Origin: Parahoeflea halophila
GTDB lineage: Bacteria; Pseudomonadota; Alphaproteobacteria; Rhizobiales; Rhizobiaceae
Direction: 5' to 3'
Assembly (NCBI RefSeq): GCF_900220985.1
Contig: NZ_OCPC01000002.1
Coordinates: forward strand, 1 to 64,000
DNA length: 64,000 nucleotides
Of the stretch, positions 1 through 64,000 are shown piece after piece (position 1 is the first letter of the stretch; each line of letters starts with the position of its first letter). A program made the translations under genes and the position numbers. The notes under the pieces are model-generated. The model was not told the origin of the DNA, did no database searches, and saw only the letters and a list, made by a program, of their open reading frames with translations.

Positions 1-39
1 TTGGCGCCAGCGGCGCGCCGCCCTCGTTGTGTGAGCGGG

Positions 40-68
40 TTATAGGGGCACCCCACCAAATGAGTCAA
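40..68 (-). promoter_or_regulatory. Strong sigma70 promoter pointing out of the left edge, probably for an rRNA or tRNA operon
   Basis: Read on the minus strand there is TTGACT (63-68), a spacer of exactly 17 bases, then CTATAA (40-45). This is close to the rhizobial housekeeping consensus (TTGAC, 17, CTATAT). Just upstream of the -35, positions 69-115 are rich in A and T tracts like an UP element, and the bases after the -10 are a GC-rich discriminator. That combination is typical of stringently controlled stable-RNA promoters. The transcript would start near position 33 and run out of the window, so the target gene is not visible and the rRNA/tRNA assignment is inference. Confidence 0.65.
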
Positions 69-378
69 CACTCTTTTTCAACAAAATCGAATTTTTCTCA
101 TTTTTTTCTGGAACCTTTTCCGTCGGGCAGCTGATGGATGTCTCGTGTATATATAAAGCGCCTTTTTCCGCCCTTTCTGCCATACAGCCGCCGGAATTCG
201 ACCTACAAGGTTTGGGAAGGCCGCGCGGCGCCCCGGTAGGGGTGAGTGCTTCAGCAGGCAACGGCGTGTTTGCCGACTTCGATTTGACACATGGCCCGGT
301 GCAGGGCACATCTGCTCCGGGACTGGTGACACAGGCCTGAGCAGAGGGACAGACCAGCACGTTCCACCCGGAGGACGA
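69..378. other. Intergenic region between the leftward promoter and the M23 peptidase gene
   Basis: About 310 bases without a convincing gene. The left part (69-125) is T-rich on the plus strand and probably serves the leftward promoter. A TTGACA lies at 284-289, but no good -10 follows at the right distance, so no promoter is called for the rightward gene. Short open frames here lack ribosome binding sites and recognisable similarity. The last bases carry GGAGG just before the start codon at 379. Confidence 0.5.
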
Positions 379-2325
379 ATGCCAAACGACGATTTTCTTG
401 CACGGCAGATGGGCGATCAACCGCCGCTGCTGGCCGGCGGCCGCAAGCCCCCGGACAAGCGCGAGATTTCGCTGCGCTGGCTGTCGGGCACCTTCATGAC
501 TGGCATCACCTCCAGCCTGTTGATGGGTGTGGCCCTGTTTGGCGCCATGGAAGGCCGTGAACAGCTGGCCATTCCCGCCGAGGCACTGGCATCGACAGAT
601 CTGAATGCCGGCGGCCTTGCCGCGGTCGAGAAGGGCGCGCGCCTGATCCAGTCGGTCGTCACCGCCAAACCGGCCGACAAGAGCGTCATGGAAGTCTCCA
701 CCATGGTTCGCGACGGCGACCGCGACGTGGTCCGGCGCCAGCCCTTTGCCCACGTCAAGATTGCGCTTGCCGCCAACCATCCCAATGCCACCGCCAAGTC
801 CTATCCGGAATTCAACCCGCTCAAGATATTCTCAGCCGGCGAGGACGAGGCGGGCTCCAGTGTGCGCACCGGCGTGATCTACGGCGCCGAGGTCGATTCG
901 GAAATCAGCCTGCGCTCGGTCGACTTCCCGCTCGAGGCACCGGGGCATCCGTTCGCCGCGTCGATGACCCTGGACGAGGCCGAGGAAACCGTCCGCACCA
1001 ACGGCTCGGTATTGACCGACGGCTCAGTGCAGTTCGCCTCGCTCAACTATGTCGATCCGCGCCGCTTTGGTTCGAACCGTCTGGAACTTGATTTCAGCGC
1101 CAGCCTCAACGCCCGCGTCATTGCCGAAAATGTTTCCGTGGCATCCTACTCGCCGCAGACGTTCGAACGCGTCGACTATGTTGATGACATCATACCGGTG
1201 CGCAAGGCCGCGGCCCTGTCCGATATCCTGGATGGCGCAGGCTATTTGGCGCAGCAATATGAAGCGGCTCTGGTAGCCCTGTCACGGCAGATAAAGATCG
1301 AGAAGATCCCCGCCCAGGCTGTCATTCGCGTCGGTATCGAGCAGTCCGGCGAGACGGCACGGATCATTCGTGTAAGCGTTTACCACAACTCCAGCCACAT
1401 GATCACCGTGGCGCTGTCGGATTACAACGGCTTCATCATCGGCAACGAACCGCCGCCGACGCCCGCGGTCCGGTCGGCATTTGACGAGACCGCCCCCGTG
1501 GCGACCGCCCGTGACCTGCCCAACATCTATGATGGGATCTACCGGTCTGCGCTGCTTTACGGCATGTCCGAAGACATGGTCGGGCAGGTCATCCGTATGC
1601 TGGCCAGCAGTGTCGACTTCCAGTCCCAGCTGCGTCCATCCGACACGCTCGAAGCCTTCTTTTCCGTTGCCGACGACAGCGGCATCGCGACGGAAGACTC
1701 CGAGCTCCTCTTTGTCAACGCCAGGTTCGGCGGCAATACGATCCGGCTCTACCGCTTCCAGCATCCGGAAGACAACTCCATCGACTACTATGACGAGGAG
1801 GGCCGCAGCGCCAGACAGTTCCTGTTGCGCAATCCGGTGCCCAACGGCAAGTTCCGCTCCGGCTTCGGCATGCGCCGTCACCCGATCCTGAAATATTCCC
1901 GCATGCATACGGGCGTCGACTGGTCCGCGCCGAGGGGAACGCCGATCATCGCCTCCGGCAACGGCGTGGTCGAGAAGGCCGGCTGGGATTCGGGCGGCTA
2001 TGGACGCCAGACCATCATCCGTCACGCCAACGGTTACAAATCCAGCTATTCGCACCAGAATTCGATCGCCAAGGGGGTCAGCCCCGGCGCCAAGGTGCGA
2101 CAGGGACAGGTGATCGGAACCGTCGGCTCGACCGGCCTGTCGACCGGCCCGCATCTGCACTACGAACTGATCGTCAACGGCAACAAGGTCGATCCGATGC
2201 GGATTCGACTTCCTGACGGCAAGTCGCTCAAGGGAGAGGCCTATGCGATGTTTGCCCGCGAGCGCGACCGTATCAACGCTTTGCTCGACATAAAGAGCGC
2301 CGACAGGGAAGTTGCCAGCCGGTAG
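379..2325 (+). CDS. M23 family metallopeptidase (LytM-type), membrane anchored
   Basis: A 648-residue envelope protein predicted to cut peptidoglycan cross-bridges. One membrane segment lies near residues 34-57, so the rest should be periplasmic. The C-terminal M23/LytM domain spans roughly residues 485-620 and keeps the zinc ligands: His510 and Asp514 in HTGVD, and the HLH motif at 592-594. A YSH motif near residue 559 fits the fold. The long middle part (about 60-480) is typical of rhizobial M23 proteins and has no motif I can name. The start is supported by GGAGG six bases upstream. The intact catalytic residues argue for an active enzyme rather than an EnvC/NlpD-like activator, but that is inference. 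Confidence 0.9.
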   Translation: MPNDDFLARQMGDQPPLLAGGRKPPDKREISLRWLSGTFMTGITSSLLMGVALFGAMEGREQLAIPAEALASTDLNAGGLAAVEKGARLIQSVVTAKPADKSVMEVSTMVRDGDRDVVRRQPFAHVKIALAANHPNATAKSYPEFNPLKIFSAGEDEAGSSVRTGVIYGAEVDSEISLRSVDFPLEAPGHPFAASMTLDEAEETVRTNGSVLTDGSVQFASLNYVDPRRFGSNRLELDFSASLNARVIAENVSVASYSPQTFERVDYVDDIIPVRKAAALSDILDGAGYLAQQYEAALVALSRQIKIEKIPAQAVIRVGIEQSGETARIIRVSVYHNSSHMITVALSDYNGFIIGNEPPPTPAVRSAFDETAPVATARDLPNIYDGIYRSALLYGMSEDMVGQVIRMLASSVDFQSQLRPSDTLEAFFSVADDSGIATEDSELLFVNARFGGNTIRLYRFQHPEDNSIDYYDEEGRSARQFLLRNPVPNGKFRSGFGMRRHPILKYSRMHTGVDWSAPRGTPIIASGNGVVEKAGWDSGGYGRQTIIRHANGYKSSYSHQNSIAKGVSPGAKVRQGQVIGTVGSTGLSTGPHLHYELIVNGNKVDPMRIRLPDGKSLKGEAYAMFARERDRINALLDIKSADREVASR

Positions 2326-2415
2326 TCCAGGCCCGCCGGTGAGTCATGCCGGTCCCGCCCCGGGCACTTGGCCGGCGTCGCGACGGGCGCGTTTCCAGCC
2401 GTCCTGCCAAATGGA

Positions 2416-2441
2416 AAAGGCGGGCCCGAAGACCCGCCTTT
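2416..2441. terminator. Bidirectional Rho-independent terminator between the M23 gene and clpB
   Basis: A 9-bp stem AAAGGCGGG / CCCGCCTTT (2416-2424 with 2433-2441) and an 8-base loop sit between two convergent genes. The A-run on one side and T-run on the other let it work in both directions. Confidence 0.75.
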
Positions 2442-2469
2442 CATGCCCGCTTTTCGCGCTTTTCGTCAG

Positions 2470-5097
2470 TCAGGCGGCTTCGCCCGGCTGATCGTCGGTA
2501 TCGGAGGGCGTTTCAGCCGAGACCGAAAACACCAGCCGGTCCGAGCCTGCGCCGACAGACACGTGACTGCCTTCGCCGACCTCGCCCAGCAGGATCTTTT
2601 CAGCCAGCGGATCCTGCACGTATTTCTGCACCACCCGCTTGAGGGGACGCGCGCCATAGGCTGGATCATAGCCCTTGTCGGCAAGCCAGTTCCGCGCCTC
2701 CTCGTCGAGCGACACATCGATCTTGCGGTCGACCAGCAGCTTGCCGAGCCGGGAAAGCTGGATGTCGACGATCGCGCCCATTTCAGAGCGCCGCAGGCGG
2801 TGGAACAGGATGATCTCGTCGATCCGGTTGAGAAATTCCGGTCGGAACGACGACCGCACGACGTTCATCACGTCGTCGCGCACTGCATCCGCGTCCTGAT
2901 CGTCGGTAAGTGCAGCCAGGTATTCCGACCCCAGGTTCGACGTCATCACGATCAGCGTGTTGCGGAAGTCGACCGTCCGGCCCTGACCATCGGTCAGGCG
3001 GCCGTCGTCGAGCACCTGCAACAACACGTTGAAGACGTCGGGATGCGCCTTTTCGATCTCATCGAACAAAATCACCTGGTAAGGCCTGCGCCGCACCGAT
3101 TCGGTCAGCGCCCCGCCTTCGTCGTAGCCAACATAGCCGGGAGGCGCGCCGATCAGACGCGAGACCGAGTGCTTCTCCATGTACTCGGACATGTCCATCC
3201 GAATCAGCGCGGTCTCGTCATCGAACAGGAACTCGGCGAGGGCCTTGGTGAGCTCGGTCTTGCCGACACCCGTCGGCCCGAGAAAGATGAACGAGCCCAT
3301 CGGCCGGTTCGGATCCTGCAGGCCCGCACGCCCGCGGCGAACAGCCTTCGACACGGCCTGAACCGCTTCACCCTGGCCAACGACGCGCTTGCCGATCTCG
3401 TCTTCCATTCTGAGCAGCTTGTCGCGCTCGCCTTCCAGCATCCGGTCGACCGGGATCCCGGTCCAGCGCGAGACGATATGGGCGATGTGATCAGGCGTCA
3501 CCGTCTCCTCGACCATTCCGGCCGTCCCGCTTTCTTCATGCGCCTCGGCTTCCGTGATCTGGCGCTCAAGCGCGGGAATCTCCGCATAGGCCAGTTCACC
3601 AGCACGCTGGTACTCGCCGTTGCGCTGGGCAATGGCAAGCTCGTTGCGCGCCTCTTCCAGCTTCAGCTTCAGCTCTGCAGCCATGCCCAGTTTCTGCTTC
3701 TCAGACTGCCACCGGGCCGTCATTGCAGCAGACTTTTCCTCGATGTCCGAGAGCTCCTTGTCGAGCCGCTCGAGCCTGTCTTTCGAAGCCTGGTCGGTCT
3801 CCTTCTTCAAGGCCTCACGCTCGATCTTCAGCTGCATGATGCGGCGGTCGAGCTCGTCGAGCTCCTCCGGCTTGGAATCAACCTGCATCCTCAACCGCGC
3901 CGCCGATTCGTCCACCAGGTCAATCGCCTTGTCCGGCATGAACCGGTCGGTGATGTAACGGTTGGAGAGCACGGCCGCCGACACCAAGGCCGAGTCGCTG
4001 ATCCGCACCATGTGGTGCTGCTCGTATTTTTCCTTCAGTCCGCGCAGGATCGAGACTGTGTCCTCCACAGTCGGCTCCTCCACCATCACCGGCTGAAACC
4101 GCCGGGCGAGCGCTGGATCTTTCTCCACATGCTTGCGGTATTCATCCAGCGTGGTGGCCCCGACGCAGTGCAGCTCGCCACGCGCCAGCGCGGGCTTGAG
4201 CAGGTTGGAGGCGTCCATCGCCCCATCCGACTTGCCGGCGCCGACCAGCGTGTGCATCTCATCGATAAACAGGATGATTTCGCCATTGTTGGCCTGAATT
4301 TCCGACAACACCGCCTTCAGCCGTTCCTCGAACTCGCCCCGGTACTTGGCCCCGGCGATCAGCGCGCCCATGTCGAGCGCCATCAACTGCTTGTCCTTGA
4401 GCGATTCGGGCACGTCGCCATTGACGATCCGGAGTGCCAGGCCTTCCGCGATTGCGGTCTTGCCCACGCCGGGTTCACCGATCAGCACAGGGTTGTTCTT
4501 GGTCCGGCGCGACAGCACCTGGATTGTGCGGCGGATTTCATCGTCCCGGCCGATCACCGGGTCGAGCTTGCCTTCGCGCGCAGCCTCTGTCAGGTCGCGA
4601 GCGTATTTCTTCAAGGCATCGAAGCCCTGTTCGGCGCCGGCGCTGTCCGCCGTCCGGCCCTTGCGGATATCATTGATGGTCTGGTTCAGGGCCTGCGCCG
4701 TCACACCGGCATTCTTCAGGATCTTCGAGGTTTCAGAGGACGCTTCGATCACAAGAGCCAGAAGCAAACGTTCGACCGTGACAAAGCTGTCCCCGGCCTT
4801 CTTTGAGGCGTCTTCGGCGGACTGAAACACCTTGGCCACGGGCTGCGAGAGATAAAGCTGGCCGTTGCCGCCAGAGACCTTTGGCAGTTTCGCAATCGCC
4901 GCGTCATTGGCAAGCCGAACATCGGCTGGCCTGCCGCCGGCGCGTTCGATCAGGGATGACGCCATGCCTTGGTCGTCGTCCATCAGCACCTTGAGCAGGT
5001 GCTCGGGCATGAACTGCTGGTGGCCTTCGGCCAGCGCATAGGATTGCGCCGACTGGATGAAGCCGCGAACGCGTTCCGAGTATTTTTCGATATTCAT
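2470..5097 (-). CDS. clpB: ATP-dependent disaggregase ClpB
   Basis: An 875-residue AAA+ chaperone of the HSP100 family that solubilises aggregated proteins together with DnaK. Order of domains: Clp N repeat domain (about 1-145); first AAA+ module with Walker A GEPGVGKT near residue 205; the long middle coiled-coil domain (about 400-530, rich in E, K and L); second AAA+ module with Walker A GPTGVGKT near residue 605; and the C-terminal D2-small domain. Length and the presence of the middle domain separate it from ClpA and ClpC. AAAGGAG precedes the start codon. Heat-shock control is expected from the family, but I found no clear RpoH promoter upstream. Confidence 0.98.
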
Positions 5098-5235
5098 GGT
5101 CTACTCCTTTACATGTCCCGCCCTGTAGCGGCGCGGGACAGCGGGTCCGGATGAGCTCCCGTAAGCGGCAAGCCCGTTTGATGCACCTGATATGGGTATT
5201 CACGGTTGGGCGATAAAGGCCAAGCTGCGCAATAA

Positions 5236-5265
5236 AAAACCCCGGCTGGGAACAACCGGGGTTTT
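5236..5265 (-). terminator. Rho-independent terminator downstream of the DUF4167 gene
   Basis: A perfect 10-bp stem AAAACCCCGG / CCGGGGTTTT (5236-5245 with 5256-5265) with a 10-base loop. On the minus strand it is followed by more T residues. It lies just after the stop codon of the leftward gene at 5289 and separates it from clpB. Confidence 0.85.
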
Positions 5266-5288
5266 GTCATCAGTCGAAAGATCTGCAC

Positions 5289-6014
5289 TTACTCGGCAGC
5301 GGCCGGTTCGGCAGCGGCCGCTTGCTCGTCAGAAGAACTTGAAGCAGCCTCGCTATTGTCTTCCGCCCGCACCCTCTTCGGCCGGCCGCGGCGGCGCGGC
5401 GCAGGCTTGGCGACGGCTTCTTCGTCAGACGCGCCTTCTCCGATCGCGACTTCGGCGGGAACCCCTTCGATCACCGGCTGAGGTGCATCCGCATCATAGG
5501 CAGCCTTTTGCTTTGGCTCCGGGCGCGGTTTGCGGTCCTGGCGCTCACCCCGCTCCTGGCGGTCGTTGCGTTCGCCCCGGTCCTGCCGGGACTGACGCTC
5601 CGGGCGGCCCTGCTGCTCGGAACGCTGGTCCTGCGAATTGCTGTTGGTGTCATTGCCGTCATCGGTATCGCGATCGTCATCATTCTGATCTTGCGACTCG
5701 CGGGCCTGCGACTGGTTGTCGTCACGCTGGAAGCGCTCTTGCATCTGCGCCTGAGCGGTCAGGATGATCCGATTATAATGCTCTGCATGCTGCAGGTAGT
5801 TCTCGGCCATCACCCGGTCGCCGGAACTTTGCGCATCGCGGGCAAGGTTCATGTATTTTTCCGCCACGTGCTGGGCGGTTCCGCGAATCTTTACGTCGGG
5901 ACCGGAGCTGTCATAGGAGCGCGAAAGCGGGTTCTGGCCCTTGCGGTTGCCCCCGCCATTATTGTTGTTTCCGCTGCGTCCGCGACCGCGCTTGTTTTGC
6001 TGTCCTGGCCTCAT
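5289..6014 (-). CDS. DUF4167 domain-containing protein, basic and low complexity
   Basis: A 241-residue protein of a family confined largely to Alphaproteobacteria and of unknown function. The N-terminus (MRPGQQNKRGRGR, then an Asn/Gly run) is arginine-rich, and the recognisable DUF4167 block (about residues 25-95) contains the YLQHAEHYNRI segment. The middle is a Q/D/N/R-rich disordered stretch. Near the C-terminus there is RRRGRPKR, an AT-hook-like motif, followed by an Ala/Glu tail. The composition suggests nucleic-acid binding, possibly RNA, but this is inference. The start at 6014 is chosen because family members begin with this motif and AGGTGA lies upstream; the frame stays open another 37 codons. 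Confidence 0.85.
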   Translation of the reverse strand: MRPGQQNKRGRGRSGNNNNGGGNRKGQNPLSRSYDSSGPDVKIRGTAQHVAEKYMNLARDAQSSGDRVMAENYLQHAEHYNRIILTAQAQMQERFQRDDNQSQARESQDQNDDDRDTDDGNDTNSNSQDQRSEQQGRPERQSRQDRGERNDRQERGERQDRKPRPEPKQKAAYDADAPQPVIEGVPAEVAIGEGASDEEAVAKPAPRRRGRPKRVRAEDNSEAASSSSDEQAAAAEPAAAE

Positions 6015-6330
6015 TCGATAGTCACCTGGTTGTTTTCCTGAAAAAATCTGTTGGGCGCTTTGGCCAGAAGATCTGGCTCGCAGGTTGCGCCGCGACAAAG
6101 GATCATCCACGGATCCCGTCACCATTATGGGTTCAAATTCAGATACCCGCGCCAGAGGCTTTCCTGCGAACCGACGTCAAATTTTGTGGGTTCTGAGAGC
6201 CGAGCCACTGCGGATCGAATCTGTTTCAAGACTTGCTATCCGGCGCTGATCGGGAAACTAGACATATTTGCCTGCAATTCCAAGCCTTTTCTTGAAGATG
6301 CGGTGAAATGCCCTTTTCCGGCACCATTGG
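6015..6330. other. Intergenic region upstream of the DUF4167 gene
   Basis: About 316 bases between the DUF4167 start and the prmC stop. It should carry the DUF4167 promoter and 5' leader. I see no convincing promoter pair, hairpin terminator, RNA gene or conserved small ORF. An unused in-frame extension of the DUF4167 frame covers 6015-6125. Confidence 0.4.
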
Positions 6331-7215
6331 TCACGCCCGCGGTTTGAACACCAGCACCCGGTCGACGCCTCCAAGATCGGCAAAAACTCCAATGCGATCA
6401 AACCTACTCGCGTGGAAAATCGCAGTCACCGCCGGGCTTTGCCCAATTCCGATCTCCAACGCCAGGTATCCGTCCTTCTCCAGCCGGCTTCCTGACTGTG
6501 CTGCGATCAGCCTGTAGGCCGCGAGCCCGTCCGGACCGCCATCGAGCGCCAGCACCGGATCATGTTCGATGACGTCCCGCGCCAACGAAGCCAGGTCGGC
6601 TGTCGGGATATAGGGCGGATTGGAGACGATCAGGTCAAATCGGGATTCGATGCCGGTGAGCCAGTTCCCCGTGGTCGCAGTGTAACGCCCTGCAAGTCCA
6701 AGTGCTTCGGCATTTTCGCGGGCGGTCGCCACGGCCTGTGCCGACACATCGATACCGAGGCATCGCGCGTGGGGGCACTCCGCAACCAGCGCCAGGCCGA
6801 TGGCGCCGGTCCCGATGCCCAGATCGACGATTGAACAGCTTCCCTTTGCATCCGAAATTTCGCGCATCAGCGGTAGTACCGATTCAACCAGGGTTTCGGT
6901 ATCCGGGCGTGGCTCGAGCGTTGCCGGGGACAGTCCCAGCTTGAGCCCGTAAAATTCCCGCGAACCCAGAATGCGGTGTACGGGCATTCCGTCCAGCCGT
7001 TTCTGCAGCGCCTTGCCCAATCGATCCTGAATGCTCTGCGTCAGCACCATCTCGCCCGCCGTCGCCAGCTGATGCGGTTCCACCCCGGCAAGATTGGCCA
7101 CCAGCAATCGGGCATCAAGATCGGCGCTCTCAAGTCCGGCTGACCGAAACGCGGCGCGCATCGCAAGCCAGGCTTCACCCAGGCTGGTTGTCCTTGCCTG
7201 GTCAGGCTTGGTCAT
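6331..7215 (-). CDS. prmC: Peptide chain release factor N5-glutamine methyltransferase PrmC (HemK)
   Basis: A 294-residue SAM-dependent enzyme that methylates the glutamine of the GGQ motif in release factors. The N-terminal helical domain (about 1-95) is followed by a Rossmann methyltransferase domain with the SAM motif [16 protein letters not shown] and the diagnostic substrate-binding NPPYIP near residue 197. It follows prfA on the same strand and overlaps it by 14 bases, so enzyme and substrate are translationally coupled. Confidence 0.96.
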
Positions 7216-8287
7216 AAGTGCCCAGGGTCGCCAGCAGGCCGGCCTGATGATCGGAAATCAGGGCATCCACAATCTCGTCGATCTCGCCCATCATCATTCG
7301 GTCAAGCTTGTAGAGGGTAAGATTGATCCGGTGGTCGGTCACCCTGCCCTGCGGGAAATTGTAGGTCCGGATCCGTTCCGACCGGTCCCCCGAGCCAACT
7401 TGGCTGCGCCGCGACTGCGAACGCTCCTCATCGGCCTTCTGCCGTTCCATATCATAAAGGCGCGCCCTGAGTACCTGCATTGCCCGGGCCCGGTTCTGGT
7501 GCTGGGATTTTTCCGAAGACGTCACCACCAGTCCGGTCGGAATATGGGTGATACGCACCGCTGAATCGGTGGTGTTGACGTGCTGGCCGCCGGCACCGGA
7601 TGCTCGCATCGTATCGATCCGGATATCTTCCGGGCGCACCTCGATATCGATGTCTTCCGCTTCCGGCAAGACCGCCACGGTCGCCGCCGAAGTGTGGATG
7701 CGACCACCAGACTCGGTTTCAGGCACCCGCTGGACCCGGTGCACACCGGATTCGAATTTCAGCCGTGCGAACACACCCTTGCCTGAGACGGTGGCAATGA
7801 TCTCCTTGTACCCGCCGGCTTCGCCTTCGCTCGCCGACAGCACCTCGACGCGCCATCCCTGCGATGAGGCATAGCGCTCATACATGCGGAAGAGGTCACC
7901 GGCGAACAGTGCCGCCTCCGAACCGCCCGTACCGGCACGAATTTCGACGATGGCGCTGCGTTCGTCGGCCGCGTCCTTGGGCAAAAGCATGATCTCGATC
8001 TGCTGCTCCAGCTTCTCGATCTTTGCCTTGAGTGCCTTCAGCTCTTCATCCGCCATCTCCCGCATTTCGCGGTCGGTCGAACTGTCGGCCAGCATCGCCA
8101 TCAGATCGGCACGCTCGGCCTCGGCTTTCGCCAGTTCGCGAATTTCGCCGACAAGTGGCTGCAGTTCGGAATATTCGGATGCCAGTTTCACATAGGTATC
8201 CGCATCCGGCCCCGCCGACATGCGGGCCTCCACCTCACCGAAACGCCGTTCGAGTTCACGTATTTTTTGGGTCGGCAATCGCGCCAT
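7202..8287 (-). CDS. prfA: Peptide chain release factor 1
   Basis: A 361-residue class I release factor recognising UAA and UAG. It has the RF1-type tripeptide anticodon PET in [10 protein letters not shown] (about residue 188) and the catalytic GGQ in GAGGQHVN (about residue 233). The length is normal for bacterial RF1, and no programmed frameshift is present (that belongs to RF2). It starts nine bases after the end of ptsP and overlaps prmC at its end, so ptsP-prfA-prmC is probably one transcript. Confidence 0.98.
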
Positions 8288-8295
8288 GTTTGATC

Positions 8296-10557
8296 CTACA
8301 GGCTCACGCCATTGGCGTCGGCGAAATCGGTCAGGAATTCGCGAACAGTTTTCTCGCTACGCTTATCGGCAATCATCGGCAGCAGCGCTTCCTCAAGCTT
8401 GCCCAGATCGAGTGACAGCAGCATCGACTTGACCGGCCCGATTGCCGCAGGCGACATCGAGATATTGCGGAACCCGATACCCAGAAGCGCCATGGCAGAG
8501 AGCGGTTTGCCGGCAATCTCGCCACAAAGGGTCAGCGATGTGTTGGTGCGGTTCGCCGCATCGACAATCTGTCTGAGCACGCGCAGGAACGGGCGGCCGA
8601 GAGGGTCGAACCTGTCGGAGACCCGTGAATTGCCACGATCCACCGCCATCATGAACTGAAACAGATCGTTGGAGCCGACGGAGACGAAATCCACTTCCTC
8701 CATCAGTTCATCGAGTTGCCACAGGAGACTTGGCACCTCGAGCATGGCCCCGAACTGCAGGCTCTTCGGCAACTGATATCCGAAGCGGGAAAGGTGGCGG
8801 ACTTCCTTGTTGAGCAGTTCACGCGCCAGCCGGAGCTCGTTGACCTCGGTGATCATCGGCAGCATCAGCTTGAGCTCGGCGCCGGCAGCCGCCTTCAGGA
8901 GTGCCCTCAACTGGGTCCGCAGCAGGCCAGGCCGGTCCAGCGACAGCCGGACAGCACGCCACCCGAGAGCCGGGTTTTCCTCTTCGGCGGAGCGGAAATA
9001 GGGCACGACCTTGTCGCCACCAATATCAAGAGTCCGGAAGGTCACCGGACTGTCGGCGGCCTGCCGCAGCACGCTGCGGTAGAGGCTTTCCTGCTCATCG
9101 GCCTTGGGCATCGTCGAGGCGATCATGAATTGCAACTCGGTCCGGAACAGCCCGATGCCGCTGGCGCCTGAATCACTCAGTTGCGGAAGATCGACCAGCA
9201 GGCCGGCATTCATCTGCAGGGTGATGTACTGACCATCCCGTGTTCTCGGCTCGACCGTGCGCAACGCCCGGAACTGCTCCTGCCGCTTTGCTCTGAAGCG
9301 GACCTTGTCGGCATAGGCATCCTGAACGTCCGTCATCGGCCGGAGATGCACGACTCCATCCTCGCCATCAACGATGATGGAGTCCCGATTTTCAGCGAGT
9401 GAGGCGATGCCGGTCACCTGTCCGACGACCGGTATTCCCATTGCGCGGGCAACGATCACCACATGGCTTGTCACCGCGCCCTCCTCGAGCACGAGGCCGC
9501 GGATTGCTTCGCGCGGATAATCCAGCAGTTCTGCAGCGCCCATGGCGCGCGCCACGATGATTGCATCCTGCGGCAGACCCTTGCCGCCCGGCACGAATCC
9601 GGTCAGCTGCCGGAGCAGCCGGTTGGCGAGATCATCGAAATCATGCAGCCGTTCGCGCAGATAGGGGTCGGTCATGTGGATCATGCGCGCGCGTGTGTCG
9701 CTCTGCACCTTCTCCACCGCAGCTTCGCAGGTCAGCCCGTTGCGGATCGCTTCTTCAAGCTTGCGAACCCAGCCGCGGTCATGGGCGAACATCCGGTAGG
9801 CTTCGAGAACAGCCCGGTGTTCCCCTTCCATCGACACATCACGCCGCGACAGCATGTTGTCGATGGATATGCGCAGCGATCCCAAAGCCTCTTCGAGCCG
9901 CTCGAGTTCGGCGTCGATATCGTCATTGAGGAGCTCGGTGACCACGATGCGGGGCTCATGCAGAATCACATGGCCAAGTCCGATGCCGTCGCCATAGGCA
10001 TCACCCTCGATCGTCACCGGACGGTTGAGGTCAAGCTCCAGCCCGGGCCGGACGATCTGCTTGAGCTCACCCGCAGCGATCATCTCGGCAAGCACCATCG
10101 ATGTGGTTTCGAGCGCCTCGACCTCGTCGTCACGGTATTTCCGGTGCGCCTTGTTCTGCACCACGAGAACACCCAGCGACCGGCCCGCCCTGAGGATCGG
10201 AACCCCCATGAAGGAATTGTAGACCTCCTCACCGGTTTCCGGCAGGTAGGTAAAAGCAGGATGCGACTGCGCATCGGAGAGATTGAGAGACCGGGCACTG
10301 GCCGCAATCGTGCCGACAAGCCCCTGCCCCATCTTCAGCTGCGCGTGGTGCACCGAATCCTTGTTCAGGCCTTCGGTGGCAAAAAGCTCCAGCGCCCCAT
10401 CGGCGCGAAGCACGTAAAAAGAGCACACTTCGGCAACCATGTTGGCCGCGATCTGGCGGACAATCTGATCAAGGCGCTCCTGCGGCTCAAGGGGCTCCGC
10501 CATCAATTCGCGCAGCCGCCTGAGAAGGACGCGCGGACCTGCGGAAAGGTCTCTCAT
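8296..10557 (-). CDS. ptsP: Phosphoenolpyruvate--protein phosphotransferase PtsP (EI-Ntr)
   Basis: A 753-residue first enzyme of the nitrogen-related phosphotransferase system; it transfers phosphate from PEP to NPr. Domains in order: N-terminal GAF sensory domain (about 15-160, which binds glutamine in characterised homologues), the EI N-terminal HPr-binding domain (about 170-290), the phosphohistidine domain with the active His near residue 365 in [17 protein letters not shown], and the PEP-binding TIM barrel (about 410-700) with LFRTEL and the LCGEIAGKP motif. The GAF domain distinguishes it from the sugar EI. The PTS-Ntr partners are not in this window. Confidence 0.96.
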
Positions 10558-10651
10558 CGCGCTTCACTCTCCCAATTCGTGTGACCCGCCCGGAAGTTGT
10601 CCCGGCCGGCTGGCAATGGTCGGCTTTTGCCGTTTAACTTGATCCCGTTGG

Positions 10652-11926
10652 TTAAGTCTTATCCAGACCGTAGACGGAATGCAAAGTCCTGACCGCAAGC
10701 TCGGCATAAGCGCCGTCAATCAGGATGGAAATCTTGATTTCAGAAGTTGTTATAGCCTTGATATTGATAGATTTTTCTGCAAGCGCCTTGAACGCGGTTG
10801 CGGCCACCCCGGCGTGGCTGCGCATACCGATACCGATGACGGAAACCTTGGCCAGGCCTGATTCGCTCTGAACCACATCGTAACCGACCACCTGCTTCTG
10901 GCCCTCAAGCACTGCAAGCGCCTTGTCGGCATCGCCGGATGGCACTGTAAAGGTCATGTCGGTGCGCGATCCGTCTTCGGATATGTTCTGCACGATCATG
11001 TCGACATTGATGTGAGCATCTGCAAGCGGGCCAAAGATCGCCGCCGAAACGCCAGGACGGTCAGCAAGCCGTCTCAGGGAAATCTGCGCTTCATCCTTGG
11101 CGTAGGCAATGCCGGTAACGACTTCCTGTTCCACGATTTCTTCCTCGTCGCAAATAAGAGTTCCGGGCGGATTGAGCAGATCCCCCATTCCTGGCGCATC
11201 CGGGTCGTCAAAGCTCGAACGCACGAAGGTTCTGACCTTGTGCACCATGGCCAGCTCGACCGACCGCACCTGCAGCACCTTGGCGCCGAGAGATGCCATT
11301 TCCAGCATTTCCTCGAACGCGATCTTTTTCATCCGCCGCGCTTTCGGCTCAACCCGTGGGTCGGTCGTGTATACGCCATCCACATCGGTATAGATATCGC
11401 ACCGGTCGGCATTCACCGCAGCCGCGATCGCCACCGCGCTGGTGTCCGAACCGCCGCGTCCGAGTGTTGCCACGCGGTTGTCGGGGCCGACACCCTGGAA
11501 ACCTGCCACGACGGCCACCTGCCCCATCCCGAAACGGCGGATCAGTTCCGATCCATCAATGTCGACAATGCGCGCCGCAGCATGGGCATTGTCGGTCTTG
11601 ATTGGGATCTGCCAGCCCTGCCAGGAGCGGGCATCCACACCCATCGATTGCAGCGCGATGGCCAGCAATCCGCTGGACACCTGCTCGCCCGATGCGACGA
11701 TGGTGTCATATTCACGCGCATCGTAGAAAGAAGCGTTGGCGCCAGCGACCTTCGGCATCTGCTGAACCCAGTTCACCAGCTCGTTGGTCTTGCCGGCCAT
11801 GGCCGACACCACCACAGCCACTTCATGTCCGGCATCCACCTCACGTTTGACATGCCGGGCGACATTGTGGATCCGGTCAAGGTCGGCCACCGAAGTGCCG
11901 CCAAATTTCATCACTATGCGGGCCAT
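10652..11926 (-). CDS. lysC: Aspartate kinase (aspartokinase)
   Basis: A 424-residue monofunctional aspartokinase catalysing the first step of lysine, threonine and methionine synthesis. The N-terminus KFGGTSVAD is the kinase substrate motif, and the amino-acid kinase fold covers about 1-240. Two C-terminal ACT domains (about 265-410) provide feedback control by lysine and/or threonine. The gene runs leftward toward ptsP, which starts about 94 bases later, and diverges from ubiG. Its leader contains a terminator-like hairpin, described separately. Confidence 0.97.
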   Translation of the reverse strand: MARIVMKFGGTSVADLDRIHNVARHVKREVDAGHEVAVVVSAMAGKTNELVNWVQQMPKVAGANASFYDAREYDTIVASGEQVSSGLLAIALQSMGVDARSWQGWQIPIKTDNAHAAARIVDIDGSELIRRFGMGQVAVVAGFQGVGPDNRVATLGRGGSDTSAVAIAAAVNADRCDIYTDVDGVYTTDPRVEPKARRMKKIAFEEMLEMASLGAKVLQVRSVELAMVHKVRTFVRSSFDDPDAPGMGDLLNPPGTLICDEEEIVEQEVVTGIAYAKDEAQISLRRLADRPGVSAAIFGPLADAHINVDMIVQNISEDGSRTDMTFTVPSGDADKALAVLEGQKQVVGYDVVQSESGLAKVSVIGIGMRSHAGVAATAFKALAEKSINIKAITTSEIKISILIDGAYAELAVRTLHSVYGLDKT

Positions 11927-11943
11927 GCTGTATCATCCGCTGA

Positions 11944-12034
11944 CAAGCCCGAAACCGGGCAAGAAAAACCGCCCCGGAGACCGGAGCGGAAGGTGGCGAT
12001 CTCTTAGCCAATAATCTGTCCGGCTGCAACCGGA
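11944..12034 (-). promoter_or_regulatory. Structured lysC leader with terminator-like hairpin, possible attenuator
   Basis: Reading toward lysC: a first hairpin TCCGG (12030-12034) / CCGGA (12019-12023) with a 6-base loop; then a 9-bp GC-rich stem (11981-11989 with 11969-11977, one T-G pair, 3-base loop) followed at once by five T residues (11968-11964); then a 5-bp GCCCG/CGGGC hairpin directly before the lysC ribosome binding region. The CCGGA arm of hairpin 1 could alternatively pair with TCCGG in the terminator 5' arm, giving a possible antiterminator. No promoter is mapped, no lysine-rich leader peptide is seen and it does not resemble the lysine riboswitch, so regulation is inferred from structure alone. 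Confidence 0.4.
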
Positions 12035-12060
12035 TCGCTGATGCGACATAGCCAACTCTT

Positions 12061-12089
12061 GACAACCCGGGACCCACGCCCGAGTTGTC
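12061..12089. repeat. Interrupted inverted repeat between lysC and ubiG
   Basis: GACAAC (12061-12066) and GTTGTC (12084-12089) are exact inverted arms, with further GGG/CCC pairing inside (12069-12071 with 12079-12081). It overlaps a TTGACA at 12059-12064 in the divergent promoter region, so it could be an operator or a hairpin in the ubiG leader. Neither use is shown by the sequence. Confidence 0.35.
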
Positions 12090-12117
12090 TGGATAAGATC
12101 CAACACCGGAGAGCATT

Positions 12118-12870
12118 ATGACCGAAGCTGCCCAGACTACAATCGATCAGGATGAAGTCGCGCGGTTTTCGGCCCTGGCGGCGGAATGGTGGAACCCGAA
12201 AGGCAAATTCCGCCCGCTGCACAAATTCAATCCGGTGCGCCTGACTTATATCCGCGACCATGTCGCCGCACATTTCGGCCGCGACCCGAAATCCGACAAG
12301 CCACTGGCTGGCTTGCGGCTGCTTGATATCGGCTGCGGTGGAGGGCTGTTGTCCGAGCCCATGGCGCGCATGGGCGCCGAGGTGCTGGGCGCCGATGCAT
12401 CGCAGACCAATGTCGAGGTTGCGTCTATCCACGCAGCCCAGAGCGGCGTCGAAGTCAGCTACGAGGCCGTGACGTCGGAAGAACTGGCCGCCCGCGGCGA
12501 ACGCTTCGACGTCGTGCTCAACATGGAAGTTGTCGAGCATGTCTCCGATGTCGATCTGTTTCTCAACTCCTGCGCCGAGATGGTCAAACCCGGTGGGCTG
12601 ATGTTTGTCGCCACCATCAACCGGACCATGAAAGCCCGGGCGCTGGCGATCATCGGGGCGGAGTACGTGCTGCGCTGGCTGCCGCGCGGCACCCATCAGT
12701 ATGAAAAGCTGGTGCGTCCGGAAGAAATCGAGACCCCGCTGAATGCAGCGGGAATGAATGTCACCGACCGTACCGGGGTGTTCTACAATCCCCTGCAGGA
12801 TCAGTGGAACCTGTCCCGCGACATGGACGTCAATTACATGATGCTGCTGGAGCGCCCCAAGACGGTTTGA
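12118..12870 (+). CDS. ubiG: Ubiquinone biosynthesis O-methyltransferase UbiG
   Basis: A 250-residue SAM-dependent methyltransferase performing both O-methylations of ubiquinone synthesis. The N-terminal signature [19 protein letters not shown] is typical of UbiG. The SAM-binding motif [20 protein letters not shown] is at about residues 68-87, followed by an acidic strand (GADAS) and the post-motif [14 protein letters not shown] lies seven bases before the start codon. It diverges from lysC, a common rhizobial arrangement. Confidence 0.97.
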
Positions 12871-12945
12871 ACCTCGGGCGCATCAAGCCGGGCCACGTGC
12901 TGGCCGAAATCAGACCTGGCGACACGAGTTCCGGCCGCGCGCATC

Positions 12946-13371
12946 TCAGCTCAAATCGTCTGGTAACTCCGGCAACGGCGCAATGTCGATGCCGTCCTCG
13001 ATCAGCGACTTCGCGTCGTCCGCGGTCGCCTTGCCGATGATCCCACGCGCCTCGGCCTCGCCATGGTGGATCTTGCGCGCCTCGTCGGCAAACCGGTCGC
13101 CGACATCTTCAGAGTTCTGTCTGACGGCCTGCACCATCTCCCGCAGCTTACGCATCATCTCGCGTCTTTCCGGATCCATCGCCAGCGGCCGCGCTGATGT
13201 GTCTCTGGATACTGTAACGGCCGGTGCCATCAGTGACTTGCCGATCTGGCGCGAGCCGCATATCGGGCATTCGACCAATCCGCGCTCGGCCTGTCCGTCA
13301 AAATCCTTGCTCGAGGAAAACCATGCCTCGAATTCGTGTTCCTTGTCGCAATGCAAAGAAAAGCGGATCAC
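12946..13371 (-). CDS. DUF1178 family protein with zinc-ribbon-like cysteines
   Basis: A 141-residue conserved alphaproteobacterial and betaproteobacterial protein of unknown role. The N-terminus is MIRFSLHCDKEHEFEAWF, and a second pair of cysteines is in VECPICGSRQIGKSLMAPAV (about 36-55), giving a likely zinc ribbon. The C-terminal part contains the conserved EARGIIGKATADDAKSLIEDG block. It overlaps the upstream nitrilase-like gene by four bases (ATGA type), so the two are translationally coupled. Confidence 0.9.
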   Translation of the reverse strand: MIRFSLHCDKEHEFEAWFSSSKDFDGQAERGLVECPICGSRQIGKSLMAPAVTVSRDTSARPLAMDPERREMMRKLREMVQAVRQNSEDVGDRFADEARKIHHGEAEARGIIGKATADDAKSLIEDGIDIAPLPELPDDLS

Positions 13372-14243
13372 GCCACCCTCTCTCCTGTCTCTGTCTTGCC
13401 TGATGCCGGCTGCATGCCGTTTTCAACGCGGTAGCTGCGGGCATTCTTCAGATTGGGAACCTTGCCCCGTGCAGCCTTGACCTCATTTAGTGCGAGGCTG
13501 GCGACAATGACGCCGGGCTCATCGCCCCTGGCTTCCGCGATCACCCGTCCCCAGGGATCGACGATCAGCGAGTGGCCATAGGTTTCGCGCCCGTCCTCGT
13601 GCACGCCGCCCTGAGCCGCCGAGATCACGAAAGCTCCGTTCTCGATCGCCCTGGCACGCTGCAGCACATGCCAATGTGCCTCTCCCGTCTGGCGGGTGAA
13701 GGCGGCAGGTGCAGTAAGGATGTCGGCTCCGGCCAGTGCGAGGTCGCGAAATAGATGCGGGAAGCGGATATCATAGCAGATACCCATTCCCAGCCGCGCT
13801 CCGTCGAGGTCAACCGTGCGGGCAACCTCACCAGGCCGGTAGACAGCACTTTCGCGCCAGCTCTCGCCATTGTCGAGATCTACGTCGAACATGTGGATCT
13901 TGTCATAACTGGCAAGAAGTGCCCCGTCGGGGCCGAACACCGCACCGCGATTGGCCGTCATCTCCTGGCCCACTTCGATCGCGGTCGAGCCGATGTGGAG
14001 ATAGATGCCAAGCTCGCTGGCAAGCGACGCCGCTGCCTTCAGCACCGGATCGTCCTCCTGGGTTCTGAGTACACTGAGAAGACCCTTGCGGTCTTTCTGC
14101 ACGGCACCGGTCATCTCAGGCGTCTGCACGTAGCGCGCGCCCCGCGCCGCAGCTTCACGCACCAGTGCTTCCATGGACTGGATGTTTGCTTCGGGCATCA
14201 CGCCCGAACGCATCTGAACGGCAGCGACGACCAGTTCACCCAT
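13368..14243 (-). CDS. Carbon-nitrogen hydrolase family protein (Nit-type amidase)
   Basis: A 291-residue member of the nitrilase superfamily. The catalytic Glu-Lys-Cys triad is visible: Glu in YVQTPEMTG (about residue 43), Lys in SYDKIHMFDVD (about 113) and Cys in MGICYDIRFPHLF (about 154). It is closest in pattern to Nit1/Nit2-like enzymes that hydrolyse deaminated glutathione or omega-amides; the exact substrate cannot be read from sequence. Position between grxC and DUF1178 in a tight leftward cluster is compatible with a glutathione repair role, as an inference. Confidence 0.9.
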   Translation of the reverse strand: MGELVVAAVQMRSGVMPEANIQSMEALVREAAARGARYVQTPEMTGAVQKDRKGLLSVLRTQEDDPVLKAAASLASELGIYLHIGSTAIEVGQEMTANRGAVFGPDGALLASYDKIHMFDVDLDNGESWRESAVYRPGEVARTVDLDGARLGMGICYDIRFPHLFRDLALAGADILTAPAAFTRQTGEAHWHVLQRARAIENGAFVISAAQGGVHEDGRETYGHSLIVDPWGRVIAEARGDEPGVIVASLALNEVKAARGKVPNLKNARSYRVENGMQPASGKTETGERVA

Positions 14244-14246
14244 GGT

Positions 14247-14507
14247 TCACGCTCCCGTCAGCATCGGGTCAAGCTTGCCGGCATTGTCCAGGGCATGCAG
14301 TTCGTCGCAACCGCCGACATGGACACCGTCTATGAAGATCTGCGGAAATGTTGCCCGGCCATTGGCCTTTCCGATCATCTCCTGCTTCAGATCGGGAGAA
14401 AACGTGGCGTCGTGTTCGGTGTAGCGCACACCCTTTGTGTCAAGCAACCGTTTGGCCGCGGTGCAAAATCCGCAAAACTGCCGTGTGTAGATGATTACGT
14501 CTGCCAT
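14247..14507 (-). CDS. grxC: Glutaredoxin 3
   Basis: An 86-residue small thiol oxidoreductase that uses glutathione to reduce disulfides. The active site is CGFC at residues 12-15 (in RQFCGFCTAAK), a variant of the usual CPYC. The cis-proline loop FPQIFIDG and the terminal GGCDEL motif are present. It ends three bases before the nitrilase-like gene on the same strand, suggesting one operon with comF upstream. Confidence 0.95.
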   Translation of the reverse strand: MADVIIYTRQFCGFCTAAKRLLDTKGVRYTEHDATFSPDLKQEMIGKANGRATFPQIFIDGVHVGGCDELHALDNAGKLDPMLTGA

Positions 14508-14543
14508 ACAGGTCTCCGATTATCTCTCTGCCTTCTCGGCCTC

Positions 14544-15335
14544 TCAGGCATATAGGGTTTCCTCGCCCGGGCTTGCAACCCTAGCAAAAGTCAGCACATT
14601 GACCTGGGCCGCACCGGCACGCAGCAAGGCGCGGGTCGCCGCCTCCACGGTTGAGCCGGTGGTCAGCACATCATCGATCAACAGCACCTTGAGGCCAAGC
14701 AAGCGCTGCCCCTGTTCCGGCGCGATCGAGAACGCCCCCCGGACATTGTCCTGCCTCGCCTTCAACCCCAGGCCAACCTGCTGCCGCGTGGCCCGCACCC
14801 TGCGCATCACGCCCGGCAGGAAAGGCTTGCCCGAGAGAACCGCAACGGCCCGTCCCAGCTCCGCCGACTGGTTGTAACGCCGCGCAAACAACCTGCCGCG
14901 ATGCAAGGGTACAGCAATGATGACATCGCTGTCGTCGACAGCATCCCGTCCTGCGCGGATCATCCAGGCGGCCATCATTGCGGCAAGGTCGGCGCGGTCC
15001 GAGTATTTCAGGCCATGAACGATCCTGCGGGCCACGCCATCGTGAAACACGGCTGCCCGCGCTCGTGCGTAGAGCGGCGGATGGGCAATCGCTTCGGGCG
15101 AAACCAGGCCCTCACCACGGTCATGATCGAAGGGCAGTCCGGTGATCTCGCAATAGGGCCGCTCGATGAACCGGACCGTCGACCAGCAGGCGGAGCACAG
15201 GGCTGCCGCCTGCCCCACCATGATCCCGCACCCCGAACAGACCGGCGGGTAGACCAGCCGCATCAGACCAGCTGGGGCAGCCCCGAACCCTGCCTTCACC
15301 CGGTGCCTGAAATCCGATGCGTCAATTTCGTCCAT
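14544..15335 (-). CDS. ComF family phosphoribosyltransferase-like protein
   Basis: A 263-residue ComF-type protein. The N-terminal cysteines (YPPVCSGCG, and AALCSACW) form a zinc-binding element at about residues 30-55. The C-terminal domain has the phosphoribosyltransferase loop LLIDDVLTTGSTVEAA at about 218. Homologues act in DNA uptake in competent bacteria, but rhizobia keep the gene without known competence, so its function here is open. It heads a leftward cluster with grxC, the nitrilase-like gene and DUF1178. Confidence 0.92.
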   Translation of the reverse strand: MDEIDASDFRHRVKAGFGAAPAGLMRLVYPPVCSGCGIMVGQAAALCSACWSTVRFIERPYCEITGLPFDHDRGEGLVSPEAIAHPPLYARARAAVFHDGVARRIVHGLKYSDRADLAAMMAAWMIRAGRDAVDDSDVIIAVPLHRGRLFARRYNQSAELGRAVAVLSGKPFLPGVMRRVRATRQQVGLGLKARQDNVRGAFSIAPEQGQRLLGLKVLLIDDVLTTGSTVEAATRALLRAGAAQVNVLTFARVASPGEETLYA

Positions 15336-15425
15336 CGGTTGACTTTAACGCCGTTTAATCCAACAAGCGAGCCAGACCCGGGCAGCAGCAGCTGCCGCCC
15401 CGAAACCGACCCTTGGACTTCGATC

Positions 15426-16310
15426 ATGGACCAAATCTTTGATCACGACTTGTTGCGCCGGCGCCGCTTGCGCGCATTGGCCGGCCTTGAGGCGGGTGCG
15501 GATTTCCTTGTGCGGCGCGTCGCCGAGGACATGACGGACCGGCTCGCCGTGGTCGAGCGACATTTCGAGTACCCGGTGCTGGTGCATGGCGGCTTGTCCC
15601 ATACGGCCGATCAAATGCGGGCAATCGGCAAGACGGCCGATTTCAAATATGTCGATCTGTGCCCGGTCCCCGGCGTCGATGCAAGCCGGCAGGCGCTTGC
15701 CGAACCCGATTACGTGCCGCTGGAACCTGCCAGCGCCGATCTGCTGGTCTCACCCCTGGCGCTGCATGTCACCAATGATACACCTGGTGTGCTGGTGCAG
15801 CTGCGTCGCTCACTGAAGCCGGACGGGCTTCTACTTGCTGCTAGCCCGGGTGCAGGCACGCTTGGCGAATTGCGCGAATCCCTGCTTGCGGCGGAAAGCG
15901 AACTGACCGGCGGCGCCAATGCACGGGTTCATCCCTTTGCCGATATCCGGGACTACGGGGCCTTGCTGCAGCGTGCGGGTTTCGCCTTACCCGTGGTCGA
16001 CATTGACGAAATCGTCGTCAGATATGCAGATATGTTTGCTCTTTTGCGGGATCTTCGCGCCATGGGCATGACTTCGGTCTTGAACGGGAGAAGCCGCAAA
16101 CCGCTCAACCGGCAGATCTTTCTCCGGGCGGCTGAGATCTATGCGGAGCGGTTCTCCGACCCTGACGGCCGCATCCGGGCCAGCTTTTCTATCATCCACC
16201 TGTCCGGATGGGCGCCGCACGAAAATCAGCAGAAACCGCTCAAGCCTGGCTCCGCGACGACCCGTCTTGCCGACGCGCTGAAAACGCCCGAGCGGAAACT
16301 GCCCCGCTAG
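15426..16310 (+). CDS. NDUFAF5/BioC-like SAM-dependent methyltransferase-fold protein
   Basis: A 294-residue protein resembling the NDUFAF5 complex I assembly factor and BioC. The N-terminus FDHDLLRRRRLRAL matches the start of that family, and the tail has the STTRLADAL element. The usual glycine-rich SAM motif is replaced by VLVHGGLSHTADQMR, as in NDUFAF5 members. The start at 15426 is chosen by family alignment; the frame is open much further upstream across comF. In mitochondria NDUFAF5 hydroxylates an arginine of a complex I subunit. A similar role in this bacterium is inference. Confidence 0.82.
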   Translation: MDQIFDHDLLRRRRLRALAGLEAGADFLVRRVAEDMTDRLAVVERHFEYPVLVHGGLSHTADQMRAIGKTADFKYVDLCPVPGVDASRQALAEPDYVPLEPASADLLVSPLALHVTNDTPGVLVQLRRSLKPDGLLLAASPGAGTLGELRESLLAAESELTGGANARVHPFADIRDYGALLQRAGFALPVVDIDEIVVRYADMFALLRDLRAMGMTSVLNGRSRKPLNRQIFLRAAEIYAERFSDPDGRIRASFSIIHLSGWAPHENQQKPLKPGSATTRLADALKTPERKLPR

Positions 16311-16324
16311 GTCCTGCGGACAAC

Positions 16325-16498
16325 CTACATGGAGTCCTTGAGTTGGGTTGCGGTGCCGTCCATCCGCGCGTTCAGGGCCTCGCCAAGAACCGTGGCGCCA
16401 CTGATAAGCAGCGTCGCGATCAAGGCTGCGATGAGCCCATACTCGATCGCGGTTACACCCGACCTGTCTTCGACGAACCTGCAAAACAAGGATTTCAT
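16325..16498 (-). CDS. Flp/Fap-type IVb pilin
   Basis: A 57-residue small pilin. Residues 13-29 read SGVTAIEYGLIAALIAT, the class IVb prepilin signature: cleavage after Gly14, Glu at position +5 and the following Tyr, then a hydrophobic helix. The leader is short and basic. Such subunits build Tad pili for surface attachment. No tad/cpa assembly genes are in the window, so this pilin is an orphan here; the machinery presumably lies elsewhere. It sits downstream of an unknown single-pass membrane protein on the same strand. Confidence 0.88.
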   Translation of the reverse strand: MKSLFCRFVEDRSGVTAIEYGLIAALIATLLISGATVLGEALNARMDGTATQLKDSM

Positions 16499-16539
16499 GA
16501 CCTAATTCCGTTTCCGTTTGCGTTGCCAGGAAGGGCCGC

Positions 16540-16863
16540 TCAGCAGTCGCCCGACTTCTTGCCGTTGCTTCGAATGATGCACAATGCGCCCGGATTGTCC
16601 TGCAGGATTGATTTACGAACAGTGTAGGATGTGGTTTTCGCGCGCGCCGGAATTGACCCGGTGGTGATGTTGTCAAACTGTTCCGGCGCCCAGGCCACCC
16701 GCGCCGAAGGCGATTTCTCTACAAGAATGGGTGGCAGAATGGCCGCCATTGCAATTGCTGCAGTTCCGAACAGAAGGGCCACCCGCACTGCGCCGAACTG
16801 CCTCGGCTGCCTGTCCTGCCCATCCCTGTCCATCACTGTCGTCCAGAACTCTTCGTTGGCCAT
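16540..16863 (-). CDS. Hypothetical single-pass membrane protein
   Basis: A 107-residue protein I do not recognise. One membrane segment lies at about residues 25-45 (VALLFGTAAIAMAAILPPIL), with a hydrophilic N-terminus in the cytoplasm and a short periplasmic tail. The tail ends with two cysteines (one in ALCIIRSNG, one as the last residue). The start at 16863 is chosen because GGAGG precedes it; the frame is open 29 codons further upstream. It is 41 bases upstream of the Flp pilin gene on the same strand, which may be a coincidence. Confidence 0.7.
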   Translation of the reverse strand: MANEEFWTTVMDRDGQDRQPRQFGAVRVALLFGTAAIAMAAILPPILVEKSPSARVAWAPEQFDNITTGSIPARAKTTSYTVRKSILQDNPGALCIIRSNGKKSGDC

Positions 16864-16982
16864 AACGCCTCCACTGAGAACCTTTCCAGGTCCGCTACAG
16901 AAGCTGATAGTGCTGCAAGTGAATTGAAGTTCTATTAACGCTACCCACAAGATCCGGGATGGCGGGGCTTGCAGGTTTCACC

Positions 16983-17390
16983 TCACAACAGGTCGATGAG
17001 GTAGGGGATCAAAGGCTCATCGGCGGGTGGCATCGGGTAATTTCGCATGTCCCGGGGGCGAACCCACTTCAAAGCCTGGCTCTCAAGGCCACGGGCGGTT
17101 CCTTCAAACCGGCGGCAGACGAAAAGCGGCATCAGCAGGTGAAACTCGTCGTAGCTGTAACTCGCGAATGTCAGCGGCGCCAGGCACGCTTCCTTGGTCG
17201 TGATGCCCACTTCCTCGGCCAGTTCGCGGATCAGGGCCGCTTCCGGTGTCTCGCCAGGCTCCACTTTTCCGCCGGGAAATTCCCACAGCCCGGCCAGTTT
17301 CTTGCCTTCGGGCCGCTGGGTCAGAAGCACCCGTCCGTCGGCGTCAACCAGCGCACAGGCGGCAACCAGCAGGATTTTCTTGTCGCTCAT
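16983..17390 (-). CDS. mutT: 8-oxo-dGTP diphosphatase MutT-like Nudix hydrolase
   Basis: A 135-residue Nudix protein. The Nudix box is complete (GKVEPGETPEAALIRELAEE, ending EVGI, about residues 41-63). The N-terminal ALVDADGRVLLTQRPEGK and the WEFPGGK motif are those of MutT-type sanitisers that remove 8-oxo-dGTP. It lies five bases after the acetyltransferase gene and forms a leftward set with argJ. Confidence 0.92.
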   Translation of the reverse strand: MSDKKILLVAACALVDADGRVLLTQRPEGKKLAGLWEFPGGKVEPGETPEAALIRELAEEVGITTKEACLAPLTFASYSYDEFHLLMPLFVCRRFEGTARGLESQALKWVRPRDMRNYPMPPADEPLIPYLIDLL

Positions 17391-17395
17391 TGAAA

Positions 17396-18193
17396 TCAGT
17401 ATCCCGGCTTCTGGCGGTAGGCGTAGCGATAGACCTCGCCGAAACCGAGCCCTTTATACAGGGCCACCGCTGCAGTATTTGCGCTTTCGACCTGCAACCA
17501 GGCTGTTTCCGCGCCGCGATGGCGGGCCCAGCGTAACGCGGCTGTCACCACGTCACGGCCGTAACCTGACCGCCGCTTGTCTGCCCTTGTTGCCAGTTCG
17601 AACAGTCCCGCAAGGTCGTTGTCATGGACGCACAAGGCCGTCGACACCGGACCGGTTGTCTCCTCCTCGAGCACGAACAATCCGCTGGGTGGTCGTATTG
17701 CGCTCAGGACCTCGGTCAATCCCGGCTTGAGGGACTGTTCGCGGCCATGCACGGCAATCGAAGCATCGACATAGCGCCCGACATCGCGCATCGGCAGATG
17801 GTCCATGCCGTGATCGATATCCAGGCTTTCGATCGCACCGGTCATGACGATGGTTTCGTCGAAGCGGCGCCAGCCGAGCGCGTCCAGATAGGCCTCAAGC
17901 GGGGGTGGCGCCAGTGGCGATTGCCTGAACACCAGTGGCCGGTCATAGGAACCGAATCGGCGCGCGGCGCGCTCCACCCTGCCTTCGATGTCGTCGTGGT
18001 CGGACGGATCGAGCGGATTGACCGAATTCAGCCGCTTTGACGGATGACCGGCAGTCAGGCGAATCTGCCAACTGCCGTCATACTGGATCGAAGCGGCCGG
18101 CCAGGCGCGGAATCCGACGGCTTCAAGCCTTCTGACGATTGCTAGGTTCGGCAAGTCTGATCCTGCGTTGTTGTTTGCCGGTGCGCCGCTCAA
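17396..18193 (-). CDS. GNAT family N-acetyltransferase
   Basis: A 265-residue acetyltransferase. The acetyl-CoA-binding motif A is in the C-terminal half ([19 protein letters not shown], about 203-221), followed by the typical [16 protein letters not shown] strand. The N-terminal half (about 1-120) is a divergent GNAT-like domain. The start codon overlaps the argJ stop by four bases, so translation is coupled. The substrate is unknown; the link to argJ and mutT is conserved in rhizobia but does not define it. Confidence 0.9.
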
Positions 18194-19431
18194 CTGCGAT
18201 AGTCACCGTTGATCTCGACATAGGCCTTGGTCAGGTCGCAGGTGAAGACACGCGCCTTGCCGCGCCCGATACCAAGGTCCACCCGGATGGCGATCTCTTC
18301 CTGCTTCATCACTTCGGATGCTGCAGCTTCACTGTAATCCGGATCACGTTCGCCATCGACGGCAACCCGCACATCGCCGAACCAGATCGCCAGCTTGTCG
18401 CGTTCGGCCTTCTCGCCGGCCTTGCCGACCGCCATGACGATCCGGCCCCAATTGGCATCTTCACCGGCAACGGCTGTCTTGACCAGCGGGGAATTGGCAA
18501 TCGAGCGGGCAATCCGCCCGGCGGCCTTGGCCGAGGCCGCTCCGGTCACCGTGATCTCGACCTGCTTGCGCGCGCCTTCGCCATCGCGCACGATCTGTAT
18601 GGCGAGATCTTCCATCAAATCCGCCAGAGCCTTTGAAAAACTCCGCGCCTGCGGGTCCGAAGCAGAATGTATGGTTCCCGCTCCATGCTCGCCGGCAGCG
18701 CCGGTTGCGAAAACCAACAGCGTATCCGATGTCGAGGTGTCACTGTCGACGGTCACCGCATTGAATGTCGAGCCGACATGCCGGCTCAGCATCGCCTGCA
18801 AAGCGGACGGATCGATTGCCGCATCGGTGACGATGAAGGACAGCATCGTCGCCATGTCGGGCGCAATCATGCCCGCGCCCTTCGCCATACCGTTAAGTGT
18901 TACAGTTACGCCGTCGATCTGCGCCGTTCGCGTCGCCACCTTCGGATAGGTGTCGGTGGTCATGATCGCCCGCGCCGCGTCGAGCCAGCGGTCACCGCTG
19001 GCCGACGCCGCCATCTGATCCAGAACCGTGGCAAACTTGCCCGCATCCAGCGGCTCGCCGATAACACCGGTCGACGCCAGGAAGACTTCGTCCTGGCTGC
19101 ATCCGACCGCGGCAGCGGCCGACTTTGCGGTCAGCTCGGTGGCCGCGCGGCCTTTCTGGCCGGTGAAGGCATTGGCATTGCCAGAATTGACCACCAGCGC
19201 CCTCGCCCTGCCACCCGTCAGGTTCGACCGGCAGAAATCGACGGGAGCGGAGGGGCATTTCGACGTGGTGAAGACCCCGGCCACAGCCGCCGGCTTGTCG
19301 AACACCATCAGCATGACATCGGTACGGTCTTTGTACTTGATCCCGGCCGCGGCCGTTTCGATCCGCACACCCGTAACCGGCGGCAGTTCGGCATAGGACT
19401 TGGGAGCCAGAGGCGAAATGTCGGTGGGCAT
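18190..19431 (-). CDS. argJ: Bifunctional glutamate N-acetyltransferase / amino-acid acetyltransferase ArgJ
   Basis: A 413-residue enzyme of the cyclic arginine pathway that moves the acetyl group from N-acetylornithine to glutamate. The precursor self-cleaves at the Ala-Thr bond in [16 protein letters not shown] (about residue 195), the new N-terminal Thr being the nucleophile; this motif is intact. Length is normal. It is followed directly by the GNAT and mutT genes and preceded by the parvulin gene on the same strand. Confidence 0.97.
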
Positions 19432-19476
19432 GAAAGCAATCCTCGAATGCGGGCAGGCCTGCCGGAAGCGGCTGAC

Positions 19477-20337
19477 CTATTCCTGCTGTTGTTGCTGGCT
19501 GACTGCGTCGTAGGCTTCCTTGAGCTCGGGATCGAGCACCTTGATCTCGGTCTCGTCACGGGCGGCACGAATTAGCTCGCCATAGCGTTCGCGCATCACC
19601 ACCTGGCGGACCTGGTCTGACACCTGTTCGAAAGCCGGCGGGGCAGCTTCCCGGCGGTCCTCAACCTTGATGACGTGCCATCCGAACTGGGTTTTCACCG
19701 GCTCCTTGGCATATTCGCCGGCCTGGAGCGTGAAAGCCACGGCTTCAAATTCGGGAACCATGCGGCCCTTGGTGAAGAAGCCGAGATCGCCGCCTTGTGC
19801 GGCGCTCGGGCCGGTCGACTTCTCCTTGGCCAGTTCGGCAAAGTCCTTGCCCGCATCCAGCTCGGCAATAACCGCCTTTGCAGCCTCTTCCGTCTCAAGG
19901 AGGATATGACGGGCGCTGACCTCCTCCTCGGCCGGAACCGCTGCGATTTCCTTCTCGTAGCGCGCCTTGAGATCGGCATCGCTGACCGGATCGACAACCT
20001 CCGACTTGAAAAGGGCATTGTGCAGGGCACGGTCACGCTGGAATGCCATCAGCCGCTTGAATTCATCGGTCTGGTCGAGTTTCTCGGCTTCAGCCTTGCG
20101 CGCGAGCGTCTTGATGTCGATGACGGCTGCAAGCGCCGCGACACGCCGCTGCTGGTCGGGAAGGCGGGCGAACTGGGGGTCCAGGTCCCCTTCCGCCAGC
20201 GTCAGTTCCGATTCATGAATGTCAACTCCCGCGACCGTTGCCACCACCGGGTCTGCCTCATCGGCGGCCTGGCTGTGAATCGGCAGGAATGCGACAGAAC
20301 TCAGGAAGAGTGTGGCTGCGAGCTGCGATAGGCGCAT
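19477..20337 (-). CDS. Periplasmic peptidyl-prolyl isomerase (PpiC/parvulin type)
   Basis: A 286-residue SurA/PrsA-like foldase. Residues 1-23 are a signal peptide (hydrophobic stretch ending in HSQAADE). A helical SurA_N-like chaperone region (about 30-130) precedes a single parvulin domain (about 135-230) with SARHILLET, GPSAAQGGDLGFFTKG and the closing TQFGWHVIKVED. The C-terminus is Gln-rich. The start at 20337 is preceded by GAAAGG; an upstream in-frame extension lacks sense as a signal peptide. It diverges from secA, fitting its role in handling exported proteins. Confidence 0.93.
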   Translation of the reverse strand: MRLSQLAATLFLSSVAFLPIHSQAADEADPVVATVAGVDIHESELTLAEGDLDPQFARLPDQQRRVAALAAVIDIKTLARKAEAEKLDQTDEFKRLMAFQRDRALHNALFKSEVVDPVSDADLKARYEKEIAAVPAEEEVSARHILLETEEAAKAVIAELDAGKDFAELAKEKSTGPSAAQGGDLGFFTKGRMVPEFEAVAFTLQAGEYAKEPVKTQFGWHVIKVEDRREAAPPAFEQVSDQVRQVVMRERYGELIRAARDETEIKVLDPELKEAYDAVSQQQQQE

Positions 20338-20424
20338 GGTTGGACCTTTCATTATAAAGCTTGTTGGGGATGGCCACCCAAGTGCTCTCGAATTTTGGCG
20401 ACCTTGAGACGGTCTTTGCCGCCG

Positions 20425-20453
20425 TTGACATCGTTCGACCCCCCTCTTATCTG
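20425..20453 (+). promoter_or_regulatory. Probable sigma70 promoter of secA
   Basis: TTGACA (20425-20430), a 17-base spacer and TATCTG (20448-20453) face secA from the divergent intergenic region. The transcript would have a leader of roughly 130 bases. The -35 is a perfect consensus, the -10 a moderate match. Confidence 0.55.
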
Positions 20454-20589
20454 TCAGCCATCCGTCCGTCCAGACGGCTTTCACGGGATGAAGGCAGTCC
20501 GGACAGCGATTTCCAATAGATCCACCGGTCGCAGGCCAGCACAGGTTTAATCACTGCAGACCGTGCAGCCTCAAGAAAGGACCATTGTT

Positions 20590-23307
20590 ATGGTCAAGTT
20601 CGGCGCTATCGCCCGCAAGATTTTCGGTTCGTCAAATGATCGCCGGATCAGGGCCTATCAGCCAAGAATTGACGCAATCAATGCATTGGAACCTGAGCTT
20701 GCCGGGCTCAGCGATGCCGAACTGGCGGCCCGGACGGTTCAATTCCGGGAACAGATTGCCGGCGGCACCAAGCTCGACGATCTTCTGGTTCCTGCCTTTG
20801 CAACCGTGCGCGAAGCGGCCCGCCGCGCCATCGGCCTCCGTCCCTTCGACGTCCAGCTGATTGGCGGCATGATCCTCAACGAAAACGCCATCGCCGAAAT
20901 GAAGACCGGTGAAGGCAAGACGCTGGTCGCCACCCTGCCGGTCTATCTCAATGCCCTGTCCGGTAACGGCGTCCACGTCGTCACCGTCAACGACTACCTG
21001 GCCCGGCGCGACGCCGAGTGGATGTCCCGGATCTACGGCTTCCTTGGTCTGACCACCGGCATCATCACCCACGGCATGGACGACAACGAACGCCGTGAGG
21101 CCTATGCCTGCGACATCACCTATGCGACCAACAACGAGCTTGGCTTCGACTATCTGCGCGACAACATGAAGTATGACCGCGCCCAGATGGTCCAGCGCGG
21201 ACACAACTACGCCATCGTCGATGAGGTCGACTCCATTCTCGTCGACGAGGCCCGCACGCCGCTGATCATTTCCGGTCCCCTCGATGACCGTTCGGAGCTC
21301 TACAACAGCATCGATGCGCTGATTCAGAAGCTCGAGCCCGAAGATTACGAAATCGATGAGAAGCAGCGTTCGGCCACATTTACCGAAAGCGGTACAGAGA
21401 AGCTGGAGGCCATGCTGGCCGAAGCCGACATGCTCAAGGGTGAATCGCTCTACGATGTGGAGAACGTCGCGGTTGTCCACCACATAAACAATGCGCTCAA
21501 GGCCCACCGTCTGTTCACCCGCGACAAGGATTACATCGTCCGCAATGACGAGATCGTCATCATCGACGAGTTTACCGGCCGCATGATGCCGGGCCGCCGC
21601 TACTCTGAAGGTCAGCACCAGGCACTCGAAGCCAAGGAAGGCGTCAAGATCCAGCCGGAGAACCAGACGCTGGCATCGATCACCTTCCAGAACTACTTTC
21701 GTATGTATTCGAAGCTCGGCGGCATGACCGGCACGGCCTCCACTGAAGCCGAGGAGTTTGGCGACATCTACGGCCTGGAAGTGGTTGAAGTGCCGACCAA
21801 TGTTCCGATCGCCCGTATCGACGAAGATGACGAGGTCTATCGCACCGTCGAGGAAAAATACCAGGCCATTATCGACGACATCAAGCAGTCACGTGCAAAG
21901 AAGCAGCCGGTTCTGGTCGGCACCACCTCGATTGAGAAATCCGAGATTCTGGCCGACCTGCTCCGTAAGGCCGGTGTCGAGGACTTCAAGGTGCTCAACG
22001 CCCGCTATCATGAGCAGGAAGCCTATATCGTTTCCCAGGCCGGTGTTCCCGGCGCGGTAACCATCGCCACCAACATGGCCGGCCGCGGCACCGATATCCA
22101 GCTCGGCGGCAATGTCGACATGCGCATTGCCCAGGAACTCGGCGACATGCCCGAGGGGCCGGAGCGCGAGGAAAAGGAAAAGCTCATTCGGGCGGATATA
22201 AAGGCTCTGAAGGACGAGGCTCTGGCAGCCGGCGGCCTTTACGTGCTGGCCACGGAACGCCACGAAAGCCGCCGTATCGACAACCAGTTGCGCGGCCGTT
22301 CCGGCCGTCAGGGAGACCCGGGCCGTTCCAAGTTCTTCCTCTCCCTGCAGGACGACCTGATGCGGATCTTCGGCTCCGAACGCATGGACGGCATGCTCAA
22401 GACGCTCGGCCTGAAGGACGGAGAGCCGATCATCCATCCATGGATCAACAAGGCCCTCGAGCGGGCCCAGAAGAAGGTTGAGGCACGCAACTTCGATATC
22501 CGCAAGAACCTGCTCAAGTTCGACGACGTGATGAACGACCAGCGCAAGGTCGTCTTCGAGCAGCGCAAGGAATTGATGGACGCAGAATCCATTTCCGAGA
22601 CCATCGAGGACATGCGCCACGAAGTGGTCGACGGCCTGGTCAAGCTGCACATTCCCGAGCGCGCCTACGCCGAACAGTGGAACGTCGCCGACCTCAAGAA
22701 GGACGTTCAGGCCTATCTCAACCTCGACCTGCCGATCGAGCAATGGGCCGCAGAAGAGGGAATTGCCGAAGACGACATTCACACCCGGATTCTCGAGGCC
22801 GCGGACAAGCATGCCAGGGAAAGAGCCGAGCGCTTTGGTCCAGAAGTCGTCAACTACGTTGAAAAATCTATTGTTCTTCAGACACTTGACCATCTATGGC
22901 GCGAACATCTGGTCAACCTCGATCACCTCCGCTCGGTTGTGGGGTTCCGCGGCTATGCACAGCGCGATCCGCTCCAGGAGTACAAGTCCGAGGCGTTTGA
23001 ACTCTTCCAGGCCCTGCTCGCCAATCTGCGCCAGGCCGTCATGACCCAGCTGATGCGGGTGGAGATCGTGCGCGAAGCGGCGACCACACCTGAGCCGGAA
23101 CTGCCCGAAGGCATGGAAGCTCACCACATCGACGCATCGACCGGAGATGATGAATTCGCGCGCACGGATTTTGAAATGGCAAACAGAATCGTGGCCCCGG
23201 AAGACCGTGATCCTGAGGATCCGTCCACCTGGGGCAAGGTCGGGCGCAACGAGCCTTGTCCGTGCGGATCGGGCAAGAAGTACAAGCACTGCCACGGCGC
23301 TTTCTGA
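20590..23307 (+). CDS. secA: Preprotein translocase ATPase SecA
   Basis: A 905-residue motor that drives proteins through SecYEG. Walker A is in [14 protein letters not shown] (about residue 103), the DEAD-like box is in [17 protein letters not shown], the preprotein cross-linking domain is at about 225-370, and the C-terminal zinc finger reads [15 protein letters not shown], which binds SecB. The start at 20590 ([10 protein letters not shown]) is preceded by AAAGGA; nine further upstream codons are not needed. A clear terminator follows. Confidence 0.98.
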
Positions 23308-23330
23308 CCGCAGGCACATGCAGACCGATC

Positions 23331-23362
23331 AAGCCGGGGTCGTTTTCGATCCCGGCTTTTTT
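23331..23362 (+). terminator. Rho-independent terminator of secA
   Basis: A 12-bp stem with one G-T pair (23331-23342 with 23347-23358) and a TTTT loop is followed by more T residues. It starts 23 bases after the secA stop. Confidence 0.88.
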
Positions 23363-23380
23363 GTGCCCAAGAGGATTTCG

Positions 23381-23497
23381 ATGCCGGAACACGCGGTATC
23401 GGATTGCGCCGCATGGGCGTCTGCCCTGACCACCATACGCACGGTTGAGGAGTTCTGGTCGCGGCCCAAGCCGGCGTGTACCAATCCCGCCCGTTGA
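23381..23497 (+). CDS. Possible 38-residue small ORF of unknown function
   Basis: Between the secA terminator and the flippase gene a 38-codon frame starts with ATG, with AGAGGA six bases upstream. The product is soluble, with Cys at residues 9 and 33 and Trp at 12 and 26, and resembles nothing I know. No promoter is visible after the terminator. It may be a chance frame or a gene remnant; the ribosome binding site is the only support. Confidence 0.2.
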   Translation: MPEHAVSDCAAWASALTTIRTVEEFWSRPKPACTNPAR

Positions 23498-23570
23498 AAT
23501 GAGTGGTCAAACCGTTTCTTAACGTCGCCATGGCAATGTGACCCGGCAAGAAATGGATTGAAGCCAGACC

Positions 23571-24992
23571 ATGACGTTGATCGACACAGCCGGCAGAATA
23601 TTGCCGCCTCGCTTTGCGGCGCGGCTGGGGCCGGTGTTCGACCGTCTTTCAACGATTGCGACAGCAACCGACGACACCAGCGCAGCCCAGCGCATGGCCA
23701 TGACTGCCTTTGCCATTCGCATTTTCAGTGCCGCAATCGCCTTCGTATCGCAGATCATTCTGGCACGCCTGATGGGGGACTTCGAATACGGCGTGTTCGT
23801 GTTTGTCTGGGTCATCGCCATTATCCTGGGCAACCTGTCCTGCCTTGGTTTCCACACCGCCGTGATCCGCTTTCTGCCGCAGTACCGTACCACCGGCGCC
23901 GACGAGGCGATCATCGGTCTTGCTGCAACGGCGCGAATTTTCGCGATGGTTTCGGCCACCCTGATCGCCGCCACCGGCATCGCGGCGATCCATTTTCTGG
24001 GCGACCAGATCGAAGCCCATTATGTCCAGCCGCTCTTCATTGGCGCTTTCGTGCTGCCCATGATCGCCCTGGGCGACGTGCTGGACGGAACGGCACGGGC
24101 CAATGGCTGGGCCGTTCACGCGCTCAGTCCGACCTACATTGTCCGCCCCCTGCTTATCCTGTGTTTTGTCGCCGGCGCCATCTGGGTTGGGCGCCTGGCC
24201 GATGCCAACACCGCCCTGGTCGCCGCCCTCGCCGCAACCTACCTCACCACGCTTGTACAGTTTCTGGTCGTCACCACCCGGCTGCAGCGACGCTTCCCCG
24301 CCCGGCGGGCCGAGATTCACGTCAAGACCTGGTTGATGGTCGCCTTCCCGATCTTCCTGATTGAGGGCTTCTACTTCATGCTCACCAATGCCGACGTCAT
24401 CATCGTCGGCATATATCTTCCGCCTGAAAAGGTGGCCGTCTATTTTGCCGCGGCCAAGACCATGGCGCTGGTGCACTTCGTCTATTTTGCCGTCAAGGCC
24501 GCTGCAGCCCAGCGCTTCTCGGCGCTGATGTCAGGCACCGATCGCACCGCATTGGCGCGGTTTGCACGTCAGACAGTGCAATGGACCTTCTGGCCCTCCC
24601 TGCTGGTCGGCGGCCTGGTGATTGCTGCCGGTCCGTTTCTGCTGTCGCTGTTCGGGCCCAGCTTTCAGGCAGGGCACCTGATCATGGTCATCCTGTTTGC
24701 CGGAATTATCACAAAGGCGATGATTGGTCCCGGCGAAGTGCTTCTGACCATGGCCGGTAGGCTCAAGATATGCGCAACCATATATGCTGTCGCGCTGGCT
24801 GCGAACCTCGGACTCAATGTGTTGTTGATTCCCCTCTGGGGGCTTCACGGCGCCGCTGCCGCCACCGCCGGAGCGATGATGATCGAGGCCGGCCTGCTTC
24901 ACCTTATCATCAGGCGTCAGCTCGGCATCGCCATGTTCATCGCTTCCAACGCCCTGCCCCGCGGCGAACACACTGCGCAGGAGGCGAAATAG
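23571..24992 (+). CDS. Polysaccharide/lipopolysaccharide flippase (MATE/MurJ-Wzx superfamily)
   Basis: A 473-residue integral membrane protein with about 12-14 hydrophobic segments, typical of Wzx-like exporters that flip lipid-linked sugars across the inner membrane. Early sequence ARLMGDFEYGVFVFVW matches the family pattern ('LG...YG.y'). The C-terminal part (IPLWGLHGAAAATAGAMMIE) also fits. It is followed three bases later by a BioF2/CelD-like acetyltransferase gene, so the pair probably serves one surface-polysaccharide pathway. The specific sugar is not known. Confidence 0.87.
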   Translation: MTLIDTAGRILPPRFAARLGPVFDRLSTIATATDDTSAAQRMAMTAFAIRIFSAAIAFVSQIILARLMGDFEYGVFVFVWVIAIILGNLSCLGFHTAVIRFLPQYRTTGADEAIIGLAATARIFAMVSATLIAATGIAAIHFLGDQIEAHYVQPLFIGAFVLPMIALGDVLDGTARANGWAVHALSPTYIVRPLLILCFVAGAIWVGRLADANTALVAALAATYLTTLVQFLVVTTRLQRRFPARRAEIHVKTWLMVAFPIFLIEGFYFMLTNADVIIVGIYLPPEKVAVYFAAAKTMALVHFVYFAVKAAAAQRFSALMSGTDRTALARFARQTVQWTFWPSLLVGGLVIAAGPFLLSLFGPSFQAGHLIMVILFAGIITKAMIGPGEVLLTMAGRLKICATIYAVALAANLGLNVLLIPLWGLHGAAAATAGAMMIEAGLLHLIIRRQLGIAMFIASNALPRGEHTAQEAK

Positions 24993-24995
24993 CTC

Positions 24996-26270
24996 ATGGC
25001 CTCCAGCCCCATCGTCCAGGAAGAAGTCGCAAGCCAGGCCAACACGATGATTGGCGAGTTCGCCGATGTTGAAACCGGCCGTCCACTTCCCGAACGCGAA
25101 GTCGCCATCGGCCGTCCCGGGCGGCACCTGGCCATCTATCCCGCACGCGCCGGCTATGACCTGCAGGAAGAGCTCGACTTCCTGACCAACCGGGCACTTG
25201 AACCCAACGTCTTCTTTTCCGCCCGCTTTCTGGCCCCGGCCATGCCCCGGCTGGAAGACCGGATGATCCGCCTGATGCTGATGCGCGATGAAACCGACAC
25301 CCATTCGCGCATGCGCATGCTGCTGCCCTATTCCATCGAGAAGCCCGGCTTCTCCGTCGGCGCCTCGATCGTTCGTGCATGGGCCAACCCGTTCGGCCCC
25401 CTGGGCACGCCGCTGCTGGACCGCGAAGACGCCGCCGAAACGCTCGACAACATGCTCGAGGCGCTCAGCCAGGTGGATCTGGGCCTGCCGGGTATCCTGG
25501 TCCTGCCCGACATGCGGCTCGACGGCCCCGTAGCGGGCCTGCTGCGCGCCGTTGCAATGGCCCGCAACCTCTCGGTCGTCGTCACCGATCAGGCGCAGCG
25601 TCCGTTCCTGGAAAGCAGGCTCGACGCCGATGACTATCTCGCCAGATCTGTGTCATCGCACCATCGCCGGGAGATGCGCCGGCAATGGCGGCGTTTGTCA
25701 GAGCATGGTGAGCTGAGTTACCTGGTGGCCCGCCGGCCCGAGGAAATCCGCCATCACCTCGAGGAATTCCTGACCCTTGAGGACACCGGCTGGAAAGGCC
25801 GCCGCAAATCCTCCATGGTTGCGGACCGCTACCGCGCCGCCTTTGCCCGCGAAGCCATCAACAGCCTTGCTGAAACCGACAGCGTCCGCATTCATTCGCT
25901 GGCGCTCGACGGCGAAGCCATAGCCTCGATGATCGTCTTCGTCTCCTCCGGCGAGGCCTGGACGTGGAAGACCGCCTACAATGAGAAGTGGGCCCGTTAT
26001 TCGCCGGGCAAACTGCTGGTCGACCGGCTGACCGAATGGCACCTCGACGACCTCAACATCCGACGCACCGACTCCTGCGCCGTGCCCGATCATCCGGTCA
26101 TGAGCCGCATGTGGTCGGAACGGGAGAACATGGGCACCATGGTGATTGGTCTTCACCCGAAGCACGACCGGGATGTCCGCCAGGTCGCGACCCAGCTCCA
26201 CATCTACCGCAACACCCGCAACATCGCCCGGCTGCTGCGCGAGAAGATCCGCGGCATGGCCAAGCGCTGA
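24996..26270 (+). CDS. GNAT family acetyltransferase, BioF2/CelD-like
   Basis: A 424-residue protein with a BioF2-like (Acetyltransf_6) domain at about 200-370, visible in the HHRREMRRQWRRL helix, GWKGRRKSS, and the strand EAWTWKTAYNEKWARYSPGK that forms the acetyl-CoA pocket. The N-terminal 190 residues are a second, degenerate GNAT-like half. GGAGG lies before the start codon, which is three bases from the flippase stop. Homologues sit in exopolysaccharide and cellulose clusters and may acylate sugars; this is inferred from context. Confidence 0.8.
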   Translation: MASSPIVQEEVASQANTMIGEFADVETGRPLPEREVAIGRPGRHLAIYPARAGYDLQEELDFLTNRALEPNVFFSARFLAPAMPRLEDRMIRLMLMRDETDTHSRMRMLLPYSIEKPGFSVGASIVRAWANPFGPLGTPLLDREDAAETLDNMLEALSQVDLGLPGILVLPDMRLDGPVAGLLRAVAMARNLSVVVTDQAQRPFLESRLDADDYLARSVSSHHRREMRRQWRRLSEHGELSYLVARRPEEIRHHLEEFLTLEDTGWKGRRKSSMVADRYRAAFAREAINSLAETDSVRIHSLALDGEAIASMIVFVSSGEAWTWKTAYNEKWARYSPGKLLVDRLTEWHLDDLNIRRTDSCAVPDHPVMSRMWSERENMGTMVIGLHPKHDRDVRQVATQLHIYRNTRNIARLLREKIRGMAKR

Positions 26271-26329
26271 GGCGAAACCCGCTGAACCTGTTCGGGGTGG
26301 TGCGCGTGACCGATGGCGTTTGAGTGCCG

Positions 26330-27994
26330 CTACACCGATGCCTTGCTGGCCTCGGCAATGGCCTGGTCGCGCAGAATCCTGCGGATCACCTTGCCGGTCG
26401 TGGTCAGCGGCAGGCTATCGACAAATTCGATCTCCCGGGGATACTCATGCGCCGACAGCCGGGTCTTGACCCAGTCCCGCACCGATTCCGTCAGCTCCGC
26501 ATCCGGGTCTATCCCGGGCGCCACCACGATATAGGCCTTGACGATCTCGGTGCGCACCGGGTCGGGTTTGCCGACCACGGCTGCAAGCGCCACCGCCGGA
26601 TGACCGGTCAGGCAATCCTCGATTTCACCAGGTCCGATCCGGTAGCCCGATGAGGTGATGACATCGTCATCGCGGCCGAAAAACGAGAAATAGCCCTCGG
26701 CGTCACGCACGCCCTGGTCGCCGGTGAGCATCCAGTCACCAATGAACTTGGCTTCCGTCGCCGCCTCGTTTTGCCAGTAGCCGAGAAACATCACCGGGTC
26801 GGGGCGCTTGACCGCGATCTGCCCGGCTGTGCCGTCCGGCACTACCTGCCCCTGATCATCGATCACCGCCACCTCGTGACCCGGCACCGGTTTGCCGATC
26901 GCTCCGCCCCGGCTGACACCGAGCATTGCCGAGGACGACAGCACCAGGTTGCATTCGGTCTGGCCGTAGAACTCGTTGATCGTCAGCCCAAGCACCTTTT
27001 GCGCCCAGTCATAGGTCTCGCGCCCCAGGGCTTCCCCTCCGGATCCGACCGTGCGCAGGTTGAGGCGATGCCGCGACAGCGGGTTTGAAACCGTGCGCAT
27101 GATCCTGAGCGCCGTCGGCGGGATGAAGGCATTGCGCACATTCATCTCCGCCATGATCCGGTAGGCAAGCTCCGGATCGAACTTCTGTGCCTGCGAAGAC
27201 ACCACCGGAACCCCGAGCAGCAATCCCGGCAGCAACACGTTGAGCAACCCGCCGGCCCAGGCCCAGTCCGCCGGCGTCCAGAGCTTGTCGCCGGGCTCCG
27301 GCATGAATTCATGATGGGTCTGCACCCCCGGAATGTGCCCGATCAGAACCCGGTGCCCGTGCAGCGCGCCCTTGGGCGGCCCGGTGGTTCCCGACGTGAA
27401 GATCATCAGCGCCGGATCATCTGCCCGTGTTCTCAATGCGACCGGCGCATCCGAATGGCCGTTCTCAAGCCCGTTGAAGCTGACGGCGTCAGCGTCCGCT
27501 CCCCCATCCTCCTCCGCACCACCGGCAACGACAACCGCGTCGAGCTCGCCCAGCCGCTCCCTTATGCTGGAGATCTTGCCGCATCCCCCCGGGGTCGTTA
27601 CCAGCACCCTGGCACCGGAGGCGGACAGCCGGTGTTCCACCGCTTCCACCCCGAACAGCAGTGCCAGCGGCACGGCGATCGCGCCGAGCTTGTAGATCGC
27701 CACATGCGCAATCACGGTTTCGAACCCCTGTGGAAGCATCAGCGCCACCCGGTCGCCGGTTCTCACGCCCAGCGAGGCAAGTCCACGGGCAAAGGCATTC
27801 GACCGGCGGGCCAGTTCCCCATAAGTCAGCCGGTCAGGCGCGCGGTCCGGATGGAAATGTTCGAGACAGACCCGGTCCGGCTCCCGCGCCGCCCACGCAT
27901 CCGACACCGCGCTGCCGATGTTGAAAAACTCCGGCACCTCCCAGGAAAACCGGGCCGCAACCTCTTCAAGCGTATTTCCCTCAGGCAACAACAT
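26330..27994 (-). CDS. Acyl-CoA synthetase (AMP-binding, acetyl/medium-chain type)
   Basis: A 554-residue ANL-superfamily ligase that activates a carboxylic acid to its CoA ester through an acyl-AMP. The P-loop-like motif is IFTSGTTGPPKGALHG (about residue 205). The adenylate motif NEFYGQTE and the hinge motif LTGDQGVRDAEGYFSFFGR follow, and the catalytic lysine is near the C-terminus in LPLTTTGKVIRR. The ATG at 27994 is preferred to a TTG 33 bases upstream. The substrate could be acetate, propionate or a medium-chain acid; the sequence does not decide. Confidence 0.9.
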   Translation of the reverse strand: MLLPEGNTLEEVAARFSWEVPEFFNIGSAVSDAWAAREPDRVCLEHFHPDRAPDRLTYGELARRSNAFARGLASLGVRTGDRVALMLPQGFETVIAHVAIYKLGAIAVPLALLFGVEAVEHRLSASGARVLVTTPGGCGKISSIRERLGELDAVVVAGGAEEDGGADADAVSFNGLENGHSDAPVALRTRADDPALMIFTSGTTGPPKGALHGHRVLIGHIPGVQTHHEFMPEPGDKLWTPADWAWAGGLLNVLLPGLLLGVPVVSSQAQKFDPELAYRIMAEMNVRNAFIPPTALRIMRTVSNPLSRHRLNLRTVGSGGEALGRETYDWAQKVLGLTINEFYGQTECNLVLSSSAMLGVSRGGAIGKPVPGHEVAVIDDQGQVVPDGTAGQIAVKRPDPVMFLGYWQNEAATEAKFIGDWMLTGDQGVRDAEGYFSFFGRDDDVITSSGYRIGPGEIEDCLTGHPAVALAAVVGKPDPVRTEIVKAYIVVAPGIDPDAELTESVRDWVKTRLSAHEYPREIEFVDSLPLTTTGKVIRRILRDQAIAEASKASV

Positions 27995-28175
27995 CACCGC
28001 AAATCCCTGCACAAGGCCCCGCGCCAACCTGCCTGCCGCACGCGGTCAGTGGCAAAGCGACTGTAGCTCGACAGAAGCTGTATCAGGCGCGCGATCAGGA
28101 TTGAAGAGACAACGGCGGCGGGCGCCCGTTTACGGTGGAGGGCTGCATTGGCCGGTGATGTGTCGGATACGTGAA

Positions 28176-28260
28176 TGGTGCCCCCTTCCGGACTCGAACC
28201 GGAACTCCTTGCGGAACCGCATTTTGAGTGCGGCGCGTCTACCAATTCCGCCAAAGGGGC
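28176..28260 (-). tRNA. tRNA-Leu (anticodon CAA)
   Basis: An 85-base class II tRNA with encoded CCA (28176-28178 on the plus strand as TGG). The acceptor begins GCCCCTTTGG. The anticodon stem CCGCA/TGCGG encloses the loop CTCAAAA, giving anticodon CAA at 28224-28226. A long variable arm and the T arm with GGTTCGAGTCC are present. It reads UUG leucine codons. Confidence 0.97.
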
Positions 28261-28276
28261 AAACCACTGGGTTCAG

Positions 28277-28305
28277 TCCATTATTATCAGCGGGCGCGCA
28301 GGTCA
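28277..28305 (-). promoter_or_regulatory. Probable promoter of the tRNA-Leu gene
   Basis: On the minus strand TTGACC (28300-28305) is followed after 17 bases by TAATGG (28277-28282), or by an overlapping better-looking TAATAA with shorter spacing. It ends 17 bases before the tRNA, so the leader would be very short. Confidence 0.45.
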
Positions 28306-28451
28306 AGCCGATAGATAAGCTCGGGCGAAATCCATTGGCCTGCATTCAGCTGGCGATGGAATTGACCATCTTCCATTGATGGCGATGGAATGCGCCCCAT
28401 CGCTCTGATAAGACACCCCGCGAAACCCACTTCAACAAGGGCGCATGCTCC

Positions 28452-29126
28452 ATGACTGCATCTCAAGCTTCACCCACGCCGCGCGGCGCGCTTGCAAAGA
28501 TCGAGGCCATCCTCAGGCCGCATCTCGATTCTCGGGAGGCATCCGCCGAGGCTGGTCCCGGCGCAAAGGCAACCATCAGCCTGGGAGCCTTGAGTGATCT
28601 GATGGAAGAGCGCGCCTTCGGCCTGTTGCTGCTGGTTCTGGCTTTGCCCTGTTGCCTGCCATTCGTGTATATCCTGCCGCAACTTGTGGCGCTGCCCATG
28701 GTGGTTCTTGCCGGCCAGATGGCTACCGGCCGGCGGGCGCCATGGTTGCCCGAGACTTTGCGCAAGCGCCGCCTGCCGGTGGCTTCGCTGCTCGATGTCG
28801 TCACCCGCGCGCAGCGCTATGGCGGCTGGCTGGAGCGGTTTGCGCATCCGCGGTTTCCCGCCGTCACCGGCGACCGGGCGACCCGCATCATCGGCGCGCT
28901 GCTGATTGTGCCCTGCCTCTCGATTCTGGTGCCACTGCCGCTCACCAACACCGTGCCGGGGATCGGCGTTGCGTTGACCGCCGTTGGCTTGATCGAGCGC
29001 GACGCGCTGTTTGTCGTTCTCGGCCTTCTCGCCGCCCTGATCTGGGTCGCCATCCTCGTGATCGGCGGTCCGGCACTGATCTATTTCCTGATCAGTTTCC
29101 TGCTCAACAGGGGCGCTCCGGCCTGA
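28452..29126 (+). CDS. exoD: Exopolysaccharide synthesis protein ExoD family
   Basis: A 224-residue membrane protein of the ExoD family, known from Sinorhizobium for effects on exopolysaccharide production, alkaline tolerance and nodule invasion; its biochemical role is unknown. The family motif ISLGALSDLMEERAFGLLLL is at about residues 42-61, followed by several membrane segments: about 65-90, 145-170 and 175-215 (paired). It stands alone between the tRNA and dsbB. Confidence 0.92.
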   Translation: MTASQASPTPRGALAKIEAILRPHLDSREASAEAGPGAKATISLGALSDLMEERAFGLLLLVLALPCCLPFVYILPQLVALPMVVLAGQMATGRRAPWLPETLRKRRLPVASLLDVVTRAQRYGGWLERFAHPRFPAVTGDRATRIIGALLIVPCLSILVPLPLTNTVPGIGVALTAVGLIERDALFVVLGLLAALIWVAILVIGGPALIYFLISFLLNRGAPA

Positions 29127-29241
29127 GCTGCTGGAAACGCCTCTGGATGGGACACTATGCGAGCGCTGAAGATGGTGCGCGTCATTCAATCGATATTATC
29201 GCGGCACAATCCCTCGGAACGAGAACACACGGAACAAGTCA

Positions 29242-29748
29242 ATGACACCCGCTGCCACCCGGCCTCACCATACCCTCTCCGCGCTTTTTCTGGCCGTGGC
29301 CATGGCCCTGGTGGTCGGCTCGGCCCTCGGTTTCGAGCATGTCGGCGGCTATATTCCCTGCGCGCTGTGTCTCGAGCAGCGCACTCCCTATTATATCGGC
29401 GCACCGCTGATGCTCGTTGCCGCCGTCATCTCCAGGGCCGGCGGTCCATCCTGGGCGGTGCGCGGCCTTCTGGCAGTGGGCGGGTTGCTGATGCTTTATG
29501 GTCTCGTGCTGGGTGTCTACCATTCAGGCGTTGAATGGCACTGGTGGGAAGGCCCGGCCTCCTGCGCAACATCGGCTGATGCCGTGACCACCGATGCCGG
29601 CTCCCTGCTCGGCGACCTCAGCTCGAAAAAGCCGCCATCCTGCGATGCCGCCGCCCTGCGCGTGCTTGGTCTGTCCTTTGCCGGATGGAATGTGCTGGCA
29701 AGCGCCGCCCTGGCTGCCATTGCCCTGCGCGCTGCGGCCAGGCGCTGA
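29242..29748 (+). CDS. Disulfide bond formation protein DsbB
   Basis: A 168-residue inner-membrane protein with four membrane helices (about 11-31, 48-68, 74-94, 138-160) that passes electrons from DsbA to quinone. The first periplasmic cysteine pair is CALC at residues 37-40, the second pair is spread in the second loop (Cys in GPASCATS and in KKPPSCDAA). It converges with the HNH endonuclease gene, the two stop codons being seven bases apart. Confidence 0.93.
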   Translation: MTPAATRPHHTLSALFLAVAMALVVGSALGFEHVGGYIPCALCLEQRTPYYIGAPLMLVAAVISRAGGPSWAVRGLLAVGGLLMLYGLVLGVYHSGVEWHWWEGPASCATSADAVTTDAGSLLGDLSSKKPPSCDAAALRVLGLSFAGWNVLASAALAAIALRAAARR

Positions 29749-29755
29749 GTTCACC

Positions 29756-30313
29756 TCAGGGCTGCAGCTCGACATCCCAGTAGAGATAATCCATCCAGCT
29801 TTCATGCAGGAAGTTGGGCGGAAACATACGTCCGTTGTTGTGCAGATCCTGAACACTGGGCTGATAGGGCTTTTGCTGCGGGATCATGCCCGCCTGCTTG
29901 GGCATGGCCCCGCCCTTCTTGAGATTGCAGGGTGAGCATGCAGCCACGACATTATCCCAGGTCGTCTGGCCGCCGCACCGGCGTGGGATTACGTGATCGA
30001 ATGTCAGCTCGTCCCTGGAGCCGCAATACTGGCATTCGAAGCGGTCCCTGAGAAAGACATTGAACCGTGTGAACGCCGGCGACCGCGATGGCTTGATGTA
30101 GGATTTGAGGCAGACAACGCTGGGCAGCCGCATCGAAAAAGACGGCGACGAAACTGCCTGATCATACTCCGCCACGATCTGCACCCGGTCGAGAAACACG
30201 GCCTTCACCGCATCCTGCCACGACCACAGCGACAGGGGGTAATAACTCAGCGGCCTGTAGTCAGCGTTCAGAACGAGCGCCGGCAAGGACTGCGGGGATA
30301 CAAAAATCGTCAC
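29756..30313 (-). CDS. HNH endonuclease
   Basis: A 185-residue protein with a C-terminal HNH nuclease domain: CQYCG (about 95-99), DHVIPRRCGG (about 106-115), and VVAACSPCNLKKGG (about 123-136), which combine the catalytic HNH residues and a zinc site. The N-terminal part, with ALVLNADYRPLSYYPLSLWSW, is conserved in the alphaproteobacterial group. The protein is solitary, with no methylase or toxin partner beside it, and the group is widespread as a chromosomal gene of unknown task. Its upstream region is dense in GANTC sites and carries a good promoter, so cell-cycle control is a possibility. Confidence 0.92.
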   Translation of the reverse strand: MTIFVSPQSLPALVLNADYRPLSYYPLSLWSWQDAVKAVFLDRVQIVAEYDQAVSSPSFSMRLPSVVCLKSYIKPSRSPAFTRFNVFLRDRFECQYCGSRDELTFDHVIPRRCGGQTTWDNVVAACSPCNLKKGGAMPKQAGMIPQQKPYQPSVQDLHNNGRMFPPNFLHESWMDYLYWDVELQP

Positions 30314-30315
30314 GT

Positions 30316-30397
30316 GATTCTCCCGAGCGATTCTCTATCTGCAGTGACCATATTAGGCTGGACATGTCAGGAATGTGAAGCGCCTGATTCTCGAATC
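30316..30397 (-). promoter_or_regulatory. HNH gene promoter with four CcrM (GANTC) sites
   Basis: Minus-strand TTCACA (30374-30379), 18 bases, TAATAT (30350-30355) form a likely promoter. Four GANTC methylation sites lie at 30316-30320, 30329-30333, 30386-30390 and 30393-30397; the last two form the palindrome TGATTCTCGAATCA. One site overlaps the ribosome binding region. In Alphaproteobacteria GANTC sites at promoters can be sensed through GcrA and CcrM; that use here is inference. Confidence 0.5.
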
Positions 30398-30420
30398 ATT
30401 TTCGCCTGCACGCCCGGCTT

Positions 30421-31107
30421 TCAGCCGGCCCCGACCGGGAGCACATCGCGGCGCATGACGGCGGCGTAATACGCCCACAACAGCCGCGCTGCCACGCCCC
30501 GCCACGGGCTCCAGACTTCTGCCAGTCTGTAAAGATCCTTGCTGCCCGGCCGGGCTTCGAGCCCCAGAATCTTCGCGGCGGCGCTTTGCAGCGCAACATC
30601 ACCGGCAGGGAACACGTCCGGATGACCGGCGCAGAACAGCAGGTAGACTTCCGCCGTCCACGGCCCCACACCCTTGATTGCCGTAATGGTGCGGATCGCA
30701 GCCCGAGCCTCGAGCCGGCACAAGTGCTCAAGGTCGAGTTCACCGCAGATCACCGCCTCGCCCACCCGGCGCAGCGTTTCGGCCTTGGCCCGTGACAGCC
30801 CGGTCTCGCGCAGGGCGTCGGGGCTGAGCGCAAGCACCGCGGCCGGTGTGATCTCGCCTGCCGCCAGTTCCAGCTTCCGCCACAGCGCATTGGCGCTGGC
30901 CTTGGACACCATTTGCGACAGGATGATCTCTGCGAGTGCAGCAAAGCCGGGCGGTTTGCGCCTGAGCGGCACCGGCCCGGAAAGTTCGATCGCCCGCGCC
31001 AGCCGTAAATCGGCCTGCGCCAGCTCGCCCAGTCCGTCGGCGATATCGTGGAGACTGTCGATCCGGCGCATTCCCGCTTTCCCGTCTGCTGGTTGGATCT
31101 GGCTCAC
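30421..31107 (-). CDS. DNA-3-methyladenine glycosylase II (AlkA-like, HhH-GPD)
   Basis: A 228-residue base-excision repair glycosylase that removes alkylated purines. The helix-hairpin-helix is in AIKGVGPWTAEVYLLF (about 142-157), followed by the catalytic aspartate in FPAGDVALQ (about 170). It is the short form without the N-terminal domain of E. coli AlkA. The start codon is GTG at 31107. It diverges from gluQ-RS. Confidence 0.92.
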   Translation of the reverse strand: MSQIQPADGKAGMRRIDSLHDIADGLGELAQADLRLARAIELSGPVPLRRKPPGFAALAEIILSQMVSKASANALWRKLELAAGEITPAAVLALSPDALRETGLSRAKAETLRRVGEAVICGELDLEHLCRLEARAAIRTITAIKGVGPWTAEVYLLFCAGHPDVFPAGDVALQSAAAKILGLEARPGSKDLYRLAEVWSPWRGVAARLLWAYYAAVMRRDVLPVGAG

Positions 31108-31145
31108 ATATTCCGCTAATCAGGATCAGCACTTAGGCCGTCGGC

Positions 31146-32102
31146 ATGTATCGTGACGCGGCTCACCCGGAACCGACATCAAACACCATGCCAGCTGACA
31201 ACACCACAGCCAATCCAGTCATCAAGGGCCCGGTTGTCCGATTTGCCCCCAGCCCCAACGGCCTTCTGCATGTGGGGCACGCGAGATCGGCCGTGCTCAA
31301 CTGGCGTTTTGCCAAGGCCCGTGACGGCACCTTCCTGCTGCGCATCGAAGACATCGATTTCACCCGCGCGCGGCCCGAGTTTGAAGCAGCTATCTTTGAG
31401 GATCTTCAATGGCTCGGCCTCGACTGGCCTGAGCCCGTCCGGCGCCAGTCGCAGCATTTCGCGGAATACGAGGCGGCACTGACCGAACTGCGCAAGCTCG
31501 GGCTTATCTATCCGGCCTTTCTCAGCCGCGCCGAAACCACGGCCCGGATCTCAGAGATCGAAGCCACTGGCCGGGTCTGGCCGCGCGATCCCGATGGCGC
31601 GCCACACTATCCCGGCGAGGACCGCACCCTGTCCGCATCCGAGCGCGCGCGAAGGATCGCGGCCGGAGAGCCCCACGCCTGGCGGCTCGACATGCAAGCC
31701 GTGCTCGACGGCCTCGGCAAGCCCCTCTTATGGGCGGAACACGGCTCCGGTCCATCCGGCGAAACTGGTGAAATCAGGGGGGACCCGGGGGCGTGGGGCG
31801 ATGTCATTCTGGCCAGAAGGGACGTTCCGGCAAGCTATCATCTCGCAGTCACGCTCGATGACTCCCTTCAGAACATCACCGACGTCATCCGCGGCGAAGA
31901 CCTGTTCGCCGCAACATCCGTGCACCGGCTGCTTCAGCACCTGCTCGGCCTGCCCGCGCCGCGCTATCATCATCACGGGCTTGTCCGCGATGATGCCGGA
32001 CGCAAACTGTCAAAGAGCGATGGCTCCACCTCGATCGCCTCGTTGCGGCATGAGGGCGCCAGCCGCGGGGATATCCTGACCCTTGCGGGACTCACGGACT
32101 GA
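31146..32102 (+). CDS. gluQ: Glutamyl-Q tRNA(Asp) synthetase
   Basis: A 318-residue (or 304 if it starts at 31188) truncated glutamyl-tRNA synthetase that attaches glutamate to the queuosine base of tRNA-Asp. The HIGH-type motif is PNGLLHVGHARSAVLNW, and the KMSKS-type motif is KLSKSDG near the C-terminus. There is no anticodon-binding domain, which marks it as GluQ-RS. The zinc-binding cysteines known from E. coli are absent: the region reads YPAFLSRAETTARISEIE. TTAGG precedes 31146, while 31188 has no clear ribosome site, so the longer form is given. Confidence 0.93.
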   Translation: MYRDAAHPEPTSNTMPADNTTANPVIKGPVVRFAPSPNGLLHVGHARSAVLNWRFAKARDGTFLLRIEDIDFTRARPEFEAAIFEDLQWLGLDWPEPVRRQSQHFAEYEAALTELRKLGLIYPAFLSRAETTARISEIEATGRVWPRDPDGAPHYPGEDRTLSASERARRIAAGEPHAWRLDMQAVLDGLGKPLLWAEHGSGPSGETGEIRGDPGAWGDVILARRDVPASYHLAVTLDDSLQNITDVIRGEDLFAATSVHRLLQHLLGLPAPRYHHHGLVRDDAGRKLSKSDGSTSIASLRHEGASRGDILTLAGLTD

Positions 32103-32120
32103 TTGTGGCAGTGCCGCGGC

Positions 32121-32984
32121 TCAGGTTTCGTGCGCTTTTTCGCGCTCGAGCTCGATCGTCGCCCGCACCCGCGCCTTGAGGATGGCCGCATTGATCTCGG
32201 CCCCGAGAATGAAGATCGCCGCAATGATGTAGAGAAACACCAGCGCCACCATGATCGAAGCGAGCCCGGCATAGGTGGAAACATAAGTCGCGAATTCCTC
32301 CAGATAGCGGGCGAAGGCCAGCGCCCCGGCGATCCAGGCGATCAGCGTCACGCAGATACCCGGTATCACGTCACGCAGCTTGCGCTTGCCTGCCGGCAGC
32401 CACAGATGCGACAGCACGAGGCCCGCGACCAGTACCGAGACCGCGACCAGGATGCGCCAGTCATCGACAGCGGTGATCAGGGTTTCCATCCAGGGCGCAA
32501 ACTGCCGCGCCAGCCTCAGTGCCAGCGGAGCCAGCACCAGCAGGAAACTGATGGCCATGATCACCATCACCGCGATCACAACAAACCCGAGGCTTTGGGC
32601 CCGTGTGACATACCAGGCCCGCGTCTCGGTCATCCGGTAGGCGCGGTTGAGCGACACCCTCAGCGCTTCCACGCCATTGGCAGAAAAGAACGCTGCCGCC
32701 AGCACCGACACGGTCAGCAATCCACCGCGTTCGATCGTGAGCACATTGACCACCTCGCGCGAGATCGGCGCAGCGATGGATTCAGGCCAGGTATCAAAAA
32801 TCAGGTGCGACGCGGTGTCCGCATAGGCATTGGCGCCGAGAAAACTTGCCATCGCCGTTCCGAAGATCATGAACGGAAACAGCGCCATCAGGATCGACAG
32901 GGCGACATGACTGGCCATTGCCCAGCCATCATCATTGTTGAAATGGGTCACCGCATCGAGGATGACTGCGCGCATGCGTCGCAA
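32121..32984 (-). CDS. YihY/BrkB family inner-membrane protein
   Basis: A 287-residue membrane protein with about six hydrophobic segments. The family signature at the start (FNNDDGWAMASHVALSILMALFP split over residues 15-37) and the later TSVLFLYIIAAIFILGAEIN-like end are typical, here seen as ALVFLYIIAAIFILGAEIN. Members were once annotated as ribonuclease BN or virulence factor BrkB; no enzymatic role is established. It converges with gluQ-RS. Confidence 0.9.
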   Translation of the reverse strand: MRRMRAVILDAVTHFNNDDGWAMASHVALSILMALFPFMIFGTAMASFLGANAYADTASHLIFDTWPESIAAPISREVVNVLTIERGGLLTVSVLAAAFFSANGVEALRVSLNRAYRMTETRAWYVTRAQSLGFVVIAVMVIMAISFLLVLAPLALRLARQFAPWMETLITAVDDWRILVAVSVLVAGLVLSHLWLPAGKRKLRDVIPGICVTLIAWIAGALAFARYLEEFATYVSTYAGLASIMVALVFLYIIAAIFILGAEINAAILKARVRATIELEREKAHET

Positions 32985-33084
32985 TGTTTACTCCCTGTCT
33001 GACCGACATACGAACCGGGCCGGCATTGTCAGCCCGCCATGATTATGGGATCTGAACCGTCTCGGGAACAGGGTGGATCGCGAA

Positions 33085-33927
33085 ATGAGCAAGAATAGCC
33101 AACAAAAGACCATTCTGGTGACCGGCAGTTCGAGCGGTATCGGCGCTTACTGCGCCCGCGCACTCAAGGCCGAGGGCTGGCATGTGATCGCCTCGGCCCG
33201 AACGCAAGAGGACATCGGAGCCCTTACGCGTGACGGCATCGAGGCCTATCATCTCGACTATGCCGACGCCGACAGCATCGCCGCCTTTTTTGCCAGCGCC
33301 ATGCAGTCCACCGGCGGACGTTGCGATGCGCTGTTCAACAATGGCGGCTACGGCCAGGTCGGCGCGGAGGAGGATCTCCCGGTGGAGGCACTACGGGCCC
33401 AGTTCGAAGCAAACTTCTTCGGCTGGCACGACCTCACCCACCGGGTGCTCCCAGTGATGCGGGCGCAAGGCCATGGCCGCATCGTGCAATGTTCCTCGAT
33501 CCTTGGTCTGGTTCCCATGCGCTTCCGCGGCGCCTACAACGCCTCCAAGCACGCGCTTGAGGGCCTTTCGGTCACGCTCGCGCTGGAACTGGAAGGCACC
33601 GGCATCCATGTCAGCCTGATCGAGCCCGGCGCAATCAAAAGCAGGTTCAGGGCCAATGCGCTGAAGCTGTTTCACCGCCATATCGACATCGACAATTCGG
33701 TACATCGTGAGGATTATCGGGCCCAGCTCCGCCGTTTGGAAAAGCAGGAGCGCTCGGACAGCGGCAAACTCGGGCCCGAGGCCGTCCACGCCGTGTTGCG
33801 GCAGGCTCTCACCGCACCGCGCCCGCGCTACCATTACCCGGTAACTCGGGAGGCGAAAATTGGCGTCATCGCGCGAAGGCTTGTGCCGGCACGGCTGTTC
33901 TATCCGTTTCTCGCCCGGCAGGATTGA
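33085..33927 (+). CDS. Short-chain dehydrogenase/reductase (SDR)
   Basis: A 280-residue classical SDR oxidoreductase. The NAD(P)-binding motif TGSSSGIGAYCARAL is at about residues 12-26, the structural NNGGYG replaces NNAG at about 87, and the catalytic Ser-Tyr-Lys is present (Ser in CSSILG; YNASK at about 152-156). The pattern is that of the single-domain family often annotated as retinol or short-chain oxidoreductase; the substrate is unknown. The start at 33085 is preceded by GGGTGGA and is preferred to a GTG 12 bases upstream. Confidence 0.9.
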   Translation: MSKNSQQKTILVTGSSSGIGAYCARALKAEGWHVIASARTQEDIGALTRDGIEAYHLDYADADSIAAFFASAMQSTGGRCDALFNNGGYGQVGAEEDLPVEALRAQFEANFFGWHDLTHRVLPVMRAQGHGRIVQCSSILGLVPMRFRGAYNASKHALEGLSVTLALELEGTGIHVSLIEPGAIKSRFRANALKLFHRHIDIDNSVHREDYRAQLRRLEKQERSDSGKLGPEAVHAVLRQALTAPRPRYHYPVTREAKIGVIARRLVPARLFYPFLARQD

Positions 33928-34002
33928 GCCCTGACCGCCGATGGACTTGCGGGCAAAAGCTCCTATGTTCCCCTTCGTATTTCATCACAAGGGAACGACC
34001 AG

Positions 34003-34200
34003 ATGTCATCCGTAACCTATGTCCTTTCCATCATCGTCATGATGGCCGTAGCCGCCGTTCTGGTGCGCGGCCTCGTCAACATGGCGCGCGGCGGCTCGGG
34101 CAATCTCTCCAACAAACTGATGCAGATGCGCGTCTTGCTGCAATTTGTCGCGGTGGTGCTGATCGTCGTGACCGTCTGGCTGACCGGTGGCGGTCGCTGA
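34003..34200 (+). CDS. HIG1-domain twin transmembrane protein
   Basis: A 65-residue protein with two membrane helices (about 4-24 and 43-61) joined by a basic loop (NMARGGSGNLSNKLMQMRVL). This is the layout of alphaproteobacterial HIG1-domain proteins, relatives of the mitochondrial respiratory-chain factors that help cytochrome oxidase assembly. It is followed after 60 bases by the cobalamin adenosyltransferase gene, a conserved rhizobial pairing without a known reason. Confidence 0.88.
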   Translation: MSSVTYVLSIIVMMAVAAVLVRGLVNMARGGSGNLSNKLMQMRVLLQFVAVVLIVVTVWLTGGGR

Positions 34201-34260
34201 GCCTGACACCGCAGCGATAACACCTTCCGCGCCCTGCCCCCGTTTCAGAAAGCCTCTTCC

Positions 34261-34839
34261 ATGGTCAAGCTCAACAAGATCTACACCCGAACCGGCGATG
34301 ACGGCACGACAGGCCTGGTGGCCGGCGACCGCCGCCCGAAATACGATCTCCGGATCGAGGCCTACGGCACCATCGACGAGACCAACGCTGTGATCGGCCT
34401 GGCGCGGCTGCATACGGCCGGGCATGCCGATCTCGACGCCATGCTGATGCGCATCCAGAACGACTGCTTCGACCTTGGTGCCGATCTTGCAACACCCGAA
34501 ACCGGCGAAAAACCGGAATACGAGCCTTTGCGGATTGTCGATGCCCAGGTTGATCGCATCGAATCCGACATCGATCAGCTCAACGCCGATCTCGAACCCC
34601 TTCGCTCCTTTGTTCTGCCGGGCGGAACAGCCGCCTCGGCCCATCTCCACCACGCCCGCACCGTGGCCCGCCGGGCGGAACGCCTGATGGTCGAACTCTC
34701 AGACCGGGAGGGCGAGGCCGTAAACCCGGCCGCCATCCGCTACGCCAATCGCCTGTCCGACTTTCTTTTCGTTGCCGCACGCTGGGTCAATGATCGCGGC
34801 CGAACGGATGTGCTTTGGGTTCCCGGCAAGAACAGGTAG
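34261..34839 (+). CDS. Cob(I)alamin adenosyltransferase, PduO type
   Basis: A 192-residue ATP:corrinoid adenosyltransferase making adenosylcobalamin. The N-terminal ATP motif KIYTRTGDDGTTGLVAGD is at residues 5-22, and the conserved RTVARRAERLMVELS and YANRLSDFLFVAARW segments are near the end. The gene is separate from the cobST genes at the right edge of the window but acts in the same coenzyme pathway. The next gene's start lies 50 bases after its stop. Confidence 0.96.
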   Translation: MVKLNKIYTRTGDDGTTGLVAGDRRPKYDLRIEAYGTIDETNAVIGLARLHTAGHADLDAMLMRIQNDCFDLGADLATPETGEKPEYEPLRIVDAQVDRIESDIDQLNADLEPLRSFVLPGGTAASAHLHHARTVARRAERLMVELSDREGEAVNPAAIRYANRLSDFLFVAARWVNDRGRTDVLWVPGKNR

Positions 34840-34889
34840 CCTCTGTCCAACCACTCACCCGCCGGACTGGCCCAGACGGATACCTCGCG

Positions 34890-35669
34890 ATGTTCATTCC
34901 CTTGCATGATACCAACGATCTCAAGTACATCAGGCTGCAATGGGTCACCTGGTCACTGATCGCGCTCAACGCGATTGTCTGGGGTATCACCGAGCTCGCC
35001 GGCGCCTACAGCGAATTTACCACCGCCACCGTTCTGGGCCTCGGCTTCATCCCCTCGGTTGTCAACGACATTGCCGAGCTGCCCCCGTCACTGGTTCTGG
35101 TCCCCGAAAACGCCACCTACGTCACTTACAGTTTCCTGCACGGAGACCTTTTGCATCTGGGCTCGAACATGATCTTTCTCTGGGTTTTCGGCGACAATGT
35201 CGAAGACGCCTTGGGCCATATCAAGTTCCTCATTTTCTATTTCGCCTGCGCGGCCGCGGGAGCCCTCGCTCACGGTTTGATGCTGCCCACATCCGACAGC
35301 CCGCTGATCGGCGCATCCGGTGCGGTCGCCGGCATCGTTACCGCCTATCTGATGCTGCACCCCAAGGTCCGGATCTGGGTTCTTGTGCTCGGACGCATTC
35401 CGCTGCCGCTGCCGGCCTTCATTCCGCTGCTGATCTGGGTGGTGTTCCAGTTTTACATGCTGGTCACGGATATCGACGGCGACGTGTCATGGGCGGCCCA
35501 CGTCGGTGGCATGATTGCCGGTGCGGCACTGGTTCTGGTGTTCCGCCGCTCAGGGGTGCCATTGTTCGACCGCAGAATCGACAGTCCAAAGGCAGTCGTC
35601 CATAAAACGACGAAACCGGAACCTGTGAACGCAGCATCGCCAGCGTCTCCTCCAAAGTGGGGGCGGTAG
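34890..35669 (+). CDS. Rhomboid family intramembrane serine protease
   Basis: A 259-residue membrane protease with at least six transmembrane helices. The catalytic serine is in GASGAVAGI (about residue 140) and the histidine in SWAAHVGGMIAG (about 202). Also conserved are the HGDLLHLGSNMIFLWVFG segment and the long first periplasmic loop. The start at 34890 (MFIPLHDTND) matches the usual N-terminus of rhizobial rhomboids; the frame is open upstream into the preceding gene. Confidence 0.94.
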   Translation: MFIPLHDTNDLKYIRLQWVTWSLIALNAIVWGITELAGAYSEFTTATVLGLGFIPSVVNDIAELPPSLVLVPENATYVTYSFLHGDLLHLGSNMIFLWVFGDNVEDALGHIKFLIFYFACAAAGALAHGLMLPTSDSPLIGASGAVAGIVTAYLMLHPKVRIWVLVLGRIPLPLPAFIPLLIWVVFQFYMLVTDIDGDVSWAAHVGGMIAGAALVLVFRRSGVPLFDRRIDSPKAVVHKTTKPEPVNAASPASPPKWGR

Positions 35670-35685
35670 CTGGTCAGGTAGAAAA

Positions 35686-35714
35686 TTGACGAACACGTAA
35701 ACGTCATTTATCTC
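35686..35714 (+). promoter_or_regulatory. Possible promoter of the etfBA operon
   Basis: TTGACG (35686-35691), 17 bases, TATCTC (35709-35714), facing etfB, which begins 190 bases further on. The remaining leader holds no recognised structure. Confidence 0.4.
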
Positions 35715-35903
35715 GCATTGCAAAATCTCCTGTGCTGTTGCGATTGAATTTGGAGAAAAAACGCGTATCCATGTCGCCAATCGACTATCCGGTTGGCGTC
35801 AGGACAGGCAAAAACCGGATCGATGGTCTGAATGCCGGAGGTTCCGGGCCCATCAGGACACGGCCGAAACAATGAGGCCTAGTAAATTGAGGAAGGCAAA
35901 CCG

Positions 35904-36653
35904 ATGAAAATTCTCGTGCCGGTCAAGCGGGTTGTTGACTACAATGTCAAGATCCGGGTCAAACCAGATGGCAGCGGCGTCGATCTCGCCAATGTGAAGA
36001 TGTCGATGAACCCGTTCGACGAAATCGCCGTCGAAGAAGCCCTGCGGCTTCGCGAAGCCGGCAAGGCGACCGAAGTGGTCGCGGTGTCGATCGGACCGGC
36101 CAAGGCAGAGGAAACCTTGCGCACGGCTCTCGCCATGGGCGCCGACCGGGCAATCCTGGTGGAAGCAGACGGGATCGTTGAACCGCTTGCTGTGGCCAAG
36201 ATCCTCAAGGCGATTATCGGCGAGGAAAACCCGGACATGGTCATCCTCGGCAAGCAGGCGATTGATGACGACTCCAACCAGACCGGCCAGATGCTCTCCG
36301 CCCTGCTCGGCTGGAGCCAGGCCACATTCGCTTCCAAGGTCGAGATCGGCGACGGTTCGGCCGACGTCACCCGTGAAGTCGATGGCGGTCTGCAGACCAT
36401 CTCGGTGAAGCTGCCCGCAATCGTCACCACCGACCTGCGCCTGAACGAGCCGCGCTATGCCTCGCTGCCCAACATCATGAAGGCCAAGAAGAAGCCGCTC
36501 GACAAGAAGACCACGGCTGATTACGGCGTCGACACCGCGCCGCGTCTCGAGGTCATCAAGACCGAGGAGCCGGGCGGCCGCAAGGCCGGCGTCAAGGTCG
36601 GCTCAGTTGCCGAACTTGTCGACAAGCTCAAGAACGAAGCAGGCGTGCTGTAA
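35904..36653 (+). CDS. etfB: Electron transfer flavoprotein subunit beta
   Basis: A 249-residue subunit of the ETF heterodimer, which takes electrons from acyl-CoA and other dehydrogenases and passes them to ETF-ubiquinone oxidoreductase. The signature [20 protein letters not shown] starts at residue 6. The AMP-binding region and the recognition segment near [20 protein letters not shown] are present. The alpha-subunit gene follows 22 bases after the stop codon. Confidence 0.97.
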
Positions 36654-36675
36654 GCGCGGGAAAGGAAGAAAAACC

Positions 36676-37605
36676 ATGGCCATTCTCATTATTGCCGAAC
36701 ATGACCACGCTTCGCTGTCCGACCAGACCGCAAAGGCCGTCAGCGCAGCCACCCAGATCGGCGGCGAGGTCCACATCCTCGTCGCTGGCAAGGACGCCAA
36801 GGCAGCCGCCGAAGCAGCCGCGAAGCTCGATGGCGTCGCCAAGGTGCTGCATGCCGAGGGCGACGAGTATGCCAACCGGCTGGCAGAACCGCTTGCCGAT
36901 CTCGTTGTCTCGCTGGCTGACGGCTACGACACGCTGATGGCGCCTGCCACCACGAGTGGCAAGAACGTCATGCCGCGGGTTGCGGCCCTTCTCGACGTGA
37001 TGCAGATCTCCGACATCATTGAGGTCATCTCGGCGGACACCTTCAAGCGTCCGATCTATGCCGGCAACGCGCTGCAGACGGTCAAGTCGTCCGACGCAAA
37101 GCGGGTCATCACGGTTCGCACGGCCTCTTTCTCGGCTGCGGGCGAAGGCGGCTCGGCTTCGGTCGAGAGCACCGCTTCGGCTGGCGATCCCGGCCTGTCC
37201 AGTTTCGTCAAGGACGCAATCGCCGAAAGCGATCGTCCCGAACTGACCTCCGCCAAGGTCATCATCTCCGGCGGCCGCGCGCTCGGTTCCTCCGAGAAGT
37301 TCCAGGAAGTCATCCTGCCGGTGGCGGACAAGCTCGGAGCCGCCGTCGGTGCATCGCGTGCTGCCGTCGACGCGGGCTACGCGCCCAACGACTGGCAGGT
37401 CGGCCAGACCGGCAAGGTCGTTGCACCCGAGCTGTACATCGCTTGCGGTATTTCGGGCGCCATTCAGCACCTTGCCGGCATGAAGGACTCCAAGGTCATC
37501 GTCGCCATCAACAAGGACGAGGAAGCGCCGATCTTCCAGGTGGCGGACTACGGGCTGGTCGCTGACCTCTTCGAAGCCTTGCCGGAGTTTGAAAAAGCGC
37601 TCTGA
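36676..37605 (+). CDS. etfA: Electron transfer flavoprotein subunit alpha
   Basis: A 309-residue FAD-binding partner of EtfB. The C-terminal FAD domain has [20 protein letters not shown] and the signature [17 protein letters not shown]. The start at 36676 ([10 protein letters not shown]) is preceded by a GGAAGAAA stretch; the frame extends back into etfB but this is not used. Together with the hydroxyacyl-CoA dehydrogenase gene downstream it forms a fatty-acid/acyl-CoA oxidation set. Confidence 0.97.
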
Positions 37606-37631
37606 ACCATCAGAATTTGACCCCAAGATCA

Positions 37632-37663
37632 ATGGCCGGGCTGGACGTCTCCATCCCGGCCAT
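37632..37663 (+). terminator. Likely terminator after etfA
   Basis: A perfect 9-bp stem ATGGCCGGG / CCCGGCCAT (37632-37640 with 37655-37663) and a 14-base loop lie 26 bases after the etfA stop. The following bases are only moderately T-rich, so some read-through into the next gene is likely. Confidence 0.55.
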
Positions 37664-37734
37664 TTAGGTTCTTGCTCTGGGTGCGCTGCAGCGAGCGCAC
37701 AGGATGGCATCCTAAAATCAGTCAGGCGGGTCAA

Positions 37735-38616
37735 ATGGGCAACCAGATCAAGAGTGTCGGCATTATTGGCGCGGGACAGATGGGCGGCGGCATTGCACAT
37801 GTCTGCGCCATGGCGGGTTACGATGTCAGCGTGCACGACGTCTCTGAAGATACGCTTCAGGACATGCTGGCAACCATCAGCGGCAATCTCGCCCGGCAGG
37901 TTTCTTCCGGAAAGACAACCGAAGCCGAACGCGAGGCAGCCCTGTCCCGGATCAGCTTCGCGCCTGAGATGAGCGGCCTTGCGGCGATGGATCTCGTCAT
38001 CGAGGCGGCAACCGAAGACGAGACCGTCAAACGCAAGATCTATCAGCAGCTCTGCCCGCTGCTCAATCCCGAAGCCATTCTCGCCACCAATACATCGTCG
38101 CTGTCGATCACCCGGCTTGCCTCTGCAACCGATCGCCCGGAGCGCTTCATCGGCATTCATTTCATGAACCCGGTTCCGGTGATGAAGCTGGTCGAGCTGG
38201 TGCGCGGCATCGCCACCGAAGAAGTCACCTTCAACACGGCCCGCAGCTTTATCGACACGCTCGACAAGACCATTACCGTTGCTGAAGATTTCCCGGCCTT
38301 CATCGTCAACCGCATCCTGCTGCCGATGATCAACGAGGCCATCTACACGCTCTATGAAGGTGTCGGATCTGTCGATGCCATCGACACAGCCATGAAGCTT
38401 GGCGCCAACCACCCGATGGGGCCGCTGCAGCTCGCCGATTTCATCGGGCTCGATACCTGCCTGTCGATCATGCAGGTGCTGCACGACGGTCTATCGGATT
38501 CGAAATACCGGCCTTGCCCCCTGCTGGTCAAATATGTCGAGGCTGGATGGCTGGGCCGCAAATCCGGCCGCGGCTTTTACGATTACCGCGGCGAGACGCC
38601 CATTGCGACACGGTAA
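37735..38616 (+). CDS. 3-hydroxybutyryl-CoA dehydrogenase
   Basis: A 293-residue NAD(P)-dependent 3-hydroxyacyl-CoA dehydrogenase. The dinucleotide motif is VGIIGAGQMGGGIAHVCAMAG (split: GIIGAGQMGGGIAH, about residues 8-21). The catalytic His-Glu pair lies in IGIHFMNPVPVMKLVELV (His about 142). The length suits the stand-alone butyryl-specific enzyme (Hbd/PaaH type), not a fused beta-oxidation protein. It is downstream of etfBA, a common rhizobial order. Confidence 0.95.
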   Translation: MGNQIKSVGIIGAGQMGGGIAHVCAMAGYDVSVHDVSEDTLQDMLATISGNLARQVSSGKTTEAEREAALSRISFAPEMSGLAAMDLVIEAATEDETVKRKIYQQLCPLLNPEAILATNTSSLSITRLASATDRPERFIGIHFMNPVPVMKLVELVRGIATEEVTFNTARSFIDTLDKTITVAEDFPAFIVNRILLPMINEAIYTLYEGVGSVDAIDTAMKLGANHPMGPLQLADFIGLDTCLSIMQVLHDGLSDSKYRPCPLLVKYVEAGWLGRKSGRGFYDYRGETPIATR

Positions 38617-38621
38617 GCCCG

Positions 38622-39092
38622 ATGAAAGCCAGTACCTTGCGCCGCGGCATGAACCTGTGGCCGCCGTTTCTGTTTTCCGGAATCCGCATTCGCCAGATCA
38701 GCGCTGATTTTCGCGCCGTGGATGTCGAACTGCGCGAGCGCTTCTACAACAAGAACTATGTCGGCTGCCATTTTGGCGGCTCCCTGTTTGCCATGACGGA
38801 TCCGTTCTGGATGCTGATGGTGATGCGCAGTCTCGATCGCAGTTACACCGTCTGGGACAAATCGGGCGAGATCGAATTCCTCCGGCCCGGCCGCGGAACA
38901 GTCACCGCCAGTTTCCGGCTTACGGACGAGGACCTCGAAGACATTCGGGCCAACACACGTTCCGAAGGCGACGTCCATCTGCGCTCTTTGCCGGTCGATA
39001 TCGTCAACGACAACGGCGATCCCGTCGCCCGCGTGACCAAGACCCTGCACATCCGCCGTAAGGCCGATACCCGCAGCCGCATCGGCGGCTGA
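38622..39092 (+). CDS. DUF4442 / YiiD-C-like hotdog-fold thioesterase-type protein
   Basis: A 156-residue protein with the hotdog-type DUF4442 fold. The conserved NYVGCHFGGSLFAMTDPFWM segment (about 43-62) is the helix-bearing part of the domain. Related proteins are putative acyl-CoA thioesterases, but no catalytic residue is established for this group. It begins five bases after the dehydrogenase stop, so co-transcription and an acyl-CoA substrate are reasonable inferences. Confidence 0.82.
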   Translation: MKASTLRRGMNLWPPFLFSGIRIRQISADFRAVDVELRERFYNKNYVGCHFGGSLFAMTDPFWMLMVMRSLDRSYTVWDKSGEIEFLRPGRGTVTASFRLTDEDLEDIRANTRSEGDVHLRSLPVDIVNDNGDPVARVTKTLHIRRKADTRSRIGG

Positions 39093-39204
39093 CCTGCCTC
39101 CGGTCCCCCGCGACCAGCGCTTCGTGAAGCCACGGGCATTTGTGGCACGGAACCAACCGGATTGCTGCAAAGGCGTGGACGCAGGCTTCGCTCGCGGCGC
39201 TTCC

Positions 39205-39879
39205 TCAAATGTCCTTGAGACCCTCGACCAGGGCCTTGGCGTCAGCGCTGGCCCACTCCGCAGGGCCGTTCATGGCGCCCAGCATGCAGCCATCCTTGCC
39301 GATCATCAGCGTCACCGGCAGCCCGAAAGCGAGACCTACCTTCTTCAGCGTGTTGAACACACCCATCGACGCGTCACGATAAAGCCCCAGATTGGCAACC
39401 CCGATTTCGTCGAGAAACGCCTTTGGCTTGGCGACATCACCGGTGTCGATGTTGATCGCCAGCACCTTGAAATCCTCATCGCCCAGCTCTGACTGCAGCT
39501 CGGCCAGCGCCGGCATCTCCGCCCGGCATGGCGCACACCAGGTCGCCCACAGATTGACCAGCAAAGCCTGACCGGAAAAATCGGCCAGCGTCAGCCCTTC
39601 ACCCTGCTCGGACACGAAAGCAAGCTCGGGAAGTACGACCGGCTCGTCGCGGACAGTCATCGCCGCCACCTCGCCCTTGGCGAGCGGCTTGAGCGCGGCA
39701 GGCATCGCCGGATCGGCCTTGCAGGCGGCGGCGCCAGCCGAGGCCAGACTTTCCTGCCCCGGCGCATTGCCAGACGGCGATGCTTTCCAGTATATCCCGG
39801 CTGCCCCGACAGCGGCGCCCAGACCGATTGCAATTGCAACCAGGGCACCGGTGGACAGGCTTTTGCGCGATTGGCTCAT
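39205..39879 (-). CDS. tlpA: TlpA-type thiol:disulfide interchange protein
   Basis: A 224-residue membrane-anchored thioredoxin-like protein. One membrane helix is at about residues 10-30, then a periplasmic thioredoxin domain with the redox motif [13 protein letters not shown] (CAPC near residue 110) and the cis-Pro region [11 protein letters not shown]. In rhizobia TlpA keeps the copper sites of cytochrome oxidase reduced. The start at 39879 is an ATG, preferred to a TTG four codons upstream. It diverges from argH with only 21 bases between the start codons. Confidence 0.93.
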
Positions 39880-39900
39880 GACAAACTCCAAGGCAGGCTC

Positions 39901-41301
39901 ATGTCGACAGATAAGGACAAACAGGCGTCAAACCAGATGTGGGGTGGCCGATTTGCCTCCGGACCAGATGCCATCATGGAAGAAATCAACGCCAGCATCG
40001 ATTTCGACCGCAAGCTCTATGCCCAGGACATTCGCGGTTCCCTCGCACATGCGGCCATGCTTGCCAAGACTGGCATAATTTCGTCCGAGGACTGCGACAA
40101 GATTTCTCACGGGCTGAACACGATCCTGTCAGAGATCGAGAACGGCAAGTTTGTCTTCTCGCGTCAGCTCGAAGACATCCACATGAACATCGAATCCCGC
40201 CTCGCCGAACTGATCGGCCCGACCGCCGGCCGGTTGCACACGGCACGCTCGCGCAACGACCAGGTCGCCCTCGACTTCCGCCTCTGGGTCAAGGAAGAAC
40301 TGGGACGCACCGATGCTGCGCTGACCCGGCTGATCACTGCCTTTCTCGACAAGGCAGAGCAGTATGCCGACACCGTCATGCCCGGCTTCACCCATCTTCA
40401 GTCGGCCCAGCCGGTCACCTTCGGCCATCACTGCATGGCCTATGTCGAGATGTTCGGCCGTGACCGCCAGCGTGTGCGCCACGCCATCGAGCACATGGAT
40501 GAAAGCCCGCTCGGCTCGGCAGCTCTTGCCGGCACCGGCTTTCCCATCGACCGCGAGATGACCGCAAAGGCGCTTGGCTTCCGCGAACCTACCCGCAACT
40601 CGATCGACACCGTCTCCGACCGCGATTTCGCGCTCGAGTTCCTCTCGCTCGCTTCGATCTGCGCCATGCACATGTCGCGCCTGGCGGAAGAAATCGTCAT
40701 CTGGTCGACGCCGCAATTCGGTTTTGTCCGGCTTTCGGATGCCTTCTCCACCGGCTCCTCGATCATGCCGCAGAAGAAGAACCCCGATGCGGCTGAGCTG
40801 GTCCGCGCCAAGACCGGCCGCATCAACGGCTCGCTGATCGGCCTGCTGACCATCATGAAGGGCCTGCCGCTGGCCTATTCCAAGGACATGCAGGAAGACA
40901 AGGAGCAGGTCTTCGACGCCGCGGAAAGCCTGGAACTGTCGCTTGCAGCCATGACTGGCATGGTCAGCGACATGGAGATCCGTGCAGACCAGATGCGCAG
41001 GGCTGCCGGCTCCGGTTATTCGACAGCAACCGATCTGGCCGACTGGCTGGTGCGCGAGGCGGGCCTGCCATTCCGCGACGCTCATCACGCCACCGGCCGT
41101 GCCGTCGCCATGGCCGAGCAGAAGGGCTGCGATCTTGCCGAGCTGACATTGGCTGACCTGCAGTCCATCAATCCGGCCATCACCGAAGGTATCTTCGACG
41201 TGCTGACCGTCGATGCCTCCGTAGCCAGCCGCCAGAGTTTTGGCGGCACCGCACCGTCGCAGGTCCGCAAGCAAATCGCCTGGTGGCGCGCCCGCGTCTA
41301 G
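39901..41301 (+). CDS. argH: Argininosuccinate lyase
   Basis: A 466-residue lyase of the fumarase superfamily, last enzyme of arginine synthesis. [11 protein letters not shown] opens the protein, [16 protein letters not shown] gives part of the active site, and the flexible signature loop is [12 protein letters not shown] (about residue 288). The ATG at 39901 is preceded by AGG; a TTG 30 bases upstream would overlap tlpA. It leads a run with lptM, lysA and the TIGR02302 gene. Confidence 0.97.
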
Positions 41302-41409
41302 GATCCGGGGCGACAAACCGGGTGCACAGCGCACCAAAAACCTGTATGCCCAATTCTGTATTTTGGCTCCCGCACCAGACGAACCGCGGGCTATTGCGAG
41401 GAACAGCGA

Positions 41410-41601
41410 ATGACGACCGGCCCATGGATAAAAACGACCTGCGCAGTGGCCCTGCTCGGTGCGGTTCTGACCGGGTGCGGCCGCAAGGGCGACCTGGAGC
41501 GCCCGAACGTCGCCCCAGCACCCGCCGGCACCGCTCAGGAAGCTGCCCCCGCCGCCCCGGTCAAGGAGCGGTCTTTCATCCTTGATGGTCTTCTCGAATA
41601 G
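41410..41601 (+). CDS. Small lipoprotein, LptM/YifL-like
   Basis: A 63-residue lipoprotein. The signal peptide ends in the lipobox LTGC, with Cys23 as the lipidated residue, directly followed by GRKGDLERP, the hallmark of the LptM/YifL family. In E. coli LptM assists oxidative maturation of the LPS translocon. The Pro/Ala-rich middle and short C-terminus are typical. Position just before lysA is also conserved in many Proteobacteria. The lysA start is ten bases after its stop. Confidence 0.88.
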   Translation: MTTGPWIKTTCAVALLGAVLTGCGRKGDLERPNVAPAPAGTAQEAAPAAPVKERSFILDGLLE

Positions 41602-41610
41602 GCACGCCCA

Positions 41611-42879
41611 GTGAACCACTTTGAATATCGCGATGGCATCCTGCATGCCGAAGGCGTCAGCCTGCCCGACATTGCAGCCCAGGTCGGCACCCCGTTCTAT
41701 TGCTATTCGACCGCGACACTGAGCCGCCACTACAAGGTGTTTTCCTGCGCGTTCTCAGACATCGATTCGATGGTCTGCTACGCCATGAAGGCCAATTCCA
41801 ACCAGGCGGTGCTGAAGACCCTGGCGCAGCTGGGCTCTGGTGTCGACGTGGTCTCGGAGGGAGAATTGCGCCGCGCGCTGGCTGCAGGCATTCCCGCCTC
41901 GAAGATCATGTTTTCCGGCGTCGGCAAGACCATTCGCGAGATCGATGCTGCACTGACTGCTGGGATCTACTGCTTCAACATCGAATCCGAACCCGAGCTC
42001 GAATTGCTCAATGCCCGTGCCCTGAGCATGGGCAAGGTGGCGCCGATCTCCTTCCGCATCAACCCGGATGTCGACGCCAGGACCCATGCCAAGATCTCGA
42101 CCGGCAAGAAGGAAGACAAGTTTGGCATTTCCTGGCAGCGCGCCCGGGCCGTCTATGCACACGCGGCCAGCCTGGAAGGCGTCCGTGTCACCGGCATCGA
42201 CATGCATATCGGCAGCCAGATCACTGATCTGCAACCCTTTGACGACGCCCTCAAGCTGATGGTCGAACTGATCGGCACGCTCCGCGCCGACGGCCACACC
42301 ATCGACCATTTCGACATCGGCGGCGGCCTTGGCGTGCCCTACCGCGACGACAATTCGACACCCCCCGATCCGGATGCCTATGGCCAGATGGTCAAGGCGC
42401 GGCTGCGCGATCTCGGCTGCAAGGTCATCCTCGAACCGGGCCGCCTGATTGTCGCCAATGCCGGCGTGCTGGTGTCCGAAGTCATCTACATCAAGGATGG
42501 CGGCGACAAGACCTTCGTCATCGTCGACACCGCCATGAACGATCTCATCCGGCCGACGCTCTACGAGGCCTGGCACGAGATCCGCCCGGTCAGGCTGTCA
42601 GCCGCAAACGCACCCCGCATCCGCGCCGATATTGTCGGCCCGGTGTGCGAAAGCGGCGATTACTTGGCCAGGGACCGTGAGATGTCGGCGTTAAAGTCTG
42701 GCGACCTGATCGCTGTCGGCTCGGCCGGGGCCTATGGGGCCGTGCAGGCGGGAACCTACAACACCAGGCTGCTGGTTCCCGAAGTACTGGTGCATGAAAA
42801 TCAGTTTCACGTCGTTCGCCCGCGCCCATCCTATGACGATCTGATCGGTCTTGATTCACTGCCTGACTGGCTCGATTGA
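41611..42879 (+). CDS. lysA: Diaminopimelate decarboxylase
   Basis: A 422-residue PLP-dependent enzyme converting meso-diaminopimelate to lysine. The PLP lysine is in VCYAMKANSN (about residue 56), the phosphate-binding glycine loop is DIGGGLGVPY, the C-terminal active-site motif is GPVCESGDYLA (Cys about 346). The start codon is GTG at 41611. It is the last step of the pathway that begins with LysC at 10.6-11.9 kb. Confidence 0.97.
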   Translation: MNHFEYRDGILHAEGVSLPDIAAQVGTPFYCYSTATLSRHYKVFSCAFSDIDSMVCYAMKANSNQAVLKTLAQLGSGVDVVSEGELRRALAAGIPASKIMFSGVGKTIREIDAALTAGIYCFNIESEPELELLNARALSMGKVAPISFRINPDVDARTHAKISTGKKEDKFGISWQRARAVYAHAASLEGVRVTGIDMHIGSQITDLQPFDDALKLMVELIGTLRADGHTIDHFDIGGGLGVPYRDDNSTPPDPDAYGQMVKARLRDLGCKVILEPGRLIVANAGVLVSEVIYIKDGGDKTFVIVDTAMNDLIRPTLYEAWHEIRPVRLSAANAPRIRADIVGPVCESGDYLARDREMSALKSGDLIAVGSAGAYGAVQAGTYNTRLLVPEVLVHENQFHVVRPRPSYDDLIGLDSLPDWLD

Positions 42880-43020
42880 GCACCGGGCTTTGCAGCCACC
42901 GGCGCCCACTTCCGGGACAAGATCCCCGGAGGGTGACAATGGCGCTTCACTTTTTCGGCAATTGCCTCGCCTTGGCCGCAAAGACTGCTATCTTCTTTTC
43001 CGACGCTGAAGGAACGTAAG

Positions 43021-45609
43021 ATGGCAGGCAAGGCCGACAGCACGCGAAACCACTCGGATGGCTCCGGTTCCGTGGGCCCCGGCAAGGGAGCGCCCCGGTC
43101 CGTGGCGTTCGCCCGTCTGCGCATGCGTCTGAACCTGTCGCTCGGTCGCATGCTCACCCTCGCGGCCCCGCTTCTGGGTGTCGCAGCCATCTTTCTGAGC
43201 CTTTCCTGGTTCGGGGTTTTCCGGATCGTGCCAGACTGGCTTCGTCTGGCAGGCCTCGGTCTTTTCGGGCTCGGCTTTCTGGCAGCGCTCCGGCCTCTCA
43301 TGGGGTTCCGGCAACCGACCGTCCGCGAGATTGACGAGCGTCTCGAAGCACAGAACCGCATCGCCAACCAGGCCATCACCACCCAGGACGACACCATCGC
43401 GGCGAAAGACCCTTTCGCCCGTGCACTCTGGCTCGAACATCGCCGCCGGATGGCCGAGAAGATCGGCACGCTGGAGACCGGTATTCCTCGCTCGAGCCTG
43501 CCGGAGCGAGATCCCTGGGGCATCCGTGTCGCCATCGCTCTGTTGCTGTTCGTGGCTTTTGGCTACTCGTTCTCCGGACAGTCCGGCAGACCGTCCGATG
43601 CCTTTGTCAGCCACAGCGGCACCCAGCCTGCCGAATACCGCATCGATGCCTGGATCACGCCGCCATCCTATGTCAACCAGCCGCCCGTCTTCCTCACCGG
43701 GCTGGAACGCGAGCCGGGAGAACCGGTCAACGCCATCGAAGGCAGCCAGATCACCGTCCGCGTCGGCGGCAGCGCCGAAGACGCGCAGGTTCTGTGGGGC
43801 GCTGACAGCCAGTCACTGGTCCCGATCGAGCCGGTTGATGCCGCCACGGCAAACCGGGTCCTGCCGGCAGGTGCTTCGAGCTGGACGATCACACCGAAAT
43901 CCGGTGGCGAACTGAAAATCATGGCCGGCCGGTCCGAGGCTGCCTTCGCCATCAACCTGCTTGCGGACGAACCGCCTGTTGCCAGCTTCGCCGACACGCC
44001 GCGCCGTGCCGTCAATGGTGCGCTGGAACTCGACTACACGTTGTCAGACGATCACGGCCTTGCCAGCGCCGAGGCCGAAATCGTTCCGGCCGCCGACCCT
44101 TCTCCTGACGCCCGGCCGCTGTTTGATCCGCCCAGATATCGCCTGCGTCTGCCGCGCCGCTCTTCGGAGGACAACCGCGCGGTGGCAAGCCATGATCTGA
44201 CCGAACACCCGCTGGCCGGTCAGAAAGTCCGCATCACCCTGGTCGCCACAGACGGCGCTGGACAGCAGGGCCGCAGCGAAACCGTTGAAACCGTGCTTCC
44301 CGGCAGGCGTTTTTCAGAGCCGCTCGCAGCCGCGGTGGTGGAACAGCGCGGCGTGCTGGCGCTCGATGCCAACAACATAGGCCGTGTGTTTGACCTTTAC
44401 GAAGCACTGACCATCGCGCCGGAAGAAACCATTCCCAACCTGACCCACTACCTGTTGCTTGAATCGATCCGCGGCCGGCTCGTCTATTCCCGCACGGAAG
44501 ACGACCTGCGTGACGCCATCGACTACATGTGGAGCGTCGCCCTGCAGATGGAGGACGGCAACCTGTCGCTTGCGGAGCGCCGCCTGCGCGATGCCCAGAA
44601 TGCGCTTGCCGAAGCTCTGGAAAACGGCGCCAGCGACGAAGAAATCGCCCGTTTGATGGATGAACTCCGCCAGGCCATGCAGGAATACATGCGCGAACTG
44701 GCCCGGCAGGCGCCAAACAGCCAGAACCAGGAGCAGCAGGCGATGCCCCAGAACATGCTGCGCCAGCGCGACCTCGACAACATGCTCGACCAGATTGAGA
44801 ACCTGGCTCGTTCCGGCGCCCGCGATCAGGCCCAGCAGATGCTGCAGGAACTGCAGCGGATGATGAACAATCTGCAGGCCGGAAGGCAGCAGCGCCAGCA
44901 ACAGCAGGGCGGCCCGATGCGCCAGCAGATGGACAAGCTCGGCGAATTGATGCGCGAGCAGCAGCAGCTGATGGATGAAACCATGCGCGCCGACCGGGAA
45001 CGCCAGAGCCAGTCCGGCGAAGGCCGCGACCGCCAGCAGCAGGGTCAGCAGAATCCAGGCCAGGGGCAGGACCAGGGTCAGCAGGGTGAAGGCCAGCAGT
45101 CACTCGAAGACATGCTGGGCGCGCTCGGCCGCAGCCAGCAGCAGCTCCGCGATGCCCTCGGTCAATTGCAGAGCGACCTGGAAGGCATGGGCATTCAGCC
45201 CTCGGAAGGTTTTGGCGAGGCCGGAGAGGCCATGGGCGATGCCGCGGGCAACCTTCAAGGTGGAGAAACCGGTCAGGCGCTCAACGATCAGGGCCGAGCC
45301 CTGCAGGCGCTCAGGCAGGGCGCCGAGGACATGATGAACCAGATGATGCAGGCCATGGGCAATGAGCAGGGTGAGGCCGAGGGCCAGGGACCGGACCGCA
45401 ACGGAAACCGCGCGGCGGATGACCGCGATCCGCTGGGCCGCCCGCGGGCAACCACCGGTCCGGATTTCGGCAGCCGGGTCAAGGTTCCCGACGAAATCGA
45501 TATCCAGCGCGCCCGCGAGATCCTCGACGCCATCCGCAAGCGGCTGGGTGATCAACTCTCGCCGGAGCTGGAGAAACGCTATCTCGAGCGCCTGCTCGAC
45601 CTGCAGTAG
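43021..45609 (+). CDS. TIGR02302 family protein, large glutamine-rich membrane protein
   Basis: An 862-residue protein of a family restricted to Alphaproteobacteria, function unknown. The N-terminus has two membrane segments (about 42-64 and 72-94) and a third near 162-178. A beta-rich periplasmic part follows (about 190-430). The last 400 residues form a long coiled-coil and low-complexity region with many Gln, Met and Asp (QQ runs at 620-700), ending in the conserved QRAREILDAIRKRLGD block. It follows lysA after about 140 bases and may be its own unit. The layout suggests a structural or envelope role, but this is inference. Confidence 0.88.
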   Translation: MAGKADSTRNHSDGSGSVGPGKGAPRSVAFARLRMRLNLSLGRMLTLAAPLLGVAAIFLSLSWFGVFRIVPDWLRLAGLGLFGLGFLAALRPLMGFRQPTVREIDERLEAQNRIANQAITTQDDTIAAKDPFARALWLEHRRRMAEKIGTLETGIPRSSLPERDPWGIRVAIALLLFVAFGYSFSGQSGRPSDAFVSHSGTQPAEYRIDAWITPPSYVNQPPVFLTGLEREPGEPVNAIEGSQITVRVGGSAEDAQVLWGADSQSLVPIEPVDAATANRVLPAGASSWTITPKSGGELKIMAGRSEAAFAINLLADEPPVASFADTPRRAVNGALELDYTLSDDHGLASAEAEIVPAADPSPDARPLFDPPRYRLRLPRRSSEDNRAVASHDLTEHPLAGQKVRITLVATDGAGQQGRSETVETVLPGRRFSEPLAAAVVEQRGVLALDANNIGRVFDLYEALTIAPEETIPNLTHYLLLESIRGRLVYSRTEDDLRDAIDYMWSVALQMEDGNLSLAERRLRDAQNALAEALENGASDEEIARLMDELRQAMQEYMRELARQAPNSQNQEQQAMPQNMLRQRDLDNMLDQIENLARSGARDQAQQMLQELQRMMNNLQAGRQQRQQQQGGPMRQQMDKLGELMREQQQLMDETMRADRERQSQSGEGRDRQQQGQQNPGQGQDQGQQGEGQQSLEDMLGALGRSQQQLRDALGQLQSDLEGMGIQPSEGFGEAGEAMGDAAGNLQGGETGQALNDQGRALQALRQGAEDMMNQMMQAMGNEQGEAEGQGPDRNGNRAADDRDPLGRPRATTGPDFGSRVKVPDEIDIQRAREILDAIRKRLGDQLSPELEKRYLERLLDLQ

Positions 45610-45620
45610 GACTGGGAGCC

Positions 45621-45989
45621 TCAGGCCGCCTGCTGGGTCAGCGCCTCTGCGACCGCTTGCCGGATGTCGGGCAGCGTAAATGGTTTCGGCACCACATCGA
45701 CCACGATCTTCATCAGCGGCTCGGCCCGCTCGCGCTGTTCGGCATAGCCGGTCATCAGCAGGATCGGCATAGCCGGGTTGTTCTCCGCCGAGGCGGTGGC
45801 AAGGGCAATCCCGTCCATCACCGGCATTCGGATATCGGAAAGAAGCAGATCGAAGCTGGTCTCCAGAAGGTAATCCAGTGCCTCGGCGCCATCACCCGCC
45901 TCGACCACTTCGTGCCCATCCATGACAAGCGCCCGCGCCACAAAGCGCCTGAGCGAGTCTTCGTCTTCGGCGATCAGAATCTTTGCCAT
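45621..45989 (-). CDS. Single-domain response regulator (CpdR-like receiver)
   Basis: A 122-residue protein consisting only of a receiver domain: acidic pair in LIAEDEDSLRRF (about residues 8-10), phospho-accepting Asp in LLLSDIRMPVMDG (about 53), Thr in LLMTGYAE and Lys in PKPFTLPDIR (about 103). No output domain. Stand-alone receivers of this type include CpdR, which controls ClpXP proteolysis in the cell cycle of Alphaproteobacteria; the resemblance is general and not proof. It converges with the TIGR02302 gene, 11 bases apart. The start at 45989 fits family length. Confidence 0.85.
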   Translation of the reverse strand: MAKILIAEDEDSLRRFVARALVMDGHEVVEAGDGAEALDYLLETSFDLLLSDIRMPVMDGIALATASAENNPAMPILLMTGYAEQRERAEPLMKIVVDVVPKPFTLPDIRQAVAEALTQQAA

Positions 45990-46100
45990 GGTGTTCTTCC
46001 CTTGTTCAGGAGAGGAAACTAGGACGCAAATCTTGCCGCAAGATGAACACATTACGCATTTTGACAGCGTCCGTCACCTGGTCGCTGCCGCGTAACCGGC

Positions 46101-46643
46101 TCAAGCGTCGCCCTTGACCACGCCGACAAACGGCAGCTCGCGGAAAGCGTAGGCCACGTCCATTCCATAGCCGACGACGAAATAATCCGGGCATTCAAAA
46201 CCGACATAGTCGGCATCGAGATTGCCCTCGCGGCGGGAGCGTTTGTCGAGCAACACCGCAATATCCACGTGATTGGCACCACGTTCATACATCAGATCGC
46301 GGGCGAATCGCAGCGTGCGGCCAGATTCGAGAATATCGTCGATCAGCAGGACATCACGCCCCTTCACGTCGCTGTCGATGTCCTTGATGATCTTAACGCC
46401 CTGGCTGGTGGTTCCACGGCCATAGCTCGACAGCGTGATGAACTCGACCTCCGGCGCAAGCCCGGCATCGTGCAGGGCACGGATCAGATCGGCTGCAAAA
46501 ATGAACGATCCCTTGAGGATGGAAATCACCAGCAGATCTTTTTTCGGGCTGGCGGCGATCTCTTTCGCCATGGCGCGATTGCGGGCCGCAATCACATCCG
46601 GCGTAAACAGGGGTTCGATGTTTTTTCCGCGCACAACCGGCAT
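46101..46643 (-). CDS. hpt: Hypoxanthine phosphoribosyltransferase
   Basis: A 180-residue purine salvage enzyme making IMP or GMP from hypoxanthine or guanine and PRPP. The PRPP-binding loop is DVLLIDDILESGRTL (about residues 97-111), and LLVISILKGSFIFAADLIR is the N-terminal family strand. The base-binding tail contains YVGFECPDYFVVGYGMD. The start at 46643 (MPVVRGKNIEP) is chosen by family length. The leftward orientation puts it behind an unknown membrane protein gene on the same strand. Confidence 0.96.
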   Translation of the reverse strand: MPVVRGKNIEPLFTPDVIAARNRAMAKEIAASPKKDLLVISILKGSFIFAADLIRALHDAGLAPEVEFITLSSYGRGTTSQGVKIIKDIDSDVKGRDVLLIDDILESGRTLRFARDLMYERGANHVDIAVLLDKRSRREGNLDADYVGFECPDYFVVGYGMDVAYAFRELPFVGVVKGDA

Positions 46644-46807
46644 TCGCGCTCTCCAGGACATTCCGTCTAGTGTGAGCGCCCACTCCTAGAGCCCTTCGCT
46701 CGCAATTGGAAGCACTTTGATCTTGCAAACCCCGGTCCGCGGCATGGTGGCGATCAGGTTTTACAGAATTGCGACGGCAACAAGGCGCCGTTAAAGCGGG
46801 CCGTTGC

Positions 46808-47428
46808 TCAATTGCCGGCCGGCCGAATCATCAGGATAGACCCCGCGCGCTCAATCCGGGCGGGGCGCGGCAGCGCCGCGGTGTAACCACCTGCCGAGGC
46901 CGGTGGCGTTTCCAGCGGAACAGCCGAGGTAACCACCGGATCGGGCAGAACCGCAGCCGGGGTTCCAACCACCTGAGCCGTCGTGCTGATCCTGTGGCCC
47001 TGCTTCAGGTTGCCGGCCTCCGCAATCAGCGCATGGCCGCCAGCCAGCCAGAAGGCAATCCCTGCCGCCATGGCTGAGATCAAGAAGGCAAGCAACATCC
47101 CCTGTGATATCGTCCGGCCCACCCGGACCGTGGCTTTCGCATGACTGAACACATCGAGACGCTCCCCCTGGGACATCGTTCTCACCGCAAAATCGCGCGG
47201 CACCGGACCATCAGCTTCGGGCTGCACCAGTCGGGATTTGAAAACATTGCCGGATCGAGCAGTGTTCGAGCGTGTCAAAAACAGGTCACGAGGCGCGGAA
47301 ATCGCTTCGAAACTGGCGTCCTCGACATCGCGGACACGCTTTATCCGAGGTTGCCTGGTTCGCTCCGGCATCAGCAGGTCAGCGGTTCCCGGCTCAATGG
47401 CATGTGCCGCGCGATGTGAAACGCCCAT
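46808..47428 (-). CDS. Unknown single-pass membrane protein in the position of the MJ0042 zinc-ribbon gene
   Basis: A 206-residue basic protein with one membrane helix at about residues 109-131 (LAFLISAMAAGIAFWLAGGH). In other rhizobia a zinc-ribbon (MJ0042-type) membrane protein usually sits between hpt and ftsE. Here the N-terminal part has no cysteine at all, so no zinc ribbon is possible. A short periplasmic tail ends in RAGSILMIRPAGN. The second of two adjacent ATGs (47428) has the better distance to AAGGAG. It diverges from ftsE and shares its promoter region. Confidence 0.7.
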   Translation of the reverse strand: MGVSHRAAHAIEPGTADLLMPERTRQPRIKRVRDVEDASFEAISAPRDLFLTRSNTARSGNVFKSRLVQPEADGPVPRDFAVRTMSQGERLDVFSHAKATVRVGRTISQGMLLAFLISAMAAGIAFWLAGGHALIAEAGNLKQGHRISTTAQVVGTPAAVLPDPVVTSAVPLETPPASAGGYTAALPRPARIERAGSILMIRPAGN

Positions 47429-47551
47429 CATGCACTCCTTTTCCGCCCCCGCGCTGCCCGGGGGCATTGAAACATCTCTTACCGATCCGTAAATGAAAAT
47501 GGTTAACGCTTGGCGAACAAGCCGCGTGTACCAGCCCGCAAGGCGGACGTA

Positions 47552-47566
47552 TTAACGCGGCATTAA
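47552..47566. promoter_or_regulatory. Candidate CtrA binding site upstream of ftsE
   Basis: TTAA (47552-47555), seven bases, TTAA (47563-47566) followed by C: an exact match to the CtrA consensus TTAA-N7-TTAAC. It lies about 64 bases before ftsE and about 125 bases before the divergent membrane-protein gene. Another half-site GTTAAC is nearby at about 47503. Binding is inferred. Confidence 0.55.
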
Positions 47567-47629
47567 CCATGCCCGGCGAGTGTGCGGACGGTCGCTGCGC
47601 AAAACCACCACCAGGACAGGAAGTGACTG

Positions 47630-48289
47630 TTGATCCATTTCGAAAATGTCGGTTTGCGTTACGGGATGGGCCCCGAGGTCCTTCGTGACCTCACTTTCGA
47701 CATCCCCAAGGGATCGTTCCAGTTTCTCACCGGCCCCTCCGGCGCAGGCAAGACCACGTTAATGCGGCTTCTTTTCATGTCGCTCAAACCGACACGTGGA
47801 CTGATTCGCATGTTCGGCCGCGACATTGCCGTTATCCCCGGCGAGGAGTTGCCCCTGTTGCGCCGACGCATCGGAATCGTATTTCAGGATTTCCGGCTGC
47901 TTGACCACATGACCACCTACGAAAACGTCGCCCTGCCGTTGCGCGTGCGCGGCAAGGATGAGGCAAGCTATCGCTCCGACGTGATCGAGCTGCTCAAATG
48001 GGTCGGACTTGGCGAGCGCATCAACGTGCTCCCTCCGGTCCTCTCGGGCGGGGAGAAACAGCGGGTCGCCATCGCCCGCGCCTTGATCGATCAGCCCGAG
48101 GTGCTGCTTGCCGACGAGCCCACCGGCAACGTCGACCCGCCGATGGCAAGGCGCCTGCTGAACCTGTTTACCGAACTCAACCGGCTCGGAACCGCCGTCG
48201 TGATCGCAACCCACGACCTGACCCTGATGGACCGGGTCGATGCACGCCGGATGATTCTGACGGGAGGGCGGCTCGACATCCATGACTGA
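47630..48289 (+). CDS. ftsE: Cell division ATP-binding protein FtsE
   Basis: A 219-residue ABC ATPase that with FtsX regulates peptidoglycan hydrolysis at the septum. Walker A is GPSGAGKTT (about 36-44), the Q-loop lies in VFQDFRLLDHMT, the signature is LSGGEKQRVAIARAL and Walker B is VLLADEPTGN. The start appears to be TTG at 47630 with AGGAAG upstream, giving the usual IHFENVGLRYG N-terminus; no ATG or GTG is available in frame nearby. The gene overlaps ftsX by eight bases. Confidence 0.96.
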   Translation: MIHFENVGLRYGMGPEVLRDLTFDIPKGSFQFLTGPSGAGKTTLMRLLFMSLKPTRGLIRMFGRDIAVIPGEELPLLRRRIGIVFQDFRLLDHMTTYENVALPLRVRGKDEASYRSDVIELLKWVGLGERINVLPPVLSGGEKQRVAIARALIDQPEVLLADEPTGNVDPPMARRLLNLFTELNRLGTAVVIATHDLTLMDRVDARRMILTGGRLDIHD

Positions 48290-49289
48290 GCGCGCAACCA
48301 ACCAAAACCGCAGCAAGCGCCGCGCCGATCCGAAGCGGGACCGCCTGGTCAGCTTGCGCCCGATGGCGCCGATCGTTCCGCCGGTCAATGTCTCCGGCCG
48401 TGCTCTGATGGTGGTCATCGCCATCATGTCATTTCTCTGTGCGCTGACCCTCGGTGCGGTTACCATGGTGCAGGAAAAGGCCGAAGCCTGGCAGAGCGAT
48501 GTCTCCCGCGAAATCACCATCCAGATCAAGCCCGATGACGGGCTTGAGATGGAGACCGCGCTCTCGGAGGCCAGAACCATCGCTCTTTCCTTCCCCGGCA
48601 CGCTGAGTGCCGACATTGTCGACCGTGCCGCCACCTCCCGGCTCCTGGAGCCTTGGCTCGGCGAAGGGTTCGACATGGACGAACTGCCGGTGCCACGGCT
48701 GGTGATCGTCACCATCGACGAGACCGCCCCCCCGGACTTTGCGGCCATCCGGCAGAAGCTTGCCGAGGCAGTTCCTGCCGCGGTGCTCGATGATCACAGG
48801 GCCTGGGCCAACCGCCTGATTTCGATGGCTCGGATCACGGTCCTCATCGGGGTCGGCATCCTGACGCTGATGTTTGCCACCACCATGCTGACGGTCATCT
48901 TCGCCACCCGCGGCGTCATGGCCGGAAATCGTCACATCGTCGAGGTTCTGCATTTCGTCGGCGCAGAAACCAGCTTTATCGGCGCCGAGTTCCAGAAGCG
49001 CTTTCTGTTGATCGGCCTTAAGGGTGCGGCTGCCGGCGGCAGCGTAGCTGCGCTCGGTTTTCTTCTGCTTGCCGCATGGCAATCCAATTCGATGGCAACC
49101 GCCTTGAACGATCAGGTCACAGCCCTGTTCGGCCGTTTCACCCTGAGCGGTGCGGGCTATTTCGGTATCGTCGGCATCGTCATCCTCATCTCCGCGATGA
49201 CCGCCGTAACGACCCGACTGACCGTCATCCGCACCATCCGCGAGATTGACCGTCAGCGCGCCGATCCCTCACTCGCAGAAATAGGTTAG
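48282..49289 (+). CDS. ftsX: Cell division protein FtsX
   Basis: A 335-residue permease-like partner of FtsE. The cytoplasmic N-terminal tail is basic, then a first membrane helix (about 45-68), a periplasmic domain (about 70-175) that in other bacteria contacts hydrolase activators, and three further helices (about 185-208, 240-262, 290-310). It overlaps ftsE, so the two are made in a fixed ratio. M23-type hydrolases, one of which is encoded at the left of this window, are typical downstream targets of the system in general. Confidence 0.95.
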   Translation: MTERATNQNRSKRRADPKRDRLVSLRPMAPIVPPVNVSGRALMVVIAIMSFLCALTLGAVTMVQEKAEAWQSDVSREITIQIKPDDGLEMETALSEARTIALSFPGTLSADIVDRAATSRLLEPWLGEGFDMDELPVPRLVIVTIDETAPPDFAAIRQKLAEAVPAAVLDDHRAWANRLISMARITVLIGVGILTLMFATTMLTVIFATRGVMAGNRHIVEVLHFVGAETSFIGAEFQKRFLLIGLKGAAAGGSVAALGFLLLAAWQSNSMATALNDQVTALFGRFTLSGAGYFGIVGIVILISAMTAVTTRLTVIRTIREIDRQRADPSLAEIG

Positions 49290-49352
49290 CTTGCCCGGCT
49301 TTTGCCGCAAATCCGACTGGTCCTTGCCGGAATCTCAAGGTATTCATGGATC

Positions 49353-50084
49353 ATGAGCGTGGACAACGCACAATCTGAACCGGCCCCGGCCGCGACTGCC
49401 AAGACGGGCGCGTTGCATCGTCTGCGGCGGGTGGGTGACCATGGCCTGCGCATTGCCACGGTTGCAGCCATTGTCGCGGTGGCGTTGATTGCAATGGGAT
49501 TTTTCCGGTTCACCGACACGATCTCCGAATTGAAGGCAACCGGCATTCCCAGCGAGGTCGACGCAATCGTGGTCCTCACAGGCGGGTATCAGCGAATCGA
49601 TCAGGCCCTGGCGCTCCTGGAAGAGGGCGTTGGCGAACGGTTGCTGATCTCGGGCGTCAATCCATCCACCAGCAGCGCCGCCTTGCGCCGCGCGACCGGG
49701 ACCAAACTGGCCACTTTCGACTGCTGTGTCGACATCGGTTACGAAGCGCTCGATACCATCGGCAACGCCAATGAAACCGCCGGTTGGATACGCCAGCGGA
49801 ACTATGACCGCATTCTGGTGGTGACCAACAATTACCACATGCCGCGCAGCCTTCTGGAGCTCTCCCAGGCAAGCCCCGACGTCACGTTTCTGGCCTATCC
49901 TGTCACCCACACGGATCTGAAAACCGAGACCTGGCTGTCCGACCCGATCGCCTTGCGCACGCTGTTCATGGAATATGCCAAGTACTCGCTCGCCCGGCTG
50001 CGCTACTGGAGTGGCGCCAAGCCAGGCAGCGGGTTGCGTGCTGATGCTGCAGGCAGAGAGCCGATATCCGCCAGGCTTGAATGA
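49353..50084 (+). CDS. YdcF family (DUF218) membrane protein
   Basis: A 243-residue protein with one N-terminal membrane helix (about 30-52) and a DUF218 domain (about 65-200). Visible motifs are AIVVLTGGYQRIDQALALL, GERLLISGVNP, NANETAGWIRQRNYDRILVVT and NNYHMPRSLLEL. Relatives (SanA, ElyC) affect envelope integrity and lipid-carrier metabolism; the exact reaction is unknown. Position between ftsX and plsC is typical of rhizobia and supports an envelope role. Confidence 0.88.
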   Translation: MSVDNAQSEPAPAATAKTGALHRLRRVGDHGLRIATVAAIVAVALIAMGFFRFTDTISELKATGIPSEVDAIVVLTGGYQRIDQALALLEEGVGERLLISGVNPSTSSAALRRATGTKLATFDCCVDIGYEALDTIGNANETAGWIRQRNYDRILVVTNNYHMPRSLLELSQASPDVTFLAYPVTHTDLKTETWLSDPIALRTLFMEYAKYSLARLRYWSGAKPGSGLRADAAGREPISARLE

Positions 50085-50188
50085 TTTTTCCCGCGCTGCA
50101 GGTTTTCCGCCGACCTTCGATGGTGTAACCCGGACGCAAGGCTCGGTCTGACAGGTTGAACGAGCCAGATGCTAATCCGGAATTTTCG

Positions 50189-50992
50189 ATGCTTGCCCTT
50201 CGGTCCATACTTTTCAATCTCGCATTCTACATCAACCTGATCGTCCGGATGATCGTGTTCTCGCCCTATTACTTTCTTGCTGAACGCAAGAAAGCCTGGA
50301 GCGTGCCGAAGAATTGGGTGCGCGCCAACCACTGGCTGCAGGCGAAGATTGCCGGGACTACATTCGAGATCGAAGGTCTCGAAAATATCCCCGAGGGCGG
50401 CTACATTTTCGCACCCAAGCATCAGTCCTTCTGGGATGCCTATGCTTTGCTGCCCTGGCTCGACGATCCGGTCTACATCCTCAAACGGGAACTGATGTGG
50501 ATCCCGCTTTTCGGCCAGTACGTCTCGAAGATGAAGATGATCCCGGTCAATCGCGGCGCCCGCGGCAAAGTCATGGCCGAGGTGCTGGAGCGCACCAAGC
50601 GCGAGATCGACAGCGGCCGCCAGCTGATCATCTATCCCGAGGGTACGCGTCGGCCGGCCGGCGCTCCGCCCGATTACAAATACGGCATTGCCCGGCTGTA
50701 TCGTGACCTTCAGGTCCCGGTGGTCCCCGTGGTCATGCATCCGGGCCTGTTCTGGCCGCGGCGCAAGTTCCTGCGCTTTCCTGGCCATTTCAAGGTGCGG
50801 GTTTTGCCGCCGATCGCACCTGGCATGGATCCTGACGCCTTCATGGAGAAGCTCGTCGAGGTCATGGAAACCGCCAGCGACAAGCTCCTGGTCGAGACCG
50901 TCGAGGCCAATCCGCAAATTCCATTGCGCGAACATGCGAAGCGCCGCTTGCGCGAGCTTGGCGCGCTGCCCTCTGATCCCCGCCTTCAGTGA
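50189..50992 (+). CDS. plsC: 1-acyl-sn-glycerol-3-phosphate acyltransferase
   Basis: A 267-residue phospholipid synthesis enzyme adding the second acyl chain to lysophosphatidate. An N-terminal hydrophobic stretch is followed by the acyltransferase motif APKHQSFWDAYAL (His-x4-Asp, about residue 74), and the second motif IIYPEGTRRP (about 148). AGGAAT-type bases precede the ATG at 50189. It is the last gene of the rightward ftsE-ftsX-ydcF-plsC group. Confidence 0.94.
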   Translation: MLALRSILFNLAFYINLIVRMIVFSPYYFLAERKKAWSVPKNWVRANHWLQAKIAGTTFEIEGLENIPEGGYIFAPKHQSFWDAYALLPWLDDPVYILKRELMWIPLFGQYVSKMKMIPVNRGARGKVMAEVLERTKREIDSGRQLIIYPEGTRRPAGAPPDYKYGIARLYRDLQVPVVPVVMHPGLFWPRRKFLRFPGHFKVRVLPPIAPGMDPDAFMEKLVEVMETASDKLLVETVEANPQIPLREHAKRRLRELGALPSDPRLQ

Positions 50993-51007
50993 CGGGCGGT
51001 GAAGGTA

Positions 51008-51526
51008 TCAGCTGCCAAGCCGCTGCACGATCGCTTCAAGATGATGGTCGCTGATCCGCAGCGTCTTGAGGTGATCGACCGTGTTGATCACATAGTCCTC
51101 ATTCGGGCCTGACTGGCCCACAGCACCCGAGACTTGCATATAGGCCTCCTCGATCGACAGGGCGCCGGCATACTGCTCGTGGGTCCGGTCAACCACATAG
51201 GTCAGAGCGCGGACAGCGCGGCCATCGTCCAGCCGAACCTTGCGGATTGTCTCGAGATACACATTGGTCACGAGTTCGCGTTCGCGCAGATAGGCGGTCA
51301 CCATTTCCCGGTTTGCGGGCCGGACCCTGAACGCCACTCCGTGGCACGAACCGCCACGGTCAAGCCCCAGCACCAGCCCTGGCCGCTCCGGCGTGCCGCG
51401 GTGAACGAAGGAGCGAACACATAACGCCCGGTGATAGCCAAACAGCTGCGCCTGCCGGGCTTCCTCATGTTCGAATTCTGGCCGCCACATCAGCGATCCG
51501 TAGCCAAACACCCAAAAATCGTCCAT
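51008..51526 (-). CDS. Gamma-glutamylcyclotransferase, ChaC type
   Basis: A 172-residue enzyme that cleaves glutathione to 5-oxoproline and Cys-Gly. The substrate loop FWVFGYGSLMWRPEFEH starts at residue 4 and is diagnostic. SCHGVAFRV and the ALTYVVDRTHEQYAG segment follow; the start at 51526 (MDDFWVFGYG) fits the family better than longer options. It converges with plsC and diverges from the DUF2125 gene. Confidence 0.92.
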   Translation of the reverse strand: MDDFWVFGYGSLMWRPEFEHEEARQAQLFGYHRALCVRSFVHRGTPERPGLVLGLDRGGSCHGVAFRVRPANREMVTAYLRERELVTNVYLETIRKVRLDDGRAVRALTYVVDRTHEQYAGALSIEEAYMQVSGAVGQSGPNEDYVINTVDHLKTLRISDHHLEAIVQRLGS

Positions 51527-51626
51527 ATCCCAGCCCATGTTTCGTGCGCACGCAGCCAGCCTCGTAGATCCAGCCCGCACCTATTCGCATGCTGGCCCTT
51601 ATTGCAGGCCGCACATGGAGAACGCA

Positions 51627-52625
51627 ATGCCCTCAGCCACCAACGCCTCATCCTCTGTATCACGGAAATTTATGTGGCTTGCAGGCGCAATCATTGCCGG
51701 CGGAGTGCTCTGGACGGCGGGTTGGTACGCTTTCGCAGCCAAGGTCGAGGCCGATCTGCCCGCAAGGCTGGCGCAACTTGCCGGACCCGCTGCCAGCGCC
51801 GAGTGCATCAGCGCGGATGTCCGCGGTTACCCGTTCCGCTTCGGCGTGTTCTGCGAAAGCTTGAGCTATGAAAATGCGGCCGAGGGAATCAGCGCCAATG
51901 CCGGCGCCTTCCGCTCGGCGGCCCAGGTTTACCGCCCGCAACATGCAGTCGCCGAGATCGACGGCCCCTTTGTGCTCAGCTCCACCGGCCTTTCGCTGCG
52001 CGCTGACTGGCAAGTGCTCAAGGCCAGTGCGCGGGCGACGACCAACGGGCTTGAACGCGGTTCAGTCGAGGCGCGTAACATCAATTTCGACATGGACTGG
52101 GCCAGGCTGGCCGGGCGGTTCGGCTTTCAAGCGGAAAAGATCACCGCCCACGCGCGGCGCAACGGGCCAGACCTCGACCTCGCCACCTATGCCGAGGATC
52201 TGCGCAGTGATCTTATTGCCGGGCTGACGGCCAGAACCCTCGTGCTCGAAGCCACGCTGACGGATCGGTCAAGCCTTCTCGAAATCCCCTTCGTTCCGCT
52301 CCAGGGCCCATTTGACGCGGTGCTGCACAGTTTGAAGATCGGTTTTGATGAAACCACTTCAATCGAACTGACTGGCCCTGTCCGGATCGACGCCGGCAAC
52401 CGGATCTCAGGCGATCTCGAACTGACGATCAGCGATCTTCAGCGCTTCACCGAGCGGGCAGCGGATCTTGACCAGAAAACCGCCGATCTCTTCAAGCAGT
52501 TCGGTCCGGCGATTGCAGCGCTCGACACCAGGCCCGGCGATGACGCCGTGAGCCTGCCCCTGACGATCAACAACAATCAGGTCTCACTCGGCTTCATCCC
52601 GCTTGGCCAGCTGCCGGCCTTTTGA
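51627..52625 (+). CDS. DUF2125 domain-containing protein, exported
   Basis: A 332-residue protein of a family found in Alphaproteobacteria with unknown function. The N-terminal membrane anchor or signal is at about residues 18-38. The rest is beta-rich with the repeated pattern of this family, including CISADVRGYPFRFGVFCESL near residue 65 and the closing LPLTINNNQVSLGFIPLG. It is predicted periplasmic. GGAG lies six bases before the chosen ATG. The stop codon is two bases from the stop of tyrC, which runs toward it. Confidence 0.86.
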   Translation: MPSATNASSSVSRKFMWLAGAIIAGGVLWTAGWYAFAAKVEADLPARLAQLAGPAASAECISADVRGYPFRFGVFCESLSYENAAEGISANAGAFRSAAQVYRPQHAVAEIDGPFVLSSTGLSLRADWQVLKASARATTNGLERGSVEARNINFDMDWARLAGRFGFQAEKITAHARRNGPDLDLATYAEDLRSDLIAGLTARTLVLEATLTDRSSLLEIPFVPLQGPFDAVLHSLKIGFDETTSIELTGPVRIDAGNRISGDLELTISDLQRFTERAADLDQKTADLFKQFGPAIAALDTRPGDDAVSLPLTINNNQVSLGFIPLGQLPAF

Positions 52626-52627
52626 GA

Positions 52628-53572
52628 TTATTCGGCTGCTCCGGGAACGTCCGCCTTGCCGGCATTTCGTCCAAAGTCCGGCGCATCGGTGTCCTGACCG
52701 GCTTCGATGATGGAGCGGCGAATGCCGCGGGTGCGGGTAAACAAATCGAACAGCTTGTCGCCGTCGCCCCAGCGGATAGCCCGTTGCAGCGATGAAAGGT
52801 CCTCGGAAAACCGCGCCAGCATCTCGAGGATCGCGTCCTTGTTGTGAAGGCAGACGTCGCGCCACATCACCGGGTCGGAGGCCGCCAGACGGGTGAAGTC
52901 GCGGAAACCCGACGCAGAGTACTTGATCACCTCCGACTGGGTCACCGCCTCCAGGTCATCTGCGGTCCCGACAATGTTGTAGGCGATGATGTGCGGCAGG
53001 TGCGAGACGATCGCCAGAACCATGTCGTGATGATCCGGATCCATCCGTTCGACCGTCGACCCGCAAGCCCCCCAGAATGCGGCGAGACGATCGACGGCCT
53101 GTGCATCGACATCTGCCGCCGGGGTCAGAATGCACCAGCGGCCTTTGAACAGCTGTGCAAAGCCTGCTTCCGGGCCGCTCTGCTCGGTACCGGCGATCGG
53201 GTGCCCGGGAATGAAATGGACCGTCTCAGGCATGTGCGGCTGCATCTGCCGCACCACCGAGGCCTTGGTCGAGCCGACATCAGTCACGATTGCGCCCGGC
53301 TTGAGATGGGGTCCGATCTCACGCGCCACCGCTTCCGAAGCGCCCACGGGGACGGAGACTATCACCAGATCGGCATTGGCGACGGCTTCTGCGTTCGAGC
53401 TGAAATAGCTGTCGCCCAAGCCGAGCTTCCGTGCGGCCTCGAGCGTTGCTTCACTTCGCGTGGCAATTGCGACATGACCGGCCAGCCCCTCGGCGCGGAT
53501 CACGCGCGCCAGGGACGAACCGATGAGGCCGATGCCGATCAGCGCGATGGTCTCAAACAGCGGTTTTGTCAT
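52628..53572 (-). CDS. tyrC: Prephenate/arogenate dehydrogenase
   Basis: A 314-residue NAD(P)-dependent enzyme of tyrosine synthesis. The dinucleotide fold motif is IALIGIGLIGSSLARVI at about residue 9, with VTDVGSTKASV and HFIPGHPIAGTEQSGPEA (catalytic His) following. There is no chorismate mutase or ACT domain, so it is the cyclohexadienyl type. It starts five bases after hisC and the two are likely coupled. Confidence 0.93.
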   Translation of the reverse strand: MTKPLFETIALIGIGLIGSSLARVIRAEGLAGHVAIATRSEATLEAARKLGLGDSYFSSNAEAVANADLVIVSVPVGASEAVAREIGPHLKPGAIVTDVGSTKASVVRQMQPHMPETVHFIPGHPIAGTEQSGPEAGFAQLFKGRWCILTPAADVDAQAVDRLAAFWGACGSTVERMDPDHHDMVLAIVSHLPHIIAYNIVGTADDLEAVTQSEVIKYSASGFRDFTRLAASDPVMWRDVCLHNKDAILEMLARFSEDLSSLQRAIRWGDGDKLFDLFTRTRGIRRSIIEAGQDTDAPDFGRNAGKADVPGAAE

Positions 53573-53577
53573 GATCT

Positions 53578-54678
53578 TCAGGCCATAAAGGTCTTCAGCG
53601 CGTCGATAACGCCGAGATTGGCTTCCTCGCTACCGATTGTCATTCTCAGCGCATCCGGCAGGCCGTAGCCCGCCACGCGGCGCAATACATAGCCGCGTGC
53701 GGCCAGATACTCGTCGGCTTCGGCGGCGGTCTTGCCGGGTGTGGTCGGGAAGTGAATGAGAATGAAGTTGCCGACCGACGGCGTTACCGACAGGCCGATC
53801 GCCTCGACCGCTTCGACCACACGCCCGAGCCATTTTTCATTGTGCTCGACAGCGCGCTCGACATGCTGGCGGTCGGCAATGGCAGCAGTGCCCGCGGTTA
53901 TTGCCAGCGCATTGACATTGAATGGTCCACGCACCCGGTTGCAAGCATCAATGATGGCTTCCGGCGCATACATCCAGCCAATCCTCAGGCCGGCAAGCCC
54001 GTGGATCTTAGAAAACGTCCGCGTCATCACCACATTGCTGTTGCTTGACACCAGCTCGATACCCGCCTCGTAGTCATTGCGCCGGACATATTCGGCATAG
54101 GCCGCGTCGAGCACCAGGATCACGTGCCGCGGCAGGCCCGCATGCAGCCGCCGCACTTCATTGACCGGGAGATAGGTGCCTGTCGGATTGTTCGGATTGG
54201 CCAGGAACACCAGCTTGGTCCGTTCGCTCACCGCACCCAGGATCTTGTCGACATCGGCAGTCAGATCATCGGTATCGGGAACCGAAACCGGGGTCGCACC
54301 GGCAGCCACGATCTGGATCTTGTAGACAAGGAAACCATGATCGGTGAACAAGCCCTCGTCGCCAGGTGCCAGATAGGTCTGACACAACAGGCCAAGCAGT
54401 TCATCCGATCCGTTGCCGCACATGATGTTGTTCGGGTTGAGCCCATGGGCGCGGCTTATTGCCTCGCGCAGCACATGGGCGGAACCGTCCGGATAGATCG
54501 CCAGATTCGCATTCTTTGCCGCGATCGCTTCGGCAACCTTCGGGCTCGGCCCGAGCGGGGATTCGTTGGAGGACAGCTTGTAGACCTTGGCCACCCCATG
54601 AACGGTCTCACGCCCCGGCACATAGGGCGCGATATCCATAACGCCGGGTTTGGGGCGGGGCATGTCTGAGCTGCTCAT
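53578..54678 (-). CDS. hisC: Histidinol-phosphate aminotransferase (aromatic/His type)
   Basis: A 366-residue PLP-dependent class I/II aminotransferase. The PLP lysine is in [17 protein letters not shown] (about residue 220), and the substrate-binding PYVPGR is at about 18-23. [13 protein letters not shown] is the N-terminal family motif. Located next to tyrC it may act as aromatic-amino-acid (or prephenate) transaminase as well as in histidine synthesis; the sequence does not separate the two. Confidence 0.94.
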
Positions 54679-54737
54679 CGAGGCTATCCTTGCAAGCTAT
54701 GAACCAAGGCGGGAACCGCCGGGATAGCCCTTTGCAG

Positions 54738-55526
54738 CTATCTTGTCGAGAGCGGCTTTGCCGACACCGGCGTCTCGGAGGCCTTGGCTTGCCGATGCAC
54801 GGCCCGAGAGGTCTGCGGCGAGAGCACCGGGACAAACACCCGCCGCGACGCGCGCTGGGCCACAGGCAAACCCTGATAGAGCCGCTTCTGCGCCTCGACA
54901 ATGATGACACCGGAAAAAACCGGCCAGAGCCTCCGCCCCAACCGCTCGAAAACCTGCTGCATTCGCAACACCACGCCGCGTTTCGAGGGTGGAAAGAACA
55001 GCGCTTCGGCAAAAGCGCCAGGTGTGAAATTGCTTTCCCGCAGGAGCGTCACCAGCTGTCCCCGGGAATAGGGGCGTCCGGCCCCGAAGGGGGTGTGCTC
55101 GAACCGGGCCCACATGCCCCGCCGGTTGGGCGCGACAATCACCAGCCGCCCGCCGGGCGCCAGCACCCGCCACAATTCCTTCAGGGTTTCTCGCGGGTTC
55201 TCGGCAAATTCCAGCGAGTGCACCATCAGGACACGATCGAGGGACGCGTCCGGCAAGGGCAATTCCTCGTCGAAGACCAGCGCCGTGGCCGAAGGTCCGC
55301 CTGCAGGCCAGTTCACCGCCCCCTGGCCCGCTGGCATGAAGGCGAAGGTCCTTTCGGTGTCGGGGCGGAACCGGTCGAGATAAGGCGTCGCATAGCCAAG
55401 CCCCATCAACCGTTCCCCCGGCAGGTTCGCCCAGATCGACGACAACGCCATGGCAACCGAATGCTCGGCAACCACGCCTAGACGGGAATGATAAAACTGT
55501 CTCAAATCAACAATGTCTGCATGCAT
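54738..55526 (-). CDS. Class I SAM-dependent methyltransferase
   Basis: A 262-residue methyltransferase of the Methyltransf_11 type. LGLGYATPYLDRFRPD gives an atypical motif I near residue 42, LPLPDASLDRVLMVHSLEF is the conserved acidic loop and post-II region (about 90-108), and RVLAPGGRLVIVAPNRRG is motif III. The start at 55526 (MHADIVDLRQFYHS) is typical for rhizobial homologues; the open frame upstream is not used. It precedes hisC by 59 bases on the same strand and diverges from gloB. The substrate is unknown. Confidence 0.86.
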   Translation of the reverse strand: MHADIVDLRQFYHSRLGVVAEHSVAMALSSIWANLPGERLMGLGYATPYLDRFRPDTERTFAFMPAGQGAVNWPAGGPSATALVFDEELPLPDASLDRVLMVHSLEFAENPRETLKELWRVLAPGGRLVIVAPNRRGMWARFEHTPFGAGRPYSRGQLVTLLRESNFTPGAFAEALFFPPSKRGVVLRMQQVFERLGRRLWPVFSGVIIVEAQKRLYQGLPVAQRASRRVFVPVLSPQTSRAVHRQAKASETPVSAKPLSTR

Positions 55527-55612
55527 GGCGGCGGACCTGAAAGTAACGGCTGATCTTGGATGCAAGCTTACACCCGTATCGCCGGGGAAAGCCATCTTCG
55601 AAGCAATGTCTT

Positions 55613-55630
55613 GCCGGTTTGCAAACCGGC
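55613..55630. repeat. Perfect 18-base palindrome between the methyltransferase gene and gloB
   Basis: GCCGGTTTG (55613-55621) is followed directly by its exact reverse complement. Eleven bases later in the rightward direction a short T-run follows. It could be an operator for a dimeric repressor or a hairpin of 7 bp with a TGCA loop. Confidence 0.5.
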
Positions 55631-55720
55631 CGGTGCCTTTTTGTCGCCGCCAAAGGTGACGGAACTCTGTCTGCCAGTTATGCTTTGCCGGTTGATTCAA
55701 TTATTGCGATGGTGGCCAAT

Positions 55721-56491
55721 ATGACCAGTCTCATGATCGAGCAGTTTACCTGCAGGCAGGACAATTTCGGCGTGATCCTGCACGACCCCCTGTCCGGCGA
55801 AACGGCTAGCATCGATGCACCCGATGGTGCGAAGGTCGCCGGACGCTTGGGTGATGACGAGTGGAAACTGACCCACCTGCTGATCACCCATCACCACCCC
55901 GACCATGTGGAAGGCATACCGGCTCTGGCCCGGGACTATGCGCCGAAGGTGATCGGGCCTGAGGCAGAGGCTTCGAACATCGCGGGACTGACGCAGACCG
56001 TCAGCGATGGCGAGAGTTTCGATTTCGCGGGCAGAGAAGTCCGTGTCATCTCGACGCCGGGCCATACTGCCGGCCATATCTGTTTCTACATGCCGGACGA
56101 GGGCCTGCTGTTTGCCGGTGATACGCTGTTCGCGCTCGGTTGCGGCCGGCTCTTCGAAGGCTCACCCGCCGACATGCATGGCTCGCTTGCCCGCCTGGTG
56201 GAACTTCCCGACGAGACCCGCGTCTATTGCGGCCATGAATACACCCAATCGAACGCACGTTTTGCGCTGTCGGTCGATCCCGACAACGAGATGCTGGCCA
56301 AACGGGCGGAAGAAATTTCCGACCTGCGTTCGAAAGGGCTGCCGACGCTGCCCACCACCATCGGCTTCGAGAAGCGGACCAACCCGTTCATGCGGACCGG
56401 TGACCCGGCCATCCGCAAGCAGCTGGGCATGGAGACGTCAAGCGACCTCGAGGTGTTCACCGAACTGCGCCGCCGCAAGGACAGTTTCTGA
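55721..56491 (+). CDS. gloB: Hydroxyacylglutathione hydrolase (glyoxalase II)
   Basis: A 256-residue metallo-beta-lactamase-fold enzyme that hydrolyses S-lactoylglutathione in methylglyoxal detoxification. The metal-binding motif is THHHPDHVEG (about residues 55-64), with further ligands in STPGHTAGHICFY and in VYCGHEYTQSNARFAL, and the C-terminal domain contains the glutathione-binding RTNPFMR. Three ATGs are close together; 55721 (MTSLMIEQFTCRQDNFGV) matches the family best. The cupin gene follows two bases after the stop. Confidence 0.95.
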   Translation: MTSLMIEQFTCRQDNFGVILHDPLSGETASIDAPDGAKVAGRLGDDEWKLTHLLITHHHPDHVEGIPALARDYAPKVIGPEAEASNIAGLTQTVSDGESFDFAGREVRVISTPGHTAGHICFYMPDEGLLFAGDTLFALGCGRLFEGSPADMHGSLARLVELPDETRVYCGHEYTQSNARFALSVDPDNEMLAKRAEEISDLRSKGLPTLPTTIGFEKRTNPFMRTGDPAIRKQLGMETSSDLEVFTELRRRKDSF

Positions 56492-56493
56492 AG

Positions 56494-56964
56494 ATGAATT
56501 CAGAGCTGCCCGCCCGCGAGATCATCACGCTTTTAGAGATGCAGCAGCATCCCGAGGGCGGCTGGTACCGCGAAACCTTCCGCGACACCGCCGGCGGCGA
56601 GCGCGGCAATTCAACTGCGATCTACTACTTGCTCGAAGGCGGTGACTGCTCGCATTGGCATCGTGTTACCGACGCGGTGGAAATCTGGCACTGGTACGGA
56701 GGCGGACCGCTGGCCCTCACGCTGTCTGAAGACGGATGCAACGCCCAGTCCTACCGGCTCGGCATGAATCTGGTGTCCGGTGAGCGGCCGCAGATCGTGG
56801 TGCCCGCCAACTGCTGGCAATCGGCAGCCTCGCTCGGCGCCTGGACGCTTGTAGGCTGCACGGTCGCACCAGGCTTCGAATTCGCAAGCTTCGAGATGGC
56901 GCCGCCCGACTGGCGTCCCTCGCCTTTTGAAGGTGCCCCGGTCAGGCCAAAAGGCCAAGCGTGA
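56494..56964 (+). CDS. Cupin domain-containing protein (DUF985)
   Basis: A 156-residue single-domain cupin. The family motif QQHPEGGWYRETFRD is at about residues 13-27, followed by AIYYLLEGGDCSHWHRV with likely metal-binding histidines, and WHWYGGGPL. Function unknown; some relatives are isomerase-like. The stop codon lies inside the 3' end of the convergent lysoplasmalogenase gene, with 23 bases shared. Confidence 0.9.
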   Translation: MNSELPAREIITLLEMQQHPEGGWYRETFRDTAGGERGNSTAIYYLLEGGDCSHWHRVTDAVEIWHWYGGGPLALTLSEDGCNAQSYRLGMNLVSGERPQIVVPANCWQSAASLGAWTLVGCTVAPGFEFASFEMAPPDWRPSPFEGAPVRPKGQA

Positions 56965-57589
56965 TTAGCGCCTGACCGGCATAATAGAGGATCCACACCG
57001 CCGGGCTCGTCAGACGCCGCAAGGTACTGGTTTCGGACATCAGGAACTTCTCCGAGCCCAGAATCGCGTCCGACGCCATGAACAGAACCGCACCCAGCAG
57101 CACCAGACCGCCAAGCCCGACCCCGCCAACCCCCATGATTGCGATCGCCAGCACATAGGCCGCAACCGGGACGGCCAGCGGCCCCGCTTTCCGGACCATG
57201 AGGCCGCCCATGACAATTGCAAACACACCCACCGCTGCAAGTCCGGGCAGCGGCGTTTCAGTCAGTCCCGGCCCTGAAGCAAGGAACAGAACCGCATAGG
57301 CGACATGCGCCAGCAGGAAGCTGCCCAGTCCGCCCAGGAAAGCCGCATCACCCTCATGGGCGAGAAACGCGTCACCTGCGGCCGACAGAACCAACGCCAG
57401 CACCAGCAACACCGGCCCGCCTACATAAAGCGCCAGTGCGGCGAGCGCCCCAATGGCTGCGGTCTTGGCAAGCGTCCGCTTCAGCGACGCCGGTTGTAGG
57501 AGCATCACCAGATAGGCCGCAAACCCGAAGCCGGATACCAGCAACAAGCCGGTCGAAACCATGTCCAGGCTTTCGAAGAACCCGCTCAC
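56942..57589 (-). CDS. Lysoplasmalogenase / YhhN family membrane protein
   Basis: A 215-residue membrane protein of the YhhN/TMEM86 family with about seven to eight helices. The conserved acidic residues that form the active site in this family lie in SAAGDAFLAH (about 75) and LFMASDAILG (about 172). Animal members hydrolyse the vinyl-ether bond of lysoplasmalogen; the bacterial substrate is not settled. The start overlaps the stop of the upstream EamA transporter by four bases. Confidence 0.87.
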   Translation of the reverse strand: MSGFFESLDMVSTGLLLVSGFGFAAYLVMLLQPASLKRTLAKTAAIGALAALALYVGGPVLLVLALVLSAAGDAFLAHEGDAAFLGGLGSFLLAHVAYAVLFLASGPGLTETPLPGLAAVGVFAIVMGGLMVRKAGPLAVPVAAYVLAIAIMGVGGVGLGGLVLLGAVLFMASDAILGSEKFLMSETSTLRRLTSPAVWILYYAGQALITLGLLA

Positions 57590-58461
57590 GACGATGCCGG
57601 CCGCCTGAGGAGATCCTTTGCGGCGAGAAACGCGCCCCCTGTGATCAGGAGACAGGCCACGGCGATCCCGACGCTCAGCTGGCCGTGACCGAACAGGATC
57701 AGGATCAGGGTCGACAGCAGCGGTGCTGCATAGCTTGCGACACCCAGGACCTGAATGTTGCCTTTCTTGACACCGCTATCCCAGACATAGAAGGCAAGCC
57801 CCACCGGCCCCAGGCCGAGTCCCAGAACCGCCAGCCACTGACCGCTCGTGTCGGGCCAGACGGTGGTTTCGAGCATCACATGACAGATCACGGAAAGCAC
57901 CGCGGAAAGAATGCAGAAGCCGGCAATCACGTCGGTCGGCGTCGAGCCGAAACGGCGCGACAACAGCGAATAGCCCGACCAGGTGAGCGCGCACAGCCCT
58001 GCCGCCGCATATCCGAGCAGGCTGCCGCCGCCAAAGCCGCCTTCCGCACCGCGCATCAGGATCAGAGCGGTTCCGGCCAGTCCCATCAATGCGCCGGCCA
58101 CATGGTGCCAGCCCAGCCGTTCACCCGGCAGAAGTGCCGAACCGACGACGATCAGCAGAGGCCAGAGATAGGCGATCAGCCCTGCTTCGACGGCAGGGGC
58201 ATTTCTCAGGGCAGTGAAATAGAGAAAATGATAGCCGAACAGGCCAAACAACCCCAGCGCCCAGACCTTCGCCGGCTGCCGCAAGGCACGGAACCGCTTC
58301 GGCTCCCTGAGCATTGCCGTCAATCCGATCAGCGATCCGACGAGAAAACAGATTGCCGACAGCTGAAACGGCGGCATCGTCCCGGATGCGGCTGTCAGCA
58401 CCGCCAGCGCCGACCACATCAGAATCGCCGTAAAGCCGACAAGAGTGGGAAAATTCTGCAC
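57586..58461 (-). CDS. DMT/EamA family transporter
   Basis: A 291-residue membrane protein with ten hydrophobic segments in two EamA repeats (about 5-130 and 145-280), the layout of drug/metabolite exporters. Visible segments include FLVGSLIGLTAML and the central ALMGLAGTALILM. I chose a GTG start at 58461; a TTG at 58521 would add 20 residues unlike a membrane protein start. It is coupled to the lysoplasmalogenase gene. Substrate unknown. Confidence 0.85.
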   Translation of the reverse strand: MQNFPTLVGFTAILMWSALAVLTAASGTMPPFQLSAICFLVGSLIGLTAMLREPKRFRALRQPAKVWALGLFGLFGYHFLYFTALRNAPAVEAGLIAYLWPLLIVVGSALLPGERLGWHHVAGALMGLAGTALILMRGAEGGFGGGSLLGYAAAGLCALTWSGYSLLSRRFGSTPTDVIAGFCILSAVLSVICHVMLETTVWPDTSGQWLAVLGLGLGPVGLAFYVWDSGVKKGNIQVLGVASYAAPLLSTLILILFGHGQLSVGIAVACLLITGGAFLAAKDLLRRPASS

Positions 58462-58576
58462 CGTTACTACCGCCCCCGCGTGCGCCGCACCACCCCGACA
58501 CCATTCGCAGCACCTGCGCAAGACCAGTTCAGAGGCATACCTTGTGCATCCGTTTTATGCCCCGTGCCAAGCCTAC

Positions 58577-59356
58577 TTAGACGCCAAATCTTGTGGCTGC
58601 AACAATGACCTTTCCGATCTTTGTCGGCACCTTGGCGTAAACCGGGGCGTAGAGACCGAGGGCCTCGTCCTTGGCGAACCAGACCTCCGCACCCTTGAGG
58701 TTTCGCAAATAGCGGATACCCGACGAGTTCTTCCTGTATCCGGAATTCGGCTCAAACCGGACACTGCACACGATGGCGTCACCCTTGAAACCCTTTGTCC
58801 GGAAGGGGCGGACGCTCTTCGGCGTCAGGTGCAGTGTCGCCCGTGCTTCGCCGTCAAAGATCGGCAGGCTGCGCGGACACACGGCGGAACCTGCCGGGAA
58901 GACGAGGCCGGAAAGCGGGTCGAGTACCTTGCGCAGATCTCCCTTCAGCAGCGGAACCCAGTCCGAGCCTCTGGGCTTCGGTTCGGGCTCGTTGATGGTC
59001 AAGTGAACATCCCCGTTCCTGAAGGTGATCTCGGTCCGGTGCTTCTTCTTGCCGCTGGTATAGGCAACGCGAAATTTCGACGCTTCCAGCCTGTCGCCGG
59101 CCACCCTGCCGGTAACGTCGGCATTGCCCCGGACCCTGGAGAACAGATCCGAAAAGGCCGAGGACCGCAAATCACCCGTTATCCTGTAGGAAGAACCGTC
59201 CACCTGGGTGACGAACTTGGCGGAGGCGACAGGAAAGCCGACCAGGGAAACCTTGTAATCCGTGCGAACCTGGACCGGTTCCGCCATCGCATGCTGTGGT
59301 CCGGCCATTGCAGCCGCCAGCATGAGACCTGATAAGAACATTTTCACACGTGCCAT
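58577..59356 (-). CDS. DUF3108 domain-containing exported protein
   Basis: A 259-residue protein with a clear signal peptide (residues 1-25, ending in QHAMA). The mature part is the beta-rich DUF3108 domain, with YKVSLVGFPVASAKFVTQVDG at its start (about 33-53) and PLLKGDLRKVLDPLSGLVF in the middle. Family members are periplasmic or outer-membrane associated, function unknown. Located upstream of and diverging from the rpmB region. Confidence 0.88.
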   Translation of the reverse strand: MARVKMFLSGLMLAAAMAGPQHAMAEPVQVRTDYKVSLVGFPVASAKFVTQVDGSSYRITGDLRSSAFSDLFSRVRGNADVTGRVAGDRLEASKFRVAYTSGKKKHRTEITFRNGDVHLTINEPEPKPRGSDWVPLLKGDLRKVLDPLSGLVFPAGSAVCPRSLPIFDGEARATLHLTPKSVRPFRTKGFKGDAIVCSVRFEPNSGYRKNSSGIRYLRNLKGAEVWFAKDEALGLYAPVYAKVPTKIGKVIVAATRFGV

Positions 59357-59508
59357 CGGGAATCCTTACCCTTCTTTTCCTGTGCTGCCTTTATCGATTT
59401 CTCATCCTGAACCCACACTGAACGGAGTACCATGTCCGGCGGGCAACAGAAAAAGCGGCTTTGTCCGGGTCTGATGGCCCCGAATGCCGGTTTCCGGACA
59501 TTGGCGGC

Positions 59509-59537
59509 TTGACGCGGCTGGCTGGTCTGATTATAGA
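59509..59537 (+). promoter_or_regulatory. Promoter of rpmB
   Basis: TTGACG (59509-59514), 17 bases, TATAGA (59532-59537), close to the sigma70 consensus at both boxes. The leader to the rpmB start at 59627 is about 80 bases. Confidence 0.7.
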
Positions 59538-59626
59538 CACGCGACTTCCGATAAAGGCCTGCGGTCCTTTGGGTGAGCCTCCATCCTGGCTCGGCCCGTC
59601 CGTTGGCGAAAAGATATAGGTGAAAA

Positions 59627-59923
59627 ATGTCACGCAGCTGTGAATTGACCGGCAAGGCTGTACAGTCCGGAAACAATGTCAGCCACGCCAACAACCGGAC
59701 CCGTCGCCGGTTTCTGCCGAACCTGTGCAACGTCACGCTGATTTCCGATGCTCTCGGCCAGCGCTACCGTCTGCGCATCTCGGCAAACGCTCTGCGCACT
59801 GTCGAGCATCGCGGCGGCCTTGATGCGTTCCTTGCCAAGGCCAAGGACAGCGAATTGTCGATGCGCGCGCGTCTGCTCAAGCGTCAGATCGCAAAGAAGA
59901 TCGAAGAAAAAGCTGCTGCCTGA
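59627..59923 (+). CDS. rpmB: 50S ribosomal protein L28
   Basis: A 98-residue ribosomal protein. [23 protein letters not shown] and RFLPNL are the L28 signatures. The C-terminal extension (about 75-98, with [13 protein letters not shown]) is usual in Alphaproteobacteria. There is no CxxC zinc pair (only one Cys near the start), so this is the zinc-independent type. It has its own promoter and terminator. Confidence 0.97.
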
Positions 59924-59950
59924 TAAGGGCTGACGGTTTACCGTATATGA

Positions 59951-59980
59951 GGCGGGCCATGGCCCGCCTTCATCTTTTTC
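59951..59980 (+). terminator. Rho-independent terminator of rpmB
   Basis: A 7-bp GC stem GGCGGGC / GCCCGCC (59951-59957 with 59962-59968), CATG loop, then a T-rich run to 59980. It ends just before the riboswitch-like element of the next gene. Confidence 0.75.
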
Positions 59981-59982
59981 AA

Positions 59983-60013
59983 CTGGTGGCATCAACCCAG
60001 GATAAAAAAATGC
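59983..60013 (+). promoter_or_regulatory. Probable preQ1 class I riboswitch controlling the VUT transporter gene
   Basis: P1 is CTGG (59983-59986) paired with CCAG (59997-60000), enclosing the 10-base loop TGGCATCAAC (59987-59996). An A-rich stretch (60004-60010) follows, and P2 forms between GCAT in the loop (59989-59992) and ATGC (60010-60013), giving the H-type pseudoknot of preQ1-I aptamers. From memory, the loop matches the Thermoanaerobacter tengcongensis aptamer (UCGCAGUAAC) at 7 of 10 positions, including the AAC whose C pairs with preQ1. P2 contains the whole ATG start codon, and the Shine-Dalgarno AGGA (59999-60002) begins inside P1, so ligand binding should block translation. The downstream gene is a queuosine-precursor transporter, which fits. 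Confidence 0.75.
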
Positions 60014-60639
60014 GCATGATCCCTTCCGTATATCCATTCATGGCCCTGATGGCCGCTGTCGTCATCGCCTCGAACTATCTGGTTCAGTTCCCGGTCGATT
60101 ACGTCATCGGTGCCTTGAACCTTGCCGATCTTTTGACCTGGGGCGCCTTCACCTATCCGGTGGCATTCCTCGTCACCGATCTTGCCAACCGCCGCTTCGG
60201 CCCGGCAACGGCGCGTCTGGTGGTTTTTTCAGGCTTTGTCATCGCCGTCGCTCTGTCGATCTGGCTCGCCACACCGCGTATCGCGGTGGCCTCCGGCTCC
60301 GCCTTCCTGCTGGCGCAACTGCTTGACGTGTCGATCTTCGACCGGCTGCGCAACCGCGTCTGGTGGCTGCCGCCGTTAGCCTCTACCATCATCGGTTCCA
60401 GCCTCGACACCCTGATCTTCTTTGGTCTCGCCTTCTCGCAGGCAGCCAACATCATCGGCCCCGGCGATGGTTTCGCCAGCGAAGCAGCCCCTCTGCTGGG
60501 CCTGTTCGCCACCGAGGCGCCACGCTGGCTTTCCTGGGCGCTTGGAGACCTCGCGGTCAAGCTCGTCGTCGGACTGTCGATGCTGCTGCCCTACGGCGCC
60601 CTGATACCGGTTCTGGCACCCCACCAGTCCCGCGTCTGA
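60010..60639 (+). CDS. VUT family queuosine precursor transporter (YhhQ/DUF165)
   Basis: A 209-residue inner-membrane protein with about six helices, of the family that in E. coli (YhhQ) takes up the deazaguanine precursors preQ0 and preQ1. Family features are the early SNYLVQFPVD, the FPVAFLVTDLANRRFGP-like segment (here TYPVAFLVTDLANRRFG, about 41-57), and the SGSAFLLAQLLDVSIFDRLR stretch split over 90-110. AGGA lies seven bases before the first ATG (60010); a second ATG follows two codons later. The leader holds the preQ1 element. Confidence 0.93.
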   Translation: MRMIPSVYPFMALMAAVVIASNYLVQFPVDYVIGALNLADLLTWGAFTYPVAFLVTDLANRRFGPATARLVVFSGFVIAVALSIWLATPRIAVASGSAFLLAQLLDVSIFDRLRNRVWWLPPLASTIIGSSLDTLIFFGLAFSQAANIIGPGDGFASEAAPLLGLFATEAPRWLSWALGDLAVKLVVGLSMLLPYGALIPVLAPHQSRV

Positions 60640-60703
60640 CAAAAACGGGGGTTTCGCGGAAACGGGAGACCGCCCATCCCGCTGTCAGCGGATTGATAGG
60701 GGC

Positions 60704-61729
60704 CTATTCGCCGTCTCCAAGATAGCGGAATTCAAGAACCAGATTGCGTTGCAGGATGGAGTGGTTGTCGTCCGACACAAGCGTGACGAAAACCTGTCCC
60801 GCCTCATCCGTGCTGACATCCAGCCCTTCCATATTGTCGATCTGGTAGCCGAAATCGGCCTCCAGCAGCACCGGTCCGTCGACCAGGTTTCCCGGGCCCA
60901 GCCGGCTGCCATCGATGCGGCGGATCCGCATGCCGATGCCGCCTGCGATCGAAAACCGCCGCTCGAGCAACAGCAGATCGCCATTGGGCAGGAAATCCCC
61001 GTCGGTAACGTCGTAGGGTGGATGCCGCTTGACGAAGAACACGCCTTTCAGCGGTCCGGTGAGAACTGCAGCGTAGATATCGCCGTCCGTGTTCAGGCTA
61101 CGCTCGGTGATAACGACAGCATCACCGGCCAGCGGCGACGCCGCAGAGGCCACCATCACGGTTTCCGGCCCCCGATTGTTGCGAATCTCGTGAAGCGGGA
61201 TCTGCAAGGGAAGCGACCGCAAGGGCCGCGCGTTGCCGGGCGCCTTTGCCGGATAGACATCGACACGGCTGTTCCGTTCGAAGCTGACAAGCACTTCGTC
61301 GCCCCGGACAGCGATGCTTTCGGCGTCGACCCGCCATTTTTGTTTTGAAGCCTCACCGTTCCTGTCGAGGATCGACGAGATCGTGAAATCCGTGACACCG
61401 GTCAGGACACCGTCAGCGTCGCGTTCAAACCGGCCAGCATACCAGAAGCCGGTGTCCATGACCCCGAGAAAGCTGCGCCTGTCCTCTGACAGGCTGATCC
61501 CGGACATGGCCCCGAGTGCGGCGCTGGGCGAACTCAGCTCGATACCACCGACAAATTCGAAACTGCCAAACCGTCTCTCGTCGGATCCGACCTTGAAATG
61601 CTCGATAAGGCGGGAATTGATCTGGAGGGACTGGTCTTCCGCGCGCGGTGCAACGGCGGTGGAAACTGCCAGCATCGCCGCGAAGCCGGCGACCAGTGAC
61701 AATCTTGCAATGGTCCGGCCCGGTGTCAC
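60704..61729 (-). CDS. Esterase-like activity of phytase family protein, exported
   Basis: A 341-residue protein with a signal peptide (about 1-30, ending in VAPRAEDQ) and a beta-propeller-like phytase/esterase-like domain (about 50-335). Motifs include [23 protein letters not shown] (split over 60-82), [13 protein letters not shown] and the [15 protein letters not shown] segment. Activity is unproven; the family is annotated by fold. The start is GTG and overlaps the cobT stop by four bases, so it is translated together with cobT although no cobalamin role is known. Confidence 0.82.
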
Positions 61730-63627
61730 GCCCGCTTGCGTCCGCGACGGGCCGGGGGATCGCCGGATTCATCGGCGAACAGAGCAGCCAGCTGCTCGGT
61801 CATGGCGCCGGCCAGCTCTTCCGCATCGACGATGGTCACCGCACGGCGATAGTAGCGGGTGACGTCATGGCCGATGCCAATGGCCAGCAATTCAACCGGC
61901 GAGCGCGTCTCGATTTCCTCGATCACCGCCCGCAGATGCCGTTCGAGATAATTGCCAGGATTGACCGACAGTGTGGAATCGTCGACCGGCGCACCATCGG
62001 AAATCATCATCAGGATCTTGCGCTGCTCGGGACGCCGCGACAACCGCGAATGCGCCCAGATCAGGGCTTCGCCGTCGATGTTTTCCTTGAGCAGGCCTTC
62101 GCGCATCATCAGCCCGAGATTGCGCCTGGCACGGCGCCATGGCGCATCCGCTGACTTGTAAATGATGTGCCGCAGATCGTTCAGGCGGCCCGGCGTAGCC
62201 GGCTTGCCACCGGCAAGCCACTTCTCGCGGCTCTGCCCGCCCTTCCACGCCTTTGTGGTGAAGCCGAGAAGCTCCACCTTGACGCCGCTGCGCTCCAGCG
62301 TCCGGGCCAGGATGTCCGCGCAGGTGGCAGCAACCGTGATCGGCCGGCCGCGCATCGAGCCCGAATTGTCGATCAGCAGCGTCACTACCGTATCGCGGAA
62401 ACTGGTGTCGCGCTCCATCTTGAACGACAGCGGCTGCATCGGATCGATGATCATCCGCGTCAGGCGGGCGCTGTCGAGATAGCCTTCCTCGAGATCGAAA
62501 TCCCAAGCCCTGTTCTGCTGTGCCATCAGCCGGCGCTGGAGCCGGTTGGCAAGCCGTCCGACGACGCCCTGCAGATGCGCCAGCTGCTTGTCGAGAAAGG
62601 ACCGCAGCCGGTCGAGCTCTGCCTCGTCGCAGAGCTCTTCGGCTGAAATTTCCTCATCGAACTCGGTGGCAAAGACGTGATAGTCGACCTTTTCGTTGAG
62701 ATCGGCGAAGGGATCGCTCGGCTTCCGGGTCTCGCCTGGCGTTTCAGCGTCTTCGTCGCTGTCGTCGACGGTGTCATCGTCGCCGGTTTCCGCGCCGTCC
62801 ATTTCACCAGAGTCCATCTGCTCGTCGGAGGTCTCGCTTTCCTCCGCCGGTGCAGCATCCGAGCCTGCTTCTTCCTGAGAGGACTTGTCGTTGTCTTCCT
62901 CGCTGCGCGGCTGATCCTCGTCGGAAACCTCGTCCTGCTCGTCCTGTTCGCTGTCGTCGTCGCCGTAATCCTCGGCCATATCCATGGCCGAAAGCATCTC
63001 GCGCACCACCCTGGCAAAGGCCTGCTGGTCCTCGAGCGACCCTTCAAGCGTATCGAGCGCGCTGCCGGCCTTGTCTTCGATGAATTCACGCCACAGTTCG
63101 ACCACCTGGCCTGCCGACTTCGGCGGCTTGCGGCCGGTCAGCTTCTCGCGCACCATCAGCGCCACGGCTTCCTCGAGCGGCGCATCCTCGCGCGTGATAA
63201 TGCCCTGGTAATTGGCCCGCTGGTACTTGTCTTCCAGCATCGAGGTCAGGTTGTCACCGACTCCGGTCATACGCCGTGCACCGATCGATTCGACCCGCGC
63301 CTGCTCGACCGCGTCATAGACGGCACGCGCATCAGCGCCGGATGGCGCCATGCGCGCATGAACCGCATCATCATGACAGGCCTTGCGCAGGGCCATGGAA
63401 TCGCCAAGGCCGCGGGTGACTGAAAAATCGGCCTGCGTCGGCCGCTTTGGCAGGTCCGGCAGCCGCGCCCTGTCACCGGAGATCCCGGGTCGGTCATTGC
63501 CAAACGCGACTTCCAGTTCATGGTCGCCTGCAATCGCCCGCACACAGCCCGTCAGCGCCCGCCGGAACGGCTCGGCGTCCACGCTGCCGCTTGGTCTTGA
63601 TCGCGAATTGTCGCCGCGTCCAGCCAT
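61726..63627 (-). CDS. cobT: Cobaltochelatase subunit CobT
   Basis: A 633-residue subunit of the ATP-dependent aerobic cobaltochelatase (CobNST) that inserts cobalt into hydrogenobyrinic acid diamide. The N-terminal part (about 1-215) is followed by a long acidic low-complexity stretch (about 215-310, Asp/Glu/Ser runs), then a C-terminal von Willebrand A domain with the metal-binding motif [13 protein letters not shown] (about 415-427). It lies 11 bases downstream of cobS. The name follows the cobaltochelatase, not the unrelated nucleotide-loop CobT. Confidence 0.95.
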
Positions 63628-63638
63628 GGATATACCCG

Positions 63639-64000
63639 TCAGGCGGTTGCGCTGAGAACGATGTTGGCGGCGCTTTCCTTCAACTCGACGCCGAAGGCGC
63701 GTTGATAGTGCTCGGCCACCAGCGCACGCTCCAGCTCATCGCACTTGTTGAGGAAGGTCAGCCGGAAGGCAAAGGCCACGTCACCGAAGATGGCGGCGTT
63801 TTCCGCCCAGGTGATCACGGTCCGCGGGCTCATCACTGTCGAAAGATCACCATTGATGAACGACGACCGGGTCATGTCGGCCACCCGCACCATTTTCGAC
63901 ACCGCGTCGCGGCCCTCGCCCTCGGCAAAGTCCTTGACCTTGGCAGCGACGATATCGACTTCCTGGTCATGCGGCAGATAGTTGAGCGTGGTGACGATCG
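63639..64000 (-). CDS. cobS: Cobaltochelatase subunit CobS (3' part, cut by the window edge)
   Basis: The last 120 codons of a leftward gene whose start lies beyond 64000. The visible part includes the [39 protein letters not shown] and [15 protein letters not shown] segments of the AAA+ lid region of CobS, ending in [10 protein letters not shown]. The Walker motifs should lie in the missing N-terminal two thirds. CobS and CobT form the chelatase AAA+/VWA pair with CobN. Confidence 0.94.

Follow-up and report, generated by a model that had tools for sequence, protein, structure and literature searches.

A conserved preQ1-I-like leader element that appears to capture the start codon of a VUT/YhhQ transporter gene in the family of Hoeflea and Rhizobium

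Accounts of translational riboswitches usually invoke the hiding of a Shine–Dalgarno sequence. The leader of a VUT/YhhQ queuosine-precursor transporter gene in the window (the whole 64 kb stretch of DNA analysed here) raises the question of whether the start codon itself can be the captured strand. A 31-base candidate element at positions 59983–60013, between rpmB and the VUT/YhhQ gene, reads CTGG-TGGCATCAAC-CCAG-GATAAAAAA-ATGC. An earlier note on this DNA had described it as a preQ1-I-type H-pseudoknot with a CTGG/CCAG stem, a ten-base loop ending in AAC, an A-rich tract and GCAT/ATGC complementarity between loop and tail, and had placed the beginning of the ribosome site AGGA inside P1 and the complete ATG in the pseudoknot strand. 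All of these parts are present in the letters, at the positions collected in Table 1, and the pseudoknot reading is supported by the geometry together with the covariation in relatives presented below. The layout of an H-type pseudoknot (a short P1, a P2 formed between loop and tail and an A-rich L3) is thereby suggested by the geometry, by the covariation in P2 and by one compensated difference in P1.

Table 1 Features of the element and its surroundings (window coordinates)
Feature	Position	Strand	Basis or remark
rpmB (ribosomal protein L28), upstream neighbour	59627..59923	+	NCBIfam TIGR00009, 85.5 bits
Terminator-like hairpin and T-rich tail, between rpmB and element	59949..59980	+	Pattern scan
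P1 5' strand, CUGG	59983..59986	+	Sequence; compensated G-C to A-U difference in locus L191
Loop UGGCAUCAAC, ten bases, ending in AAC	59987..59996	+	Last C is the proposed ligand-specificity base
P2 5' strand, GCAU (proposed anti-start-codon)	59989..59992	+	Covariation with the base after ATG
P1 3' strand, CCAG	59997..60000	+	Sequence; L191 difference
Shine–Dalgarno-like AGGA, half inside P1, 7 nt before ATG	59999..60002	+	Sequence
A-rich L3 tract, seven A, the last being the A of ATG	60004..60010	+	Sequence
P2 3' strand, AUGC (start codon and first base of codon 2)	60010..60013	+	Covariation
VUT/YhhQ queuosine-precursor transporter, proposed regulated gene	60010..60639	+	NCBIfam TIGR00697

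The open reading frame that begins within the element encodes a VUT protein (101.2 bits to TIGR00697, with a cut-off of 50.95), which bears out the transporter named as the target in the earlier note and places the element ahead of a queuosine-precursor transport gene, as is expected of preQ1-I switches, which stand before genes of queuosine biosynthesis or precursor transport. The closest named relatives of this gene are Hoeflea records (L031–L033). A second in-frame ATG occurs at codon 3 (60010–60018, ATGCGCATG); we take the first ATG as the start because a codon-3 ATG is present in only 11 of the 187 distinct sequence contexts described below. In all of the 125 element-bearing loci whose length allowed the test (not deduplicated), an L28 match on the same strand ends 30–199 nt upstream. 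The terminator-like hairpin downstream of rpmB stops a few bases short of P1, and the transporter would therefore need either read-through from rpmB or a promoter missed by the sigma-70 scan. Elsewhere in the family, in Chelativorans sp. ZYF759, an FMN riboswitch (RF00050, 109.6 bits; L085 3733–3879, minus strand) lies about 1.2 kb downstream of the element.

A geometry scan of both strands of the window (4 bp stem, 9–11-base loop and 4 bp pairing between loop and ATGN) returned one site on the + strand, namely the element, and three on the − strand; 20 mononucleotide shuffles averaged 0.15 sites per strand and never exceeded 1. The 31-mer has an ordinary folding energy (z −0.56), and the minimum-energy fold of the 121 nt leader differs from the P1 hairpin. 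Geometry alone is weak evidence, and conservation and covariation in relatives decide.

The Rfam preQ1 models, which the earlier note had named as a check, left the element unscored. Scans of the window region gave sub-threshold matches only, with the rpmB terminator hairpin among them, a scan of a 46-base stretch gave zero matches, a search of the element's own genome with RF00522 returned nothing at E 10, and 12 relatives with the UUCCAT form had no Rfam match to the preQ1 family. This null result is a weak test, because a scan of the same type likewise failed to detect the yhhQ element of E. coli, which has been crystallised with preQ1. Conversely, weak RF00522 matches mean little, because at E 10 they occurred in 14 of 14 control genomes, archaea included. 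A covariance model of our own, built from 16 element variants, scored the element at 49.3 bits in its own genome, where the next match reached 14.3 bits. Over 385 genomes of the class, 200 had at least one match with an E value of 1 or lower; most of these are presumably chance matches on A-rich stretches, and none of the three best after the window, which are the ones inspected, lies ahead of a VUT gene.

The relatives were compared through 187 distinct contexts drawn from all fetched loci with a search expression that was fixed at CTRG, T..CAT, CYAG, an A run and TG but open at all other positions. The loop classes so obtained differ at the base that follows the ATG (+4). In the UGGCAU class, to which the window belongs, this base is C in 77 of 77 contexts, and in the UGCCAU class it is G in 23 of 23; in the UUCCAU class (n = 87) it is A in 51, C in 21, T in 15 and G in none. 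A search of 394 family genomes for UGGCAU elements of this shape with any base other than C at +4 found none. The two bases following +4 vary in every loop class, and a fixed second codon therefore cannot explain the pattern. In the classes with G at loop position 2, a G–C or C–G pair seems to form between the third loop base and the base that opens codon 2; in the class with U at that position this pair appears not to be made. In P1, one genome carries a compensated difference (CUAG/CUAG, L191), so that the search for compensatory changes in relatives proposed in the earlier note came out favourably for both helices. Across the 16 element variants the P1 and CAU/AUG pairs are invariant, and as such they speak neither for nor against the structure. 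On the best tree of 126 VUT proteins the loop classes change nine times; well supported branches force only two (GG), two (TC) and three (GC) gains or losses, and phylogeny-corrected sign tests are unable to reach significance because they have two independent pairs each.

Beyond the paired positions, the loop ends in C, next to the P1 3' strand, in every one of the 187 contexts; the base before this C is A in 156, C in 19 and T in 12, the window having AC. The first loop U was demanded by the search expression and hence offers no independent evidence of conservation. The A tract has seven A in 182 contexts, six in one and eight in four, counts that are to be read with the requirement of the expression for at least five. 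With these results the element of the earlier note is confirmed as real, conserved and covarying, and the case for it is stronger than first stated.

VUT was detected in 188 of 199 family genomes. Among 110 VUT loci inspected, 89 carry the element (82 distinct contexts) and 20 lack it; the expression match in the remaining locus (L058) was dropped as chance, which makes it in effect another locus without the element. The 20 element-free loci come from Roseibium, Stappia, Devosia, Cohaesibacter and others, together with one MAG labelled as belonging to the Rhizobiaceae group (L082), and the 16-variant model at E 1 found nothing in these 21 loci. A pattern allowing up to three mismatches matched 342 of 394 family genomes, and its reversed form matched none in any genome. 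All eight genomes of the window's own genus were missed because this pattern fixes a nine-base loop: ten-base loops occur in the window and in two other inspected genomes of its genus, as well as in one genome of another genus (G002). Two further genomes missed by the pattern (G102 and G174) have a longer linker, and inspection from the 52 unmatched genomes also identified four with VUT and an element-free upstream region (L199–L202). In an order-wide sample of 199 genomes, matches occurred in six of seven family members and in one of the 192 others, the latter probably by chance. As far as sampled, the element is a family trait common to most of the family, and its named carriers include Hoeflea, Rhizobium, Agrobacterium, Neorhizobium, Martelella, Mesorhizobium and Nitratireductor.

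The assignment to the preQ1-I class made in the earlier note held, and it can be refined: the design is family-wide, it includes a pairing to the first base of codon 2, and the closest relative found is preQ1-I type III, as represented by E. coli yhhQ. Type III was reportedly defined by McCown and co-workers in 2014. Its E. coli K-12 representative, the yhhQ leader, reads TTGGG TTCCCTCAC CCCAA TGGTTAATCAAAAAGG TACAATATG, with the loop UUCCCUCAC, and serves the same target gene family (YhhQ/VUT) as here. The comparison is a residue-by-residue one with this single sequence; the 16-variant covariance model gave no significant link, the E. coli leader scoring 5.5 bits (E 1.6) and ranking fourth in 8 kb behind chance hits. 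The two share AC before the P1 3' strand, an A-rich L3 and a pseudoknot strand directly after the A run. The 9 nt loop of E. coli and the commonest UUCCAU loop (UUCCAUCAC) are one base apart (C10 to A), and the tails, AAGG in E. coli and AAUG here, differ by G29 to U. In the E. coli structure (an engineered 30-mer), as described in PMC10622847, P2 consists of U11–A28, C10–G29 and C9–G30, the specificity base is C14, A26 and A27 make contacts, C8 takes part in a C8–A28–U11 triple and U7 in a U7–A27–preQ1 triple. This difference, C10–G29 in one and A–U in the other, is compensatory at the middle P2 pair and would exchange Shine–Dalgarno capture and start-codon capture; by analogy with the C8–A28–U11 triple, we infer that the unpaired +4 base of the UUCCAU class agrees with the E. 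coli arrangement.

There are also differences from type III. The P2 strand is AUG here (with the codon-2 base in two loop classes) and AAGG there, and the form found in the window has UGG instead of UUC at the start of the loop, a fourth P2 pair and a 10 nt loop. The host range of type III is given as almost exclusively gammaproteobacterial (PMC10622847), whereas the present element belongs to the family of Hoeflea and Rhizobium. A type III tail is described as AAGG (PMC11625349); the window has AAUGC, and AAUG in 187 of 187 contexts, as the search expression demands. UU after the P1 5' strand, a second mark of type III, is replaced by UG in the window and occurs in 87 of the 187 contexts, while the third mark, AC before the P1 3' strand, is present in the window. 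We do not file the element as type III because the window lacks two of these marks (UU and AAGG); as far as its sequence allows it to be placed, it is most likely a start-codon-capturing variant of preQ1-I. The ten-base loop of the window, ending in AAC, presumably resembles the loop of the type II representative Tte, and AC precedes the P1 3' strand in both. Tte differs in that it buries two Shine–Dalgarno bases, whereas burial of the start codon is proposed here, and in that two of its four P2 steps are described as canonical (PMC11625349), as against the three or four canonical pairs proposed here. There is a further likeness to SAM-II (the metA motif), which occurs in many alphaproteobacteria (PMC1273637) and is described as an H-type pseudoknot that directly occludes the initiation region (PMC10907184); it differs in its ligand and in that the captured strand described is the ribosome-binding site and not the start codon.

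The family itself appears to contain both modes of capture. AGG stands at the end of P1 in 177 contexts, in all of which the ATG of the element is in frame with VUT (reading frames were assigned from a protein motif). AGG is absent from ten contexts (L178–L184, L203, L214 and L222), of which genus g79 contributes seven, g102 two and g24 one, and in nine of the ten the ATG of the element is out of frame. All ten have ATGGA followed, 13–16 nt on, by an ATG or GTG in the VUT frame; ATGGA also occurs in five of 13 in-frame GCCAT contexts. These ten contexts are likely to use UGGA as the Shine–Dalgarno sequence on the same scaffold, much as E. coli uses AAGG.

We consider it highly probable that the element is a preQ1-sensing translational OFF switch built like preQ1-I, a judgement in which the identity of the ligand, ligand-dependent folding and repression are what we infer from the comparisons above. 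At low preQ1, the short P1 hairpin would stand alone, leaving the AUG open so that the ribosome could reach the start and the importer would be made. When preQ1 is plentiful, it would pair with the invariant last loop C, the A-rich tract would dock along P1 and the loop GCAU would pair with AUGC, so that the AUG and the following base would become the 3' strand of P2; the roles of the specificity C and of the A tract are taken from known structures. The A of the AUG would then sit in the ceiling of the pocket, in a position equivalent to the U11–A28 pair of E. coli, and the start codon and half of the Shine–Dalgarno sequence would be hidden together, turning the importer off. The same scaffold would capture AAGG in E. 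coli and apparently AUGGA, as a Shine–Dalgarno sequence, in three genera of the family. A further proposition, to which we give good though lesser credence, is that the aptamer is complete only with the initiation codon as its third strand, such that ligand binding and decoding of the start codon would be mutually exclusive and the first base of codon 2 would be dictated.

The queuosine metabolism of the host bears on the choice of ligand. The window's genome (99.99% complete) encodes TGT (518.1 bits) and QueA (400.1 bits), with tgt and queA adjacent (G000:C13:338706–340897), and the whole genome has no match to QueF. QueC gave three matches near 20 bits, two below the cut-off of 22 and one above it (22.2 bits, neighbours in frame), which was rejected as an N-acetyl sugar amidotransferase (TIGR03573, 321.6 bits). 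From its gene content the host looks like a preQ1 salvager, which could use preQ1 and should not make it: with TGT and QueA present, no match to QueF and no convincing QueC, imported preQ1 should be needed, and an importer under preQ1 feedback is to be expected of such salvage. Control of YhhQ genes by preQ1 riboswitches has been reported for a range of bacteria (PMC5372724). It is improbable, in our estimate, that the same pseudoknot switch reads a different compound of the pathway, either preQ0 or queuine, with a pocket altered by the U7-to-G7 difference. The GG and GC loop classes, the window included, do carry G for the U of the E. coli U7–A27–preQ1 triple, and YhhQ is described as able to salvage preQ0 as well as preQ1 (PMC10622847). 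However, the parts of preQ1-I that read preQ1 have their counterparts here in the A-rich tract and in the invariant C that ends the loop. With no QueF match, preQ0 could contribute little to queuosine, and import of queuine only is less likely because QueA is kept, an enzyme that acts after the insertion of preQ1 and is unneeded for queuine (pathway in part from PMC10622847).

A conserved site for an RNA-binding protein or small RNA, with no metabolite involved, would account for a sequence that is nearly invariant inside the family, beyond the needs of structure alone, and for the confinement of the element to one family as far as sampled; we regard it as very improbable, since the base changes track base pairing and the element resembles a crystallised preQ1 aptamer that lies ahead of the corresponding E. 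coli gene. Least credible is a strong constitutive initiation region in which the AUG/loop pairing is incidental, which would fit the good initiation signals (AGGA with 7 nt spacing and an A-rich stretch) and the unremarkable folding energy, but it explains neither why the loop covaries with the +4 base, nor why the last loop C is invariant, nor why the hairpin is kept in the ten contexts that lack AGG.

Searches of the literature for the start-codon-capture arrangement or for these taxa yielded no report of the arrangement in the papers covered; the type III study of McCown et al. 2014 (Chem Biol 21:880) may contain alphaproteobacterial sequences. The terms 'start codon' and 'AUG' are absent from the main text of a 2024 preQ1-I review, in which 'initiation codon' appears once in another context (PMC11625349), and 'AUG', 'initiation codon' and 'translation start' are absent from PMC10622847. 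A regulon survey describes preQ1 switches as mostly limited to Firmicutes, and names one or two proteobacterial lineages besides (PMC3766115). The family elements, where scanned, and that of E. coli are unmatched by Rfam, and more may therefore be overlooked.

Riboswitches in mRNAs without a Shine–Dalgarno sequence are named as an open challenge in the 2024 review (PMC11625349). In the present case the aptamer seems to have been kept while the hidden target differs: it would be the start codon for most of the family but the Shine–Dalgarno sequence for E. coli and, apparently, for three of the family's genera. Such natural capture pairs make the sufficiency of start-codon capture directly testable, and the family series with its paired changes offers a natural test of start codon against Shine–Dalgarno sequence in translational control. 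If the proposed capture is true, the first base of the second codon of the transporter gene would be under a coding constraint set by an RNA knot.
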